A stretch of 42,764 bases of DNA from Candidatus Aminicenantes bacterium. Lineage in GTDB: Bacteria > Acidobacteriota > Aminicenantia > UBA2199. Location: contig DSBM01000141.1 of NCBI GenBank assembly GCA_011049425.1, positions 126,969 through 169,732 on the forward strand. Reading direction: 5' to 3'. This document shows positions 1 through 42,764 of this stretch, piece after piece. The first letter of the stretch is position 1, and each line of letters opens with the position of its first letter. The notes under the pieces were generated by a model, which worked only from the letters and a program-made list of their open reading frames with translations, ran no database searches and was not told where the DNA came from. The translations under genes were made by a program, and so were the position numbers.

Positions 1-204
1 AAACAGGTTGAAAACGATATCCACTTTTCCGCGATGAACCCGGTCCTTGATGATCTCCTTGATCAGTTTCTCTGAATTCGGTGTGATACCGGTGCCTTTG
101 AAATTAAGGTCCAGGAACTTGTGATTCAGGGATTTTATGGAAACGGAAAAAGAAAATTCGTTAAAATCGAACCGCCCCTGGGCGAATCCGGTCATGCTTT
201 TCAT
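1..204 (-). CDS. yicC: YicC family protein, N-terminal part (cut by window edge)
   Basis: Reading the minus strand from the ATG at 204 to the window edge gives 68 codons without a stop. The product begins MKSMTGF and continues with SLNHKFLDLNF and, near residue 58, HRGKVDI. These match the start, the SLNHRFLD segment and the RGK segment of the YicC family. E. coli YicC has been reported as an endoribonuclease. The ATG lies three bases after the msbA stop, so the gene is the last visible member of the operon running leftward from 4839. An in-frame ATG three codons later is an alternative start. The C-terminal three quarters lie outside the window. The family call is firm; the exact role in this organism is not visible. 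Confidence 0.85.
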   Translation of the reverse strand, partial: MKSMTGFAQGRFDFNEFSFSVSIKSLNHKFLDLNFKGTGITPNSEKLIKEIIKDRVHRGKVDIVFNLF

Positions 205-207
205 GCG

Positions 208-2019
208 TCACATTATAATGTCCATCTCCGGGAATTGCAAATTATACAGGGAATAGTAGAGTCCGCGACGCTTCAGCAGATCCCGGTGATTACCGGATTC
301 GCGAATACGCCCGTTCTCAATGACCAGGATCATGTCGGCTTCGATAATGGTGGACAGACGATGCGCGATCACAAACGTCGTGCGGCCTTCCATTACCTCC
401 AGCATGGCTTCCTGAATGGCCTTCTCAGATTCCGTATCCAAAGCGGAAGTGGCTTCATCAAAAACCATTATCCGGGGTTGACGGTAAATGGCCCTGGCGA
501 TCAGGATGCGCTGTCGTTGTCCCGTCGATAAAAAGACGCCCCTTTCCCCCACCCGGCTCTCATATCCCTGGGGAAGCTTCTCAATAAAATCAGAAGCGCG
601 GGCGATTCTTGCCGAGCGGCGGATCTCTTCCATACAGGGTTCACCGGACCCATAAGCAATATTGCTGACAATGGTATCATTAAACAGGAACACGTCCTGA
701 GTCACCAGGCCAATATGCCTTCGCAGGGATTCGCGTGTAATCAACGCGATATCTTGATCGTCGATCAGTATCCTGCCACTGTCTGGATCGTAAAAGCGCA
801 TCAGCAAATTCATCAAGGTGGTTTTGCCCGAACCGCTGGCCCCCACCAAAGCCACCACTTCGTTGGGCTGAACCGTGAAACTGACATTGCGGATCACCGC
901 AATGTTGGGGGTATATGCAAAAGAGACGTCGCGAAATTCCACTTTGCCGTTCACCCGGTCCAGGCTCTTGGTTTTGGCTGAGTCTTGTGTGCCGGAGTCG
1001 GTATTCATGATCTCTTGAACCCGTTCATATCCGGCTCTTCCCTGTTGATAATCGTTGTTGGCCTGGGACAATCGCTTAATGGGGTTGTACATCAGGAAAA
1101 GCGCGGCCAGGAAAGACGAAAACTGCCCGGGTGTCATGATACCGTCGACGACACGCTGCATGCCCAGCGTAAAGATAATGGCAGCTACCAGACCTCCCAT
1201 GGTGTGCATTACCGGTGATGCCATTGAGTACACCAGGGCGATGCGGGAGTTGATGCGATAATGCTCATGATTGAGACGGGAAAAGCGCCTGATCTCCTCT
1301 TCTTCCATGTTGTAGGCCTTGACGATTTTGTTTCCCGTCATGGTTTCGGTAAATGCATTGGACAAGCGGCCGACCGCCACCTGAGACTGGACACCCTGTT
1401 TTTTTACGCGCCGGCCGAACAGTGTCAGGAAGAATGTGGCAACCGGCAAAATCATTAACGAAATCAACGACAGAAACCAGTCGTGGAAAAAGATCACCAC
1501 CAGCAGCGCCACCATGGTCAGGCTTTCGCGTACATAGACCGCGAGGGTCTCTGAAACGGCAAACTTGATTTTTTCGATGTCATTGGTCAGGCGAGATACC
1601 AGGTCTCCGGTGCGTGACTTGGATAGGAAATCGATGGACTGGTACATGAGGTTACGATACAGGTTGTCCCGGATATTGCGAACAACCTTTAGACCCAGGG
1701 TTTTCATGAAATACAGGGAAAAAAACTGAAAAACAGCCTGACCGAGAAATGAGACAAAGAGCAGTTGCGGCAATAGCAGCGTCATGCCCCGCCGATCCAC
1801 GTTAAACAGATCCTGGATCCAATTGCGCACCATGTGGCCCTTCTGGGCCATGGCCGCGGTGCCTCCGGCTCCCTGGATAAACAACTCGTCCATCAGCGGT
1901 TGAATGATAAAGGCAAACATGGCGGTGAAAGCCGCCACCAGGGACATGAAAAACAAAGCCAGTATGAAGCGCTTGGAATAAGGGCGAATATGCGCTTTAA
2001 GGGTTAAACCGGCGTTCAT
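208..2019 (-). CDS. msbA: Lipid A/lipid export ABC transporter, fused permease-ATPase (MsbA)
   Basis: 603 residues with the half-transporter layout of MsbA: about six membrane segments in residues 1-320 and an ATP-binding domain from about 355. Visible motifs are Walker A GASGSGKTT (393-401), the Q-loop around VTQD (439-442), the Walker B and catalytic glutamate in MVFDEATSALD (518-528) and the switch histidine H553 in AHRLST. MsbA homodimers flip lipid A core, or related lipids, across the inner membrane. The ABC signature reads LSTGQ (497-501) instead of the usual LSGGQ. The start overlaps the pssA stop by four bases (ATGA), so the two are probably translationally coupled. Placement beside phosphatidylserine synthase fits a lipid role. 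Another lipid substrate cannot be excluded. Confidence 0.88.
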   Translation of the reverse strand: MNAGLTLKAHIRPYSKRFILALFFMSLVAAFTAMFAFIIQPLMDELFIQGAGGTAAMAQKGHMVRNWIQDLFNVDRRGMTLLLPQLLFVSFLGQAVFQFFSLYFMKTLGLKVVRNIRDNLYRNLMYQSIDFLSKSRTGDLVSRLTNDIEKIKFAVSETLAVYVRESLTMVALLVVIFFHDWFLSLISLMILPVATFFLTLFGRRVKKQGVQSQVAVGRLSNAFTETMTGNKIVKAYNMEEEEIRRFSRLNHEHYRINSRIALVYSMASPVMHTMGGLVAAIIFTLGMQRVVDGIMTPGQFSSFLAALFLMYNPIKRLSQANNDYQQGRAGYERVQEIMNTDSGTQDSAKTKSLDRVNGKVEFRDVSFAYTPNIAVIRNVSFTVQPNEVVALVGASGSGKTTLMNLLMRFYDPDSGRILIDDQDIALITRESLRRHIGLVTQDVFLFNDTIVSNIAYGSGEPCMEEIRRSARIARASDFIEKLPQGYESRVGERGVFLSTGQRQRILIARAIYRQPRIMVFDEATSALDTESEKAIQEAMLEVMEGRTTFVIAHRLSTIIEADMILVIENGRIRESGNHRDLLKRRGLYYSLYNLQFPEMDIIM

Positions 2020-2849
2020 CGCGATTTGGAATCTCCAACCGATTCGCTGGTGTCCTTTTCAAGAGATGATTCCCCGGAGGATTCGGATTGATATCGATCA
2101 TACAAACGCACCAGAACAGGAGAAAACATATACACCACGGTCAAGACCGGGATGGTCTGCCTGGGATACATGCTGCCGAAAGCAATCAGTCCGGCAAGAA
2201 CAAAAAGAAAAATCAGACTGTGTCGCGGCTGGATGCCCTTCATGGTTTGGTAGCGAATGTTGGAAATCATCAGGAATGCCACCAACAGAACATACCCGGC
2301 GAACAGCATTACATGCAGCGGCTGAATCGGCGGGCGGTCGAAAATCAGCACGACCGAGAGCACACAGGCCGCCCCCAGCGGAATGGGAATCCCGACAAAC
2401 ATATGCGATTGAGAACTCTTGGAATCCCGCAACATGTTGAAACGGGCCAGGCGCATGATACCCGCGCTGAGAAAGAGAAACCCGACCACCCGGCCGATCT
2501 GGGGATAGGTGTCGTGAAAGCCCCAGACATATACCATCACCGAAGTAACCAGGCCGAAAGTCACGCCATCCACCAGTGTATCCAGCTGCATGCCGAATCG
2601 CGATTCGGTCTTGGTTAAGCGCGCTATCGTGCCGTCAAACCCGTCCATAACCACTGCAATAATCACAAAATATACCGCTTGGGCAAAATCCCGTTTCAGG
2701 ATCTGAAGCAAAGCGAGATACCCAAGCAACAAATTGAAAGTCGTAAACACAGATGGTAGGAATGAAATGCGCACTTTGCGATGGCGCTCATTGGGGAATC
2801 GTTTTTCCTTTCTGCGACCGGCATCATTCCGCTTGGACCTGGGAATCAT
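2016..2849 (-). CDS. pssA: CDP-diacylglycerol-serine O-phosphatidyltransferase
   Basis: 277-residue integral membrane protein with the full CDP-alcohol phosphotransferase signature: D69, D72-G73, A76-R77, G86, D90 and D94, at the standard DxxDGxxAR-x8-GxxxDxxxD spacing. The family transfers a phosphatidyl group from CDP-diacylglycerol to an alcohol. The early position of the motif, after one membrane segment, and about six to eight hydrophobic segments fit the PssA branch, which makes phosphatidylserine, the precursor of phosphatidylethanolamine. The first 27 residues are rich in Arg and Lys and likely cytoplasmic. The start overlaps the upstream small gene by four bases and the stop overlaps msbA by four bases. 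A phosphatidylglycerol-phosphate synthase is the main alternative but fits less well. Confidence 0.87.
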   Translation of the reverse strand: MIPRSKRNDAGRRKEKRFPNERHRKVRISFLPSVFTTFNLLLGYLALLQILKRDFAQAVYFVIIAVVMDGFDGTIARLTKTESRFGMQLDTLVDGVTFGLVTSVMVYVWGFHDTYPQIGRVVGFLFLSAGIMRLARFNMLRDSKSSQSHMFVGIPIPLGAACVLSVVLIFDRPPIQPLHVMLFAGYVLLVAFLMISNIRYQTMKGIQPRHSLIFLFVLAGLIAFGSMYPRQTIPVLTVVYMFSPVLVRLYDRYQSESSGESSLEKDTSESVGDSKSR

Positions 2850-3091
2850 GACTGCCTGTCCAGAGAAGAGTCGATCCGCCTGCGATAGACGCTGATCATG
2901 CGCTGCATGGCGTCTTTTAACTGAAGCTTGCGTTTTTTTATTTCCCGTACCCGGACCTCCTGAATTTCACTGTCGTTTCCCGTTCCGGACAAATCATCAA
3001 GTTGTTGTTGGAATTCCTGGTGTTCAATAAACAAACTCCGGAAAATCCCGTCTTTTTTGATGAGGATATCCTTGATGCGCTGGTCTTCCAT
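2846..3091 (-). CDS. YdcH/DUF465 family small coiled-coil protein
   Basis: 81 residues, almost entirely charged helix. The first half has the pattern I-F-R-x-L-F-I-E-H-Q-E-F seen in DUF465 (YdcH) proteins, where an FxxLxxEHxxL segment is followed by a short break and a KKxKLxLKD segment. Here the second half reads KKRKLQLKDAM (residues 52-62). The family forms small antiparallel helical hairpins; no biochemical role is established. The ATG lies two bases after the stop of the pterin-binding gene and the stop overlaps pssA by four bases, so it is a fixed member of the lipid operon. There is no signal peptide, so it should be cytoplasmic. Confidence 0.75.
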   Translation of the reverse strand: MEDQRIKDILIKKDGIFRSLFIEHQEFQQQLDDLSGTGNDSEIQEVRVREIKKRKLQLKDAMQRMISVYRRRIDSSLDRQS

Positions 3092-3093
3092 GG

Positions 3094-3912
3094 CTACATC
3101 TGCCGTTGCTTGGCTTCCTTTTTGTTGCGGCAGAATTTCAGGTAATTCTGCAGGTTTCGATCCCTGCCGATAATCGACAAAGTGGAAACCGTTGCTTCCT
3201 GGACGGATTTGTCCATCACGTTCAGCACAATGTAATCCAGCCCCCGGGAAATGGCCAGGGATAGAAAATAGGATGTCAGCATAAAACGACGGGGCAATCC
3301 GTATGAAAGGTTGGTCAGGTTGCCGATGGTTTTAACCTGAGGGAAATCCAGCTTAAACAACTCGAGGGTATTGAGAAATGTCTTGCCGTGAGAAAAATTC
3401 TCTTCCAAAGGTTGAATGACCGCATCCAGCAGGATGTTTTTGCGGCTGATGCCTTTGTCCAGAAGGGTATCCACATATCTCTGCGCGATTAACAGGGATT
3501 TTTCCGGGTAAATATCGTTGTCACGTGGATCTTCGCGGGTTAAAGCCACAATGCGTACGGTTTTGTCTGAGGCTTGCATGGCCTTGTGAAGGGTCTCTAT
3601 CTTCTCGGGATTAAACTCAATGTCTCCCACGATAATGTCGTTTCCAGAAATCTCGATGGCCTCAACCAGGGTGGCTGTGTTTTCGCTGCGAACAAAAACC
3701 TTTGCGCCCAGTTCCTCGACAATGGGGATCACTTTGCAGAGGAAGGGTCTTTCCTGGTGCAATAGAGGCATGGCGTTGAGTTCAACATACTCCGCCCCGC
3801 TCTCTAACTGATGCAGGACTTCGCGCCGGATGTATTCCATATCCATTTTGTTCATCTTGTCCAGAACTTTTTTGTTGCCTGAATTCAGTGAGTTGCCGAT
3901 AATGGTGATCAT
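3094..3912 (-). CDS. Pterin-binding (dihydropteroate synthase-like / methyltetrahydrofolate methyltransferase-like) protein
   Basis: 272 residues with the TIM-barrel layout of the pterin-binding family that includes AcsE, MtrH and dihydropteroate synthase: an IIGNSLNSG start, an ELNAM segment (about 49-53) where related enzymes carry a D-x-N motif, VGDI, a LLDAV strand and TIGNLTNLSYGLPRR near residue 200, the position of the GLSN-type loop that holds the conserved pterin-binding asparagine in AcsE. The family binds methyltetrahydrofolate and may transfer its methyl group to a corrinoid. No corrinoid protein lies nearby. It sits 12 bases after the hydroxyacid-dehydrogenase-like gene and two bases before the DUF465 gene. 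A true folP function is less likely because the classical dihydropteroate synthase motifs are missing. Confidence 0.65.
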   Translation of the reverse strand: MITIIGNSLNSGNKKVLDKMNKMDMEYIRREVLHQLESGAEYVELNAMPLLHQERPFLCKVIPIVEELGAKVFVRSENTATLVEAIEISGNDIIVGDIEFNPEKIETLHKAMQASDKTVRIVALTREDPRDNDIYPEKSLLIAQRYVDTLLDKGISRKNILLDAVIQPLEENFSHGKTFLNTLELFKLDFPQVKTIGNLTNLSYGLPRRFMLTSYFLSLAISRGLDYIVLNVMDKSVQEATVSTLSIIGRDRNLQNYLKFCRNKKEAKQRQM

Positions 3913-3924
3913 TGTGCTTGCTTC

Positions 3925-4839
3925 CTAAACATTAAAGAACTCTTTGAGTATTGAAATCACATCATTCCCCGATCGTTTTGAATCGATTCCGGGCATGAAC
4001 ACTTCGCCGCTCACGGGGTAGATTCCACTGATGCCGCGCGCTTTTCTCTCTAATCCCTCGGGAATCGCCTTGATGTCCATAGCCGCTGCAGCCGGCTTTC
4101 CAGCAAGCATGGCATCCAGCAGCGTCGCCGTATTTACAACTCCGGGTGCGGACAAGTCCACCAGGATGCTTAGCGGTCTCATCCTGGAAATAGGTTCCGC
4201 ATCCAACATGTGACGGGTGTCACGAGTCAAGGGCAAATGCAGAGAAATGATGTCCGCCGAGGATAGCAGGTGTGCGAATGAAATTCTTCTGGCTGGAAAA
4301 ACGCATTGAACTTCCTCGATATCGCTGTACAGGATTTCCATTCCCAGGTTGAATGCCCTTTTGCCCACTTCAGAGCCGATCCGTCCGAATCCCACAATAC
4401 CCAGGGTTAATTTCCGTTCAGAACGAAAAGCATCGGGTGTGCTTTGCCCGATATCCTTGCTGGCGTGAAAACAGTGGTAGGCGGGACCGATATGGAAGCG
4501 ACAGGCCATGATCAGTGCCAATGTATAGTCGGCAACTGTTTCAGCGGTGGCAAAAGGAGTGCAACGAACGTCAATTCCCCGGGAACGGGCGTAATCCAGG
4601 TCCATTTCCCCCGCCGTTGTCGCCGGTCGGATCAGGAGACGCAGATTCTCAGTTTGCTGCAGAAATTTCCGGTCAACCGGGATGCGGGCATCCACAACCG
4701 CGGCATCAATGTGGTGCAATTCACCGGCCGTGCATAAATGCGGAATGACCTCCACTTCATGGATCTCAAATTCAGGAACGGTTCTCAGGTCGTCCGCCAT
4801 ACCGGCATCCAATTTTCCCGCCAATAAGACTCTGATCAC
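3925..4839 (-). CDS. D-2-hydroxyacid dehydrogenase-like protein lacking the catalytic triad
   Basis: 304 residues, GTG start, the first gene of the operon. The fold is clearly that of phosphoglycerate dehydrogenase-type D-2-hydroxyacid dehydrogenases: a substrate-domain beginning, TAETVADYTLALIMA (99-113), the dinucleotide-binding GFGRIG (150-155) with an acidic D173 for NAD, and HLPLTRDTRHM (201-211). The three catalytic residues of the family are not where expected. The NTARGG segment reads VDLSAPG (227-233) with no arginine, the E-P segment reads IPEG, and the TPH histidine region reads IYPVSGEVFMPG. The protein may therefore bind NAD without performing the usual reaction, or use different residues. 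It is about 20 residues shorter than typical family members. The pairing with a pterin-binding protein is noteworthy. Confidence 0.7.
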   Translation of the reverse strand: MIRVLLAGKLDAGMADDLRTVPEFEIHEVEVIPHLCTAGELHHIDAAVVDARIPVDRKFLQQTENLRLLIRPATTAGEMDLDYARSRGIDVRCTPFATAETVADYTLALIMACRFHIGPAYHCFHASKDIGQSTPDAFRSERKLTLGIVGFGRIGSEVGKRAFNLGMEILYSDIEEVQCVFPARRISFAHLLSSADIISLHLPLTRDTRHMLDAEPISRMRPLSILVDLSAPGVVNTATLLDAMLAGKPAAAAMDIKAIPEGLERKARGISGIYPVSGEVFMPGIDSKRSGNDVISILKEFFNV

Positions 4840-4901
4840 TCCCGATTACTCCTGTTTTTCAGCCGATTTCGTTACGCCCATTTCGTATTCACAGGGTGAT
4901 G

Positions 4902-4930
4902 AGAATAGCAGAATATCGCCATGGAGTCAA
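4902..4930 (-). promoter_or_regulatory. Sigma-70-type promoter of the dehydrogenase-like...pssA-msbA-yicC operon
   Basis: On the minus strand TTGACT (4925-4930) and TATTCT (4902-4907) are spaced by exactly 17 bases, and a TG precedes the -10 by one base (extended -10). Transcription would start near 4895 and leave a leader of about 55 bases before the GTG at 4839. Confidence 0.7.
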
Positions 4931-4937
4931 GGTAATT

Positions 4938-4952
4938 CGCCGTTTCCCGGCG
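4938..4952. promoter_or_regulatory. Inverted repeat between divergent promoters (possible operator)
   Basis: CGCCG TTTCC CGGCG forms a perfect five-base inverted repeat. It lies just upstream of the -35 box of the leftward operon promoter and about 30 bases upstream of the queF -35 box. It could be a regulator site or only a chance GC-rich palindrome. Confidence 0.25.
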
Positions 4953-4982
4953 TAAATCCCCAGGCTTGACCTCGGCGGGCAC

Positions 4983-5011
4983 TTGAATTGGGTCGGCAAA
5001 TTACGTACACT
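4983..5011 (+). promoter_or_regulatory. Promoter of queF
   Basis: TTGAAT (4983-4988) and TACACT (5006-5011) with a 17-base spacer. The predicted start of transcription is near 5018, giving a leader of about 37 bases with a GGGAG ribosome-binding site before the ATG at 5055. The promoter overlaps an in-frame TTG at 4983, which argues against using that codon as the gene start. Confidence 0.6.
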
Positions 5012-5054
5012 TTTTGCGGCGGAAAACCGATTGGTTTTCAACCGGGAGTTCGGC

Positions 5055-5474
5055 ATGTCCATGAACCGCATTACCGAAGAACTGATAAAGTTGAGGCGTC
5101 CGCAAAGCCATGTAAATCCAGATGTACTGGAGGCATTGCCTTTCCAGCCTCCGGATTCACATACCCGCATCGAGATCTTGAATCCGGAGTTTACATCCCT
5201 CTGCCCCAAAACAGGACTTCCGGATTACGGCACCATCCGCATTCGCTATATCCCCCGGGAAAAGATCGTGGAATTAAAGTCGCTGAAATATTACTTTCTG
5301 CAATACCGCCAGACCGGGATCTTTTACGAGCGCTTGACGCGACTGATCCGCGACCATCTGGTCGCGCTTCTGGATCCGCTGGAGATCGAAGTCGAGGCCA
5401 GGTTTACTCCCCGGGGAGGGTTGTCTTCTACCGTTGTCTCCGTTTATCCGGCCGCATCAGCGGAATCACGCTGA
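5055..5474 (+). CDS. queF: NADPH-dependent 7-cyano-7-deazaguanine (preQ0) reductase
   Basis: 139 residues of the short, single-domain QueF class. Visible are the catalytic cysteine C50 in EFTSLCPKTG, the conserved D57 in PDYG, the QueF signature ELKSLKYY (73-80), the E92 region (YRQTGIFYE) used for substrate binding and FTPRGG (117-122). The enzyme reduces the nitrile of preQ0 to preQ1 for queuosine tRNA modification. The histidine often found before the substrate-binding glutamate is a tyrosine here. I chose the ATG at 5055 because GGGAG lies six bases upstream and the promoter covers the earlier in-frame TTG. The gene ends inside the last codons of the convergent glycosyltransferase (31-base overlap). 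No other queuosine gene is in the window, and no preQ1 riboswitch was recognised. Confidence 0.93.
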   Translation: MSMNRITEELIKLRRPQSHVNPDVLEALPFQPPDSHTRIEILNPEFTSLCPKTGLPDYGTIRIRYIPREKIVELKSLKYYFLQYRQTGIFYERLTRLIRDHLVALLDPLEIEVEARFTPRGGLSSTVVSVYPAASAESR

Positions 5475-6661
5475 TTGGATTTTTTTTGATTTCCCGCAAG
5501 CATGGCAAACACTTGATTGTACTTACGCCGGATCTCGGGCCATGCATAGTGATCCAGGAAAAAGCGCCGCCCGTTTTCACCCAGTTTTTTTCGCAGGCAT
5601 TCATTTTCGCCGAGTCGCTCCCATATGGCAATGAACTCAGCGTAATTGGTGTACCACAGCCCCGCATTGCTGCGCAGGCACTGCCCGCGCAACACTTCGG
5701 TGCGCCCATTTGCCATGACGGGCTTTCCCAGCGCCCACGCCTCCAGCGCCACCATGGATAAAGACTCAAACTGCGACGGGTTGATGAGGAATGCACTTCC
5801 TTTCAAGGCATTGAATTTTTCCCCGTCCGGCATGAACCCCAGGTAGTGAATGCGGGGATGATCCGGAACCGGAATCCAGGCCTTGCCGATCAGAACGAGA
5901 TGGAATTCATTTTTGGTTTGATTTTGCATGCGCAGAAAGAAATCCAGGAGTTCGGGCACGCCTTTGTTTTCATCCAGACGCCCGATATACAACGCATAAG
6001 GCGCCTGGATCTCATGGCGGCGCAAAAAACCGGCTACGTCAAAGCGCTCAGGAATCTCCGAACCCACCCCCACGATCAGGCCCGGTACATGCTGGTTGTC
6101 GGATACAAGATTGATCAGGAACTTCTCTTCGTGTGAATTGTACACAATGGCCCCCGGCAAACGAAAGGTGTTTCGAAACAATCGCAGGTAGAGTACCGGA
6201 TCATGCTCAGCCGTGGGCACCAGGATGGTCTTATCGCGAAAGCGGCTTATTCCGTGCCAGGAATGATAATAGCGGTAAGAAAAAAAAATAAACCAATCAA
6301 ATTCGGTTGCACGGGTTTGCAGGGTATCCAATAACTTGGGAACCAGCGGACCTTCCTCTTCAAGCCAGCGCATCTCATCTTCCATGCTGTGTTCCTGCTC
6401 AAATACCCGGGCTTGAATTTGTCCAAAGCGATGGGGATCCCGTTCGCGTTCAACCGTAAAACGGTGAACCGGAATACCATTTATCTTGCAAATGCCGGCG
6501 GGGTAATGGTGCTCCCAGGTGACGTAATCCAAGGCGGTGGTGGTAAATACTTCTACTTCCACATCCCCGCGGATCTTTTCCGCGATCAGTCGCGCATGGT
6601 ATTCCGCTCCACCGTTGATCTCGATACCGTAGCGCTGCACAACGATGCCGACCTTGTACAT
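5444..6661 (-). CDS. Glycosyltransferase family 4 (GT-B fold)
   Basis: 405 residues from the ATG at 6661. The N-terminus YKVGIVVQRYG...GGAEYHARLIAE is the nucleotide-free half of a GT-B enzyme with the GGAE loop. The C-terminal half has YIGRLDENKGVPELL (225-239) and the retaining GT4 motif E-x7-E (E299 and E307) in FESLSMVALEAWALGKPV. Such enzymes transfer sugars from nucleotide-sugars to lipids or polysaccharides; the donor and acceptor cannot be read from the sequence. An in-frame GTG at 6715 would lie upstream of the likely promoter, so 6661 is preferred. The gene stands alone, flanked by convergent queF and a divergent pilin-like gene. The C-terminal 12 residues are polar and unstructured. 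Confidence 0.85.
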   Translation of the reverse strand: MYKVGIVVQRYGIEINGGAEYHARLIAEKIRGDVEVEVFTTTALDYVTWEHHYPAGICKINGIPVHRFTVERERDPHRFGQIQARVFEQEHSMEDEMRWLEEEGPLVPKLLDTLQTRATEFDWFIFFSYRYYHSWHGISRFRDKTILVPTAEHDPVLYLRLFRNTFRLPGAIVYNSHEEKFLINLVSDNQHVPGLIVGVGSEIPERFDVAGFLRRHEIQAPYALYIGRLDENKGVPELLDFFLRMQNQTKNEFHLVLIGKAWIPVPDHPRIHYLGFMPDGEKFNALKGSAFLINPSQFESLSMVALEAWALGKPVMANGRTEVLRGQCLRSNAGLWYTNYAEFIAIWERLGENECLRKKLGENGRRFFLDHYAWPEIRRKYNQVFAMLAGNQKKSNQRDSADAAG

Positions 6662-6670
6662 GATTTTGTC

Positions 6671-6697
6671 ATTATACCACAGCAGACCCGCAGTCAA
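6671..6697 (-). promoter_or_regulatory. Extended -10 promoter of the GT4 gene
   Basis: On the minus strand an extended -10, TGGTATAAT, has its hexamer at 6671-6676, with TTGACT at 6692-6697 at a short 15-base spacing. The -10 ends only nine bases before the ATG at 6661, so the transcript would have almost no leader. Confidence 0.5.
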
Positions 6698-6779
6698 AAT
6701 GACAATAATCGTCACTACACGCCAACCCTGGCCAGCAGATTTTCTTTGAATTGCCCGATATAATTGATGAATCCTTAAT

Positions 6780-6795
6780 TGGCCGAAAAATTGCT
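6780..6795 (+). promoter_or_regulatory. Sigma-54 (RpoN) promoter of the pilin-like gene
   Basis: TGGCCGAAAAATTGCT matches the -24/-12 pattern TGGC-N7-TTGCW, with the GG and GC elements at the correct distance. Transcription would begin near 6806, leaving a leader of about 22 bases that carries AAGGAG before the GTG at 6828. GTCA/TGAC half-sites at 6668-6671, 6693-6696, 6700-6703 and 6711-6714 could be part of an upstream activator region. PilR, a sigma-54 activator, is encoded at 10400-11794. Confidence 0.72.
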
Positions 6796-6827
6796 GGAAT
6801 AGGTTGATCCGCTAAGGAGTCATAACT

Positions 6828-7295
6828 GTGACCAAGCGCAACCGTGGATTCACCTTGATTGAGTTGTTGATTGTGGTGGCGATCATTGGTATCGTGGCCG
6901 CCCTGGCCGTTCCAAACCTGTTGGTGGCCTTGCAGCGTTCACGTCAAACCGCCACCATGAGCGATATCCGCACCATCGGCCAGGCCGTAACCTCTTACGC
7001 GGCCGATCATGCCGGCGTTCCCAATATTTCAGGTACCGTGGCGGAACTGAACCAGCCCTGGTTCAACAACTACTATCTCAAAACATTTCCCACCCGTGAT
7101 GCCTGGGGATACGCTTTGCGTTACACGGCGGTTGAACTGACTTATTCAATCATTTCGCTGGGGAGGGACGGCCGGACAGGACCGGAACCCCCGACCGATT
7201 TCTACCGGGTAACTGAATTGTGGCAATTCAGTTACGATATCGTGTACTCCAACGGCACATTCACGCAATCTCCCCGGGTGAAAACCGGCAACTAA
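6828..7295 (+). CDS. Type IV pilin / GspG-like pseudopilin
   Basis: 155 residues with a short basic leader (MTKRNRG), a prepilin peptidase site between G7 and F8 and the class III N-terminal helix FTLIELLIVVAIIGIVAALAVPNL with glutamate at position +5. The C-terminal domain is small and contains SLGRDGRTG near residue 110, similar to the calcium-loop region of GspG pseudopilins. The mature protein would be assembled into a pilus or pseudopilus by the PilB/PilC machinery encoded at 13378-17464. The GTG start has AAGGAG eight bases upstream. A sigma-54 promoter precedes it, as is known for pilA genes controlled by PilR. Major pilin and minor pseudopilin cannot be told apart here. Confidence 0.85.
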   Translation: MTKRNRGFTLIELLIVVAIIGIVAALAVPNLLVALQRSRQTATMSDIRTIGQAVTSYAADHAGVPNISGTVAELNQPWFNNYYLKTFPTRDAWGYALRYTAVELTYSIISLGRDGRTGPEPPTDFYRVTELWQFSYDIVYSNGTFTQSPRVKTGN

Positions 7296-7304
7296 GCCGG
7301 GAGT

Positions 7305-7336
7305 AAAAAAAATTGCAACGGTTTCTGCTCGAACCG
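7305..7336 (-). terminator. Weak intrinsic terminator candidate beyond the transglycosylase gene
   Basis: On the minus strand CGGTT (7332-7336) can pair with AACCG (7319-7323), and a run of eight T (7305-7312) follows after six bases. The stem is only five pairs and the spacing to the T-run is loose, so the call is weak. Confidence 0.3.
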
Positions 7337-7370
7337 GAACCGCGACCCGGTCAATGGGCGAACCGGAGGT

Positions 7371-7958
7371 TCAATAGTAAAGGGAACGGGTGACTTTGTG
7401 CTTATAGGCTTCGTTGTTGAATAGATAACCGTTGTTGTACAAGTGGAGCGCGCGCATCACATCGCCCCTGGCCACTTGCAGGTAATGCTTTAAAATGCGG
7501 ACACCCAGGTCGATATTGTAAGTAATCTCGAACAACCGCTTTGAATTAATGGCCAGTTCATTTTTCCATACCGCGTAGTTAATCTGCATCAGCCCATAAG
7601 CGCCGGCATTAGAGACCGCGTTGGGACGAAAATCACTTTCCACCTGGATCATGCTGATGACAAGGTCGGGATCTACACCGTATTGGCGGCATTTGTGGTA
7701 AACGACTTCAACGATATTTGCGAATTCCGGTTCGCGCTTGCGAAACACACCGTCACGGTAACGAATCAAGCCGGTTTGGGCCACCGTAGAACGAAGCGCG
7801 GTTAGCTCTTTTTCCGCTTTTTGCATACGGGCCGACAACGCTTGCGCCTTTAAGTGGTTGGATTCATTCGCATGCGCCACATCAACCAACGCCGAAAACA
7901 ATACGGCCATGGCCATTGCCATCGGTATAAAAATGTAAAGAAATTTGCTTTTCCTCAT
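7371..7958 (-). CDS. Lytic transglycosylase (SLT family), exported
   Basis: 195 residues from the ATG at 7958, which has GGGAGG upstream; an earlier in-frame start at 8012 lies in the promoter. Residues 1-30 are a signal peptide with a probable cleavage after AHA. Residues 34-57 form a short coiled coil. The SLT domain follows: YGVDPDLVISMIQVESDF with catalytic E107, NAGAYGLMQIN (117-127), the NIDLGVRILKHYL segment (148-160) and ALHLYNNG near the end. The enzyme cleaves the MurNAc-GlcNAc bond of peptidoglycan in the periplasm. Its position opposite a pilin-like gene may be relevant, since local wall opening accompanies pilus assembly, but the two genes have separate promoters. Confidence 0.88.
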   Translation of the reverse strand: MRKSKFLYIFIPMAMAMAVLFSALVDVAHANESNHLKAQALSARMQKAEKELTALRSTVAQTGLIRYRDGVFRKREPEFANIVEVVYHKCRQYGVDPDLVISMIQVESDFRPNAVSNAGAYGLMQINYAVWKNELAINSKRLFEITYNIDLGVRILKHYLQVARGDVMRALHLYNNGYLFNNEAYKHKVTRSLYY

Positions 7959-8002
7959 GAACGCCTCCCTTCTTCTCTCCCTCTGGTACAAATATAGTGT
8001 GA

Positions 8003-8031
8003 ATTTTACCAAAACACACTAGATATGTCAA
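8003..8031 (-). promoter_or_regulatory. Strong sigma-70-type promoter of the transglycosylase gene
   Basis: On the minus strand TTGACA (8026-8031), the exact consensus -35, and TAAAAT (8003-8008) are separated by 17 bases. The leader is about 38 bases. The rest of the 7959-8251 divergent spacer holds only a possible extended -10 for purH, TGCTAAAAT at 8198-8206, without a convincing -35. Confidence 0.75.
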
Positions 8032-8251
8032 GTTTTGGGGGTTTGCCTGAAAACTCGGCTGATGCATTACTATACCACAACTAGCGTTTGCGTTCAAGCC
8101 ATTGTCGGATTCACGCCGGTTTAATGCATCCTCGCCTTACGGAATTGATTGCATAAAAATGTCATAAAATGGAAATAATGCGGCTCGGTATCGATTGTGC
8201 TAAAATCATGGGAGTTGAACCCTTAGATCGATGCCGGTAAGAGGAGTCACA

Positions 8252-9784
8252 ATGCCACAGTTACGCAAGCGTGCCCTGATCAGTGTATATGATAAACAAA
8301 ATATTGCGGATGCCGCCCGAATCCTTTGTGAAAGCGGCTGGGAAATTCTTTCAACGGGTGGAACCGCCGCTCACTTGCGTGAACATGGCATTCCGGTTAC
8401 GGATGTAGCGGAAGCAACCGGTTTCCCGCAAATCCTGGATGGTCGCGTAAAAACCCTTCACCCCATGATATTCGGCCCGATCCTGGCACGGGATGATGCC
8501 GATCACCGCCGCCAGTTGGAAGCGAGAAACAGTTGCTTTATCGACCTGGTAGTGGTGAATTTTTATCCCTTTGAAACCGCCCTGAGAGACCCCGACGCGA
8601 CAGAAACCGAGATGGTGGAAAAAATCGATGTCGGCGGTCCATCCATGGTGCGGGCCGCCGCCAAGAATCACGCCCGCGTTGCCGTTGTGGTTGACGCGGA
8701 TGATTACCTTCCGGTGTGCCGACGCCTGGCCGAAGACGGAGACCTGGGTCCCGCTCTGCGCAAAAGACTCGCACACAAAGCCTTTTCCGCCACCGCACAT
8801 TACGACGCCTTGATTGCCGCCTACTTCTCCAGCCGTGATGCATCTCCACATTCCACGTTAGCCATCGGCGGCCGCAAACACCTGGACCTGCGCTACGGAG
8901 AGAACCCGCACCAGGCCGCCGCTCTTTATCTCTATTCTCATCAATCCCCGTTAAAGCATATGCGTCAGCTCCAGGGCAAGGACCTGTCATTCAACAACAT
9001 TCTGGACACCTCCATGGTGTGGGAAGTACTTTCGCGCTTTCAGCATGCCGATCCCTTCTGTGTGATCGTGAAACACCAGAATCCTTGCGGCGCCGCCAAG
9101 CGCAATCGTTTGGATCTTTCGTTTGCAGCCGCCCTTGAAGGAGACCCCGTGTCCGCTTTCGGTGGCATCGTGGGATTCAACAAGGCGGTTGACGCCGCCA
9201 CCGCGGAACGCTTGAAGCCGGTATTCCTCGAAGTGGTTGTGGCCCCAGCGTTCTCAGATGAAGCGCAACGGATCCTGAAAAGCAAAAAGAGTCTGCGCCT
9301 GTTGGAGATGCCGTTGGATTACCGGGAGATCCACGATATCCGCTCCGTACCCGGAGGATTCCTCTGGCAACAACCGGACCATGACATCGCTGATGCCGCC
9401 GGGTTTATCAACCATGCCGACCGGCCTGCGGAGCCCTGGGAAATGCGTGATGTTGAAATGGGGTGGCGCCTGATCAAGTTCGTTAAATCAAACGGCATAT
9501 TGGTGGTTCGGGATGGCGCAATCGTGGGAGTTGGCGCCGGCCAGATGAGCCGGGTTGACTCTGTGCGGCTGGCTCTGGCAAAATGTGGCGACCGTTCAAA
9601 GGGAGCCGTGCTGTTGTCGGACGCCTTTTTCCCCTTCGCCGATTCCATTGAACTCGCCGCAAAAAAAGGCATCAGCGTGGTTGTGGAGCCTGGAGGATCC
9701 ATCCGCGATGAGGAAGTGATCGCCGCAGCCCGGCACCTCAACATGACCCTCTTATTTACCGGGATGCGTCACTTTCGCCATTAA
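8252..9784 (+). CDS. purH: Bifunctional AICAR transformylase / IMP cyclohydrolase
   Basis: 510 residues, the normal length. The N-terminal MGS-like cyclohydrolase domain (about 1-145) shows RALISVYDK, STGGTAAHL, ILDGRVKTLHP (61-71) and DLVVVNFYPF. The transformylase domain shows LRYGENPHQAA (213-223), SFNNILDTSMVWE and the catalytic K274-H275 in VIVKHQNPCGAA. Together they carry out the last two steps of purine synthesis, formylation of AICAR and ring closure to IMP. The ATG at 8252 is preferred over one at 8231 because GAGGAG lies six bases upstream of it. The gene ends inside maf, on the other strand, with a 29-base convergent overlap. No purine riboswitch is recognisable in the leader. Confidence 0.96.
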   Translation: MPQLRKRALISVYDKQNIADAARILCESGWEILSTGGTAAHLREHGIPVTDVAEATGFPQILDGRVKTLHPMIFGPILARDDADHRRQLEARNSCFIDLVVVNFYPFETALRDPDATETEMVEKIDVGGPSMVRAAAKNHARVAVVVDADDYLPVCRRLAEDGDLGPALRKRLAHKAFSATAHYDALIAAYFSSRDASPHSTLAIGGRKHLDLRYGENPHQAAALYLYSHQSPLKHMRQLQGKDLSFNNILDTSMVWEVLSRFQHADPFCVIVKHQNPCGAAKRNRLDLSFAAALEGDPVSAFGGIVGFNKAVDAATAERLKPVFLEVVVAPAFSDEAQRILKSKKSLRLLEMPLDYREIHDIRSVPGGFLWQQPDHDIADAAGFINHADRPAEPWEMRDVEMGWRLIKFVKSNGILVVRDGAIVGVGAGQMSRVDSVRLALAKCGDRSKGAVLLSDAFFPFADSIELAAKKGISVVVEPGGSIRDEEVIAAARHLNMTLLFTGMRHFRH

Positions 9785-10403
9785 GCCGTCGCGATGGTTG
9801 AATCCCAAAGCAATCAATCCCCGCCCGGTTGGTCATGGTATAGAACAACCGCAGGGGAAACCCCATTACGTTGAAATAACACCCGCTGATCCGTTCCACG
9901 AACAAGGCGGACAGGCCTTGAATGGCATACGCCCCCGCCTTATCCTGGTAGTGGGCCAGATCCAGGTAGCGATCAATTTCCCACGCAGAGAGCTCGGCAA
10001 ACCAGACACGGGTTTTGGCCATTTCCACCCATTCCCGGCCGGCATGCAAAAGGCCGATTCCGGTCCAGACCTCATGCATGCGCCCGGACAAAGAACAGAG
10101 GATCTGCCTGGCATGGTCTCTGGAACCGGGTTTGCCCACAATATCACCGTCCAGGATCACAACCGTATCGGCACTGACCACCAGGGCCTCGCCTTCCAGG
10201 TTGCCGCGCACAAACCGGCCTTTCTCTAAAGTCAACCGGCAAACAAAATCCTCCGGGGACTCATTGGGCCTAATGATCTCGGGAATTCGGGGGGGATGGA
10301 CTTCGGGGTTCAGGTTGATTAAACGCATCAACTCCAGCCGCCGGGGGGAACTGGAGGCCAGAACAATTCTTGAGGTGAACCCATTTTCTCTGTTTTTCGT
10401 CAT
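9756..10403 (-). CDS. maf: Maf-type nucleoside triphosphate pyrophosphatase
   Basis: 215 residues. Maf motifs are ASSSPRRLELM (16-26), VVSADTVVILDG with the metal-binding aspartate, GKPGSRDHARQIL, LSGRMHEVWTG and YQDKAGAYAIQG. The family hydrolyses non-canonical or pyrimidine nucleoside triphosphates to monophosphates, and the YQDKAG-type signature is that of the YhdE (dTTP/UTP) branch. It is the last gene of the pilB-pilR operon and overlaps pilR by four bases. The final 20 residues are polar and extend beyond the conserved domain. A link between Maf and the pilus genes is not expected; operon membership may be historical. Confidence 0.9.
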   Translation of the reverse strand: MTKNRENGFTSRIVLASSSPRRLELMRLINLNPEVHPPRIPEIIRPNESPEDFVCRLTLEKGRFVRGNLEGEALVVSADTVVILDGDIVGKPGSRDHARQILCSLSGRMHEVWTGIGLLHAGREWVEMAKTRVWFAELSAWEIDRYLDLAHYQDKAGAYAIQGLSALFVERISGCYFNVMGFPLRLFYTMTNRAGIDCFGIQPSRRLNGESDASR

Positions 10404-11794
10404 TTCAAGTGAAACTTTTCAATCAGATAACGCAAGGAACGGTAACTCAAGTTCAACATTTCCGCGGTACGTTTGATGTTGGATTGATTCATTTCGAGGG
10501 CTTCGAAGATGATTTGCCGGCTGAGATCATCAATATAGTCCGAGAATGAAAAGTTTTCCTGTTGCAGGATCGTATGGATCTCCTGCTGATCAACCGTGGT
10601 TGCGGACACGTGGTAAAGCAGCTCAGAGGGAAGTGAGCGCATGGAAATCAACTCCCCTTTCTCCAACGCCACGGATCGCTCCACAAAATTTTCCAATTCA
10701 CGTACGTTTCCCGGCCAATTGTACTGCATGAACTGGGAAGTCACCTCATCGGAGAATCCCGCGACCCGCTTATCAAAACGGCGATTGTACAAAGCCAGGA
10801 AGTAGTGCATGAGGGGCACAATGTCGTCCTTGCGCTCTCTCAGGGCGGGCACTTGGATCGAAATGACGTTCAAGCGATAGAACAAATCTGAACGGAACTC
10901 ACCGCTTTTCATTTCCTGGGCCAGATCGCGATTGGTTGCGGAAATAATGCGAACATCCACCGGAATCTCACGATCCCCACCCACGCGGCGGATGGAACGC
11001 TCCTGGATCGCCCGCAACAATTTAACCTGCATTTTCTGTGACATTTCAGCGATTTCATCCAGGAAAAGTGTACCTTGATGGGCTTGTTCAAACAAACCGG
11101 GTTTATCCCGGTAGGCATCGGTAAAAGCGCCCTTGATGTGCCCGAACAACTCGCTTTCAAGCAGAGTCTCCGGCAAAGCGCCACAGTTAATGGACACGAA
11201 ACGGTTCTTTGCACGTGGACTGCGATCGTGTATGGCCCGGGCGATCAGTTCTTTACCCGTTCCGCTTTCACCGCTGATCAGCACGGTTGAATCGGTCTGG
11301 GATACCGTATCGATGAGATCGTAAATCTGCAGCATGCGGCGGTTTCCACCAACAATGTTGCCGAAGCTGCGGAGTCCGGACAACTCGCGACGCAGTTGGG
11401 TATTCTCATCTTCCATCATGCGCCGACTCATGGCCCGGGACACCACCACTTTCAACTCATCGATATTGAAGGGCTTGGTCACGTAATTTTCCGCCCCCAG
11501 TTTCATGGCTTCCACCGCATCCGCTGTTGAGGCATACGCCGTAATCATGATTACGGGGATGGACGCGTCTATGCCTTTGATCTTCTTCAGCAATTCAATC
11601 CCGCTCAGGTCCGGCATCTTGATATCCGAAATAACCAGGCTGGTCTTCCCTTGCTTCAATATGTCCAGGGCCGCGCGGGAGTCTTCGGCACATAGCACTT
11701 CATAGCCTTCCTTTTTCAGGATGATCTGCAACATATCGCGCAGACTGGCATCATCATCAACAATCAAGATGGTTGAAACTACAGGGGAAAGCAT
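10400..11794 (-). CDS. pilR: Sigma-54-dependent response regulator PilR
   Basis: 464 residues in the NtrC-type order: receiver domain (1-120) with D13-D15, phospho-acceptor D57 and K107; AAA+ domain with Walker A GESGTGKE (175-182), the sigma-54 contact loop GAFTDA (222-227, usual GAFTGA), Walker B GTLFLDEI (241-248) and R-finger region; and a C-terminal Fis-type helix-turn-helix (about 435-464, IKRTAEMLNLSYRSLRYLIE). PilR activates sigma-54 transcription of pilin genes when phosphorylated by PilS. It overlaps pilS by 16 bases and maf by four. A candidate target, the sigma-54 site at 6780-6795, lies about 3.6 kb away. The D replacing the second G of GAFTGA should be checked for activity. Confidence 0.9.
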   Translation of the reverse strand: MLSPVVSTILIVDDDASLRDMLQIILKKEGYEVLCAEDSRAALDILKQGKTSLVISDIKMPDLSGIELLKKIKGIDASIPVIMITAYASTADAVEAMKLGAENYVTKPFNIDELKVVVSRAMSRRMMEDENTQLRRELSGLRSFGNIVGGNRRMLQIYDLIDTVSQTDSTVLISGESGTGKELIARAIHDRSPRAKNRFVSINCGALPETLLESELFGHIKGAFTDAYRDKPGLFEQAHQGTLFLDEIAEMSQKMQVKLLRAIQERSIRRVGGDREIPVDVRIISATNRDLAQEMKSGEFRSDLFYRLNVISIQVPALRERKDDIVPLMHYFLALYNRRFDKRVAGFSDEVTSQFMQYNWPGNVRELENFVERSVALEKGELISMRSLPSELLYHVSATTVDQQEIHTILQQENFSFSDYIDDLSRQIIFEALEMNQSNIKRTAEMLNLSYRSLRYLIEKFHLK

Positions 11795-13365
11795 ATCGTC
11801 ACCTCAGTACCGACGTTCTTTTCCGATTGAACCTGGATTTCGATTTTATGGGCATCCAGGATGCGCTTCACCAAAGCCATTCCCAATCCGATTCCGGAAC
11901 TGAAGCGGGAAAAAAACGGCGAAAACAGCTTTTCTTTGTCCGCGGAAGACATGCCGAGACCGTTATCCCGGACACTCAGGCGCACTTCGTTTTCCGCGCG
12001 AAACACCGCCACCTGCACGACGCCTTCTTCTCCCACAGCCTTTACCGCGTTGTTGAGCAGGTTCCAGATCATCTGGGAAATCTGGCGCGGGTCGGCACTG
12101 ACCTCCAAAGAAGGATCGCAACGACGCTCGAAACGGATTCCCGCATGAGCGGTCTGCAACAACTCAACCACATCATCCACCAGGTTCGCCAACGCGAATC
12201 TTTCGATCTCCAATGGGGGGATACGGGTGTAGTCCAGGAAATTTTCGATGGATCCGGATAAGCGGGAAGATTCCTTGACAATAATCTCCATGAGATTCTT
12301 GTGTTCGGGCGCCACCCGCATTTCCCGGTAGAGGAATTGAACTGAACCGGATATGGAAGCCAGCGGATTGCGGATTTCATGAGCAAGTCCCGCCGCCATT
12401 TCACCAATCAAGGCGAGGTGCTCCCGTTCTTTCAACTCGGCTTCAATGCGCTTTTTCTCCGTCAAATCAGTCAGGATAAAGACAAATACTTGCGGCAGGG
12501 CGTACATACCGGACAGACGGGTCATGGTAATGCCGAGGATTCGCCCATGGATACTCTTTTCCAGGTATTTGCCCGCCGGCCGGGAAGAATTCCCATCCTC
12601 GCTGCGCTGTTCTTCAGCGGTCAACAACAGGTCCAACACATTGCGTCGCTTATCCAGACGCAACATGTGGCGGGCGATCTCATTGTACGAAATGGCCCGG
12701 CCGCTGGCGCTGCAGGTAACAAAACCGTTGTGCATCTTCTCTAGAACGGTGTTGTTTAACTGCATCAGATCTCTAAAGTTCTCCCGAACATTGCGTAGTT
12801 TTTCATCCGCGGAGCGTATTTTCTCGAAATAGAAGGAAGAGATCATGGCCACGGCTGAAAAGGCTATAAAACTCATCAATAGATTGTAGATAAAAGTGGC
12901 CGTTGAGACCCGTTCCAACGAAAGCCCGGGATACATGGGAAGCAGATCCAGAAACATCAGATCCGCCAGCAAGCCGAAGATAATGAATGCGAAAGTGGCG
13001 ACGTAAACGGTTTCCGTGCGTCTAAGAAAGAGAGCGGATACGATGATCGGCAATATGTAAAGGAAATAGAACGGACTGCTGATGCCGCCGGAAAAATAGA
13101 CCAGTAAAGTCACCACCATGAGGTCCATTCCCAGTTGCAGGTAAATAGCGGTCCGGTAATGCAGTACCCGTATCAGGAAAAATTCCAACAGGCTGAAAAC
13201 CAGGGCAATGGAAAGAGACACCAGGATGGGAACCGTGGGAAAGGGCGTCTTGAAAAACAATCCCACGAACAGTGAGATCAACAAGAGACCGCTCAGTATG
13301 GCGATGCGAATTGAATTGGTGAGAACAAACTTGCGCGCGAGCTGCTTGTCCTCCAACAGAATCAA
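11779..13365 (-). CDS. pilS: Membrane sensor histidine kinase PilS
   Basis: 528 residues, TTG start with GGGA upstream. About six membrane segments lie in residues 15-180, followed by a short coiled coil (about 183-210), a PAS-like domain (about 205-305), the phospho-acceptor helix with H329 in LAHEIRNPL, and the ATPase domain with NLLNNAVKA (435-443), DNGLGM (467-472) and GIGLGMALV (491-499). This is the architecture of PilS, which senses pilin in the membrane and controls PilR. There is no periplasmic sensor domain of note. The ORF starts 13 bases after the pilC stop and overlaps pilR by 16 bases, which fits coupled expression of the pair. Confidence 0.88.
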   Translation of the reverse strand: MILLEDKQLARKFVLTNSIRIAILSGLLLISLFVGLFFKTPFPTVPILVSLSIALVFSLLEFFLIRVLHYRTAIYLQLGMDLMVVTLLVYFSGGISSPFYFLYILPIIVSALFLRRTETVYVATFAFIIFGLLADLMFLDLLPMYPGLSLERVSTATFIYNLLMSFIAFSAVAMISSFYFEKIRSADEKLRNVRENFRDLMQLNNTVLEKMHNGFVTCSASGRAISYNEIARHMLRLDKRRNVLDLLLTAEEQRSEDGNSSRPAGKYLEKSIHGRILGITMTRLSGMYALPQVFVFILTDLTEKKRIEAELKEREHLALIGEMAAGLAHEIRNPLASISGSVQFLYREMRVAPEHKNLMEIIVKESSRLSGSIENFLDYTRIPPLEIERFALANLVDDVVELLQTAHAGIRFERRCDPSLEVSADPRQISQMIWNLLNNAVKAVGEEGVVQVAVFRAENEVRLSVRDNGLGMSSADKEKLFSPFFSRFSSGIGLGMALVKRILDAHKIEIQVQSEKNVGTEVTICFPL

Positions 13366-13377
13366 TGTGTGTCCCGA

Positions 13378-14589
13378 TTAGAACTGGCCGATAATCGCAA
13401 ACATGGGCAGATACATAGCGATGACCACTGAACCCACCAGACCACCCAGCAAAAGAATCATAATAGGTTCCATCAACGAGATCAAAGCTGAAACCGCCTG
13501 TTCCACTTCTTCATCATAGAAATCTGCGATCTTTTCCAACATATTGGAAAGAGAACCGGTCTGCTCACCCACGCCCACCATTTGCGTAACCATAAAGGGA
13601 AACAACTTGGTTTCTTCCCAGGATTCGTAAATGGGCTTGCCTTCCTGGACAGACGCCCGGCTGTGCATGATCGTATCCTCGATAATGGCATTTCCCGCGG
13701 TTTTGGCGGTAATGGTAATGGCTTCAATGATTTCGACACCGGCATTCAGCAGCGTGGAAAGCGTACGGGTCACCCGGGCGATACCGGTTTTTAGCAACAA
13801 ATCGCCGAAAACCGGGAGACGCAGCTTGAGCCGATCCACCACGCGACGGCCCTTGTAAGTCTTGTTGTAAGAGTTGAATGCCAGCGCCAGCCCTACGGCC
13901 GCAATCAACATTAAAAAGAAATTGCTTTGCAGGAATTCCGAGGCCGCGATTACAATCTGCGTGGGAACGGGCAGATCCGCCCCCAGTTGCGTGAACAATC
14001 CCTGAAAAGTCGGCACAACCTTCCACAGAATTACAGCCGTCAGAACCACGGCCGCAATCAAAACGGCCACGGGATAAGCCAGGGCGGACTTGACCCGCCC
14101 CACGAGTTTGGCCATGTTTTCAATGTATTCCGAGAGACGCAACAGGATGGTGTCGAGGTTTCCCGAAGCTTCGCCTGCCTGAATCATGCTGGTGTAGAGC
14201 TCATTGAACACTTTTGGATGTTTCTGCAACGCGTTGGAAAAATTGGCTCCCGCTTCCACATCCCGGCGCACATCCAGAATCACTTCCTTCAGGTACTTGT
14301 TTTTCTGTTGTTCCCCCAGAATGCCCAGTCCTTGCGTGATCGGCAGGCCCGCGTTGAACATCACGGATAACTGGCGGTTAAACACGGAAAGCTCACGCAT
14401 GGAGACTCTCTGTCGTGCGCCTTTGCCCACAAAAGGCAGTTTGAAACTGACTCGTTTGCGCTCAATGTTGAGAACCTGGATCTGCTCGCGTTCAAGAGCA
14501 CGGGAAAGCTCCTGAGGGGACCGTGCCATTCTTTCGCCCGTAATCACGTTTCCAACCCGGTTCTTGCCCTTGTACTTGAATACCGGCAT
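13378..14589 (-). CDS. pilC: Type IV pilus inner-membrane platform protein PilC
   Basis: 403 residues with two repeats of the T2SF domain (about 70-195 and 272-397), three main membrane segments near 170-190, 220-240 and 375-397, and family segments RQLSVMFNAGLPITQGL and MIQAGEASGNLD in the first repeat and RTLSTLLNAGVEIIEA and MVGVGEQTGSL in the second. PilC couples the PilB and PilT ATPases to pilin assembly and removal. AAGGGGG precedes the ATG. The gene is 10 bases after pilT and 12 bases before pilS. The length is typical and no domain is missing. Confidence 0.94.
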   Translation of the reverse strand: MPVFKYKGKNRVGNVITGERMARSPQELSRALEREQIQVLNIERKRVSFKLPFVGKGARQRVSMRELSVFNRQLSVMFNAGLPITQGLGILGEQQKNKYLKEVILDVRRDVEAGANFSNALQKHPKVFNELYTSMIQAGEASGNLDTILLRLSEYIENMAKLVGRVKSALAYPVAVLIAAVVLTAVILWKVVPTFQGLFTQLGADLPVPTQIVIAASEFLQSNFFLMLIAAVGLALAFNSYNKTYKGRRVVDRLKLRLPVFGDLLLKTGIARVTRTLSTLLNAGVEIIEAITITAKTAGNAIIEDTIMHSRASVQEGKPIYESWEETKLFPFMVTQMVGVGEQTGSLSNMLEKIADFYDEEVEQAVSALISLMEPIMILLLGGLVGSVVIAMYLPMFAIIGQF

Positions 14590-14599
14590 TTAATCCCCC

Positions 14600-15742
14600 T
14601 TAAAACCTTCCCGGTTGCATGCCCCCGGACGCGCCCCCGGCATATCCCTGTCGCATGTGGCCGGCAAGGGATGAAGGGCCGCGACGGATCAATTCGCCCA
14701 GTTCCTCCGGGTTGTGGGATGCTCCCATTGCGGTGTCCATTGATATGTCTTTCTTGAAATAGAGTTTGGCCAGGGACTGGTTGAACGTCACCATTCCGTA
14801 CTTTTCCTGACCGGTCTGCATTGAGGAGTAAATCTGGTGGATCTTGTTGTCCCGGATGAGATGACGGATAGCGGGATTCGGTATCAGCACCTCGTTGGCC
14901 AGAACCCGGCCGCGTCCGTCGGCCTTGGGCAGAAGCGATTGGGTGACAATGCCTTCGATATTCATGGAGAGTTGGGTCCGGACCTGGTCCTGCTGGTGGG
15001 GTGGAAACACGTCGATAATGCGGTTGATGGTCTGGGCGGCTGAATTGGTATGCAGGGTGGCGAAGGTCAGGTGACCGGTCTCGGCAATGGTCAAAGCGGA
15101 CTGAATGGTTTCCAGGTCACGCATTTCGCCGATCAATACCACGTCTGGATCTTCCCGCAGGGCGGATTTCAACGCCAAGGAGAAACTCTTTGTATCCGCA
15201 TGGAGTTCACGCTGATTGACGACCGCTTTGCGGTGGCTGTGAAGGTATTCAATGGGATCTTCAATGGTGATGATATGGACCAGGCGTTCCTGGTTGACCT
15301 TGTCGATCAAAGCGGCCAGAGTGGTGGTCTTACCCGAGCCCGTGGGACCGGTCACCAGCACAAGCCCGCGGGGCTTGTCCGCGAGCGTGGCCACCACCGG
15401 TGACACTCCCAGGCGATCAAATCCCCAGATCTCATATGGAATTCTCCGGAACGCCCCGGCAACGGCGCCACGCTGCATAAACACATTGGCGCGAAAACGA
15501 GCGATCCCCTTGATTCCAAAAGAGAAATCCAGTTCCCAGTTGTCCTCGAACTTGTGTTTTTGATTGTCGTTCAGAATGCTGTAGATGATCTGCTTGGTTT
15601 CTCCCGGGGTTAACGGAGGATGCTCAATGCGACGGATTTTTCCGTGAACACGAATGATGGGAGGCGCATTCGTGGTAATGTGAAGGTCAGTTCCTCCTTC
15701 ATCCACCATCAGCTTCAGCAACTGGGGCAACGGCAAGGCCAT
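14600..15742 (-). CDS. pilT: Type IV pilus retraction ATPase PilT
   Basis: 380 residues. Walker A GPTGSGKT (132-139), the Asp box EDPIEY (161-166), Walker B with VVLIGEMRD (201-209), the His box ATLHTNSA (228-235) and the PilT-specific AIRNLIRE-type motif, here AIRHLIRD (291-298). PilT depolymerises pili and powers twitching. The last 25 residues are Gly-rich and go beyond the usual end of the protein. The ATG has AGGAG upstream; the gene follows pilB by nine bases. Presence of the AIRNLIRE motif separates it from PilU. Confidence 0.94.
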   Translation of the reverse strand: MALPLPQLLKLMVDEGGTDLHITTNAPPIIRVHGKIRRIEHPPLTPGETKQIIYSILNDNQKHKFEDNWELDFSFGIKGIARFRANVFMQRGAVAGAFRRIPYEIWGFDRLGVSPVVATLADKPRGLVLVTGPTGSGKTTTLAALIDKVNQERLVHIITIEDPIEYLHSHRKAVVNQRELHADTKSFSLALKSALREDPDVVLIGEMRDLETIQSALTIAETGHLTFATLHTNSAAQTINRIIDVFPPHQQDQVRTQLSMNIEGIVTQSLLPKADGRGRVLANEVLIPNPAIRHLIRDNKIHQIYSSMQTGQEKYGMVTFNQSLAKLYFKKDISMDTAMGASHNPEELGELIRRGPSSLAGHMRQGYAGGASGGMQPGRF

Positions 15743-15751
15743 CCGATTCTC

Positions 15752-17464
15752 CTAGATTTTCGAGGTTTCCCGCAGGACTTCTTCAATGGTAGTGACTCCT
15801 TCCTTGATCTTTTCGATCCCGCTGCGCCGCAGCGTAAGCATTCCCTTTTCCTTGGCCTTTTGGCGCAGTTCCGAAGTGGATGCTCCCACCATTACCAGCT
15901 CCCGCAATTCTTCGTCGATCTCCATGACTTCGAACAGGCCCACCCTTCCCTTGTAACCGGTGTTGTTGCATTTTTCGCAACCCGTGGGTTCAAAGATATC
16001 CACTTTTTTGGCCTCTTCCGGAGCAAATCCGATATCGATCAGGGTCTGGACAGGGATTTTCGCGGGTTTGCGGCATTTTGAACACAGCCTGCGGACCAAT
16101 CGTTGCGCGGCCACCAGACGCACCGCGCTGGAAACCAGAAAGGGCTCGATCCCCATGTTGATCATGCGCGCGATAGTGGAGGGCGCGTCGTTGGTGTGAA
16201 GGGTGGACAGGACCAGGTGACCGGTCAAGGCCGCCTTGATGGCGATATCCGCGGTTTCAAAGTCCCGGATCTCACCCACGAGGATGATGTTCGGATCCTG
16301 GCGCATGAACGAACGCAGGGCAGCGGCAAATGTCAAACCGATCTGCTCCCTGATGTTTACCTGGTTGATACCGAAGATGTTGAACTCCACGGGGTTCTCC
16401 GCGGTAAGGATGTTCACGCCCTCATCGTTGAGCTTGGAAATGGCGGAATACAATGTGTTGGTCTTTCCCGATCCGGTGGGGCCGGTGACCAGGACAATGC
16501 CCCAGGGTTCCGATATATTGGAGTCAAAACGTTTCAACGACAGGGGTTCAAAACCCAGCTTCGTCATATCCAACATCAAGTTATCTTTGTCCAGGATGCG
16601 GATTACGATCTTTTCTCCATGAATGGTCGGAAGTGAACTGACCCGCATATCCACCACCTTGATCTGATCGTTGATTTTGAGCTTGGTTTTGATACGGCCG
16701 TCCTGGGGCAACCTGCGTTCGGCGATGTCGATTCCGGCAATCAGTTTGACGCGGGCCAGCACCTTGTTGCGTAGATTCATCGGCGGCGTCATGTATTCAT
16801 GCAGGACGCCATCAATGCGGAAACGCACGCGAAACTGTTTTTCGTACGGTTCAAAATGGATATCGGACACGCCTTTTGATATGGCGTCCTGGAAAATGAG
16901 ATTCACCAGCTTAATGGCCGGGGCATCTTCATCCATTTCCGCTTCAAGCAATTCCTCGTCCGCCTCATCCAGCAATTCAATGGAGGCGTCGTCGTTCATC
17001 TCGATCTCATCCAGGAATTTCTGGGCCTCGATCCCCTGGGAAGAGCCGTAATAACGATCAATGGCCTCCATAATGGAGTTCTCCGGGGCAATCACCGCCT
17101 GGATGCGCAGGTTGGTGGAAAAGCGGATCTCTTCCTGAACAAACAGGTTGGATGGATCCGCCATTGCCAGGGTAAGAATCGATCCAATGCGATGGACGGG
17201 AATCACAATGTGTTTGCGGGCAACATCGGGCTTGATCAAGTGAATGACTTTTTCTTCGATATCGAACTTTGATAGGTTGATGGATGGATAACCGAACTGC
17301 TTGCTCAATGCCTGGGCGATATCTTCTTCTGAAATATATCCCAAACGGATCAGCACACTCCCGAGTTTGCCCGCTTCTGTTTTCTGGACTTCAAGGGCGT
17401 GGTCCAACTGCTCTTGTGTAAGGCGATTGTCCTTGAGCAGATACTCCCCGATCTTCATGCTCAT
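15752..17464 (-). CDS. pilB: Type IV pilus assembly ATPase PilB
   Basis: 570 residues. The N-terminal MshEN domain (about 1-145) has the LGxxLI-type segment. A short acidic linker (155-180) precedes the ATPase domain with Walker A GPTGSGKT (328-335), Asp box ENPVE, Walker B NIILVGEIRD (392-401) and His box STLHTNDA (420-427). A zinc-binding four-cysteine motif is formed by C461, C464, C496 and C499. PilB powers pilus extension. It opens an operon of pilB, pilT, pilC, pilS, pilR and maf with gaps of about 10 bases. An ATG two codons downstream (17458) is an alternative start. The promoter's -10 lies nine bases from the first ATG. Confidence 0.95.
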   Translation of the reverse strand: MSMKIGEYLLKDNRLTQEQLDHALEVQKTEAGKLGSVLIRLGYISEEDIAQALSKQFGYPSINLSKFDIEEKVIHLIKPDVARKHIVIPVHRIGSILTLAMADPSNLFVQEEIRFSTNLRIQAVIAPENSIMEAIDRYYGSSQGIEAQKFLDEIEMNDDASIELLDEADEELLEAEMDEDAPAIKLVNLIFQDAISKGVSDIHFEPYEKQFRVRFRIDGVLHEYMTPPMNLRNKVLARVKLIAGIDIAERRLPQDGRIKTKLKINDQIKVVDMRVSSLPTIHGEKIVIRILDKDNLMLDMTKLGFEPLSLKRFDSNISEPWGIVLVTGPTGSGKTNTLYSAISKLNDEGVNILTAENPVEFNIFGINQVNIREQIGLTFAAALRSFMRQDPNIILVGEIRDFETADIAIKAALTGHLVLSTLHTNDAPSTIARMINMGIEPFLVSSAVRLVAAQRLVRRLCSKCRKPAKIPVQTLIDIGFAPEEAKKVDIFEPTGCEKCNNTGYKGRVGLFEVMEIDEELRELVMVGASTSELRQKAKEKGMLTLRRSGIEKIKEGVTTIEEVLRETSKI

Positions 17465-17473
17465 TTTGGCCTC

Positions 17474-17502
17474 ATTGTATTTGATGTCAAAGGGAAAGTC
17501 AA
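17474..17502 (-). promoter_or_regulatory. Promoter of the pilBTCSR-maf operon
   Basis: On the minus strand TTGACT (17497-17502) and TACAAT (17474-17479) with a 17-base spacer. A start of transcription near 17467 would give a leader of only a few bases before the ATG at 17464. Confidence 0.65.
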
Positions 17503-17532
17503 ATTTTCCTCTGTCTATGGACTTTCAGCCAA

Positions 17533-18702
17533 TTATTGCACCCAGACGGCCGCACCTACGGCCAAGCCCGCTACGGATCCGGAGGCGTTCAATGCCATGC
17601 CGACATCCAGCACCAGCCGGTTCATGCGGAACCCCAATCCAAACCCGTATTGAACGTTGGAGCGATTCCCGAGAAAGTATTTCTCTTGCAAGTCGTTCCA
17701 GATTCCCGCGCGAAGAAAAATGCGCTGCTGATAAAACGCCGTTTCCATTCCCAGAGAGATGGGCTGGACCTTGCGGCCGTCAAACCACATGTCCGTGGGT
17801 TTCAGATCCATGTTGAGGTAAATGGCCAGCCGTCTGGAGGGCCGGAACGCCAAACCGGCAATCACTTGCTGCGGCAACTTCAGGGTTGCGGATTCAAGCT
17901 TGACCTCTGGATTTCCCAGGTTTTTGACCATCAATATCCCCTGGAAAGTCTGCCCCATGTTCATCACGAGTGAAAGATCCGCCAGAATGCGGTTGAATTT
18001 GTCTTGCGCTTGTCCCCACGCATGCGCGGCCAGATCACGAATTCCTACATCTTGCCCAAAAGGCTCAGCCATCAAATGTGTATCGAACACCGATCCCCTG
18101 CCTGTGAGGTAATGCAGTCCCACTCCCAGGCGGATTTCTCGAGTAAGATCCAGGGCATAAGCCAGGGAAAATTGTCGATAATCGAGACCGAAAAAACGCA
18201 TGCGCAACGCATTCAACTCTTCGGAACCCCAGGCTTCAGCGGGAACATCAAAAATCGAAGACGCGGCAGGCTGCATGCGGCCGGCACGAATCCAGGCCAG
18301 TGAGAAACCGAAATTGCGGCTGACCAGCGCCGGCATTCGCGCAGTTGAGCCGCTGATTCCGTGCTCTAAAGACCACAGTTGCTTGAGACCCTGAACGGTT
18401 TCTCTCTTTTCAGCGGGGTCCATAGACAAAAATCCCGCCAAGTCCTTTGCCAGAACGCTTCCCAGACTATCTTCAAATCCAAGGTAATCACGATAGGACT
18501 GTTGAAACTGGTAAGCCGACAAAGCGGCTTGAACTTCGGCCAGGGCCGCCGGATTGAGATAGATCGCGGACACATCCCAACCGGATGCGAAAACGCTGTG
18601 CCCCAGGGAAAGAGAACGGGCACCATAGAAATCGGGAAACACACCGGGCAGGTATCGGCCAAAACCCAGAATCAGCACGGCTACCAACAGCGTCTTTTTC
18701 AT
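17533..18702 (-). CDS. Outer-membrane beta-barrel protein (PorV/TraF-like)
   Basis: 389 residues with a signal peptide (residues 1-20). The mature protein starts with a GARSLSLGHSVFASGWDVSAIYLNPAALAEVQ segment (about 28-58). The A-x-x-NPA-L pattern followed by alternating polar and hydrophobic strands is typical of PorV, UPF0164 and TraF-like outer-membrane barrels. The C-terminus ends in several short amphipathic strands, the last being AVGAAVWVQ. The function is not known. It lies between the thiC-yebC-ruv series and the pilus operon, with its own possible promoter. A role in secretion or surface attachment would be a guess. Confidence 0.72.
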   Translation of the reverse strand: MKKTLLVAVLILGFGRYLPGVFPDFYGARSLSLGHSVFASGWDVSAIYLNPAALAEVQAALSAYQFQQSYRDYLGFEDSLGSVLAKDLAGFLSMDPAEKRETVQGLKQLWSLEHGISGSTARMPALVSRNFGFSLAWIRAGRMQPAASSIFDVPAEAWGSEELNALRMRFFGLDYRQFSLAYALDLTREIRLGVGLHYLTGRGSVFDTHLMAEPFGQDVGIRDLAAHAWGQAQDKFNRILADLSLVMNMGQTFQGILMVKNLGNPEVKLESATLKLPQQVIAGLAFRPSRRLAIYLNMDLKPTDMWFDGRKVQPISLGMETAFYQQRIFLRAGIWNDLQEKYFLGNRSNVQYGFGLGFRMNRLVLDVGMALNASGSVAGLAVGAAVWVQ

Positions 18703-18710
18703 GATCCCCT

Positions 18711-18739
18711 ATCTTACTCCAACACCCGGATTTAGGCAA
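18711..18739 (-). promoter_or_regulatory. Possible promoter of the outer-membrane barrel gene
   Basis: On the minus strand TTGCCT (18734-18739) and TAAGAT (18711-18716) with a 17-base spacer. The -10 ends eight bases before the ATG at 18702, and the same bases hold AGGGGA, which could also serve as a ribosome-binding site from an upstream promoter. Confidence 0.35.
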
Positions 18740-18748
18740 TACGGCCGT

Positions 18749-19399
18749 TCATGAACGCTGTGAAAATTGGCGAATGCGTTCGCGAACGGATGTGTGAGTA
18801 CTTTTCCCGCGCAATAATCGCTCACGATCCGCATGGTTGAGCAGGGGGATCAGTGAGAGCAAAACCTTTACAGTTGCCTGGGGATCCCGGCTGATCACGG
18901 AAGCCACCGCCGGACGTTTAATCCATGGCAAACCATCAAGGGCCCGGTACAAACCATGACGATCGTTGCCGGCCTGCAACATGTCCAACACCACCTGCTC
19001 CGTACAACAGGGATTGGTCAATACCGCCCGCAACAGCCGCACATCCCGTAAAGAACGAAAATGGCGCAGCAAATCCGCGGGCGCGGCTTTCAAGCAGGAG
19101 ATCTTCTCTCCCAGCGGCAGGCGTTGAAACTTGTTTACAAATTCCAGCTCGCCACGCTTGCGAACCAGGGGATTGGTTCGTTTGTTACGAATGACCCGCA
19201 ACAGATCACCGGGAAACAACGTGGAAAGGATATTCAACGCGCGTTTCTGAGGAAAGCGCGGGTGTTGGATCAACGCGACCTGAATCCGTTGTCGATGAGC
19301 GAATTCTTCGCTCAGGCGACTGAGCTCATCCTCGGAAAGAAAACCGCTTGCCAGGCGCCGCAAAACGGAAAGTTCATCCTGTCTGACTTCTTCAGGCAT
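18749..19399 (-). CDS. Hypothetical alpha-helical, repeat-like protein
   Basis: 216 residues from the ATG at 19399; a TTG five codons earlier is possible. I do not recognise a named family. The chain is a run of short amphipathic helices with recurring LLxxLxxxP and N-P-spaced segments such as LIQHPRFPQKRALNILSTL, LRAVLTNPCCTEQVVLDML and VISRDPQATVKVLLSLI at intervals of about 50-60 residues, reminiscent of leucine-rich-variant or HEAT-like repeats. There is no signal peptide. The start overlaps the stop of the UbiA-type gene by eight bases, so it is probably co-translated with it. A scaffold or regulatory role is possible. Confidence 0.6.
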   Translation of the reverse strand: MPEEVRQDELSVLRRLASGFLSEDELSRLSEEFAHRQRIQVALIQHPRFPQKRALNILSTLFPGDLLRVIRNKRTNPLVRKRGELEFVNKFQRLPLGEKISCLKAAPADLLRHFRSLRDVRLLRAVLTNPCCTEQVVLDMLQAGNDRHGLYRALDGLPWIKRPAVASVISRDPQATVKVLLSLIPLLNHADRERLLRGKSTHTSVRERIRQFSQRS

Positions 19400-20297
19400 A
19401 CAGTATCCACACAAACACGGCCAGCCACAAGAGGGCGTTTATAAGGAAAGGCAGATCCGTAATCACCACTTCTTCGGGATTCTCTCCCCGGTTGTCTACA
19501 TATGCCAGGAACAGATAACGAAATACACCGAAAACCACGAAAGGAATGGTTACAATCAACCAATCGGTGTGAAACTTTCCTTTTACCCGCGGATCCAGCA
19601 CGTACATGAAATAGGAGATCAAGGTGGTGGCGGTTGACAGGGCGATCAACTGGTCCAGAAACGGCAGGTTGTACTTATCTAAAATGGCCCGCGACCGGGA
19701 ACCACCCTCCTCAGACATTTGAGAGCGCATCATCTCCTGTCGGCGTTTGACCAGGGCCAGAAAGATCGACAACAGGAATGTAATCAGCAGGATCCAGGGC
19801 GATAGCGGGATATCGTTCGCAAATCCCCCGGCCATCACGCGCAAGACGAATCCCGCTGAAATCAGCATCACATCCAGAATCACCACCGCCTTCAACCACA
19901 GTGAATAGGCTATGTTGATCGCCATATAGGTCAATGCCGTCCAGAAAAAAGCTTTGCTGAATACCCATGACACCAACAGGGAGCATAGCGCAATCGCCGC
20001 CGCCCAGAACAATGCCGTATTTACCCGCAGCAGACCGGAGGCCAGTGGTCGATGGCGCTTCACCGGGTGATGACGGTCTTCACCTCGGTCCACAATGTCG
20101 TTGATAAGATAGACCACGCCCGCCAATGCACAGAACAAGAGGAACGCGGCGGATGCCCTCAACAGATGGGACGGCTGAAAGATGTTCATGGAGAAGAGGA
20201 TGGGGGCGAAAACAAACAGGTTCTTGATCCATTGTCTGGGCCGCATGGACCGAATCACCAACCCGGCGGTTCCAATCAGGTGCTTTGGCGCGTCCAT
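19392..20297 (-). CDS. UbiA-family prenyltransferase (decaprenyl-phosphate phosphoribosyltransferase-like)
   Basis: 301 residues, about eight membrane segments. The start reads RSMRPRQWIKNLFVFAPILFS and the first aspartate motif is N66-D67-x2-D70-x3-D74, followed by HPVKRHRPLASG. This sequence style is that of the branch that transfers phosphoribose from PRPP to decaprenyl phosphate, rather than quinone-forming UbiA or MenA. The reaction is the first step toward decaprenyl-phospho-arabinose. The second aspartate region is weaker but present near 183-200. It lies 12 bases after ruvB. Whether this organism makes arabinose-containing glycans is not visible in the window. Confidence 0.75.
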   Translation of the reverse strand: MDAPKHLIGTAGLVIRSMRPRQWIKNLFVFAPILFSMNIFQPSHLLRASAAFLLFCALAGVVYLINDIVDRGEDRHHPVKRHRPLASGLLRVNTALFWAAAIALCSLLVSWVFSKAFFWTALTYMAINIAYSLWLKAVVILDVMLISAGFVLRVMAGGFANDIPLSPWILLITFLLSIFLALVKRRQEMMRSQMSEEGGSRSRAILDKYNLPFLDQLIALSTATTLISYFMYVLDPRVKGKFHTDWLIVTIPFVVFGVFRYLFLAYVDNRGENPEEVVITDLPFLINALLWLAVFVWILYA

Positions 20298-20309
20298 CCC
20301 CGTTCCCGC

Positions 20310-21323
20310 CTACTCTGTTTCGCGAAATAACGGACCTGGTTTTTCGCTGCTTTCGCGTTTGAAATGGATGTAGGCCTTTTCAGTAGCCACCCGTCCGCGG
20401 GGGGTGATCTTTAAAAATCCCTGGCGAATCAGGAAAGGCTCGTACACATCCTCAATGGTATCCTTTTCTTCCATTACAGCCGTGGCCAGGGTGGAAAGGC
20501 CCACGGGGCCACCGGAAAACTTGTCGATCACCACGTGGATGATGCGCCGATCAATCTCATCAAACCCTTCTTCATCAACGCCCAGCGCAAAAAATGCTTT
20601 CTCGGCGATCTGGTCGTCAATACCACCCCGCGCCTCTACCTGGGCAAAGTCCCGCACCCGCCGCAACAACTTGTTGGCCACGCGCGGAGTTCCCCGGGAG
20701 CGGCCGGCTATACTTTGCACCGCCGTTTCCGAGATTTCCACCCCAAGGATATTGGCGCTGCGCCGGATCACCCGCAGCATGTCCGCGTTTGAATAAAAGT
20801 CCAGGTGCATCAGAATTCCGAAGCGATCCCGCAAAGGCGAAGAAAGCAGTCCGGCACGGGTGGTCGCGCCCACCAGGGTAAAAGGGTTTAGATCAAGGGC
20901 CACATTGCGGGCGCCCACACCCTGGCCGATAATCACATCCACTTGGAAGTCTTCCATTGCGCGGTAGAGGATCTCTTCCATAGCGGTGCGCAGTCGGTGG
21001 ATTTCATCAATAAATAGTACGCCGTGGGGTTCAAGGTCGGTTAAAATTGCGGTTAAGTCGCCTTTCCGTTCCAATACCGGCCCCGAGGTTTTGCGCAGTT
21101 CCACGCACATCTCCCTGGCGATAATATGCGCAAGGGTTGTCTTTCCCAACCCCGGCGGACCGTGGAGAAGAACATGATCCAGGGGCTCATTGCGCTCACT
21201 CGCACCGCGGATATAGGTAATCAGATTGGCGAGTTTGCGCTTCTGACCGATGAATTCATCAACCTGCTGCGGGCGCAGGGTGCTGTCGAGAATGCCTTCC
21301 TCTGCACCGTTTTCGATTTTCAT
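20310..21323 (-). CDS. ruvB: Holliday junction branch-migration ATPase RuvB
   Basis: 337 residues with the full RuvB pattern: [12 protein letters not shown], Walker A GPPGLGKT (55-62), Walker B with [29 protein letters not shown] and the C-terminal winged-helix domain with GPVGLSTLA and [16 protein letters not shown]. RuvB hexamers pump DNA through RuvA-bound four-way junctions. The ATG overlaps the ruvA stop by four bases, and the UbiA-type gene follows 12 bases later. Confidence 0.97.
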
Positions 21324-21913
21324 TGCCTGCTGATCCGTTTTAACGCCAGTTTAAAAAGCTCGTTGAACGGTTTTTCCGCTCCACCAGGGGATTTCAGAAC
21401 ATTGGATACGGCATCTCGCGCCGGTCGCAGAGAAAACCCGAGGTTGACAAGCCCGGAAACCAGGTCGTTTTCCACAGCCGGAATTCGGGTATCGCCACTA
21501 TCATCAACCACCCGCCCCAATCGCCCACTCATTTCCAGAACCACCCGCTGGGCTGTTTTTTTTCCGATTCCCGGAACGCTGCTCAGGCGGACAAAATCGC
21601 CGGCATCGATGATTCCCGCCAATTCATCGGCGGAGAAAGCCGATATCAGCGCCAGGGCGATTTTTCCGCCAATTCCGGATATGGTGATCAGCTCTTCGAA
21701 CCAGCTGCGCTGCTCCCGGGAAGAGAATCCATACAACTGGAAAGTATCATCCTTTAAACGCAGCGTGGTAAACAACTCCACTTCCCGGCCGGGAGCGAAA
21801 TCCGAAAAAATGGAAACAGGTACCATCACACGCATGAACAGGCCGGATGCTGTTTCCACTGAAACCACCCCGGGTTCGCAGGACCGGATGCGCCCCCGTA
21901 CTCCGGCAATCAT
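21320..21913 (-). CDS. ruvA: Holliday junction-binding protein RuvA
   Basis: 197 residues. The start MIAGVRGRI, the OB-fold region with [31 protein letters not shown] (a helix-hairpin-helix segment), the second hairpin [16 protein letters not shown] and the C-terminal domain that contacts RuvB are all present. RuvA tetramers hold the four-way junction and recruit RuvB. The gene overlaps ruvC and ruvB by four bases each, giving a tight ruvC-ruvA-ruvB order. Confidence 0.95.
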
Positions 21914-22425
21914 TTCCGCCTCCTCTTCTCAGTTGTTCTTGCGCTTTTCATCACGCCCCTGGGACGGCTCAACAGGTGGCAATAGGCCACGGCCATGGCA
22001 TCACTCTCATCCTCTTTAAAAGCACCGGATTCGAGACACAGCAACCGCCCCATCATGCGTTGCACCTGATCTTTACCCGCGTTACCGCTGCCGGTTACGG
22101 CCTGCTTGACCGTGCGGGGCGAATAGAGGGACAAAGGCACCTGATGGTGGATCATGGCTGCCATTACCACCCCTCTGACCTGTGCCAGCACATTTTGTGA
22201 ACGGGCGTTCGCACCCAGGAAACCTTCTTCAAGCGCGGCTTCGTCCGGACGGAAGCGCTCCAGAATTTCATTTAAATTGTGCCACATGGCCTGCATGCGT
22301 TCCAGAAAATCCATCTGTTTCAATGAGATGGTTTCACAATGCAACATCCGGATTGTCCCCTGTCGTTCCAGGAGCAACGCCACGCCGAAACGGCGCGAAC
22401 CGGGGTCAAATCCCGCAACGATCAT
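21910..22425 (-). CDS. ruvC: Holliday junction resolvase RuvC
   Basis: 171 residues. Catalytic acidic residues are visible: D7 in GFDPGS, E66/E67 in AALEEGFLG, and D139 and D142 in [14 protein letters not shown]. The [14 protein letters not shown] helix and [21 protein letters not shown] are also characteristic. RuvC dimers nick opposing strands at a four-way junction. The ATG overlaps the yebC stop by four bases and the stop overlaps ruvA by four. The last ten residues are rich in Arg and Lys. Confidence 0.95.
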
Positions 22426-23177
22426 GAACCGGACTGATAGGCTTCCATTTCACTGTCGTCGATGTCGAAATTGGACCAGACATTCTGGACGTCATCCAGA
22501 TCTTCCAGCTTTTCGGTCAGGCGCAGGATCTGTTGGGCGTTTTTGCCTTCAAGCTTTACCGTTGTGGTAGGCAACATGGAGATCCCGGCAGTGCTCACCG
22601 GTATTCCCGCCGCTGCGATGGCGGCACACACAACGTCGAATTCCTTGACAGTGGTCACGACTTCAAAGCCATCTTCATCTGTGCGGAAATCCTCCGCGCC
22701 CTTCTCCAACGCCACTTCCATTAACGCGTCCTCTTCAACCGCTTCCCGTGAAACCACGATTAAACCGCAACGACTAAACATCCAGGCCACGCAACCCGAT
22801 TCTCCGAATTTTCCTCCATATTTGTCAAAAGTATGGCGCACTTCCGCAACGGTACGGTTCTTATTGTCCGTCAGCGTTTCAACCAAAATGGCCGCGCCGC
22901 CGGGGCCATAACCTTCATACGTGATTTCCTCGTAGTTGACCCCTTCCAGTTCCCCGGTGCCCCGCATGATGGCCTTTTTGATGTTGTCGCTGGGCATGTT
23001 GACGGCACGGGCCCCATCTACGGCATGACGCAAGCGCGCATTGCTTTCGGGATCACCACCCCCCAGGCGGGCGGCCACGGTGATTTCCTTGATGTAACGC
23101 GTAAAGATCTTGCCCCGCTTGGCGTCGGTGGCGGCTTTTTTGTGTTTAATGGAATGCCATTTGGAATGACCCGACAT
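22422..23177 (-). CDS. yebC: YebC/PmpR family protein (TACO1-like)
   Basis: 251 residues starting [27 protein letters not shown] in short form ([14 protein letters not shown]), the invariant YebC N-terminus. It continues with [25 protein letters not shown] and [13 protein letters not shown]. Members have been described as DNA-binding transcription regulators and as translation factors that ease ribosome stalling. Placement just before ruvC is a very common arrangement. It follows the MBL gene by 12 bases. No abnormality is visible. Confidence 0.95.
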
Positions 23178-23189
23178 GCTTTAACTCCT

Positions 23190-24035
23190 TTAGCTGATTT
23201 CGATACGTTGATTTTCCCGTGCCAGGAAGGATGCGGGGAACTGCTCGCGGCACCGTACCAGGGCTGCTTCCAAGGAATTGTCATCGTGCCCGGGATCGTA
23301 ATGGAACAGAAAGAGTTTTTCCACATCCATGCCGGCGGCATTGCGCGCGGCCATGGAAACGGTACTGTGTCCGAATCCCTCGCGTGGACGGGATGTATCG
23401 AAATATTCCTCATCCAGATACTGTGCGTCATGCACCAGTACGTCCGTACCGCGACACAACCGTGACATTTTTGCATCCATCCCCTCTGGGAATTCCACGT
23501 CGGTGGCATACACCAGGCTGCGTTCATCCGTGCTGACCCGGAATGCCCATACACCCTCACGGGGATGCGTGGATGACGATTCCGCCTGCACCCGGACGCC
23601 TTTGGCGCAAAACGCCGTTCCGGCTGATTCCAGGGAACGAAATTCCACTTTTGCCTGGATAGAATCCCATCCGATGGGAGAATAGGGAGATGAAAACAGT
23701 TGGTGAAGCGGATTTTTGCCGTCATTAAGCGAATAAGGGGGGGAATGGATTACCACGCGGATCCCGGGTTCGTACAGGGGCGGGAAAAAAGGCAGGCCCT
23801 GGATGTGGTCCATGTGATAATGGGAAATAAAAACATGGATGTCGCGGGGTTGCGCTTTTTGCTCCACCAGTTGCCGCCCCAGATTGATAATGCCGGTACC
23901 GGCATCTAATATGATGTTTGCCTCCGCAAAAGCGCAGAGTATGCAGGCGGTATTGCCGCCGTACTTGAGGAACTGCGGCCCGGCCACCGCATAACTTCCT
24001 CGCACTCCGAAAAAAGTGAAAGCGAACCCCGCCAT
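23190..24035 (-). CDS. MBL-fold metallo-hydrolase
   Basis: 281 residues. The N-terminus FFGVRGSYAVAGP...YGGNTACI followed by ILDAGTGI is typical of the phosphodiesterase-like branch of metallo-beta-lactamase-fold proteins. The metal-binding motif is H72-x-H74-x-D76-H77, with a later YATDVEF aspartate and an LFHYDPGHDD histidine. It lacks a signal peptide, so it is cytoplasmic. Related proteins include cyclic-nucleotide and PhnP-like phosphodiesterases; the substrate is not evident. The ATG overlaps the thiC stop by one base (TGATG), so it is likely expressed with thiC. Confidence 0.82.
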   Translation of the reverse strand: MAGFAFTFFGVRGSYAVAGPQFLKYGGNTACILCAFAEANIILDAGTGIINLGRQLVEQKAQPRDIHVFISHYHMDHIQGLPFFPPLYEPGIRVVIHSPPYSLNDGKNPLHQLFSSPYSPIGWDSIQAKVEFRSLESAGTAFCAKGVRVQAESSSTHPREGVWAFRVSTDERSLVYATDVEFPEGMDAKMSRLCRGTDVLVHDAQYLDEEYFDTSRPREGFGHSTVSMAARNAAGMDVEKLFLFHYDPGHDDNSLEAALVRCREQFPASFLARENQRIEIS

Positions 24036-25309
24036 CAGAGCTTACCTTCCAAAATTTTGTAAACGCAGTATTCACCACACATGGAACAGGCATTGGTGGC
24101 GGTTGCACGCAGCCCCCGCACCTCGCGGAAACGCTGCGGGTCCATGGCCAATTGTTCCTGGGTTTCCCAGTCCAGGTTGCGCCGCGCCATACCCATATTG
24201 CGGTCCCATTCAGCGGCATTGGAGACTTTCTTGGCGATATCTCCGGCATGCGCCGCGATCCTCGCCGCCATGATTCCCATGCGTACGTCATCTTCATCGG
24301 GAAGTCCCAGATGCTCGGAAGGGGTCACGTAACAAAGAAAATCGGCCCCGGCAGCGGCGGCTACGGCTCCGCCTATAGCGGAAGTGATGTGGTCATACCC
24401 GGGAGCCACATCGGTAACCAGGGGACCCAGAACGTAGAAGGGGGCATTTTCACAAAGGCTTTTTTGCAAACGGATATTGGTCTCGACCTGGTCCAGCGGC
24501 AAATGACCGGGGCCTTCCACCATGACCTGGACTCCGGCCGCGCGACAACGCCGCACAAGTTCTCCAAGGGTGATCAATTCCTCGATCTGCGCACGGTCAG
24601 TGCCATCCGCCAGGCAACCGGGTCGGAGTCCGTCTCCCAGTGAAAGGGTGACATCGTGTTCTTCGGCGATCTGGAGCAGGTCATCGAACCTTTCGAAAAA
24701 TGGATTCTCTTTCTGGTTGTGCATCATCCAACCGGTTACCAGCGATCCACCCCTGGACACTATGTTGGTTGTGCGTCCCTGGTTGCGCAGGTATTCCACC
24801 GCTCGCCCGGTTAAACCGGCGTGAACCGTCATGTAATCCACGCCGTCTTCCGCCTGGCGTCGAATAAAGGCAAACATTTCATCCGCTTTCAGGTCCACAA
24901 ACGGAACTTGCCTGCGATTGGCGTCCACCACCATCTCATACACCGGAACGTTGCCGAAAGGGATGGTACAATGAGCGAGCAAGGTGCGGCGGATGGCGGT
25001 GATATCTCCCCCGGTGGAAAGGTCCATAACCGTATCCGCCTGATAGCGGAGAGCGATCTCCAGCTTTCTCAATTCCGCTTCAACATGGGGAAAATCTTTG
25101 GATGTACCGATATTAGCGTTTACTTTTGTACGCAGTCCCTTACCGATGCCGATTGGATCCAGACGCTCATGCCGCCGGTTTGCCGGGATTACGATTCGTC
25201 CGGCCGCCACTTCGCGACGAATGAACTCAACATCCAGACCTTCGCGATCCGCGACCCGAATCATCTGAGGGGATATCTTTTCCCGCCGAGCCAGTCCCAT
25301 TTGCGTCAT
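24035..25309 (-). CDS. thiC: Phosphomethylpyrimidine synthase ThiC-type radical SAM enzyme
   Basis: 424 residues, of the short ThiC type lacking the N-terminal domain of the E. coli protein. ThiC segments include KVNANIGTS, DLSTGGDI, PVYE, MTVHAGLTGRAVEY, SRGGSLVTGWMM, LSLGDGLRPG, MVEGPGH, PFYVLGPLVTDVAPGYDHIT and LCYVTPSEHLGLP. The cluster cysteines are C408, C411 and C415 at the extreme C-terminus. The enzyme converts aminoimidazole ribotide to HMP phosphate for thiamine. The paralogous hydroxybenzimidazole synthase (BzaF) has similar length and is the main alternative. No TPP riboswitch is visible upstream. The MBL gene follows directly, and thiamine genes thiN and a YkoF-like gene lie at 41061-42650. 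Confidence 0.85.
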   Translation of the reverse strand: MTQMGLARREKISPQMIRVADREGLDVEFIRREVAAGRIVIPANRRHERLDPIGIGKGLRTKVNANIGTSKDFPHVEAELRKLEIALRYQADTVMDLSTGGDITAIRRTLLAHCTIPFGNVPVYEMVVDANRRQVPFVDLKADEMFAFIRRQAEDGVDYMTVHAGLTGRAVEYLRNQGRTTNIVSRGGSLVTGWMMHNQKENPFFERFDDLLQIAEEHDVTLSLGDGLRPGCLADGTDRAQIEELITLGELVRRCRAAGVQVMVEGPGHLPLDQVETNIRLQKSLCENAPFYVLGPLVTDVAPGYDHITSAIGGAVAAAAGADFLCYVTPSEHLGLPDEDDVRMGIMAARIAAHAGDIAKKVSNAAEWDRNMGMARRNLDWETQEQLAMDPQRFREVRGLRATATNACSMCGEYCVYKILEGKL

Positions 25310-25327
25310 GGTTATCTCTTTGCTGGC

Positions 25328-25356
25328 AGTGTAGCCTATTCACGCGGGCAAATCAA
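25328..25356 (-). promoter_or_regulatory. Promoter of the thiC operon
   Basis: On the minus strand TTGATT (25351-25356) and TACACT (25328-25333) with a 17-base spacer. The leader would be about 12 bases and contains AAAGAGA. It is too short for a TPP riboswitch. Confidence 0.6.
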
Positions 25357-25425
25357 GAGCGCTCCCGAACAGCGGGATTCCCTCTGATATTGACCTTTGA
25401 AGGTGCCTGTGCGCAACTACCCGAC

Positions 25426-25455
25426 TTGAATCCGGACCCTGCAATGTGCTAGAGT
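25426..25455 (+). promoter_or_regulatory. Possible promoter of tRNA-Leu
   Basis: TTGAAT (25426-25431) and TAGAGT (25450-25455) with an 18-base spacer, ending nine bases before the first base of the tRNA. Confidence 0.4.
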
Positions 25456-25463
25456 TCATTGGT

Positions 25464-25549
25464 GCCGGGATGGCGGAACTGGCAGACGCAAGGGACTTAA
25501 AATCCCTCGGGGCGCAATCCCTGTGCGGGTTCGATTCCCGCTCCCGGCA
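25464..25549 (+). tRNA. tRNA-Leu, anticodon UAA
   Basis: The acceptor strands GCCGGGA (25464-25470) and TCCCGGC (25542-25548) pair perfectly, with A at 25549 as discriminator. The anticodon stem GGGA/TCCC encloses the loop CTTAAAA, with TAA at 25498-25500. A long variable arm, typical of class II tRNAs, and the T arm with GGTTCGATTCC follow. The 3' CCA is not encoded. It reads UUA/UUG leucine codons. Confidence 0.95.
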
Positions 25550-25599
25550 ATCTTCGCTCTTTCTCGGCTTTGCCTGGTTACGGCCGATAACGGGCATGG

Positions 25600-25627
25600 T
25601 TGACTTTTTGCGGTCTTTTGCTAGAAT
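25600..25627 (+). promoter_or_regulatory. Promoter of the LysE-type gene
   Basis: TTGACT (25600-25605) and TAGAAT (25622-25627), spacer 16, with an extended TGC before the -10. The -10 ends eight bases before the ATG at 25636, so the mRNA would start at or next to the start codon. Confidence 0.6.
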
Positions 25628-25635
25628 CAGCCTTC

Positions 25636-26322
25636 ATGATTTCCACTATCCTCTTTTACGTAGCCAGTTTCTTTATCTCTTTCTTTTTATGTATTCCCAT
25701 CGGTCCGGTCAACCTGGAAATCCTGCACACGGCCCTGAAGAAACATTACGTCCAGGCCCTGAGCATTTCCGCCGGAGCGGCCCTCGGGGATGCAGTCTGG
25801 GCCACTTGCGCCTTTTTCGGAATTTCTCCATTCATGTCTTCCCGCTACATGGAGGCTTCCTTTTTCTTGTTTACCACCATCATTACTGCGGTGTTGGGAC
25901 TGGTCGCGCTCAAAGACGCGCGCTTCATCGAAAAAAAAGAAGAGAAACTCGTGACCAAGATCCGCCGCAAACGCTGGGCGGTGCTCAAGGGATTGGCCAT
26001 GGTTCTGGTGAATCCCCTGGGAATTGTTTCCTGGATGGTCAGTCTTTCCTTTCTGAGCCGGGTAAATGTCTTTATCCCCATGGAACTACGCTATGAGGTC
26101 ATATTCTTCGTTGTCGTCACCGCCGGCGCCATGACCTACTTTTCTCTGATCGTGTTTATCGCCAGTCGCATGAAAGCGCTTTTTTCCCCATCCCGTACCC
26201 GGAAAATCATTCGTTTTCTGGGCTTTTTGCTTTTGGCCTTTTCCCTCTACTTTTTTTATCACGCCATTGAACTGTTCTTTTTCAACGGCACCCGTTTGCA
26301 GTTGAGTTCCCTGGTTCAGTAA
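25636..26322 (+). CDS. LysE/RhtB-type exporter
   Basis: 228 residues, about six membrane segments (near 3-25, 35-60, 67-85, 110-135, 145-170 and 193-213). The start FISFFLCIPIGPVNLEILHTAL matches the LysE family pattern with the conserved GP motif, followed by GAALGDAVWATCAFFG. A basic cytoplasmic loop (about 90-110, EKKEEKLVTKIRRKR) and VNPLGIVSW in the middle, the NP-containing motif of the family, are also present. Such proteins export amino acids or related small molecules; the substrate cannot be read. The ATG at 25636 is preferred because the promoter covers an earlier in-frame codon. Confidence 0.82.
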   Translation: MISTILFYVASFFISFFLCIPIGPVNLEILHTALKKHYVQALSISAGAALGDAVWATCAFFGISPFMSSRYMEASFFLFTTIITAVLGLVALKDARFIEKKEEKLVTKIRRKRWAVLKGLAMVLVNPLGIVSWMVSLSFLSRVNVFIPMELRYEVIFFVVVTAGAMTYFSLIVFIASRMKALFSPSRTRKIIRFLGFLLLAFSLYFFYHAIELFFFNGTRLQLSSLVQ

Positions 26323-26348
26323 CCCGTCCGCCTGTCAACCCGCCTGCC

Positions 26349-26377
26349 TTGCCGTATTGCAAGCTTTAGAGTATACT
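26349..26377 (+). promoter_or_regulatory. Promoter of the YchF-like GTPase gene
   Basis: TTGCCG (26349-26354) and TATACT (26372-26377) with a 17-base spacer. The -10 ends only five bases before the ATG at 26383, which predicts a leaderless mRNA. Confidence 0.6.
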
Positions 26378-26382
26378 GAATC

Positions 26383-27450
26383 ATGATCCTGACTATTTTC
26401 GGCTATCCCAAAACCGGAAAAACACTGTTATTCAATCTCTTGGCCAGACAACGGGAAACCGTATCCAAGTTTTCTTCGTCTCACAACGAGTTGCACAAAG
26501 CCGTGGTTGACGTTCCGGATTCGCGCCTGGCAAACCTGGCCGCCCATTTTGATACACCCCCGGTTTTTGCCAAAATCGAATACCTGGACACCGGCTCCAT
26601 GGGCTACGGTGAAATCGAGAACAGTGCCTTCGTCGACCTGTTGCGTCGGGGAGACGGCCTGATCCACATCGTGCGAGGATTCACGGACCCCGAGATTCCC
26701 CATCCCGCATGTTCCGTTGATCCCCAAAGAGACATCGACCACATGGAGTCGGAAATCATCGCGGTGGATTTCGTCTCCATGGACAAGCGCAGGGAAAAAC
26801 TGGAGACGGATATGCGCCGCACCGGGTCACGTGAATTAAAAGAAGAACATGACCTGATGCTCCGCCTCCAGGAACACCTTGAAGCCAACCGCCCCTTGCG
26901 TGAATATGCGCTCAATGAAATCGAGGCGTCCCGGGTAAGGGGTTTCTCTTTTCTTTCCCAGAAACCCCTGCTCCACCTGGTCAACGCAGACGAAAACAAC
27001 TATCATCAACATTTGAAACTGGCTCGTCCTGCAATAAACCAACGCACTGTCCAGGTTTTCTGCGGCCGCATGGAAACGGAACTGCTGGAATTGGATAGCC
27101 GTGAGCGCGCCCTTTTCCAGACTGAATTCGGTCTGAGCGATTATCAATACCTTCGCGATTCATTTATTCAGACCAGCTACGAGCTGATGAACCTGGCCTC
27201 TTTTTTCACCGTAGGTCATGATGAAACCCGGGCCTGGACGATTTCTCGCGGCGAATCCGCCTGGAATGCGGCCGGAAAAATCCACGGCGACATTCAACAG
27301 GGTTTCATTCGTGCCGAAGTGATTTCCTGGAGTGATTTTCTTTCCGCCGGAGGATTTTCCCAAGCCAAGGAAAAGGGGAAACTGCGCCTGGAAGGCAAAG
27401 ACTACCCCGTAAAGGACGGCGAAATCGTGCATTTCCGCTTCAACAAGTAA
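26383..27450 (+). CDS. Divergent YchF/Obg-like P-loop NTPase with TGS domain
   Basis: 355 residues with the YchF order: G domain with inserted coiled coil, then a C-terminal TGS-like domain. The P-loop reads GYPKTGKT (7-14), where YchF normally has GLPNVGKS. The G3 region reads YLDTGSMGYGE in place of DIAGLVKGA, and the base-recognition motif is VNADE (about 205-209), close to the N-x-x-E of ATP-preferring YchF. A helical insertion lies at about 125-185. The C-terminus has YELMNLASFFTVGHDETRAW followed by the TGS region ending KDYPVKDGEIVHFRFNK, all hallmarks of YchF. YchF is ribosome-associated in other bacteria. This copy is divergent enough to be a paralogue. Confidence 0.8.
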   Translation: MILTIFGYPKTGKTLLFNLLARQRETVSKFSSSHNELHKAVVDVPDSRLANLAAHFDTPPVFAKIEYLDTGSMGYGEIENSAFVDLLRRGDGLIHIVRGFTDPEIPHPACSVDPQRDIDHMESEIIAVDFVSMDKRREKLETDMRRTGSRELKEEHDLMLRLQEHLEANRPLREYALNEIEASRVRGFSFLSQKPLLHLVNADENNYHQHLKLARPAINQRTVQVFCGRMETELLELDSRERALFQTEFGLSDYQYLRDSFIQTSYELMNLASFFTVGHDETRAWTISRGESAWNAAGKIHGDIQQGFIRAEVISWSDFLSAGGFSQAKEKGKLRLEGKDYPVKDGEIVHFRFNK

Positions 27451-27490
27451 GCGTTTACCAAAAAAAGACAATTATCCAATTCCATACTTG

Positions 27491-27517
27491 TTGACTTTTT
27501 TTTGGTAGTGCTATACA
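27491..27517 (+). promoter_or_regulatory. Promoter of the exported 173-residue ORF
   Basis: An extended -10, TGCTATACA (hexamer 27512-27517), with TTGACT at 27491-27496 (15-base spacing). The leader of about 27 bases carries GAGGG before the ATG at 27551. Confidence 0.5.
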
Positions 27518-27550
27518 TTCTGCATAGATTTCGGAGGATATGAGGGAAAA

Positions 27551-28072
27551 ATGAAGAAAACCACATTCATCTTGATGGCGTTGGTCCTGTTTGGAAGTGT
27601 TCTCCAACCCCAAACCCTGACCCAGATCGGGTTCATTATCAAAAAAGCCATTCCCGACGTGGAGAACATCGCGGTGCTTTATCCCAAACATATGAAAACC
27701 AAGTACGTCTCCGAAGCCAAGACAGCCCAGGTGGTCACCCGCAAGAACGTCAGCATTTACGATGTCAGTCGCATGAGTGAGATCTCTGATGCGGTTTTCA
27801 ACATCCGCCGCATGAAAAGCGTCGTGGTCGTGATCATGGCGGACGATTCGATCCTGACCCCCAAAGATGTAAAATTCGTTATTGACAAGTTGACTTCATC
27901 CAACATCCCGGTGGTGAGTAATCGCGACAAGGACACTCTACTGGGAGCCCTGTTCAGCGTGATTCTGCGGGATGGGAATGTAGAAAAACACGTCAACCGA
28001 ATTGTGGCCACCGCCCTGAATCTAAATCTTTCCGAAGAATTCATCAGCGAATGCATCATTGACGTTGAATAG
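27551..28072 (+). CDS. Short exported protein resembling half of an ABC substrate-binding protein
   Basis: 173 residues. Residues 1-20 are a signal peptide (MKKTTFILMALVLFGSVLQP) with a cleavage site near QTL. The mature part has one alpha/beta lobe: NIAVLYPKHM, VTRKNVSIYDVSRMSEISDAV, SVVVVIMADDSIL, DVKFVIDKLTSSNIPVVSNRDKD and LLGALFSVILRDGN. The order and the GALxS segment recall the DUF534/TrpX-type ABC substrate-binding proteins, which have two lobes and are about twice as long. No permease or ATPase lies nearby. It may be a lone periplasmic sensor or a reduced binding protein. It has its own promoter and ribosome-binding site and ends 44 bases before the convergent Nudix gene. Confidence 0.6.
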   Translation: MKKTTFILMALVLFGSVLQPQTLTQIGFIIKKAIPDVENIAVLYPKHMKTKYVSEAKTAQVVTRKNVSIYDVSRMSEISDAVFNIRRMKSVVVVIMADDSILTPKDVKFVIDKLTSSNIPVVSNRDKDTLLGALFSVILRDGNVEKHVNRIVATALNLNLSEEFISECIIDVE

Positions 28073-28116
28073 ATCCTTCGAGACATTTTTCTTTGCCTCT
28101 GAGATGGCTAAACGAT

Positions 28117-29205
28117 TCAGGCCAGGAGTTTCTGGTGGTTTTCCACTACCCAGGGAAATTCTGTCTTGAAATTGGGCGTGAAAATGCCGTTTTCGAGTTG
28201 CTCGCGGATCTGGCGGATACGCCAGAACCTGCCATCATCCACTTCATCGGGGTTTACAGAAAATGGACCGCAATGGCGTGTGAGGAACAGGTAGACCAGT
28301 TCCGATTCCACCGCTGAATCCCAGCGGTAGACGCCCAGCAATACTGCGCGGAATTCTCTCAATCCAATCTCTTCATATGCTTCCCGTTTCAAGGCGTCTT
28401 CGACCTTCTCCCCCGAGTGGATGTGTCCGCCAACCGCAGTGTCCCACCTTCCCGGTTGGATCTCTTTGCACATGGGTCTCTTCTGCAGGAAAATCCGGTC
28501 CCGGTCATCCAGTACATGGAGATGAACAACCGCATGAAGCAAACCTGGCGTAGAATGACAAATCGCCCGTGGTGCCCGGCCCTTCACGCGTCCGGATTCA
28601 TCCACCAAATCAAACCACTCATCGTCTTTATAATCTCTTTTCCAGCGTAATTTGTTCCATCTGTGTTTCAAAATGCGCGCCAGGGCAAACCCCACAAACA
28701 CCATGTAAAAGAGGCCGCCGCTGATAAAGGCCCATGCCTGCCGGCTCAAGGCAAGGGCCGCATAAATCGTGAGCCCCGCATGCGCCAAAAAAAACCAGAA
28801 CAACGGCCGCATGGCTTGTTGCATGCGTTTCAAGGCAGTCGCGTCCATGTAGAGATTTTTCATGTAGCGCCGTGACATCATCCACACGATATTACGATTG
28901 GACCACGCGGATATCCCCAACAGAACGGCAAAAAACACTTCAATCACAGCCGGTTTCAATTTAAAAAACAGATCATTACCCTGCCAGAGGGAAGTCAACC
29001 CCAGCAATACGATCAGCCCCATGTCCAACAACAGAAAACGATCAAGAACATGCTCTCTCAGCCACGCAACAGCCAGTTCAACAACCCCGAAAACCACCGC
29101 CACCACGAGTCCGACCCGTGTTCCCCAGATGGAGTCGGCCAGAATGAACACGATCAGGGGCAGAAAGCCGGGGGCCAGGCTACGCAACAATTGCGCCCGG
29201 GTCAT
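28117..29205 (-). CDS. YciB/septation-protein-A-like membrane domain fused to a Nudix hydrolase
   Basis: 362 residues in one frame. Residues 10-185 hold five or so membrane segments and resemble YciB/IspZ (septation protein A): FLPLIVFILADSIWG near the start and LGLTSLWQGNDLFFKLKPAVIEVFFA (68-93), where YciB has its conserved FxKxKP segment. After a basic linker (180-195), residues 196-362 form a Nudix domain of the isopentenyl-diphosphate isomerase-like style, starting WFDLVDESGRVKGRAPR. The Nudix box is complete (260-282): G260, E266, R274-E275, E278-E279, G281. The substrate is unknown; the membrane anchor suggests a lipid-linked or membrane-near diphosphate. It overlaps the GT2 gene by four bases. 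Confidence 0.8.
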   Translation of the reverse strand: MTRAQLLRSLAPGFLPLIVFILADSIWGTRVGLVVAVVFGVVELAVAWLREHVLDRFLLLDMGLIVLLGLTSLWQGNDLFFKLKPAVIEVFFAVLLGISAWSNRNIVWMMSRRYMKNLYMDATALKRMQQAMRPLFWFFLAHAGLTIYAALALSRQAWAFISGGLFYMVFVGFALARILKHRWNKLRWKRDYKDDEWFDLVDESGRVKGRAPRAICHSTPGLLHAVVHLHVLDDRDRIFLQKRPMCKEIQPGRWDTAVGGHIHSGEKVEDALKREAYEEIGLREFRAVLLGVYRWDSAVESELVYLFLTRHCGPFSVNPDEVDDGRFWRIRQIREQLENGIFTPNFKTEFPWVVENHQKLLA

Positions 29206-30104
29206 TTTTCGTTTCCCCCGTAACGTGCGGCGATCAGCCAGCCCATGAAACGACCCGAAAAACCAGAGATCCGAGCCGTAACGGCCTGGCCGATCTCACA
29301 AAAAAAGCCAAAGAACCCCGGCTTCTGTTTTTTGATAAAACAGATATCCCCAAGGATCCGCATCAGCGCAGCGCCCAGACACAGAGGCAACCCCATGATC
29401 CAGGCGGATGCGCGATTGTGGAAGCGGGGGATCGCGCGGGACATGGCCCGTTTCAGCCGGTGCATTTCCCCGGGTGAATAATCGTGCGAATGGAATACCC
29501 GGGAACGGGGTTCGTACAGGATCCGATACCCCGCCTGCAGCATCCTGCGCGCCCATTCCTGATCTTCCGCGATATCAATGGATTCACTGAAAGGGAACTC
29601 TTTCCACAAAGCGCGCGGTATTGCCGCGCTGACCGTTGAAAAATGCATCGGCCTTCGGGAATCCCATTGCTTCAGCACAACACCGGTGCCCGGTGGCAAT
29701 GCACGCAGCAGGTCCCGCTGCATGTAAATGGGACAATCCGGACGCGGCAAGTGGCGGCTGAACACACCGGCCAAACCGTGATCACGCCTCAATGGGCGTA
29801 CCAGGTTTTCCAACCAGTTTGGGCCGACCGGTTCGGCATCACCATTCAAAAATGTCACCCATTTGCCCCGGGCCAATCGGGCGCCCAGGTTGCGGGTACG
29901 GCCATGACCAAAATCCGCTTCGGTCTGACGAATGAGGCGAACCCCGGAGAAGTGGGCGACCCTTTCCCGGGTTCCATCGCTGGACCCGGAGTCGATGACG
30001 ATGATTTCCATGTTCATGGATGTATGCTGCAGAAAAACGCCCCGTAAACATGCCTCGATATGGCCGGCTTCGTTGCGTACGGGGATTACGATGGAGACAT
30101 CCAT
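29202..30104 (-). CDS. Glycosyltransferase family 2
   Basis: 300 residues from the ATG at 30104, chosen over a GTG two codons earlier because GAGGAA lies at good spacing. The GT-A fold has VSIVIPVRNEAGHIEACL at the start, the IIVIDSGSSDGT loop (about 34-45) with metal/nucleotide-binding acidic residues, FLNGDAEPVGPNWLE and a catalytic-base region EDQEWARRML. The sequence resembles rhamnosyltransferases and related enzymes that decorate cell-surface glycans. The C-terminal part has a weakly hydrophobic stretch (about 235-260), possibly membrane-associated. The stop overlaps the YciB-like/Nudix gene, so the two are co-expressed. Confidence 0.83.
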   Translation of the reverse strand: MDVSIVIPVRNEAGHIEACLRGVFLQHTSMNMEIIVIDSGSSDGTRERVAHFSGVRLIRQTEADFGHGRTRNLGARLARGKWVTFLNGDAEPVGPNWLENLVRPLRRDHGLAGVFSRHLPRPDCPIYMQRDLLRALPPGTGVVLKQWDSRRPMHFSTVSAAIPRALWKEFPFSESIDIAEDQEWARRMLQAGYRILYEPRSRVFHSHDYSPGEMHRLKRAMSRAIPRFHNRASAWIMGLPLCLGAALMRILGDICFIKKQKPGFFGFFCEIGQAVTARISGFSGRFMGWLIAARYGGNEK

Positions 30105-30160
30105 ACACACTTCCTCAAACCGAAAATGGAATTCCGGAAAAGCAAACCCACCGGTGTCTT

Positions 30161-30190
30161 ATCCTACCCTACCACGCAAGCGCCTGTCAA
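30161..30190 (-). promoter_or_regulatory. Promoter of the GT2 and YciB-Nudix gene pair
   Basis: On the minus strand the exact consensus -35 TTGACA (30185-30190) and TAGGAT (30161-30166) with an 18-base spacer. The leader is about 50 bases and carries GAGGAA before the ATG. Confidence 0.55.
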
Positions 30191-30250
30191 TGCGGCAGAG
30201 CTTCTCCGCCTACACATGAGGCATGCGCAAACCGCTTCGGATCCGGCGTG

Positions 30251-30259
30251 TGTTAGAAT
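30251..30259 (+). promoter_or_regulatory. Extended -10 promoter of the radical SAM gene
   Basis: TGTTAGAAT, with the hexamer TAGAAT at 30254-30259, ends seven bases before the ATG at 30267. No good -35 is visible. The spacing predicts a leaderless transcript and supports the start at 30267. Confidence 0.45.
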
Positions 30260-30266
30260 GGGTCTA

Positions 30267-31496
30267 ATGCCGACTCCGCGTGTGTTCTTCCGGATAACCC
30301 CGTTGACGCGACTGAGTGTTCCCCTGCTTCTCAATGCCTGGGAAACCATCCCTGGGGCGCCTGTCATTCAGGTGGTGAACGGACCGCCTGATGGTGCAGG
30401 ACGAGGCGATACCGTGCTCTACTCATTCCTGACAACCCAGTTACCGGATTTGCATACCGAGATTCTTTGCCTGCGCGAAAAGGGCGTGGTTTTGGTGGCC
30501 GGGGGACCTCATGCCGCCGCTGACCCTGAATTTATGCGCCGGATCGGGTTTCACTCCGCAATCACCGGCGACGGTGAGGCGGCGCTTCCCGAACTCGCAC
30601 GCAACCTGGAGGCCGGTCTCGAGTTGAAACCGGAATACACCGGCGGTCGAAAAAACGACATTTCCAAGTGGCTGCCCTATTCACGCTCTGTTCGCACCTT
30701 GCCGCCCCTGGAACTGATGCGGGGATGCGCTCACAATTGCACCTATTGTGCCGTCCCCCTGTCGGGGCCCCTCCGTTTCCGTTCCCTGGACTCAGCGCGC
30801 GATTACTTAGAGCAGCTTCACAGCTATGGGGCCAGGCGTGTGAATTTCATCTCGCCCTCAGCGCTGGAATACCGAGATTCCCATACGGGCACAGACCCGC
30901 TGGAATCGGTAGCGGATTTACTGGCAACCGCCCGCCACATCGGGTTTCGTCACATCGAATACGGCATCTTCCCCAGCGAGATCCGCCCTGGTTCCCTGAA
31001 TCGTGAGTGGTTGCGCCTTTTGCGCGAACACGTCTCCCACACCCGTCTTACCCTGGGGGCTCAGAGTGGTTGTCCCGAGCGCTTGCGCCGCCTGCGGCGC
31101 GGACACACACCTGAGGATGTCGAGGCTTCAGTGATTGCGGCCAACCAGGCTGGATTCGGGGTGAACCTGGATGTGATGGTCGGCTTCCCCAATGAGTCGC
31201 TGCAGGAATTGATTACCACCCTGAATTTCATTCGCCGCCTGCACCGCAATCACCGCATCCACGCCCAGGTTCATCACTTCATGCCGCTGCCGGGAACCAT
31301 CCTTCAACACGCCTTGCCCTCGTTTCCCGGAATCAAGGGTAGAGAGAAATTGTTGCAAATGGAAAAGGACGGATTGATTACCGGCCATTGGAAGCTCGGC
31401 GCCCGGGTCGCCCGCCGTTACCTGGCTTGGGTGCAAGAGCATCATCCCTGTACATATGAACGGTTCCTGACAACCAAAGAGACGCGGTTATCTTGA
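30267..31496 (+). CDS. B12-binding-type radical SAM protein
   Basis: 409 residues. The N-terminal domain (1-140) resembles the cobalamin-binding fold found in many radical SAM proteins: VVLVAGGPHAAADPEFMRRIGFHSAITGDGE (about 74-104) has the GGPH and GDGE hallmarks, but no DxHxxG cobalamin-ligand motif is evident. The radical SAM core begins with LELMRGCAHNCTYCAVP and has the cluster cysteines C154, C158 and C161 (C-x3-C-x2-C). GAQSGCPERLRRLRRGHT and VNLDVMVGFPNES are also typical. The reaction is unknown. The reading frame extends upstream to 30060, but that part overlaps the divergent GT2 gene and its promoter. The MglA-like gene follows 40 bases later. Confidence 0.82.
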   Translation: MPTPRVFFRITPLTRLSVPLLLNAWETIPGAPVIQVVNGPPDGAGRGDTVLYSFLTTQLPDLHTEILCLREKGVVLVAGGPHAAADPEFMRRIGFHSAITGDGEAALPELARNLEAGLELKPEYTGGRKNDISKWLPYSRSVRTLPPLELMRGCAHNCTYCAVPLSGPLRFRSLDSARDYLEQLHSYGARRVNFISPSALEYRDSHTGTDPLESVADLLATARHIGFRHIEYGIFPSEIRPGSLNREWLRLLREHVSHTRLTLGAQSGCPERLRRLRRGHTPEDVEASVIAANQAGFGVNLDVMVGFPNESLQELITTLNFIRRLHRNHRIHAQVHHFMPLPGTILQHALPSFPGIKGREKLLQMEKDGLITGHWKLGARVARRYLAWVQEHHPCTYERFLTTKETRLS

Positions 31497-31521
31497 CACG
31501 CCTGCCGGATCATGGCAAAAT
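31493..31521 (+). promoter_or_regulatory. Promoter of the MglA-like GTPase gene
   Basis: The consensus -35 TTGACA (31493-31498) and CAAAAT (31516-31521) with a 17-base spacer. The -35 overlaps the stop codon of the radical SAM gene. Transcription would begin near 31528, nine bases from the ATG. Confidence 0.55.
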
Positions 31522-31536
31522 CGGGGCGAGTCATTC

Positions 31537-32553
31537 ATGTTCATAAACCATGCCGCAAAGCAGGTGACCGCCAAGATCGTTTATTACGGTCCGGGCCTGT
31601 CCGGGAAAACCACCAATCTGCAGTATATTTTTTCCATTACCAATCCCAAAAGCCGCGGAGAACTCGTCAGCATCGAAACCGACATTGAACGCACGCTGTT
31701 CTTTGATCTTCTGCCCATGAACGTGGGTTTGATCAAGGGTTATCAAGCCAAATTCCAGTTATACACCGTACCGGGACAGATTTTTTACGACGCCACGCGC
31801 AAACTGGTACTCAAAGGAGCCGATGGTGTGGTTTTTGTGGCGGACTCACAGGAGCTAATGGGACAGGCCAATACCCAGAGCCTGGAGAACCTGAAGGTCA
31901 ACCTTGCGGCCTGCGGAAAGAGTATTGAAAAGATGCCGCTGGTTTTTCAATACAACAAACGCGACCTGGGCAGCATCATCCCCACGGTTGTACTGAACCA
32001 GACCCTGAATGTGTTCAATGCTCCCTATTTTGAGGCGGTAGCCACCTCGGGAAGCGGCGTCATTGAAACACTGCGTGAGATTTCCAGCAAAACCCTGGCG
32101 TTGATCAAAGCCTCGATCCACGCCCAACAGGGCCTCTCCACCTCCGTCAGCATGCCTGTCCAATTCGACACCAATAACAGCCAGAAGATCATTGATAAAT
32201 CCGCCCTGCCGATGCGCAAGTTTTCCGTGGAACGCCTGGATGAACCGAAAACCCGCCCGTTTTATCAAGCCGAATTGGAAGCCTCCGCCCCCGCTGTGTC
32301 GGGAAACCAAAAAGAGCCATCAAACGGAAAAGGAGACAACGCGGTTCTGGACTCCATCCGAGAGTTGGCGGCCCAGTTTCTGAATGAGGACCAGGATAAA
32401 TCACGCTTGACCCTGATCCAGAAATTACCGGTTACGGATTCGCGTTTAACGGTGGATATCCGCAACTCCAAGGAAAGTGTCATTCACAGCATCGATCTGA
32501 ACCTGGACCCGGAAACCCGCAAAGTAACGCTGGTTTTCGACCTGAAACGCTGA
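31537..32553 (+). CDS. MglA-like small GTPase with a long C-terminal extension
   Basis: 338 residues. The first 195 form a bacterial Ras-like MglA GTPase: P-loop GPGLSGKT (18-25), the YTVPGQIFYDATRK switch II segment (about 75-90) with PGQ, and the base-recognition motif NKRD (near 138-141). In other bacteria MglA sets cell polarity and controls type IV pilus or gliding motility. The remaining about 140 residues are not part of the usual protein: a low-complexity linker (about 200-265) and a small domain with LDSIRELAAQFLNEDQDKSRLTLIQ and an end (LTVDIRNS...VIHSIDLNLDPETRKVTLVFDL) that looks like a beta-rich module. No partner protein MglB is visible next to it. The pil operon in this window is a likely client. 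Confidence 0.82.
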   Translation: MFINHAAKQVTAKIVYYGPGLSGKTTNLQYIFSITNPKSRGELVSIETDIERTLFFDLLPMNVGLIKGYQAKFQLYTVPGQIFYDATRKLVLKGADGVVFVADSQELMGQANTQSLENLKVNLAACGKSIEKMPLVFQYNKRDLGSIIPTVVLNQTLNVFNAPYFEAVATSGSGVIETLREISSKTLALIKASIHAQQGLSTSVSMPVQFDTNNSQKIIDKSALPMRKFSVERLDEPKTRPFYQAELEASAPAVSGNQKEPSNGKGDNAVLDSIRELAAQFLNEDQDKSRLTLIQKLPVTDSRLTVDIRNSKESVIHSIDLNLDPETRKVTLVFDLKR

Positions 32554-32606
32554 CATCCCGGTTCAGGGCCGTTGCCTCCCTCTCCAACTTTCCCACAGCC
32601 CCGGGG

Positions 32607-32635
32607 TTGACATCTGTTTTGACCTTGCCTATATT
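32607..32635 (+). promoter_or_regulatory. Promoter of yifB
   Basis: The consensus -35 TTGACA (32607-32612) and TATATT (32630-32635) with a 17-base spacer. A leader of about 30 bases carries GGGGAGGA before the ATG at 32672. Confidence 0.75.
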
Positions 32636-32671
32636 TTTTTTGACGCACGGCGGCTGACCGGGGGAGGAAAA

Positions 32672-34198
32672 ATGATCAGCCGTATTCGCAGCGCTTCGAT
32701 CTGCGGCCTCGAGGTTGTACCCATAGATGTTGAGGCCGGGTTCTCCCGCGGCATTCCGGGGATCACCATTGTGGGACTACCGGACGGTGCGGTACGGGAG
32801 AGCCGTGAACGTATCCGCTTCGCAGTCCGCCATGCGGGTTACGAGTTTCCCGCGGGGACAAAGATCGTAATCAATCTCAGTCCAGCTGATTTGCGCAAGG
32901 AAGGATCTTCATTCGACCTTCCCATGGCCGCCGCAGTGCTTTCCCACCAATTCCGCATCCATAACCGCTCACGATTAACCGACTTCCTCTACGCCGGGGA
33001 ACTCGACCTGGACGGATGCCTCAAGCCCATTCGCGGCGCTTTGAACCTGGCCATGTTTGCGCGCAAAAATGAATTGCGTGGCGTGGTGCTGCCCAGGGCC
33101 AATGCCGCTGAGGCTGCTCACGTAAACGGCATTGAAGTCTACGGCTTGAATGATTTGAGAACGGTCATGGCCTTTCTGCTTAATCAAAAAGAATTCACTC
33201 CTGAATCCGCGCAAATCATAAGCGTTTGCGGCAACACAAAAGCTGACTTCAAATACATCCACGGACAATATGCTGCCAAACGGGTATTGGAGATTGCAGC
33301 CGCCGGATTTCACAATGTGATGATGGTCGGTCCCCCGGGATCGGGAAAATCCATGTTGGCCAAATCCCTGCCATCCATACTACCGGGAATGACCCGGGAA
33401 GAAATCCTGGAAACCTCTTTGATCTACAGTGTTGCCGGCCTCCTCAACCGCAGCGGCGGTCTGAAGAGTGAGCGGCCTTTTCGCTCGCCTCACCATACGA
33501 TCTCCGCTGTGGGCATCAGCGGCGGGGGAAAACACCCCGCCCCTGGAGAAATCTCCCTGGCCCACAATGGTGTTCTGTTCCTGGATGAATTGCCGCTTTT
33601 CCGCCGCTCAGCGCTGGAAGTCTTGCGCCAGCCCATGGAAGATGGTTGCATCACCATCTCCCGTGCCCTGACTTCAGCCACATTCCCCGCCCGTTTCATG
33701 CTGGTGGCAGCCATGAATCCCTGGTTTGAAAGCAGCCCGGACGTGAGTCAAGCGGGAACCAACATGAACCGGCGTCATTACCACAACCGCATCAGCCGCC
33801 CCTTACTGGACCGTTTCGACTTACAGATCGAAGTGCCCAGGGTTCCCGTTCAGCACATCGCCGCCGGTCAAACGGCGGAAGCATCCAGCCTGATTCGCCA
33901 ACGGGTGGATCAAGCTAGAAATATCCAATTGAAACGCTTCCAGAAGGAACATGCAGTACATATCTTTGCCAACGGCCAGATGGAAAACCCGCAGATTCAG
34001 CGCCACTGCAGGCTTTCCCAAGAGGCGGAACGTTTTCTGCAAACAGCGGTGGAGCGCTTCCGCTTAAGTGCCAGGGCCTATTTTCGCATTCTTAAAACAG
34101 GCCGTACCATTGCGGACCTGGAAAATGCGGCACAAATCAGCAGCCGTCATATCCAAGAGGCCCTGCAATACCGCTCGCAGCCCCTATTCAATGATTGA
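32672..34198 (+). CDS. yifB: YifB/ComM family AAA+ ATPase (magnesium chelatase-like)
   Basis: 508 residues in the YifB order. The N-terminal Lon-like domain has VEAGFSRGIPGITIVGLPD and FDLPMAAAVL. The AAA+ domain has Walker A GPPGSGKS (220-227), RPFRSPHHTISAVGISGGG, Walker B VLFLDELPLF and the C-terminal lid segment. ComM, a member of the family, drives branch migration in natural transformation. In most YifB proteins a cysteine-rich segment NPCPCG...C follows the sensor region. Here the segment reads NPWFESSPDV and has no cysteines. The gene has a strong promoter and ribosome-binding site and ends in an 11-base convergent overlap with the 34188 gene. Confidence 0.9.
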   Translation: MISRIRSASICGLEVVPIDVEAGFSRGIPGITIVGLPDGAVRESRERIRFAVRHAGYEFPAGTKIVINLSPADLRKEGSSFDLPMAAAVLSHQFRIHNRSRLTDFLYAGELDLDGCLKPIRGALNLAMFARKNELRGVVLPRANAAEAAHVNGIEVYGLNDLRTVMAFLLNQKEFTPESAQIISVCGNTKADFKYIHGQYAAKRVLEIAAAGFHNVMMVGPPGSGKSMLAKSLPSILPGMTREEILETSLIYSVAGLLNRSGGLKSERPFRSPHHTISAVGISGGGKHPAPGEISLAHNGVLFLDELPLFRRSALEVLRQPMEDGCITISRALTSATFPARFMLVAAMNPWFESSPDVSQAGTNMNRRHYHNRISRPLLDRFDLQIEVPRVPVQHIAAGQTAEASSLIRQRVDQARNIQLKRFQKEHAVHIFANGQMENPQIQRHCRLSQEAERFLQTAVERFRLSARAYFRILKTGRTIADLENAAQISSRHIQEALQYRSQPLFND

Positions 34199-34799
34199 AT
34201 TCTTTTCGGCATACCCCGGGAAAAGCTCTAACCACAAGCATCAGGACGAATACCGGCGCCAGACTTCCGGCGGCAAATCCCCACCCCACCACCAGCGCGG
34301 TCATCATCACGTAGGCAATTATCGGCCAGGGTGCCTGCCATGCCAGAACAACGCCCACTGCCACAAACGGCAACAGCGTAAGCAATTCCAGGCCCATCCG
34401 TTTTATACGCCAATTCCTCACAAGCCGGCGGCGTTTTTCAGAGGACAAGGGCGTTTCAAAATCTGCGGCCAGAAAGTCCAGTGCGGCCGGCCACCACGGT
34501 TGAAAGATCCTGTTACGGCGCGGAAGCGCTTTGGGGGTTTCATAAAGAAAAAGCGAAACCAGACGCCACTCTCTGCTCCGCAGCGCAGGCCCGGCGCAAC
34601 CATATACCAACGCAGGGATCGGCAACATACAGAAAAACCACTCGTATGATACCAATCTACCCAGTACCAACATCGCGGAGAGCGCAAGCACGGCAGCCAG
34701 TGTCACTACAGCGCGTATTCCCATATAGGTAATCAATTCACGGATATGATGACTGAGAAATCGAAGCGCGATCTGTAGGGGTGAATCACTCATTTTCAT
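34188..34799 (-). CDS. Hypothetical integral membrane protein
   Basis: 203 residues, not recognised. Hydrophobic segments lie at about 22-45, 50-68, 142-160 and 165-190, with a charged middle part (70-135) that contains a basic stretch SEKRRRLVRNWRIKR. The ATG at 34799 has GGGAG seven bases upstream; a second ATG is two codons downstream. It is the third gene of the murGJ-mraY operon, starting 13 bases after the mraY stop. Placement suggests a possible accessory role in cell wall assembly, but no domain supports it. Confidence 0.65.
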   Translation of the reverse strand: MKMSDSPLQIALRFLSHHIRELITYMGIRAVVTLAAVLALSAMLVLGRLVSYEWFFCMLPIPALVYGCAGPALRSREWRLVSLFLYETPKALPRRNRIFQPWWPAALDFLAADFETPLSSEKRRRLVRNWRIKRMGLELLTLLPFVAVGVVLAWQAPWPIIAYVMMTALVVGWGFAAGSLAPVFVLMLVVRAFPGVCRKEFNH

Positions 34800-34812
34800 G
34801 TGGGGTCTCCCG

Positions 34813-35910
34813 TTATCGCAGTTTGATACTGATGAGGCTGATCAGGGCAAACAACACGGAAACAATCCAGAAGCGGATCACGATCTTGGGCTCGGCAATG
34901 CCCAGGAATTGAAAGGTGTGATGAATGGGCGCACGGTAAAAGATGCGACGTTTCAGCCACTTAATCCCCACGTAATCCTGGATAAACACGGAAAGAAACT
35001 CAAGAACGAAAATCCCGCCGGCAATAATAAACAGCAATTCCTTTTTCAGCATAACCGCAGTGGTTCCAATGACTCCGCCGAGAAACATGGCTCCCGTATC
35101 CCCCATGAAAATCTGAGCCGGATAAGTGTTAAACCACAGAAACGCCGCCAGCCCTCCCACCAGCGCAGCCATGGCGACAACCAGTTCCCCTGATCCGGGA
35201 ACGAATGGGTATAAAAGGTAATCCGCGATAACCGAATTCCCGATAATGTAAGCGAATATGGCGTAAACCGCCGCCAGCAAAGCCACGGGAACCGTGGCCA
35301 GGCCGTCCAGTCCGTCCGCGAAGTTCACTGAATTCGATATGGCGATCACGGTGAGAATCACAAAAGGATAATAGAAAAATCCCAGGTCCACGGCGGGGTT
35401 TTTAAAAAAAGGAACAAACAGGCCTCGGGCGATTTCGGCTGGAAAGGGCGTGCTTTCCGGGGACAGGACCAACCATGCCAGGATCAAGCCGAACACGGCT
35501 TGAAAAAACAACTTGGCGGCGCGGCTGAGCCCGGCATCACTGTGGCCGCGCATGTGCTTCAGGTAGTCGTCAAAGAAACCGAGGGAAACAAACCAGAAGG
35601 AAGCAAACACCACAATCCCCACGAACATGTTGTCCAATCGGCACCACAACAACACCGCCACGAGAAAAGCCAGAAAAATAATCAGCCCCCCCATGGTGGG
35701 AGTACCTTCTTTATCACGACTGGATATGTCTCCGTAATCCCTGATACGGTCACGGAAACGAAGCTGAAAAATGATGTTGATTAAATGCCGGCCGAGGAAC
35801 ACGCCCATGACAAATGCCGTCAACATGGCCAGAAGGGCACGGAAACTGATGTAGCCGAAAAGGCGCTGCCCGGGAATCGATCCCATCCAATCAATAAGCC
35901 AATGAACCAT
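34813..35910 (-). CDS. mraY: Phospho-N-acetylmuramoyl-pentapeptide transferase MraY
   Basis: 365 residues, about ten membrane segments. Catalytic and metal-binding aspartates are visible: D114-D115 in FFDDYLK and the NFADGLDG segment (196-203). Other features are the GTPTMGG motif (69-75), the MGDTGA motif (269-274) and the C-terminal APIHHTFQ (327-334). MraY joins the UDP-MurNAc-pentapeptide to undecaprenyl phosphate, forming lipid I on the inner side of the membrane. In most MraY proteins the last motif contains three histidines followed by F-E; here the third histidine is a threonine and the E is Q. The ATG is two bases after the stop of the MurG-MurJ fusion, so the lipid I, lipid II and flippase genes form one unit. 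Confidence 0.94.
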   Translation of the reverse strand: MVHWLIDWMGSIPGQRLFGYISFRALLAMLTAFVMGVFLGRHLINIIFQLRFRDRIRDYGDISSRDKEGTPTMGGLIIFLAFLVAVLLWCRLDNMFVGIVVFASFWFVSLGFFDDYLKHMRGHSDAGLSRAAKLFFQAVFGLILAWLVLSPESTPFPAEIARGLFVPFFKNPAVDLGFFYYPFVILTVIAISNSVNFADGLDGLATVPVALLAAVYAIFAYIIGNSVIADYLLYPFVPGSGELVVAMAALVGGLAAFLWFNTYPAQIFMGDTGAMFLGGVIGTTAVMLKKELLFIIAGGIFVLEFLSVFIQDYVGIKWLKRRIFYRAPIHHTFQFLGIAEPKIVIRFWIVSVLFALISLISIKLR

Positions 35911-35912
35911 GT

Positions 35913-38900
35913 TTAACCGATCTCCTCATAAATCCGGCGGATCAAGGCCTTGAGCCGGAACTCGGGCTGCAGGTTGTTGGACGTGATCAACACGCGGGCA
36001 ATCAATTCTTTTACCTCTTCCCCGGTCAGGTGGCCACGGCGATGAAAGGAGAGCAATAATTCCAGCAATCCCTCGCGAACACATGAATTGGGATGCAGGA
36101 AAAACGCTTCCATGCTATCCAGATCTTTTTTTGCTCCATGAGTGGCCACCAGTTTCATGGCGGCAAGGCACTCCTCTACCCCGCCGCGACGCAAGCGTTC
36201 TCTCACCAGGTCGCTGAAATCCGCATAATCCTCGTCCGACAATGTCAGTGTCAGGTGCTTGAGTGTAGCCACCCTCACCTCGTAATAGGAGTCCTGCAGA
36301 AGGCGGCGAAACAGTTGCTGCCATTCCGGATCCCAACTCTTCATTTGTGACAATGCCGTCAAGGCATTACGCCGGATAAACCCTTTCTCCCGGGTATTGC
36401 GGAGGAGGTTGACGAGCAGAGACACTTTTGATGTATCCTGAAACAAGCCGATCAGCTTGACGCCCACGTTGCGTATTTCCCATTCCGGGCTGGAACAATA
36501 CAGATTGATCTTATAATGGAAATCACGGCGATAGGTGTTGGGATCGCCGGAAACCCTTTCCAGGAAACGGAAAGGCGAGAGCATGGAAATGGGAGGCTGA
36601 ACGGATGGCCGCAACCAGCGATTGCGAAAGAAAAGGATCTCGGTGTTCTTCAACAACAGCGAGGAGAGAAAATAGACGGCTATGCCGACAAAGGAAAGTG
36701 AAAGCAGGGTCACTGTATGTTCCAGGACCCGGGATTCAAAAACAATGCGGGCAAACAGTTGGCGGGACTCCGCCAGAACGATCACCATCATCAGTGCCGC
36801 CCCCGCGGTCTTGGCCAGGCTGGTGACCAATTGCTTCGATTCCACGTGGATTTCGTCACCAAGTAAGCGTTGGCGCAACACCACGATGCGGATCAGCGCA
36901 AACCCCATATAGGAAATGGATGCGGCCAGCGCCAGGCCGGCATAACCCAGTGATGTTCTAACCAGCAATATGGCCAGAATGATATTGACGGCCAACATAA
37001 AGAAGTTGAGTTTCATGGAAGTCTTGATATCCAGACGCGCAGAAAATATGCGTACCGTGAGAGAATGGATTCCCCACCCCACCAGACCGATGGCGTAAAA
37101 CTGCAAGGCGTATGCCGTACGGCTTACGGCCAGCGAATCGAAACTGTGGCGCTGCAGCAGCAATGAAACCAGTGGATTGGCCAGGTAGATCATTAAAATG
37201 GATACCGGAACCAAGAGAAACAGATTGATACGGATGCCGTCTACGAAAAGGCGCTTAGCCCTCTCACGGTCGAACAGGGCGATTTTTGCGGAAAACTGCC
37301 GCAGGATGACACTGTTTATGGCCTGAGAAATCACGGCAAAAGGCAAGCTGAATATGCGGCGTGAGAAATACAGGAAAGAGATTGAACCACTCGGCAGGAC
37401 AGAAGCCAGCGATTGATTCACGATTTCAGAGGTATTGGACAAAAACACATCCAGGGAAATGGGTCCAAGTTGCCGATAGTATTTCTTGTTGACGGTACTG
37501 GAGAGATGGATCCTGGGCCGATGGAAAAAACCCAGGGCCGGCTGGCGCAGGATGCGCAACGTGAACGGTATGAGAAAAAGGATCTGCAACAGTCCGCCCA
37601 GCAATACGCCGGCAGCCAGGGAATATACACCCAGCCATGCGTGTCCCATGAGAATTCCTGCGATGGTGCCGATTGAAAAAAGGGCGGCGGATGATTCCGC
37701 CAATCCAAAACGACTGAACGCTTTCAGCCACACCCCGAGTATGGCGGCCACGGTTACCAGAAACAGGTATGGAAACATCAGGCGCGTCATATTCACGGTA
37801 AGCCCCACGATGCCCTTGGCGACGAAACCCGGGTACAACAAACGGATCAGCATGGGGGTGACCAGAATACCGCTGACGGTCAGCAACAGGGAAATCAGCA
37901 GGGTAAAGTTGATAAGAGAAGATGATGCCTCCCAGGTCTTTTTGCGGGAACTGCGGTGAAAAAGTCGCAGAAAAATCGGCAGAAAGGCGTTATCGAGGGC
38001 GTTCTCCGCCACAATGCGGCGCATGAAGTTCGAAACGGTCAACCCCACGGCGAATACATCCATTGCGCGGCCGGCCCCGAAAACTGCTGCGGAGACCATT
38101 TCCCGAACAAAACCACTGAGCCGTGAAAAAATGATCCCCAGAGATGAACCCATCATCATGGATGTGGTGGATTTCAAGTCACGAATACTTGTGATCTTCT
38201 CCTGGTAACTTTTGAGTAAAAGCGTGTGCGTTCCAACCTCGACGATATCCCCGGCAACCAATTCAGCCCATTTCTGGACCGGCTCCTTGTTCACCCGCAC
38301 CGGACCCCGCTTGGGTTTAATGACCAGTCGTTCCCCGCCGCCAAGTTGGCGGATTTCCGCCATGGCTTCGACTCCCCCGGAATCCAGGCTGATATCACTC
38401 CACAGCGTGTTGCCTACCGTGGTGGCTTCAAACACCAGCTCATGAGTGAGTTCGGTCTCGGATTCCTGCAGATAGAACACACGAATTTCCCTTTCCTCTG
38501 CTTGCGGATGGCCGCTCGCCAGGGTATCAATCTCCTCAAGAATTTTTAAATTGCTTTCCCGCGGGTCTGTTACTTTCAGGGCATTGCGCATCGATTGCAG
38601 AACCGCATCATCATCGAGCAATTCAGTGATCGACTGAAACAGCGCGACTTCCGGAACTTCCAGCTCTCTGCGTACCTCCGATGGGTTGACGACTTCATAG
38701 ACAACGCGGCAGCCGCCGGACTTTTCGACTTCAATGGCGTTCAGGATCTGGTGGTCACCTGGAAGATCGCTTTTGGGGATAACAATCGACGGTAACCCCA
38801 CGGTGGTGATCTCTTTAATGGTTCCCGCTCCGGCCCGGCATACCACCAGGTCGGCCACCGCGTAAATCTCATCGATATTATCAAAGTATTCACGAATGAT

Positions 38901-39683
38901 CAGGCGGCCGGGAATTTCGATGGGGCAGCCGATGCGTTCAAGCCCGCGAATGGTGTCGTCGTAAGCCTTGTACTCCCGGGAATACCCCCTGCCGGTGGAA
39001 AGAATCACGGTCAGATCTCTCCTGGCTATCAACATGGGCATGAGTTCGATCATGGCCTGGTTAATGGTACGGGCTCCACCGCTGCCGCCGAATACAAATA
39101 CCACCCGGTTGGTGTCCGGAATCAGCAACTTGCGCCGGATATCACCGACAGCTGATTCCGTAATGGCAAGGCGCAGGGGATAACCGGTAACCGCCACTTT
39201 TTCACTGGGGAAAAAACGGGCTGATGACGCAAATGACACCCCGATTCGACTGGCATACCTGGAGATCATGCGATTCAAGCGCCCGGGAACCGCATTCTGT
39301 TCGTGGACAAACACCTTGAGTTTCAATATGGAGGCCGCCAGCATCACCGGGGCCGCCACGTAGCCACCACTGCCCACCACGACATCCGGACGAAAACGCT
39401 TCAGAATAAAAAAGCTCTTTACCGTTCCCGCCAATATTACCGCCAATGCCCAAGCGGTTTTCAGGTTACGTACTTTTTGGGGCAAACCCATGGACGGTAC
39501 GGTCACAAAACCCATCGGCTGGGGCATTCTTGGAACAATGCGCGCCTCCGCGCCCCGCCGTGTTCCAATATAGAGAAAAGATGCCTGTGGATGTGCGGCT
39601 TTGATTGTTTCGTAGATGGCGATGTTGGGATATACGTGACCGCCGGTCCCGCCACCGGTAAACACGATCCTCTTGGCTGTCAT
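35913..39683 (-). CDS. murG-murJ: MurG-(FHA-like)-MurJ-(HEAT-like) fusion: lipid II synthase and flippase in one chain
   Basis: A single 1256-codon frame. Residues 1-392 are MurG: GGGTGGH (10-16), HEQNAVPG (127-134), GGSGGA (199-204), CRAGAGTIKEI (282-292) and DHQILNA (310-316). It adds GlcNAc to lipid I. Residues about 399-495 look like an FHA fold (WSDISLDSGG, RVNKEPV, AGDIVEVG), but the conserved phosphopeptide-binding residues are missing. Residues 503-1012 are MurJ: SRLSGFVRE (R521, R527), GAGRAMDVF (D542), NFMRRIVAENAL (R555, R556) and about 13-14 membrane segments. Residues 1053-1256 are paired helices of the HEAT type. The ATG at 39683 follows an extended -10 by ten bases, and mraY starts two bases after the stop. 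No stop or frame break joins the parts. Confidence 0.9.
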   Translation of the reverse strand: MTAKRIVFTGGGTGGHVYPNIAIYETIKAAHPQASFLYIGTRRGAEARIVPRMPQPMGFVTVPSMGLPQKVRNLKTAWALAVILAGTVKSFFILKRFRPDVVVGSGGYVAAPVMLAASILKLKVFVHEQNAVPGRLNRMISRYASRIGVSFASSARFFPSEKVAVTGYPLRLAITESAVGDIRRKLLIPDTNRVVFVFGGSGGARTINQAMIELMPMLIARRDLTVILSTGRGYSREYKAYDDTIRGLERIGCPIEIPGRLIIREYFDNIDEIYAVADLVVCRAGAGTIKEITTVGLPSIVIPKSDLPGDHQILNAIEVEKSGGCRVVYEVVNPSEVRRELEVPEVALFQSITELLDDDAVLQSMRNALKVTDPRESNLKILEEIDTLASGHPQAEEREIRVFYLQESETELTHELVFEATTVGNTLWSDISLDSGGVEAMAEIRQLGGGERLVIKPKRGPVRVNKEPVQKWAELVAGDIVEVGTHTLLLKSYQEKITSIRDLKSTTSMMMGSSLGIIFSRLSGFVREMVSAAVFGAGRAMDVFAVGLTVSNFMRRIVAENALDNAFLPIFLRLFHRSSRKKTWEASSSLINFTLLISLLLTVSGILVTPMLIRLLYPGFVAKGIVGLTVNMTRLMFPYLFLVTVAAILGVWLKAFSRFGLAESSAALFSIGTIAGILMGHAWLGVYSLAAGVLLGGLLQILFLIPFTLRILRQPALGFFHRPRIHLSSTVNKKYYRQLGPISLDVFLSNTSEIVNQSLASVLPSGSISFLYFSRRIFSLPFAVISQAINSVILRQFSAKIALFDRERAKRLFVDGIRINLFLLVPVSILMIYLANPLVSLLLQRHSFDSLAVSRTAYALQFYAIGLVGWGIHSLTVRIFSARLDIKTSMKLNFFMLAVNIILAILLVRTSLGYAGLALAASISYMGFALIRIVVLRQRLLGDEIHVESKQLVTSLAKTAGAALMMVIVLAESRQLFARIVFESRVLEHTVTLLSLSFVGIAVYFLSSLLLKNTEILFFRNRWLRPSVQPPISMLSPFRFLERVSGDPNTYRRDFHYKINLYCSSPEWEIRNVGVKLIGLFQDTSKVSLLVNLLRNTREKGFIRRNALTALSQMKSWDPEWQQLFRRLLQDSYYEVRVATLKHLTLTLSDEDYADFSDLVRERLRRGGVEECLAAMKLVATHGAKKDLDSMEAFFLHPNSCVREGLLELLLSFHRRGHLTGEEVKELIARVLITSNNLQPEFRLKALIRRIYEEIG

Positions 39684-39693
39684 ATTGCCTGCC

Positions 39694-39702
39694 AGTATAC
39701 CA
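39694..39702 (-). promoter_or_regulatory. Extended -10 promoter of the murGJ-mraY operon
   Basis: On the minus strand TGGTATACT, hexamer at 39694-39699, closely resembles the TGGTATAAT before the GT4 gene. It ends ten bases from the ATG at 39683. A good -35 is not visible. Confidence 0.45.
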
Positions 39703-39796
39703 CAGGCGACAAGGTTTTTACACGAAGTCGGCCACTGGATTTACTCGTGGGCGGAACGCCATGTCGATAACTTCCTCGAGCGCATCTTGTCAGAAT

Positions 39797-40855
39797 TCAA
39801 GCCACAACAGGAGGCTGCAACAGGTGGGCGATGTAGTCGGCATAGAGACGCACAACGGGCAATGTTCGACTGGAAAAGTCACGGAAAGGCGGGTTGAAAC
39901 GTGCGACCCGGCGGATCAATTCCGTCGGCTCATCCCCCAGGGACATTCCCCGCAGGCGATTTTCATACGGACTCAAATCGTCCATCACAGCTGCGATGCC
40001 GTCATGAAAGTGTTTGGATTCGATACGGCCATCCCGATAGGCCCGCAGCATGCCGTGAGCCACCACATTGACCGGCAGTATCTTCACCAAGTCCAGACAT
40101 GCTTTGCGGGTTTGTTCCGCCAGGGAGCGACGGTCGATATGCGTCAACGAGGACACGTTCAGGGGCATCCCGAAAGAGACATAAACATCACCTATATGGC
40201 GGAACATCTTCAATGAATCTCGAACGTGCAGGGTCAAGGGTCCGCTGCGGCGCCGGATCATTTCCCGGTCTTCTCGAACCTTCGCGTAATCTACGTTCAC
40301 CGGAACAATAAAAACCGGAGGTATCTTCTCATCTCCATGTCCTTTTTGTACTCGGGCATATTCCAGCACGGCTTCAAAAACCGCCGGAAAAAAAGGTCCG
40401 TGGCAATGATGGTCGGAAATGCACCGACGCGTGCCTTCGGGAAACACCAGAACCGACCTGCGCGTTTCGAGCAAAGAAAAAACGGAGTCCCGCAATTGCC
40501 GGGCAGACAGGATCAGATCCCGGCGATTGCGGGGACGTCGGATCAGGAAACCGCCGGCCCGCTCCACGATACCCTGAAAAAAACGACCGCGAACCAGATT
40601 GTCGCCCATGCCGACCCAGGGCACTTCCATTCCGGATATGGTCAATGCCACCTGAATGCCCGTGGTTTCCCAAAGACTCTTGTGCAAAGCGGCGTAAAGA
40701 AATACCGCCCCCTTGTCCTCTGTTTTTTTCAATTCCGGATTAAACTCCAGGTGGGGGCGGCACCACAAGCGAAACCCCCAAATCCCGAACCGTCTCGCCA
40801 ATCCAAAGATCAACCGGTTGCGGGGCGGGATATGGGTTTTGCGGCTTCTGTGCAT
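39797..40855 (-). CDS. PlsB/PlsC-type glycerolipid acyltransferase
   Basis: 352 residues from the ATG at 40855, chosen because the promoter covers the earlier in-frame TTG at 40927. The acyltransferase fold shows the catalytic H58 in HKSLWE, FFQGIVERAGGFLIRRPRN (motif II) and FPEGTRR (138-144, motif III). Such enzymes acylate glycerol-3-phosphate or lysophosphatidic acid. The HX4D motif normally ends in aspartate; here E63 takes that place. The length and the order of motifs are closer to the PlsB-like branch than to the smaller PlsC. No strong membrane anchor is present. A 113-base spacer separates it from the murGJ start. Confidence 0.72.
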   Translation of the reverse strand: MHRSRKTHIPPRNRLIFGLARRFGIWGFRLWCRPHLEFNPELKKTEDKGAVFLYAALHKSLWETTGIQVALTISGMEVPWVGMGDNLVRGRFFQGIVERAGGFLIRRPRNRRDLILSARQLRDSVFSLLETRRSVLVFPEGTRRCISDHHCHGPFFPAVFEAVLEYARVQKGHGDEKIPPVFIVPVNVDYAKVREDREMIRRRSGPLTLHVRDSLKMFRHIGDVYVSFGMPLNVSSLTHIDRRSLAEQTRKACLDLVKILPVNVVAHGMLRAYRDGRIESKHFHDGIAAVMDDLSPYENRLRGMSLGDEPTELIRRVARFNPPFRDFSSRTLPVVRLYADYIAHLLQPPVVA

Positions 40856-40874
40856 GGATTTCCAAATATCGTTG

Positions 40875-40903
40875 ATTGTAGCACCATTCAGTGAAGTTGG
40901 CAA
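40875..40903 (-). promoter_or_regulatory. Promoter of the acyltransferase gene
   Basis: On the minus strand TTGCCA (40898-40903) and TACAAT (40875-40880), spacer 17, with an extended TGC. The leader is about 13 bases before the ATG at 40855. Confidence 0.65.
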
Positions 40904-41060
40904 AGACGATTCCCCCTGTTCCGGCAATTGGGAGAATCGCTTTATTCTGGTAAGAAAGAGGTTTTATGACATCTTGACTTGATCCCGCAGCCTTGACCAC
41001 CATGCCTGATTTTTTTTGTTGCCGCTCTCTTGCCAAAATTTCCGCTTTGGATTCCTTGAA

Positions 41061-41327
41061 TCACCCATCCCGAGCCGGCGTGCAGGGAACGGGGCAAGCA
41101 TTGGAGAAACGGGCGCACAACACCACGGATCCCGCCTGGGCTGACATCGAAAAACATTGATGCACCACCTGGAACACTTTGACGTCCTCCCCGGCGATCA
41201 TGGTGCTCATGGGACCGGGATACACGGCAATTCCCGGCACAGATAACCCATCAACAAACAACTTAACCCGTTCACCCACCGCATCCGATCCCAGTGGGTA
41301 GAAATTCAATTCAGCCTGGATATGCAC
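41061..41327 (-). CDS. YkoF-like thiamine/HMP-binding small protein
   Basis: 88 residues starting from a GTG at 41327 with GGGGGTG upstream. The start HIQAELNFYPLG, the segment VYPGPMSTMIAGEDVKVFQVV (in parts) and the end SVVLCARFSNACP match the one-domain YkoF / MTH1187-like proteins, which bind thiamine or hydroxymethylpyrimidine as homo-oligomers. The longer in-frame reading begins inside the methyltransferase gene and is not needed. The gene overlaps the methyltransferase stop by 22 bases and is the last of the thiN operon. The neighbourhood supports a thiamine-related role. About 200 bases without a clear feature separate it from the acyltransferase gene. Confidence 0.72.
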   Translation of the reverse strand: MHIQAELNFYPLGSDAVGERVKLFVDGLSVPGIAVYPGPMSTMIAGEDVKVFQVVHQCFSMSAQAGSVVLCARFSNACPVPCTPARDG

Positions 41328-42004
41328 AGCTTCACCCCCACAGCCAGAAAGGCGCCATCGTGACACCCGAGCCGTTGCTGGATCAGGTCCAGCCACTTCC
41401 CGACCAACGGCGGCCATTTCAAAGAAAATGGATATGCACAGGGAATTACCCGTACCCGGCCCAGGGGTCTCAGGAGATTGAGAAGTTCTTCAGCAGAAAA
41501 GAAACGCGCTGCCGCATAAGGCGAATCGGGTTGATGCATACGTGCCCGGTTGAATGGTGATTCCGCGTTTAATACCCCTAGAATCAATTTGCCGCCGAAT
41601 CGCGTACAACGAATCATCTCTCTGATTACAATTTCCGGGTTTTCGGCAAACTCCAGTGAGGTTATGGCCGCGGAAACATCGAAGCAATCGTCTCTGAAGG
41701 GAAGATCATGGGCATCGACTTGGTGAAAAGTCGCCCCCGGAACGGCTTTCTTTTGGGCAATGCCAACCATCTCCGCCGCGATATCTACTCCGGTCACGTG
41801 TAATCCCGCTTGGGCGAAAAAAAGGCTCCACCAGCCGGTACCGGAACCGATTTCCAGCAAAGTCCCTGCGCGGGGAATGCGTTTCAATAAACGCGATACG
41901 GCCTTTTTCTCGAGGATATCAAAGCGCCTGCCTTCATAACTCTCGTACCATTCGTCGTATCGGCCCGCCACCGCACCGAAATCAAAGCTTGTTTTCAAAT
42001 TCAT
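41306..42004 (-). CDS. Class I SAM-dependent methyltransferase
   Basis: 232 residues from the ATG at 42004, one base after the thiN stop. Motif I LEIGSGTG (50-57), an acidic residue in VTGVDIA, HQVDAHDLPF (motif II) and a post-motif region with EMIRCTRFGGKLILGVLN are the standard UbiE/Methyltransf_11 pattern. The substrate cannot be read. In-frame starts further upstream (up to 42049) would overlap thiN. It lies between a thiamine pyrophosphokinase and a thiamine-binding protein, which may point to a pyrimidine- or thiazole-related substrate, but methyltransferases of this type are widely distributed. Confidence 0.8.
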   Translation of the reverse strand: MNLKTSFDFGAVAGRYDEWYESYEGRRFDILEKKAVSRLLKRIPRAGTLLEIGSGTGWWSLFFAQAGLHVTGVDIAAEMVGIAQKKAVPGATFHQVDAHDLPFRDDCFDVSAAITSLEFAENPEIVIREMIRCTRFGGKLILGVLNAESPFNRARMHQPDSPYAAARFFSAEELLNLLRPLGRVRVIPCAYPFSLKWPPLVGKWLDLIQQRLGCHDGAFLAVGVKLCISRLN

Positions 42005-42005
42005 T

Positions 42006-42650
42006 TTAATCAAAACCATTTTCACGGCTGCATAAGAGCAAACCGCCACCTTCTACACGCAACCACGCCGGCGTGCCGGATACTCGATTACTGATTCCCC
42101 GGGTTCCCGGCGTCAAAGATTCACTGTTCAGGGAAAATTCAAGTCCCCGGGTGGTCACACCCCAAGCCTCGGGAAAGGGCACAAGGGACACCAGCCCGCC
42201 CGGCGGGACATCGATGCACGTAAGTATTTGGCCCTGCAAGGCACGGATGCGCATCCCGGTTTCGCGGATCTCCAAAATGCCGGGAAACCGTGACAGCAAG
42301 GAGATATGACCCAGCACATGGTCCGGTCTACCGCCGAAAGCCCCCAGCAATAAGACCCGGCCGGCGCCGCGATCTTGAGCGAGTTCCACCGCCAGTTCGG
42401 TATCGGTTTTGTCTTTGCGCCGGGGATGCCGGATCACTTCCGCCGCAGAATAACGGTCCAGCAAATCAGGGTCAAGGGAATCCATGTCACCGATGATCAC
42501 ATCCGGGATCAAACCCAGAGCGGCCAAGTGGCGGGCGCCGCCGTCGGCGGCCAACACCAGATCCGCCCGCCGTATCTGTTGCGCGACACATTCTGCGTCA
42601 CATAACACGCCGTTGCATACAACAATTGCAGTGATAAGTTTTTTTTTCAT
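42006..42650 (-). CDS. thiN: Thiamine pyrophosphokinase
   Basis: 214 residues. Motifs are AADGGARHL (34-42), PDVIIGDMDSLD (49-60), KDKTDTELAVE (79-89), GAFGGRPDHVLGHI and, near the C-terminus, GISNRVSG. These are the ATP-binding and thiamine-binding elements of the bacterial ThiN/TPK family, which pyrophosphorylates thiamine directly to TPP. ATG at 42650 follows AAAGAGA. It begins an operon with a methyltransferase and a YkoF-like protein. The ThiC-type gene lies 17 kb away. No TPP riboswitch fits in the short leader. Confidence 0.92.
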   Translation of the reverse strand: MKKKLITAIVVCNGVLCDAECVAQQIRRADLVLAADGGARHLAALGLIPDVIIGDMDSLDPDLLDRYSAAEVIRHPRRKDKTDTELAVELAQDRGAGRVLLLGAFGGRPDHVLGHISLLSRFPGILEIRETGMRIRALQGQILTCIDVPPGGLVSLVPFPEAWGVTTRGLEFSLNSESLTPGTRGISNRVSGTPAWLRVEGGGLLLCSRENGFD

Positions 42651-42690
42651 ATTCTCTTTGCGTTTACAGCCGGTGCGACGCTGCGAACCC

Positions 42691-42719
42691 AGATTAACAT
42701 GAATACGGAATCAGGCCAA
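42691..42719 (-). promoter_or_regulatory. Promoter of the thiN operon
   Basis: On the minus strand TTGGCC (42714-42719) and TAATCT (42691-42696) with a 17-base spacer. The leader would be about 34 bases, too short for a TPP riboswitch. Confidence 0.4.
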
Positions 42720-42764
42720 ATCCGTATGCATCATGCGGAACGGGCTTTGTTTTCCCGCTTACGC

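Follow-up and report, generated by a model that had tools for sequence, protein, structure and literature searches.

MurJ is the transporter thought to carry lipid II across the membrane. The identity of the lipid II flippase has for years been a matter of debate, as has the question of whether a complex passes lipid II on or lipid II simply diffuses. Stand-alone MurG (GT28; TIGR01133; structure 1f0k) is a tailless enzyme of ∼360 amino acids that acts at the cytoplasmic face of the membrane and is encoded near mraY, usually in the dcw cluster. Stand-alone MurJ, or MviN (MOP superfamily; TIGR01695; structures 6cc4 and 7waw), is recognizable by its 14 helices, N-terminal arginines, and TM1–TM2 motif. 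Described proteins with related arrangements include mycobacterial MurJ (Rv3910), which has additional cytoplasmic domains and whose phosphorylated pseudokinase is bound by a separate FHA protein, FhaA (PMC6180346), and MurE–MurF of Bordetella pertussis, in which two consecutive peptidoglycan-precursor enzymes share one polypeptide but both are soluble ligases, and synthesis is not joined to membrane transport (PMC6420597). No description of a MurG–MurJ fusion or of a MurG–HEAT protein was found in searches of the open-access literature, and novelty is provisional to that extent.

The window (the whole 42,764-nucleotide stretch of DNA analyzed here, from Candidatus Aminicenantes, a group of uncultured Acidobacteriota) carries a continuous ORF of 1256 codons on its minus strand, with an ATG at 39683 and a stop codon at 35913–35915; the initial annotation gave no strand. 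From its N to its C terminus, the encoded protein comprises MurG, a module with a degenerate FHA fold, MurJ with 14 helices, and a tail of HEAT repeats (Table 1), and the claim that all four are contained in one frame was confirmed by the ORF together with Pfam matches and profile and structure matches to the PDB. A frame of this length with such domain matches is far beyond chance. The MurG part shares the fold, the donor and acceptor motifs, and the proximity to mraY of the stand-alone enzyme but is fused to MurJ and a HEAT tail and lies outside a dcw cluster, whereas the MurJ part differs from stand-alone MurJ in having MurG in front and HEAT behind, with a TM8 arginine that is shifted in most members. 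In contrast to the mycobacterial system, MurG is here part of the same chain, and the FHA module is built in and has lost its binding residues. A structure model of residues 1–1195 (mean pLDDT 83.5, pTM 0.56; relative orientation of MurG and MurJ not reliable) shows strands and helices alternating as in MurG, an all-beta region at 395–500, approximately 14 long helices at 506–1010, and short helix pairs after 1037. An internal restart for MurJ at the three methionine codons of residues 508–510 was considered and rejected, because relatives do not conserve them.

Table 1. Coordinates of the fusion gene, its modules, and the adjacent mraY in the window
Feature	Coordinates	Strand	Basis
Whole fusion gene	35913..39683	-	1256 codons, ATG; full-length in 19 family-f1 genomes
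MurG domain, residues 1-385	38529..39683	-	Pfam GT28-N/C; 1f0k match; residue conservation
Degenerate FHA-fold module, residues 395-500	38184..38501	-	Predicted model and Foldseek PDB matches
MurJ domain, residues 506-1010, 14 predicted membrane helices	36654..38168	-	Pfam; 7waw match; model
HEAT-repeat tail, residues 1037-1256	35916..36575	-	Profile match to designed HEAT proteins, E 5e-21
mraY, lipid I synthase	34813..35910	-	Pfam MraY signature and Glycos_transf_4

Pfam searches placed GT28-N at residues 6–148 (E 2e-33) and GT28-C at residues 194–331 (E 2e-27), and a search against solved structures matched this part to Escherichia coli MurG (1f0k, E 5e-35). The GGTGGH, HEQN, GGSxGA, and acidic donor-binding motifs are all present. 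Across 26 aligned MurG–MurJ–HEAT proteins, H127, N130, E291, and Q312 are invariant, and H16 and S201 are also conserved (H16 in 25 of 26, the remaining sequence being truncated there), which bears out the initial view of a complete MurG motif set. From this sequence conservation, the domain is likely to have retained GlcNAc transfer to lipid I. TIGR01133 is by far the best full-family match to the MurG part, at 237.5 bits just under the NCBIfam cut-off of 250.25; automatic annotation would therefore probably call the window protein MurJ only, and such fusions are easily missed. N-terminal extensions of MurG at three loci in families f6 and f7 (L065, L074, and L067) had no Pfam match and were taken as mechanical extensions of the ORF.

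The MurJ part is matched by Pfam at residues 532–978 (E 5e-81) and by TIGR01695 with 299.5 bits, which exceeds the cut-off of 235.55, so that the family score lies above the curated cut-offs; lipid II flippase structures match residues 511–1010 (best E 2e-51, 7waw), and 14 membrane helices are predicted. In E. coli numbering, R18, R24, D39, R52, R53, and R270 are regarded as important for MurJ. Equivalents of all six are present in the window copy, and R24 and R53 are invariant in all 26 MurG–MurJ–HEAT fusions (D39 in 25). The TM8 arginine (R270) requires a caveat that the initial annotation did not mention: it is kept in 22 of 22 unfused MurJ sequences compared and in all proteins of the opposite order, MurJ–MurG–HEAT, but in most MurG–MurJ–HEAT proteins it is either lost or found one helical turn (four residues) further downstream. 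The genus of the window retains it, and in the window protein it is residue 776 (37356–37358, minus strand). Lipid II flipping is thus probably retained, as judged from these residues.

The middle region had no significant match in Pfam (best Yop-YscD_cpl, E 0.13) or in a sequence-only search of the PDB, where FHA proteins appeared at E 1.3 and 2.4. The model predicted for it, with a pLDDT of 76 and values above 90 in much of the core, was more informative: almost all of the best 50 Foldseek matches in the PDB are FHA domains, with TM-scores on the target of up to 0.70 and a best E value of 1.7e-3, none falling below 0.001. These matches include 3oun, the FHA domain of FhaA solved with the cytoplasmic domain of mycobacterial MurJ. 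Phosphothreonine-binding FHA domains rely on Gly-Arg, Ser-Arg-x-x-His, and Asn-Gly. In the consensus of the aligned modules, Gly-Asn occurs, Ser-Arg and His are missing, and Lys-Gly replaces Asn-Gly, leaving the phosphothreonine-binding residues absent. On the predicted model the module is thus an FHA fold and not a phosphopeptide-binding FHA domain, as had been suspected from the sequence and is now upheld by both fold matches and alignment; since the binding residues are absent, the fold appears to have been put to another use, possibly as a spacer or for docking. The module is optional, being reduced in genus g51 of family f12 and absent from f12 genus g50 and from all MurJ–MurG–HEAT forms.

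The C-terminal tail consists of tandem two-helix repeats that match designed HEAT proteins by profile. HEAT_2 of Pfam is found at residues 1064–1139 (E 5e-6), just below its curated cut-off in the window protein but well above it in f12 relatives, and with the profile and the model this agrees with the HEAT-like tail initially proposed. When related genomes were searched with a tail profile, tails linked to MurG scored 1.8e-23 or better and all other proteins 2.5e-6 or weaker, a gap that rules out a merely generic HEAT resemblance. The tail is an extension of MurG that also occurs without MurJ, which rules out its acquisition with the fusion event. It probably serves to dock MraY or some other partner.

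The source genome is a draft, presumably metagenome-assembled, of 2.62 Mb in 171 contigs (96.15% complete), as would suit an assembly or sequencing artefact that had joined two genes. The full-length architecture was, however, found in 19 of the 34 genomes of the window's family (f1), the rest having fragments at contig ends or lacking the locus. These 19 proteins are 47–89% identical to the window protein and have the same junctions, and the deposits come from several independent projects; an end-to-end homologue was found in Candidatus Aminicenantes MAGs from several projects and in one genome labelled Acidobacteria. With so many independent full-length copies, an error at the junction was rejected, its probability being negligible. 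The domain order recurs in family f12, where six genomes encode MurG–MurJ–HEAT proteins of 1071–1191 amino acids. The source genome contains one match to MurJ and one to Glyco_tran_28_C, both in the fusion gene, besides two FtsW/RodA proteins; no second MurG or MurJ, and hence no separate intact murG and murJ, was found in this 96.15%-complete genome. Because these matches are the sole ones, no candidate for the MurG and MurJ steps was found other than the fusion. In four f1 genomes of genus g8 (G124, G133, G134, and G136), FtsW/RodA is present and neither the fusion nor mraY was found; G124 has about 20 contigs and a completeness of 93%. Either these bins lack the locus, probably through incompleteness, or these bacteria do something else. 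Within frames of ∼800 amino acids in f12 (G102:C2, G105:C6, and G106:C35), a third FtsW/RodA-like match was seen, a weak one (E 1e-12 to 1e-15).

In the window, mraY begins at 35910 after a gap of 2 bases from the stop codon of the fusion, and it adjoins every full-length fusion locus whose DNA extends far enough. Other families of the window's class have separate murG and murJ genes, with mraY 1.5–3 kb from murG. The initial annotation had considered the fusion and mraY to be one unit; this holds as a conserved gene pair, with cotranscription and physical association as plausible extensions of it. Elsewhere in the window (9756–17464, minus strand), genes for a Maf-like protein, a sigma-54 response regulator, a PilS-like kinase, a T2SSF protein, and two T2SSE ATPases form a cluster resembling a region for a type IV pilus or for secretion.

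A profile search was carried out over 396 Acidobacteriota genomes, with results checked on fetched DNA, and the fusion was thereby sampled in Acidobacteriota only. The opposite order, MurJ–MurG–HEAT, was found in nine genomes of two families: all five genomes of f9, a family of the window's class (about 1155–1164 amino acids), and all four fetched genomes of genus g62 in family f23, again as a single frame. MurG–HEAT proteins without MurJ (659–791 amino acids) are encoded in f15, f23-g122, f26, f34, f37, f39, f42, f43, f64, and f79; in all cases where the fetched DNA extends that far, mraY overlaps these genes or follows them immediately. The proteins apparently constitute an undescribed long form of MurG. 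MurG–HEAT with mraY downstream was seen at L113–L128, L144, and L145 and is widespread in Acidobacteriota. In f37, murJ lies directly 3′ of mraY. In f23-g122, the sister genus of g62, murJ and murG–HEAT are separate genes that overlap by ∼30 bases at two of three loci. At the g62 junction (...TYGFLRSRRTEKMKVVLTGGGTGG), about eight residues separate the last MurJ helix (TM14) from the MurG core, and the methionine at the would-be start of MurG is retained. The link of the tail to MurG without MurJ, the optional FHA module, and the origin of the fusion on at least two occasions in opposite orders were beyond what the initial annotation could see.

Phylogenetic trees were compared for RpoB, MurG, and MurJ. 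In the RpoB tree, the families with fusions in the window's class (f1, f9, and f12) form a group (90/88) that is sister to all other members of the class. In the MurG tree, all HEAT-tailed forms make up one clade (100/100) apart from short MurG, with the f9 and f23-g62 fusions nested among unfused MurG–HEAT genes, and in the MurJ tree f1 and f12 form one clade (100/98), whereas f9 groups with fused and unfused f23 sequences. Constraining all fusions to one clade was rejected by the AU test (p-AU 3e-37 for MurG and 8e-5 for MurJ), while a clade of f1 and f12 in MurG was not (p 0.09); the groups were picked after a first inspection of the trees, which somewhat weakens these p-values. A single origin of all fusions is thereby rejected, and MurG and MurJ were therefore joined on at least two occasions and at two different positions. 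The simplest account is an ancestral pair of MurG–HEAT and mraY that gained MurJ in at least two separate events. The MurJ-first form would have arisen when a stop codon was lost between overlapping murJ and murG–HEAT genes and the MurG-first form when MurJ was placed between MurG and its HEAT tail. MurG and MurJ of f9 (L051–L055) group with those of f23 (L109–L115), outside the window's class, whereas RpoB places f9 with f1 and f12, a conflict suggestive of transfer of the murJ–murG locus; the f9 and f23 fusions reflect either one shared event or transfer. Some MurG–HEAT genes may also derive from a fusion by later loss of MurJ.

The gene most probably encodes one bifunctional lipid II synthase–flippase of the inner membrane (probability approximately 0.75). 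At the cytoplasmic face, its MurG domain would convert lipid I to lipid II, and the MurJ domain, tethered through the degenerate FHA spacer, would receive lipid II and flip it, with MurG held at the cytoplasmic mouth of the flippase and lipid II handed over locally. By homology with known MurJ, both ends of the 14-helix domain are predicted to be cytoplasmic, and so MurG, FHA, and HEAT would all face the compartment of lipid II synthesis; whichever of the two domains comes first, MurG would have lipid I on its own side of the membrane. In native mass spectrometry of MraY, MurG, and MurJ, MurJ takes lipid II in preference to the other two (PMC9046198). Because MurJ outcompetes MurG and MraY in this way, tethering would shorten the transfer step. 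Coupling of lipid II synthesis to export, as suggested in the initial annotation, is supported as the likeliest purpose of the fusion.

We favor local hand-over; its main rival is that the fusion only ensures stoichiometry and localization, with independent domains present in equal amounts at one site and no direct transfer of lipid II. This explanation, somewhat doubtful but to be taken seriously, would accommodate the free domain order, the lack of any conserved fixed geometry, and linkers that range from the FHA module of ∼110 residues in f1 through a reduced one in g51 and a short one in g50 to ∼8 residues in f23-g62, and the higher affinity of MurJ could by itself pull lipid II onward (PMC9046198). 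At least two origins and retention in four families, however, suggest more than neutral joining, and very short linkers force proximity: with the ∼8-residue linker of f23-g62, MurG must sit against the flippase. It is unlikely that one half is non-enzymatic, the MurJ part serving as an anchor or scaffold for MurG while a SEDS or unknown protein flips lipid II. The MurJ part is divergent (Pfam E about 1e-82, compared with 1e-110 or better in many stand-alone relatives), most MurG–MurJ–HEAT forms lack the TM8 arginine or have it displaced, and Bacillus subtilis can dispense with MurJ and Amj (PMC12096821), but the invariant R24 and R53, the nearly invariant D39, the R270 kept in the window copy and in all MurJ–MurG–HEAT forms, and the lack of any other MurJ found in the genome argue against this reading.

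The fusions provide a single chain that can be taken as it stands into structural and kinetic studies. Tentatively, and with somewhat less than even confidence, Acidobacteriota may have repeatedly built a covalent synthase–flippase beside mraY that channels lipid II from MurG to MurJ, with the HEAT tail docking MraY. If so, that would count as evolutionary evidence for MurJ acting immediately after MurG and for contact between the two in ordinary bacteria as well. Independent fusions of MurG and MurJ, in two orders and with linkers down to ∼8 residues, are direct evolutionary evidence that the two proteins act together and suggest that lipid II synthesis and flipping are physically coupled.
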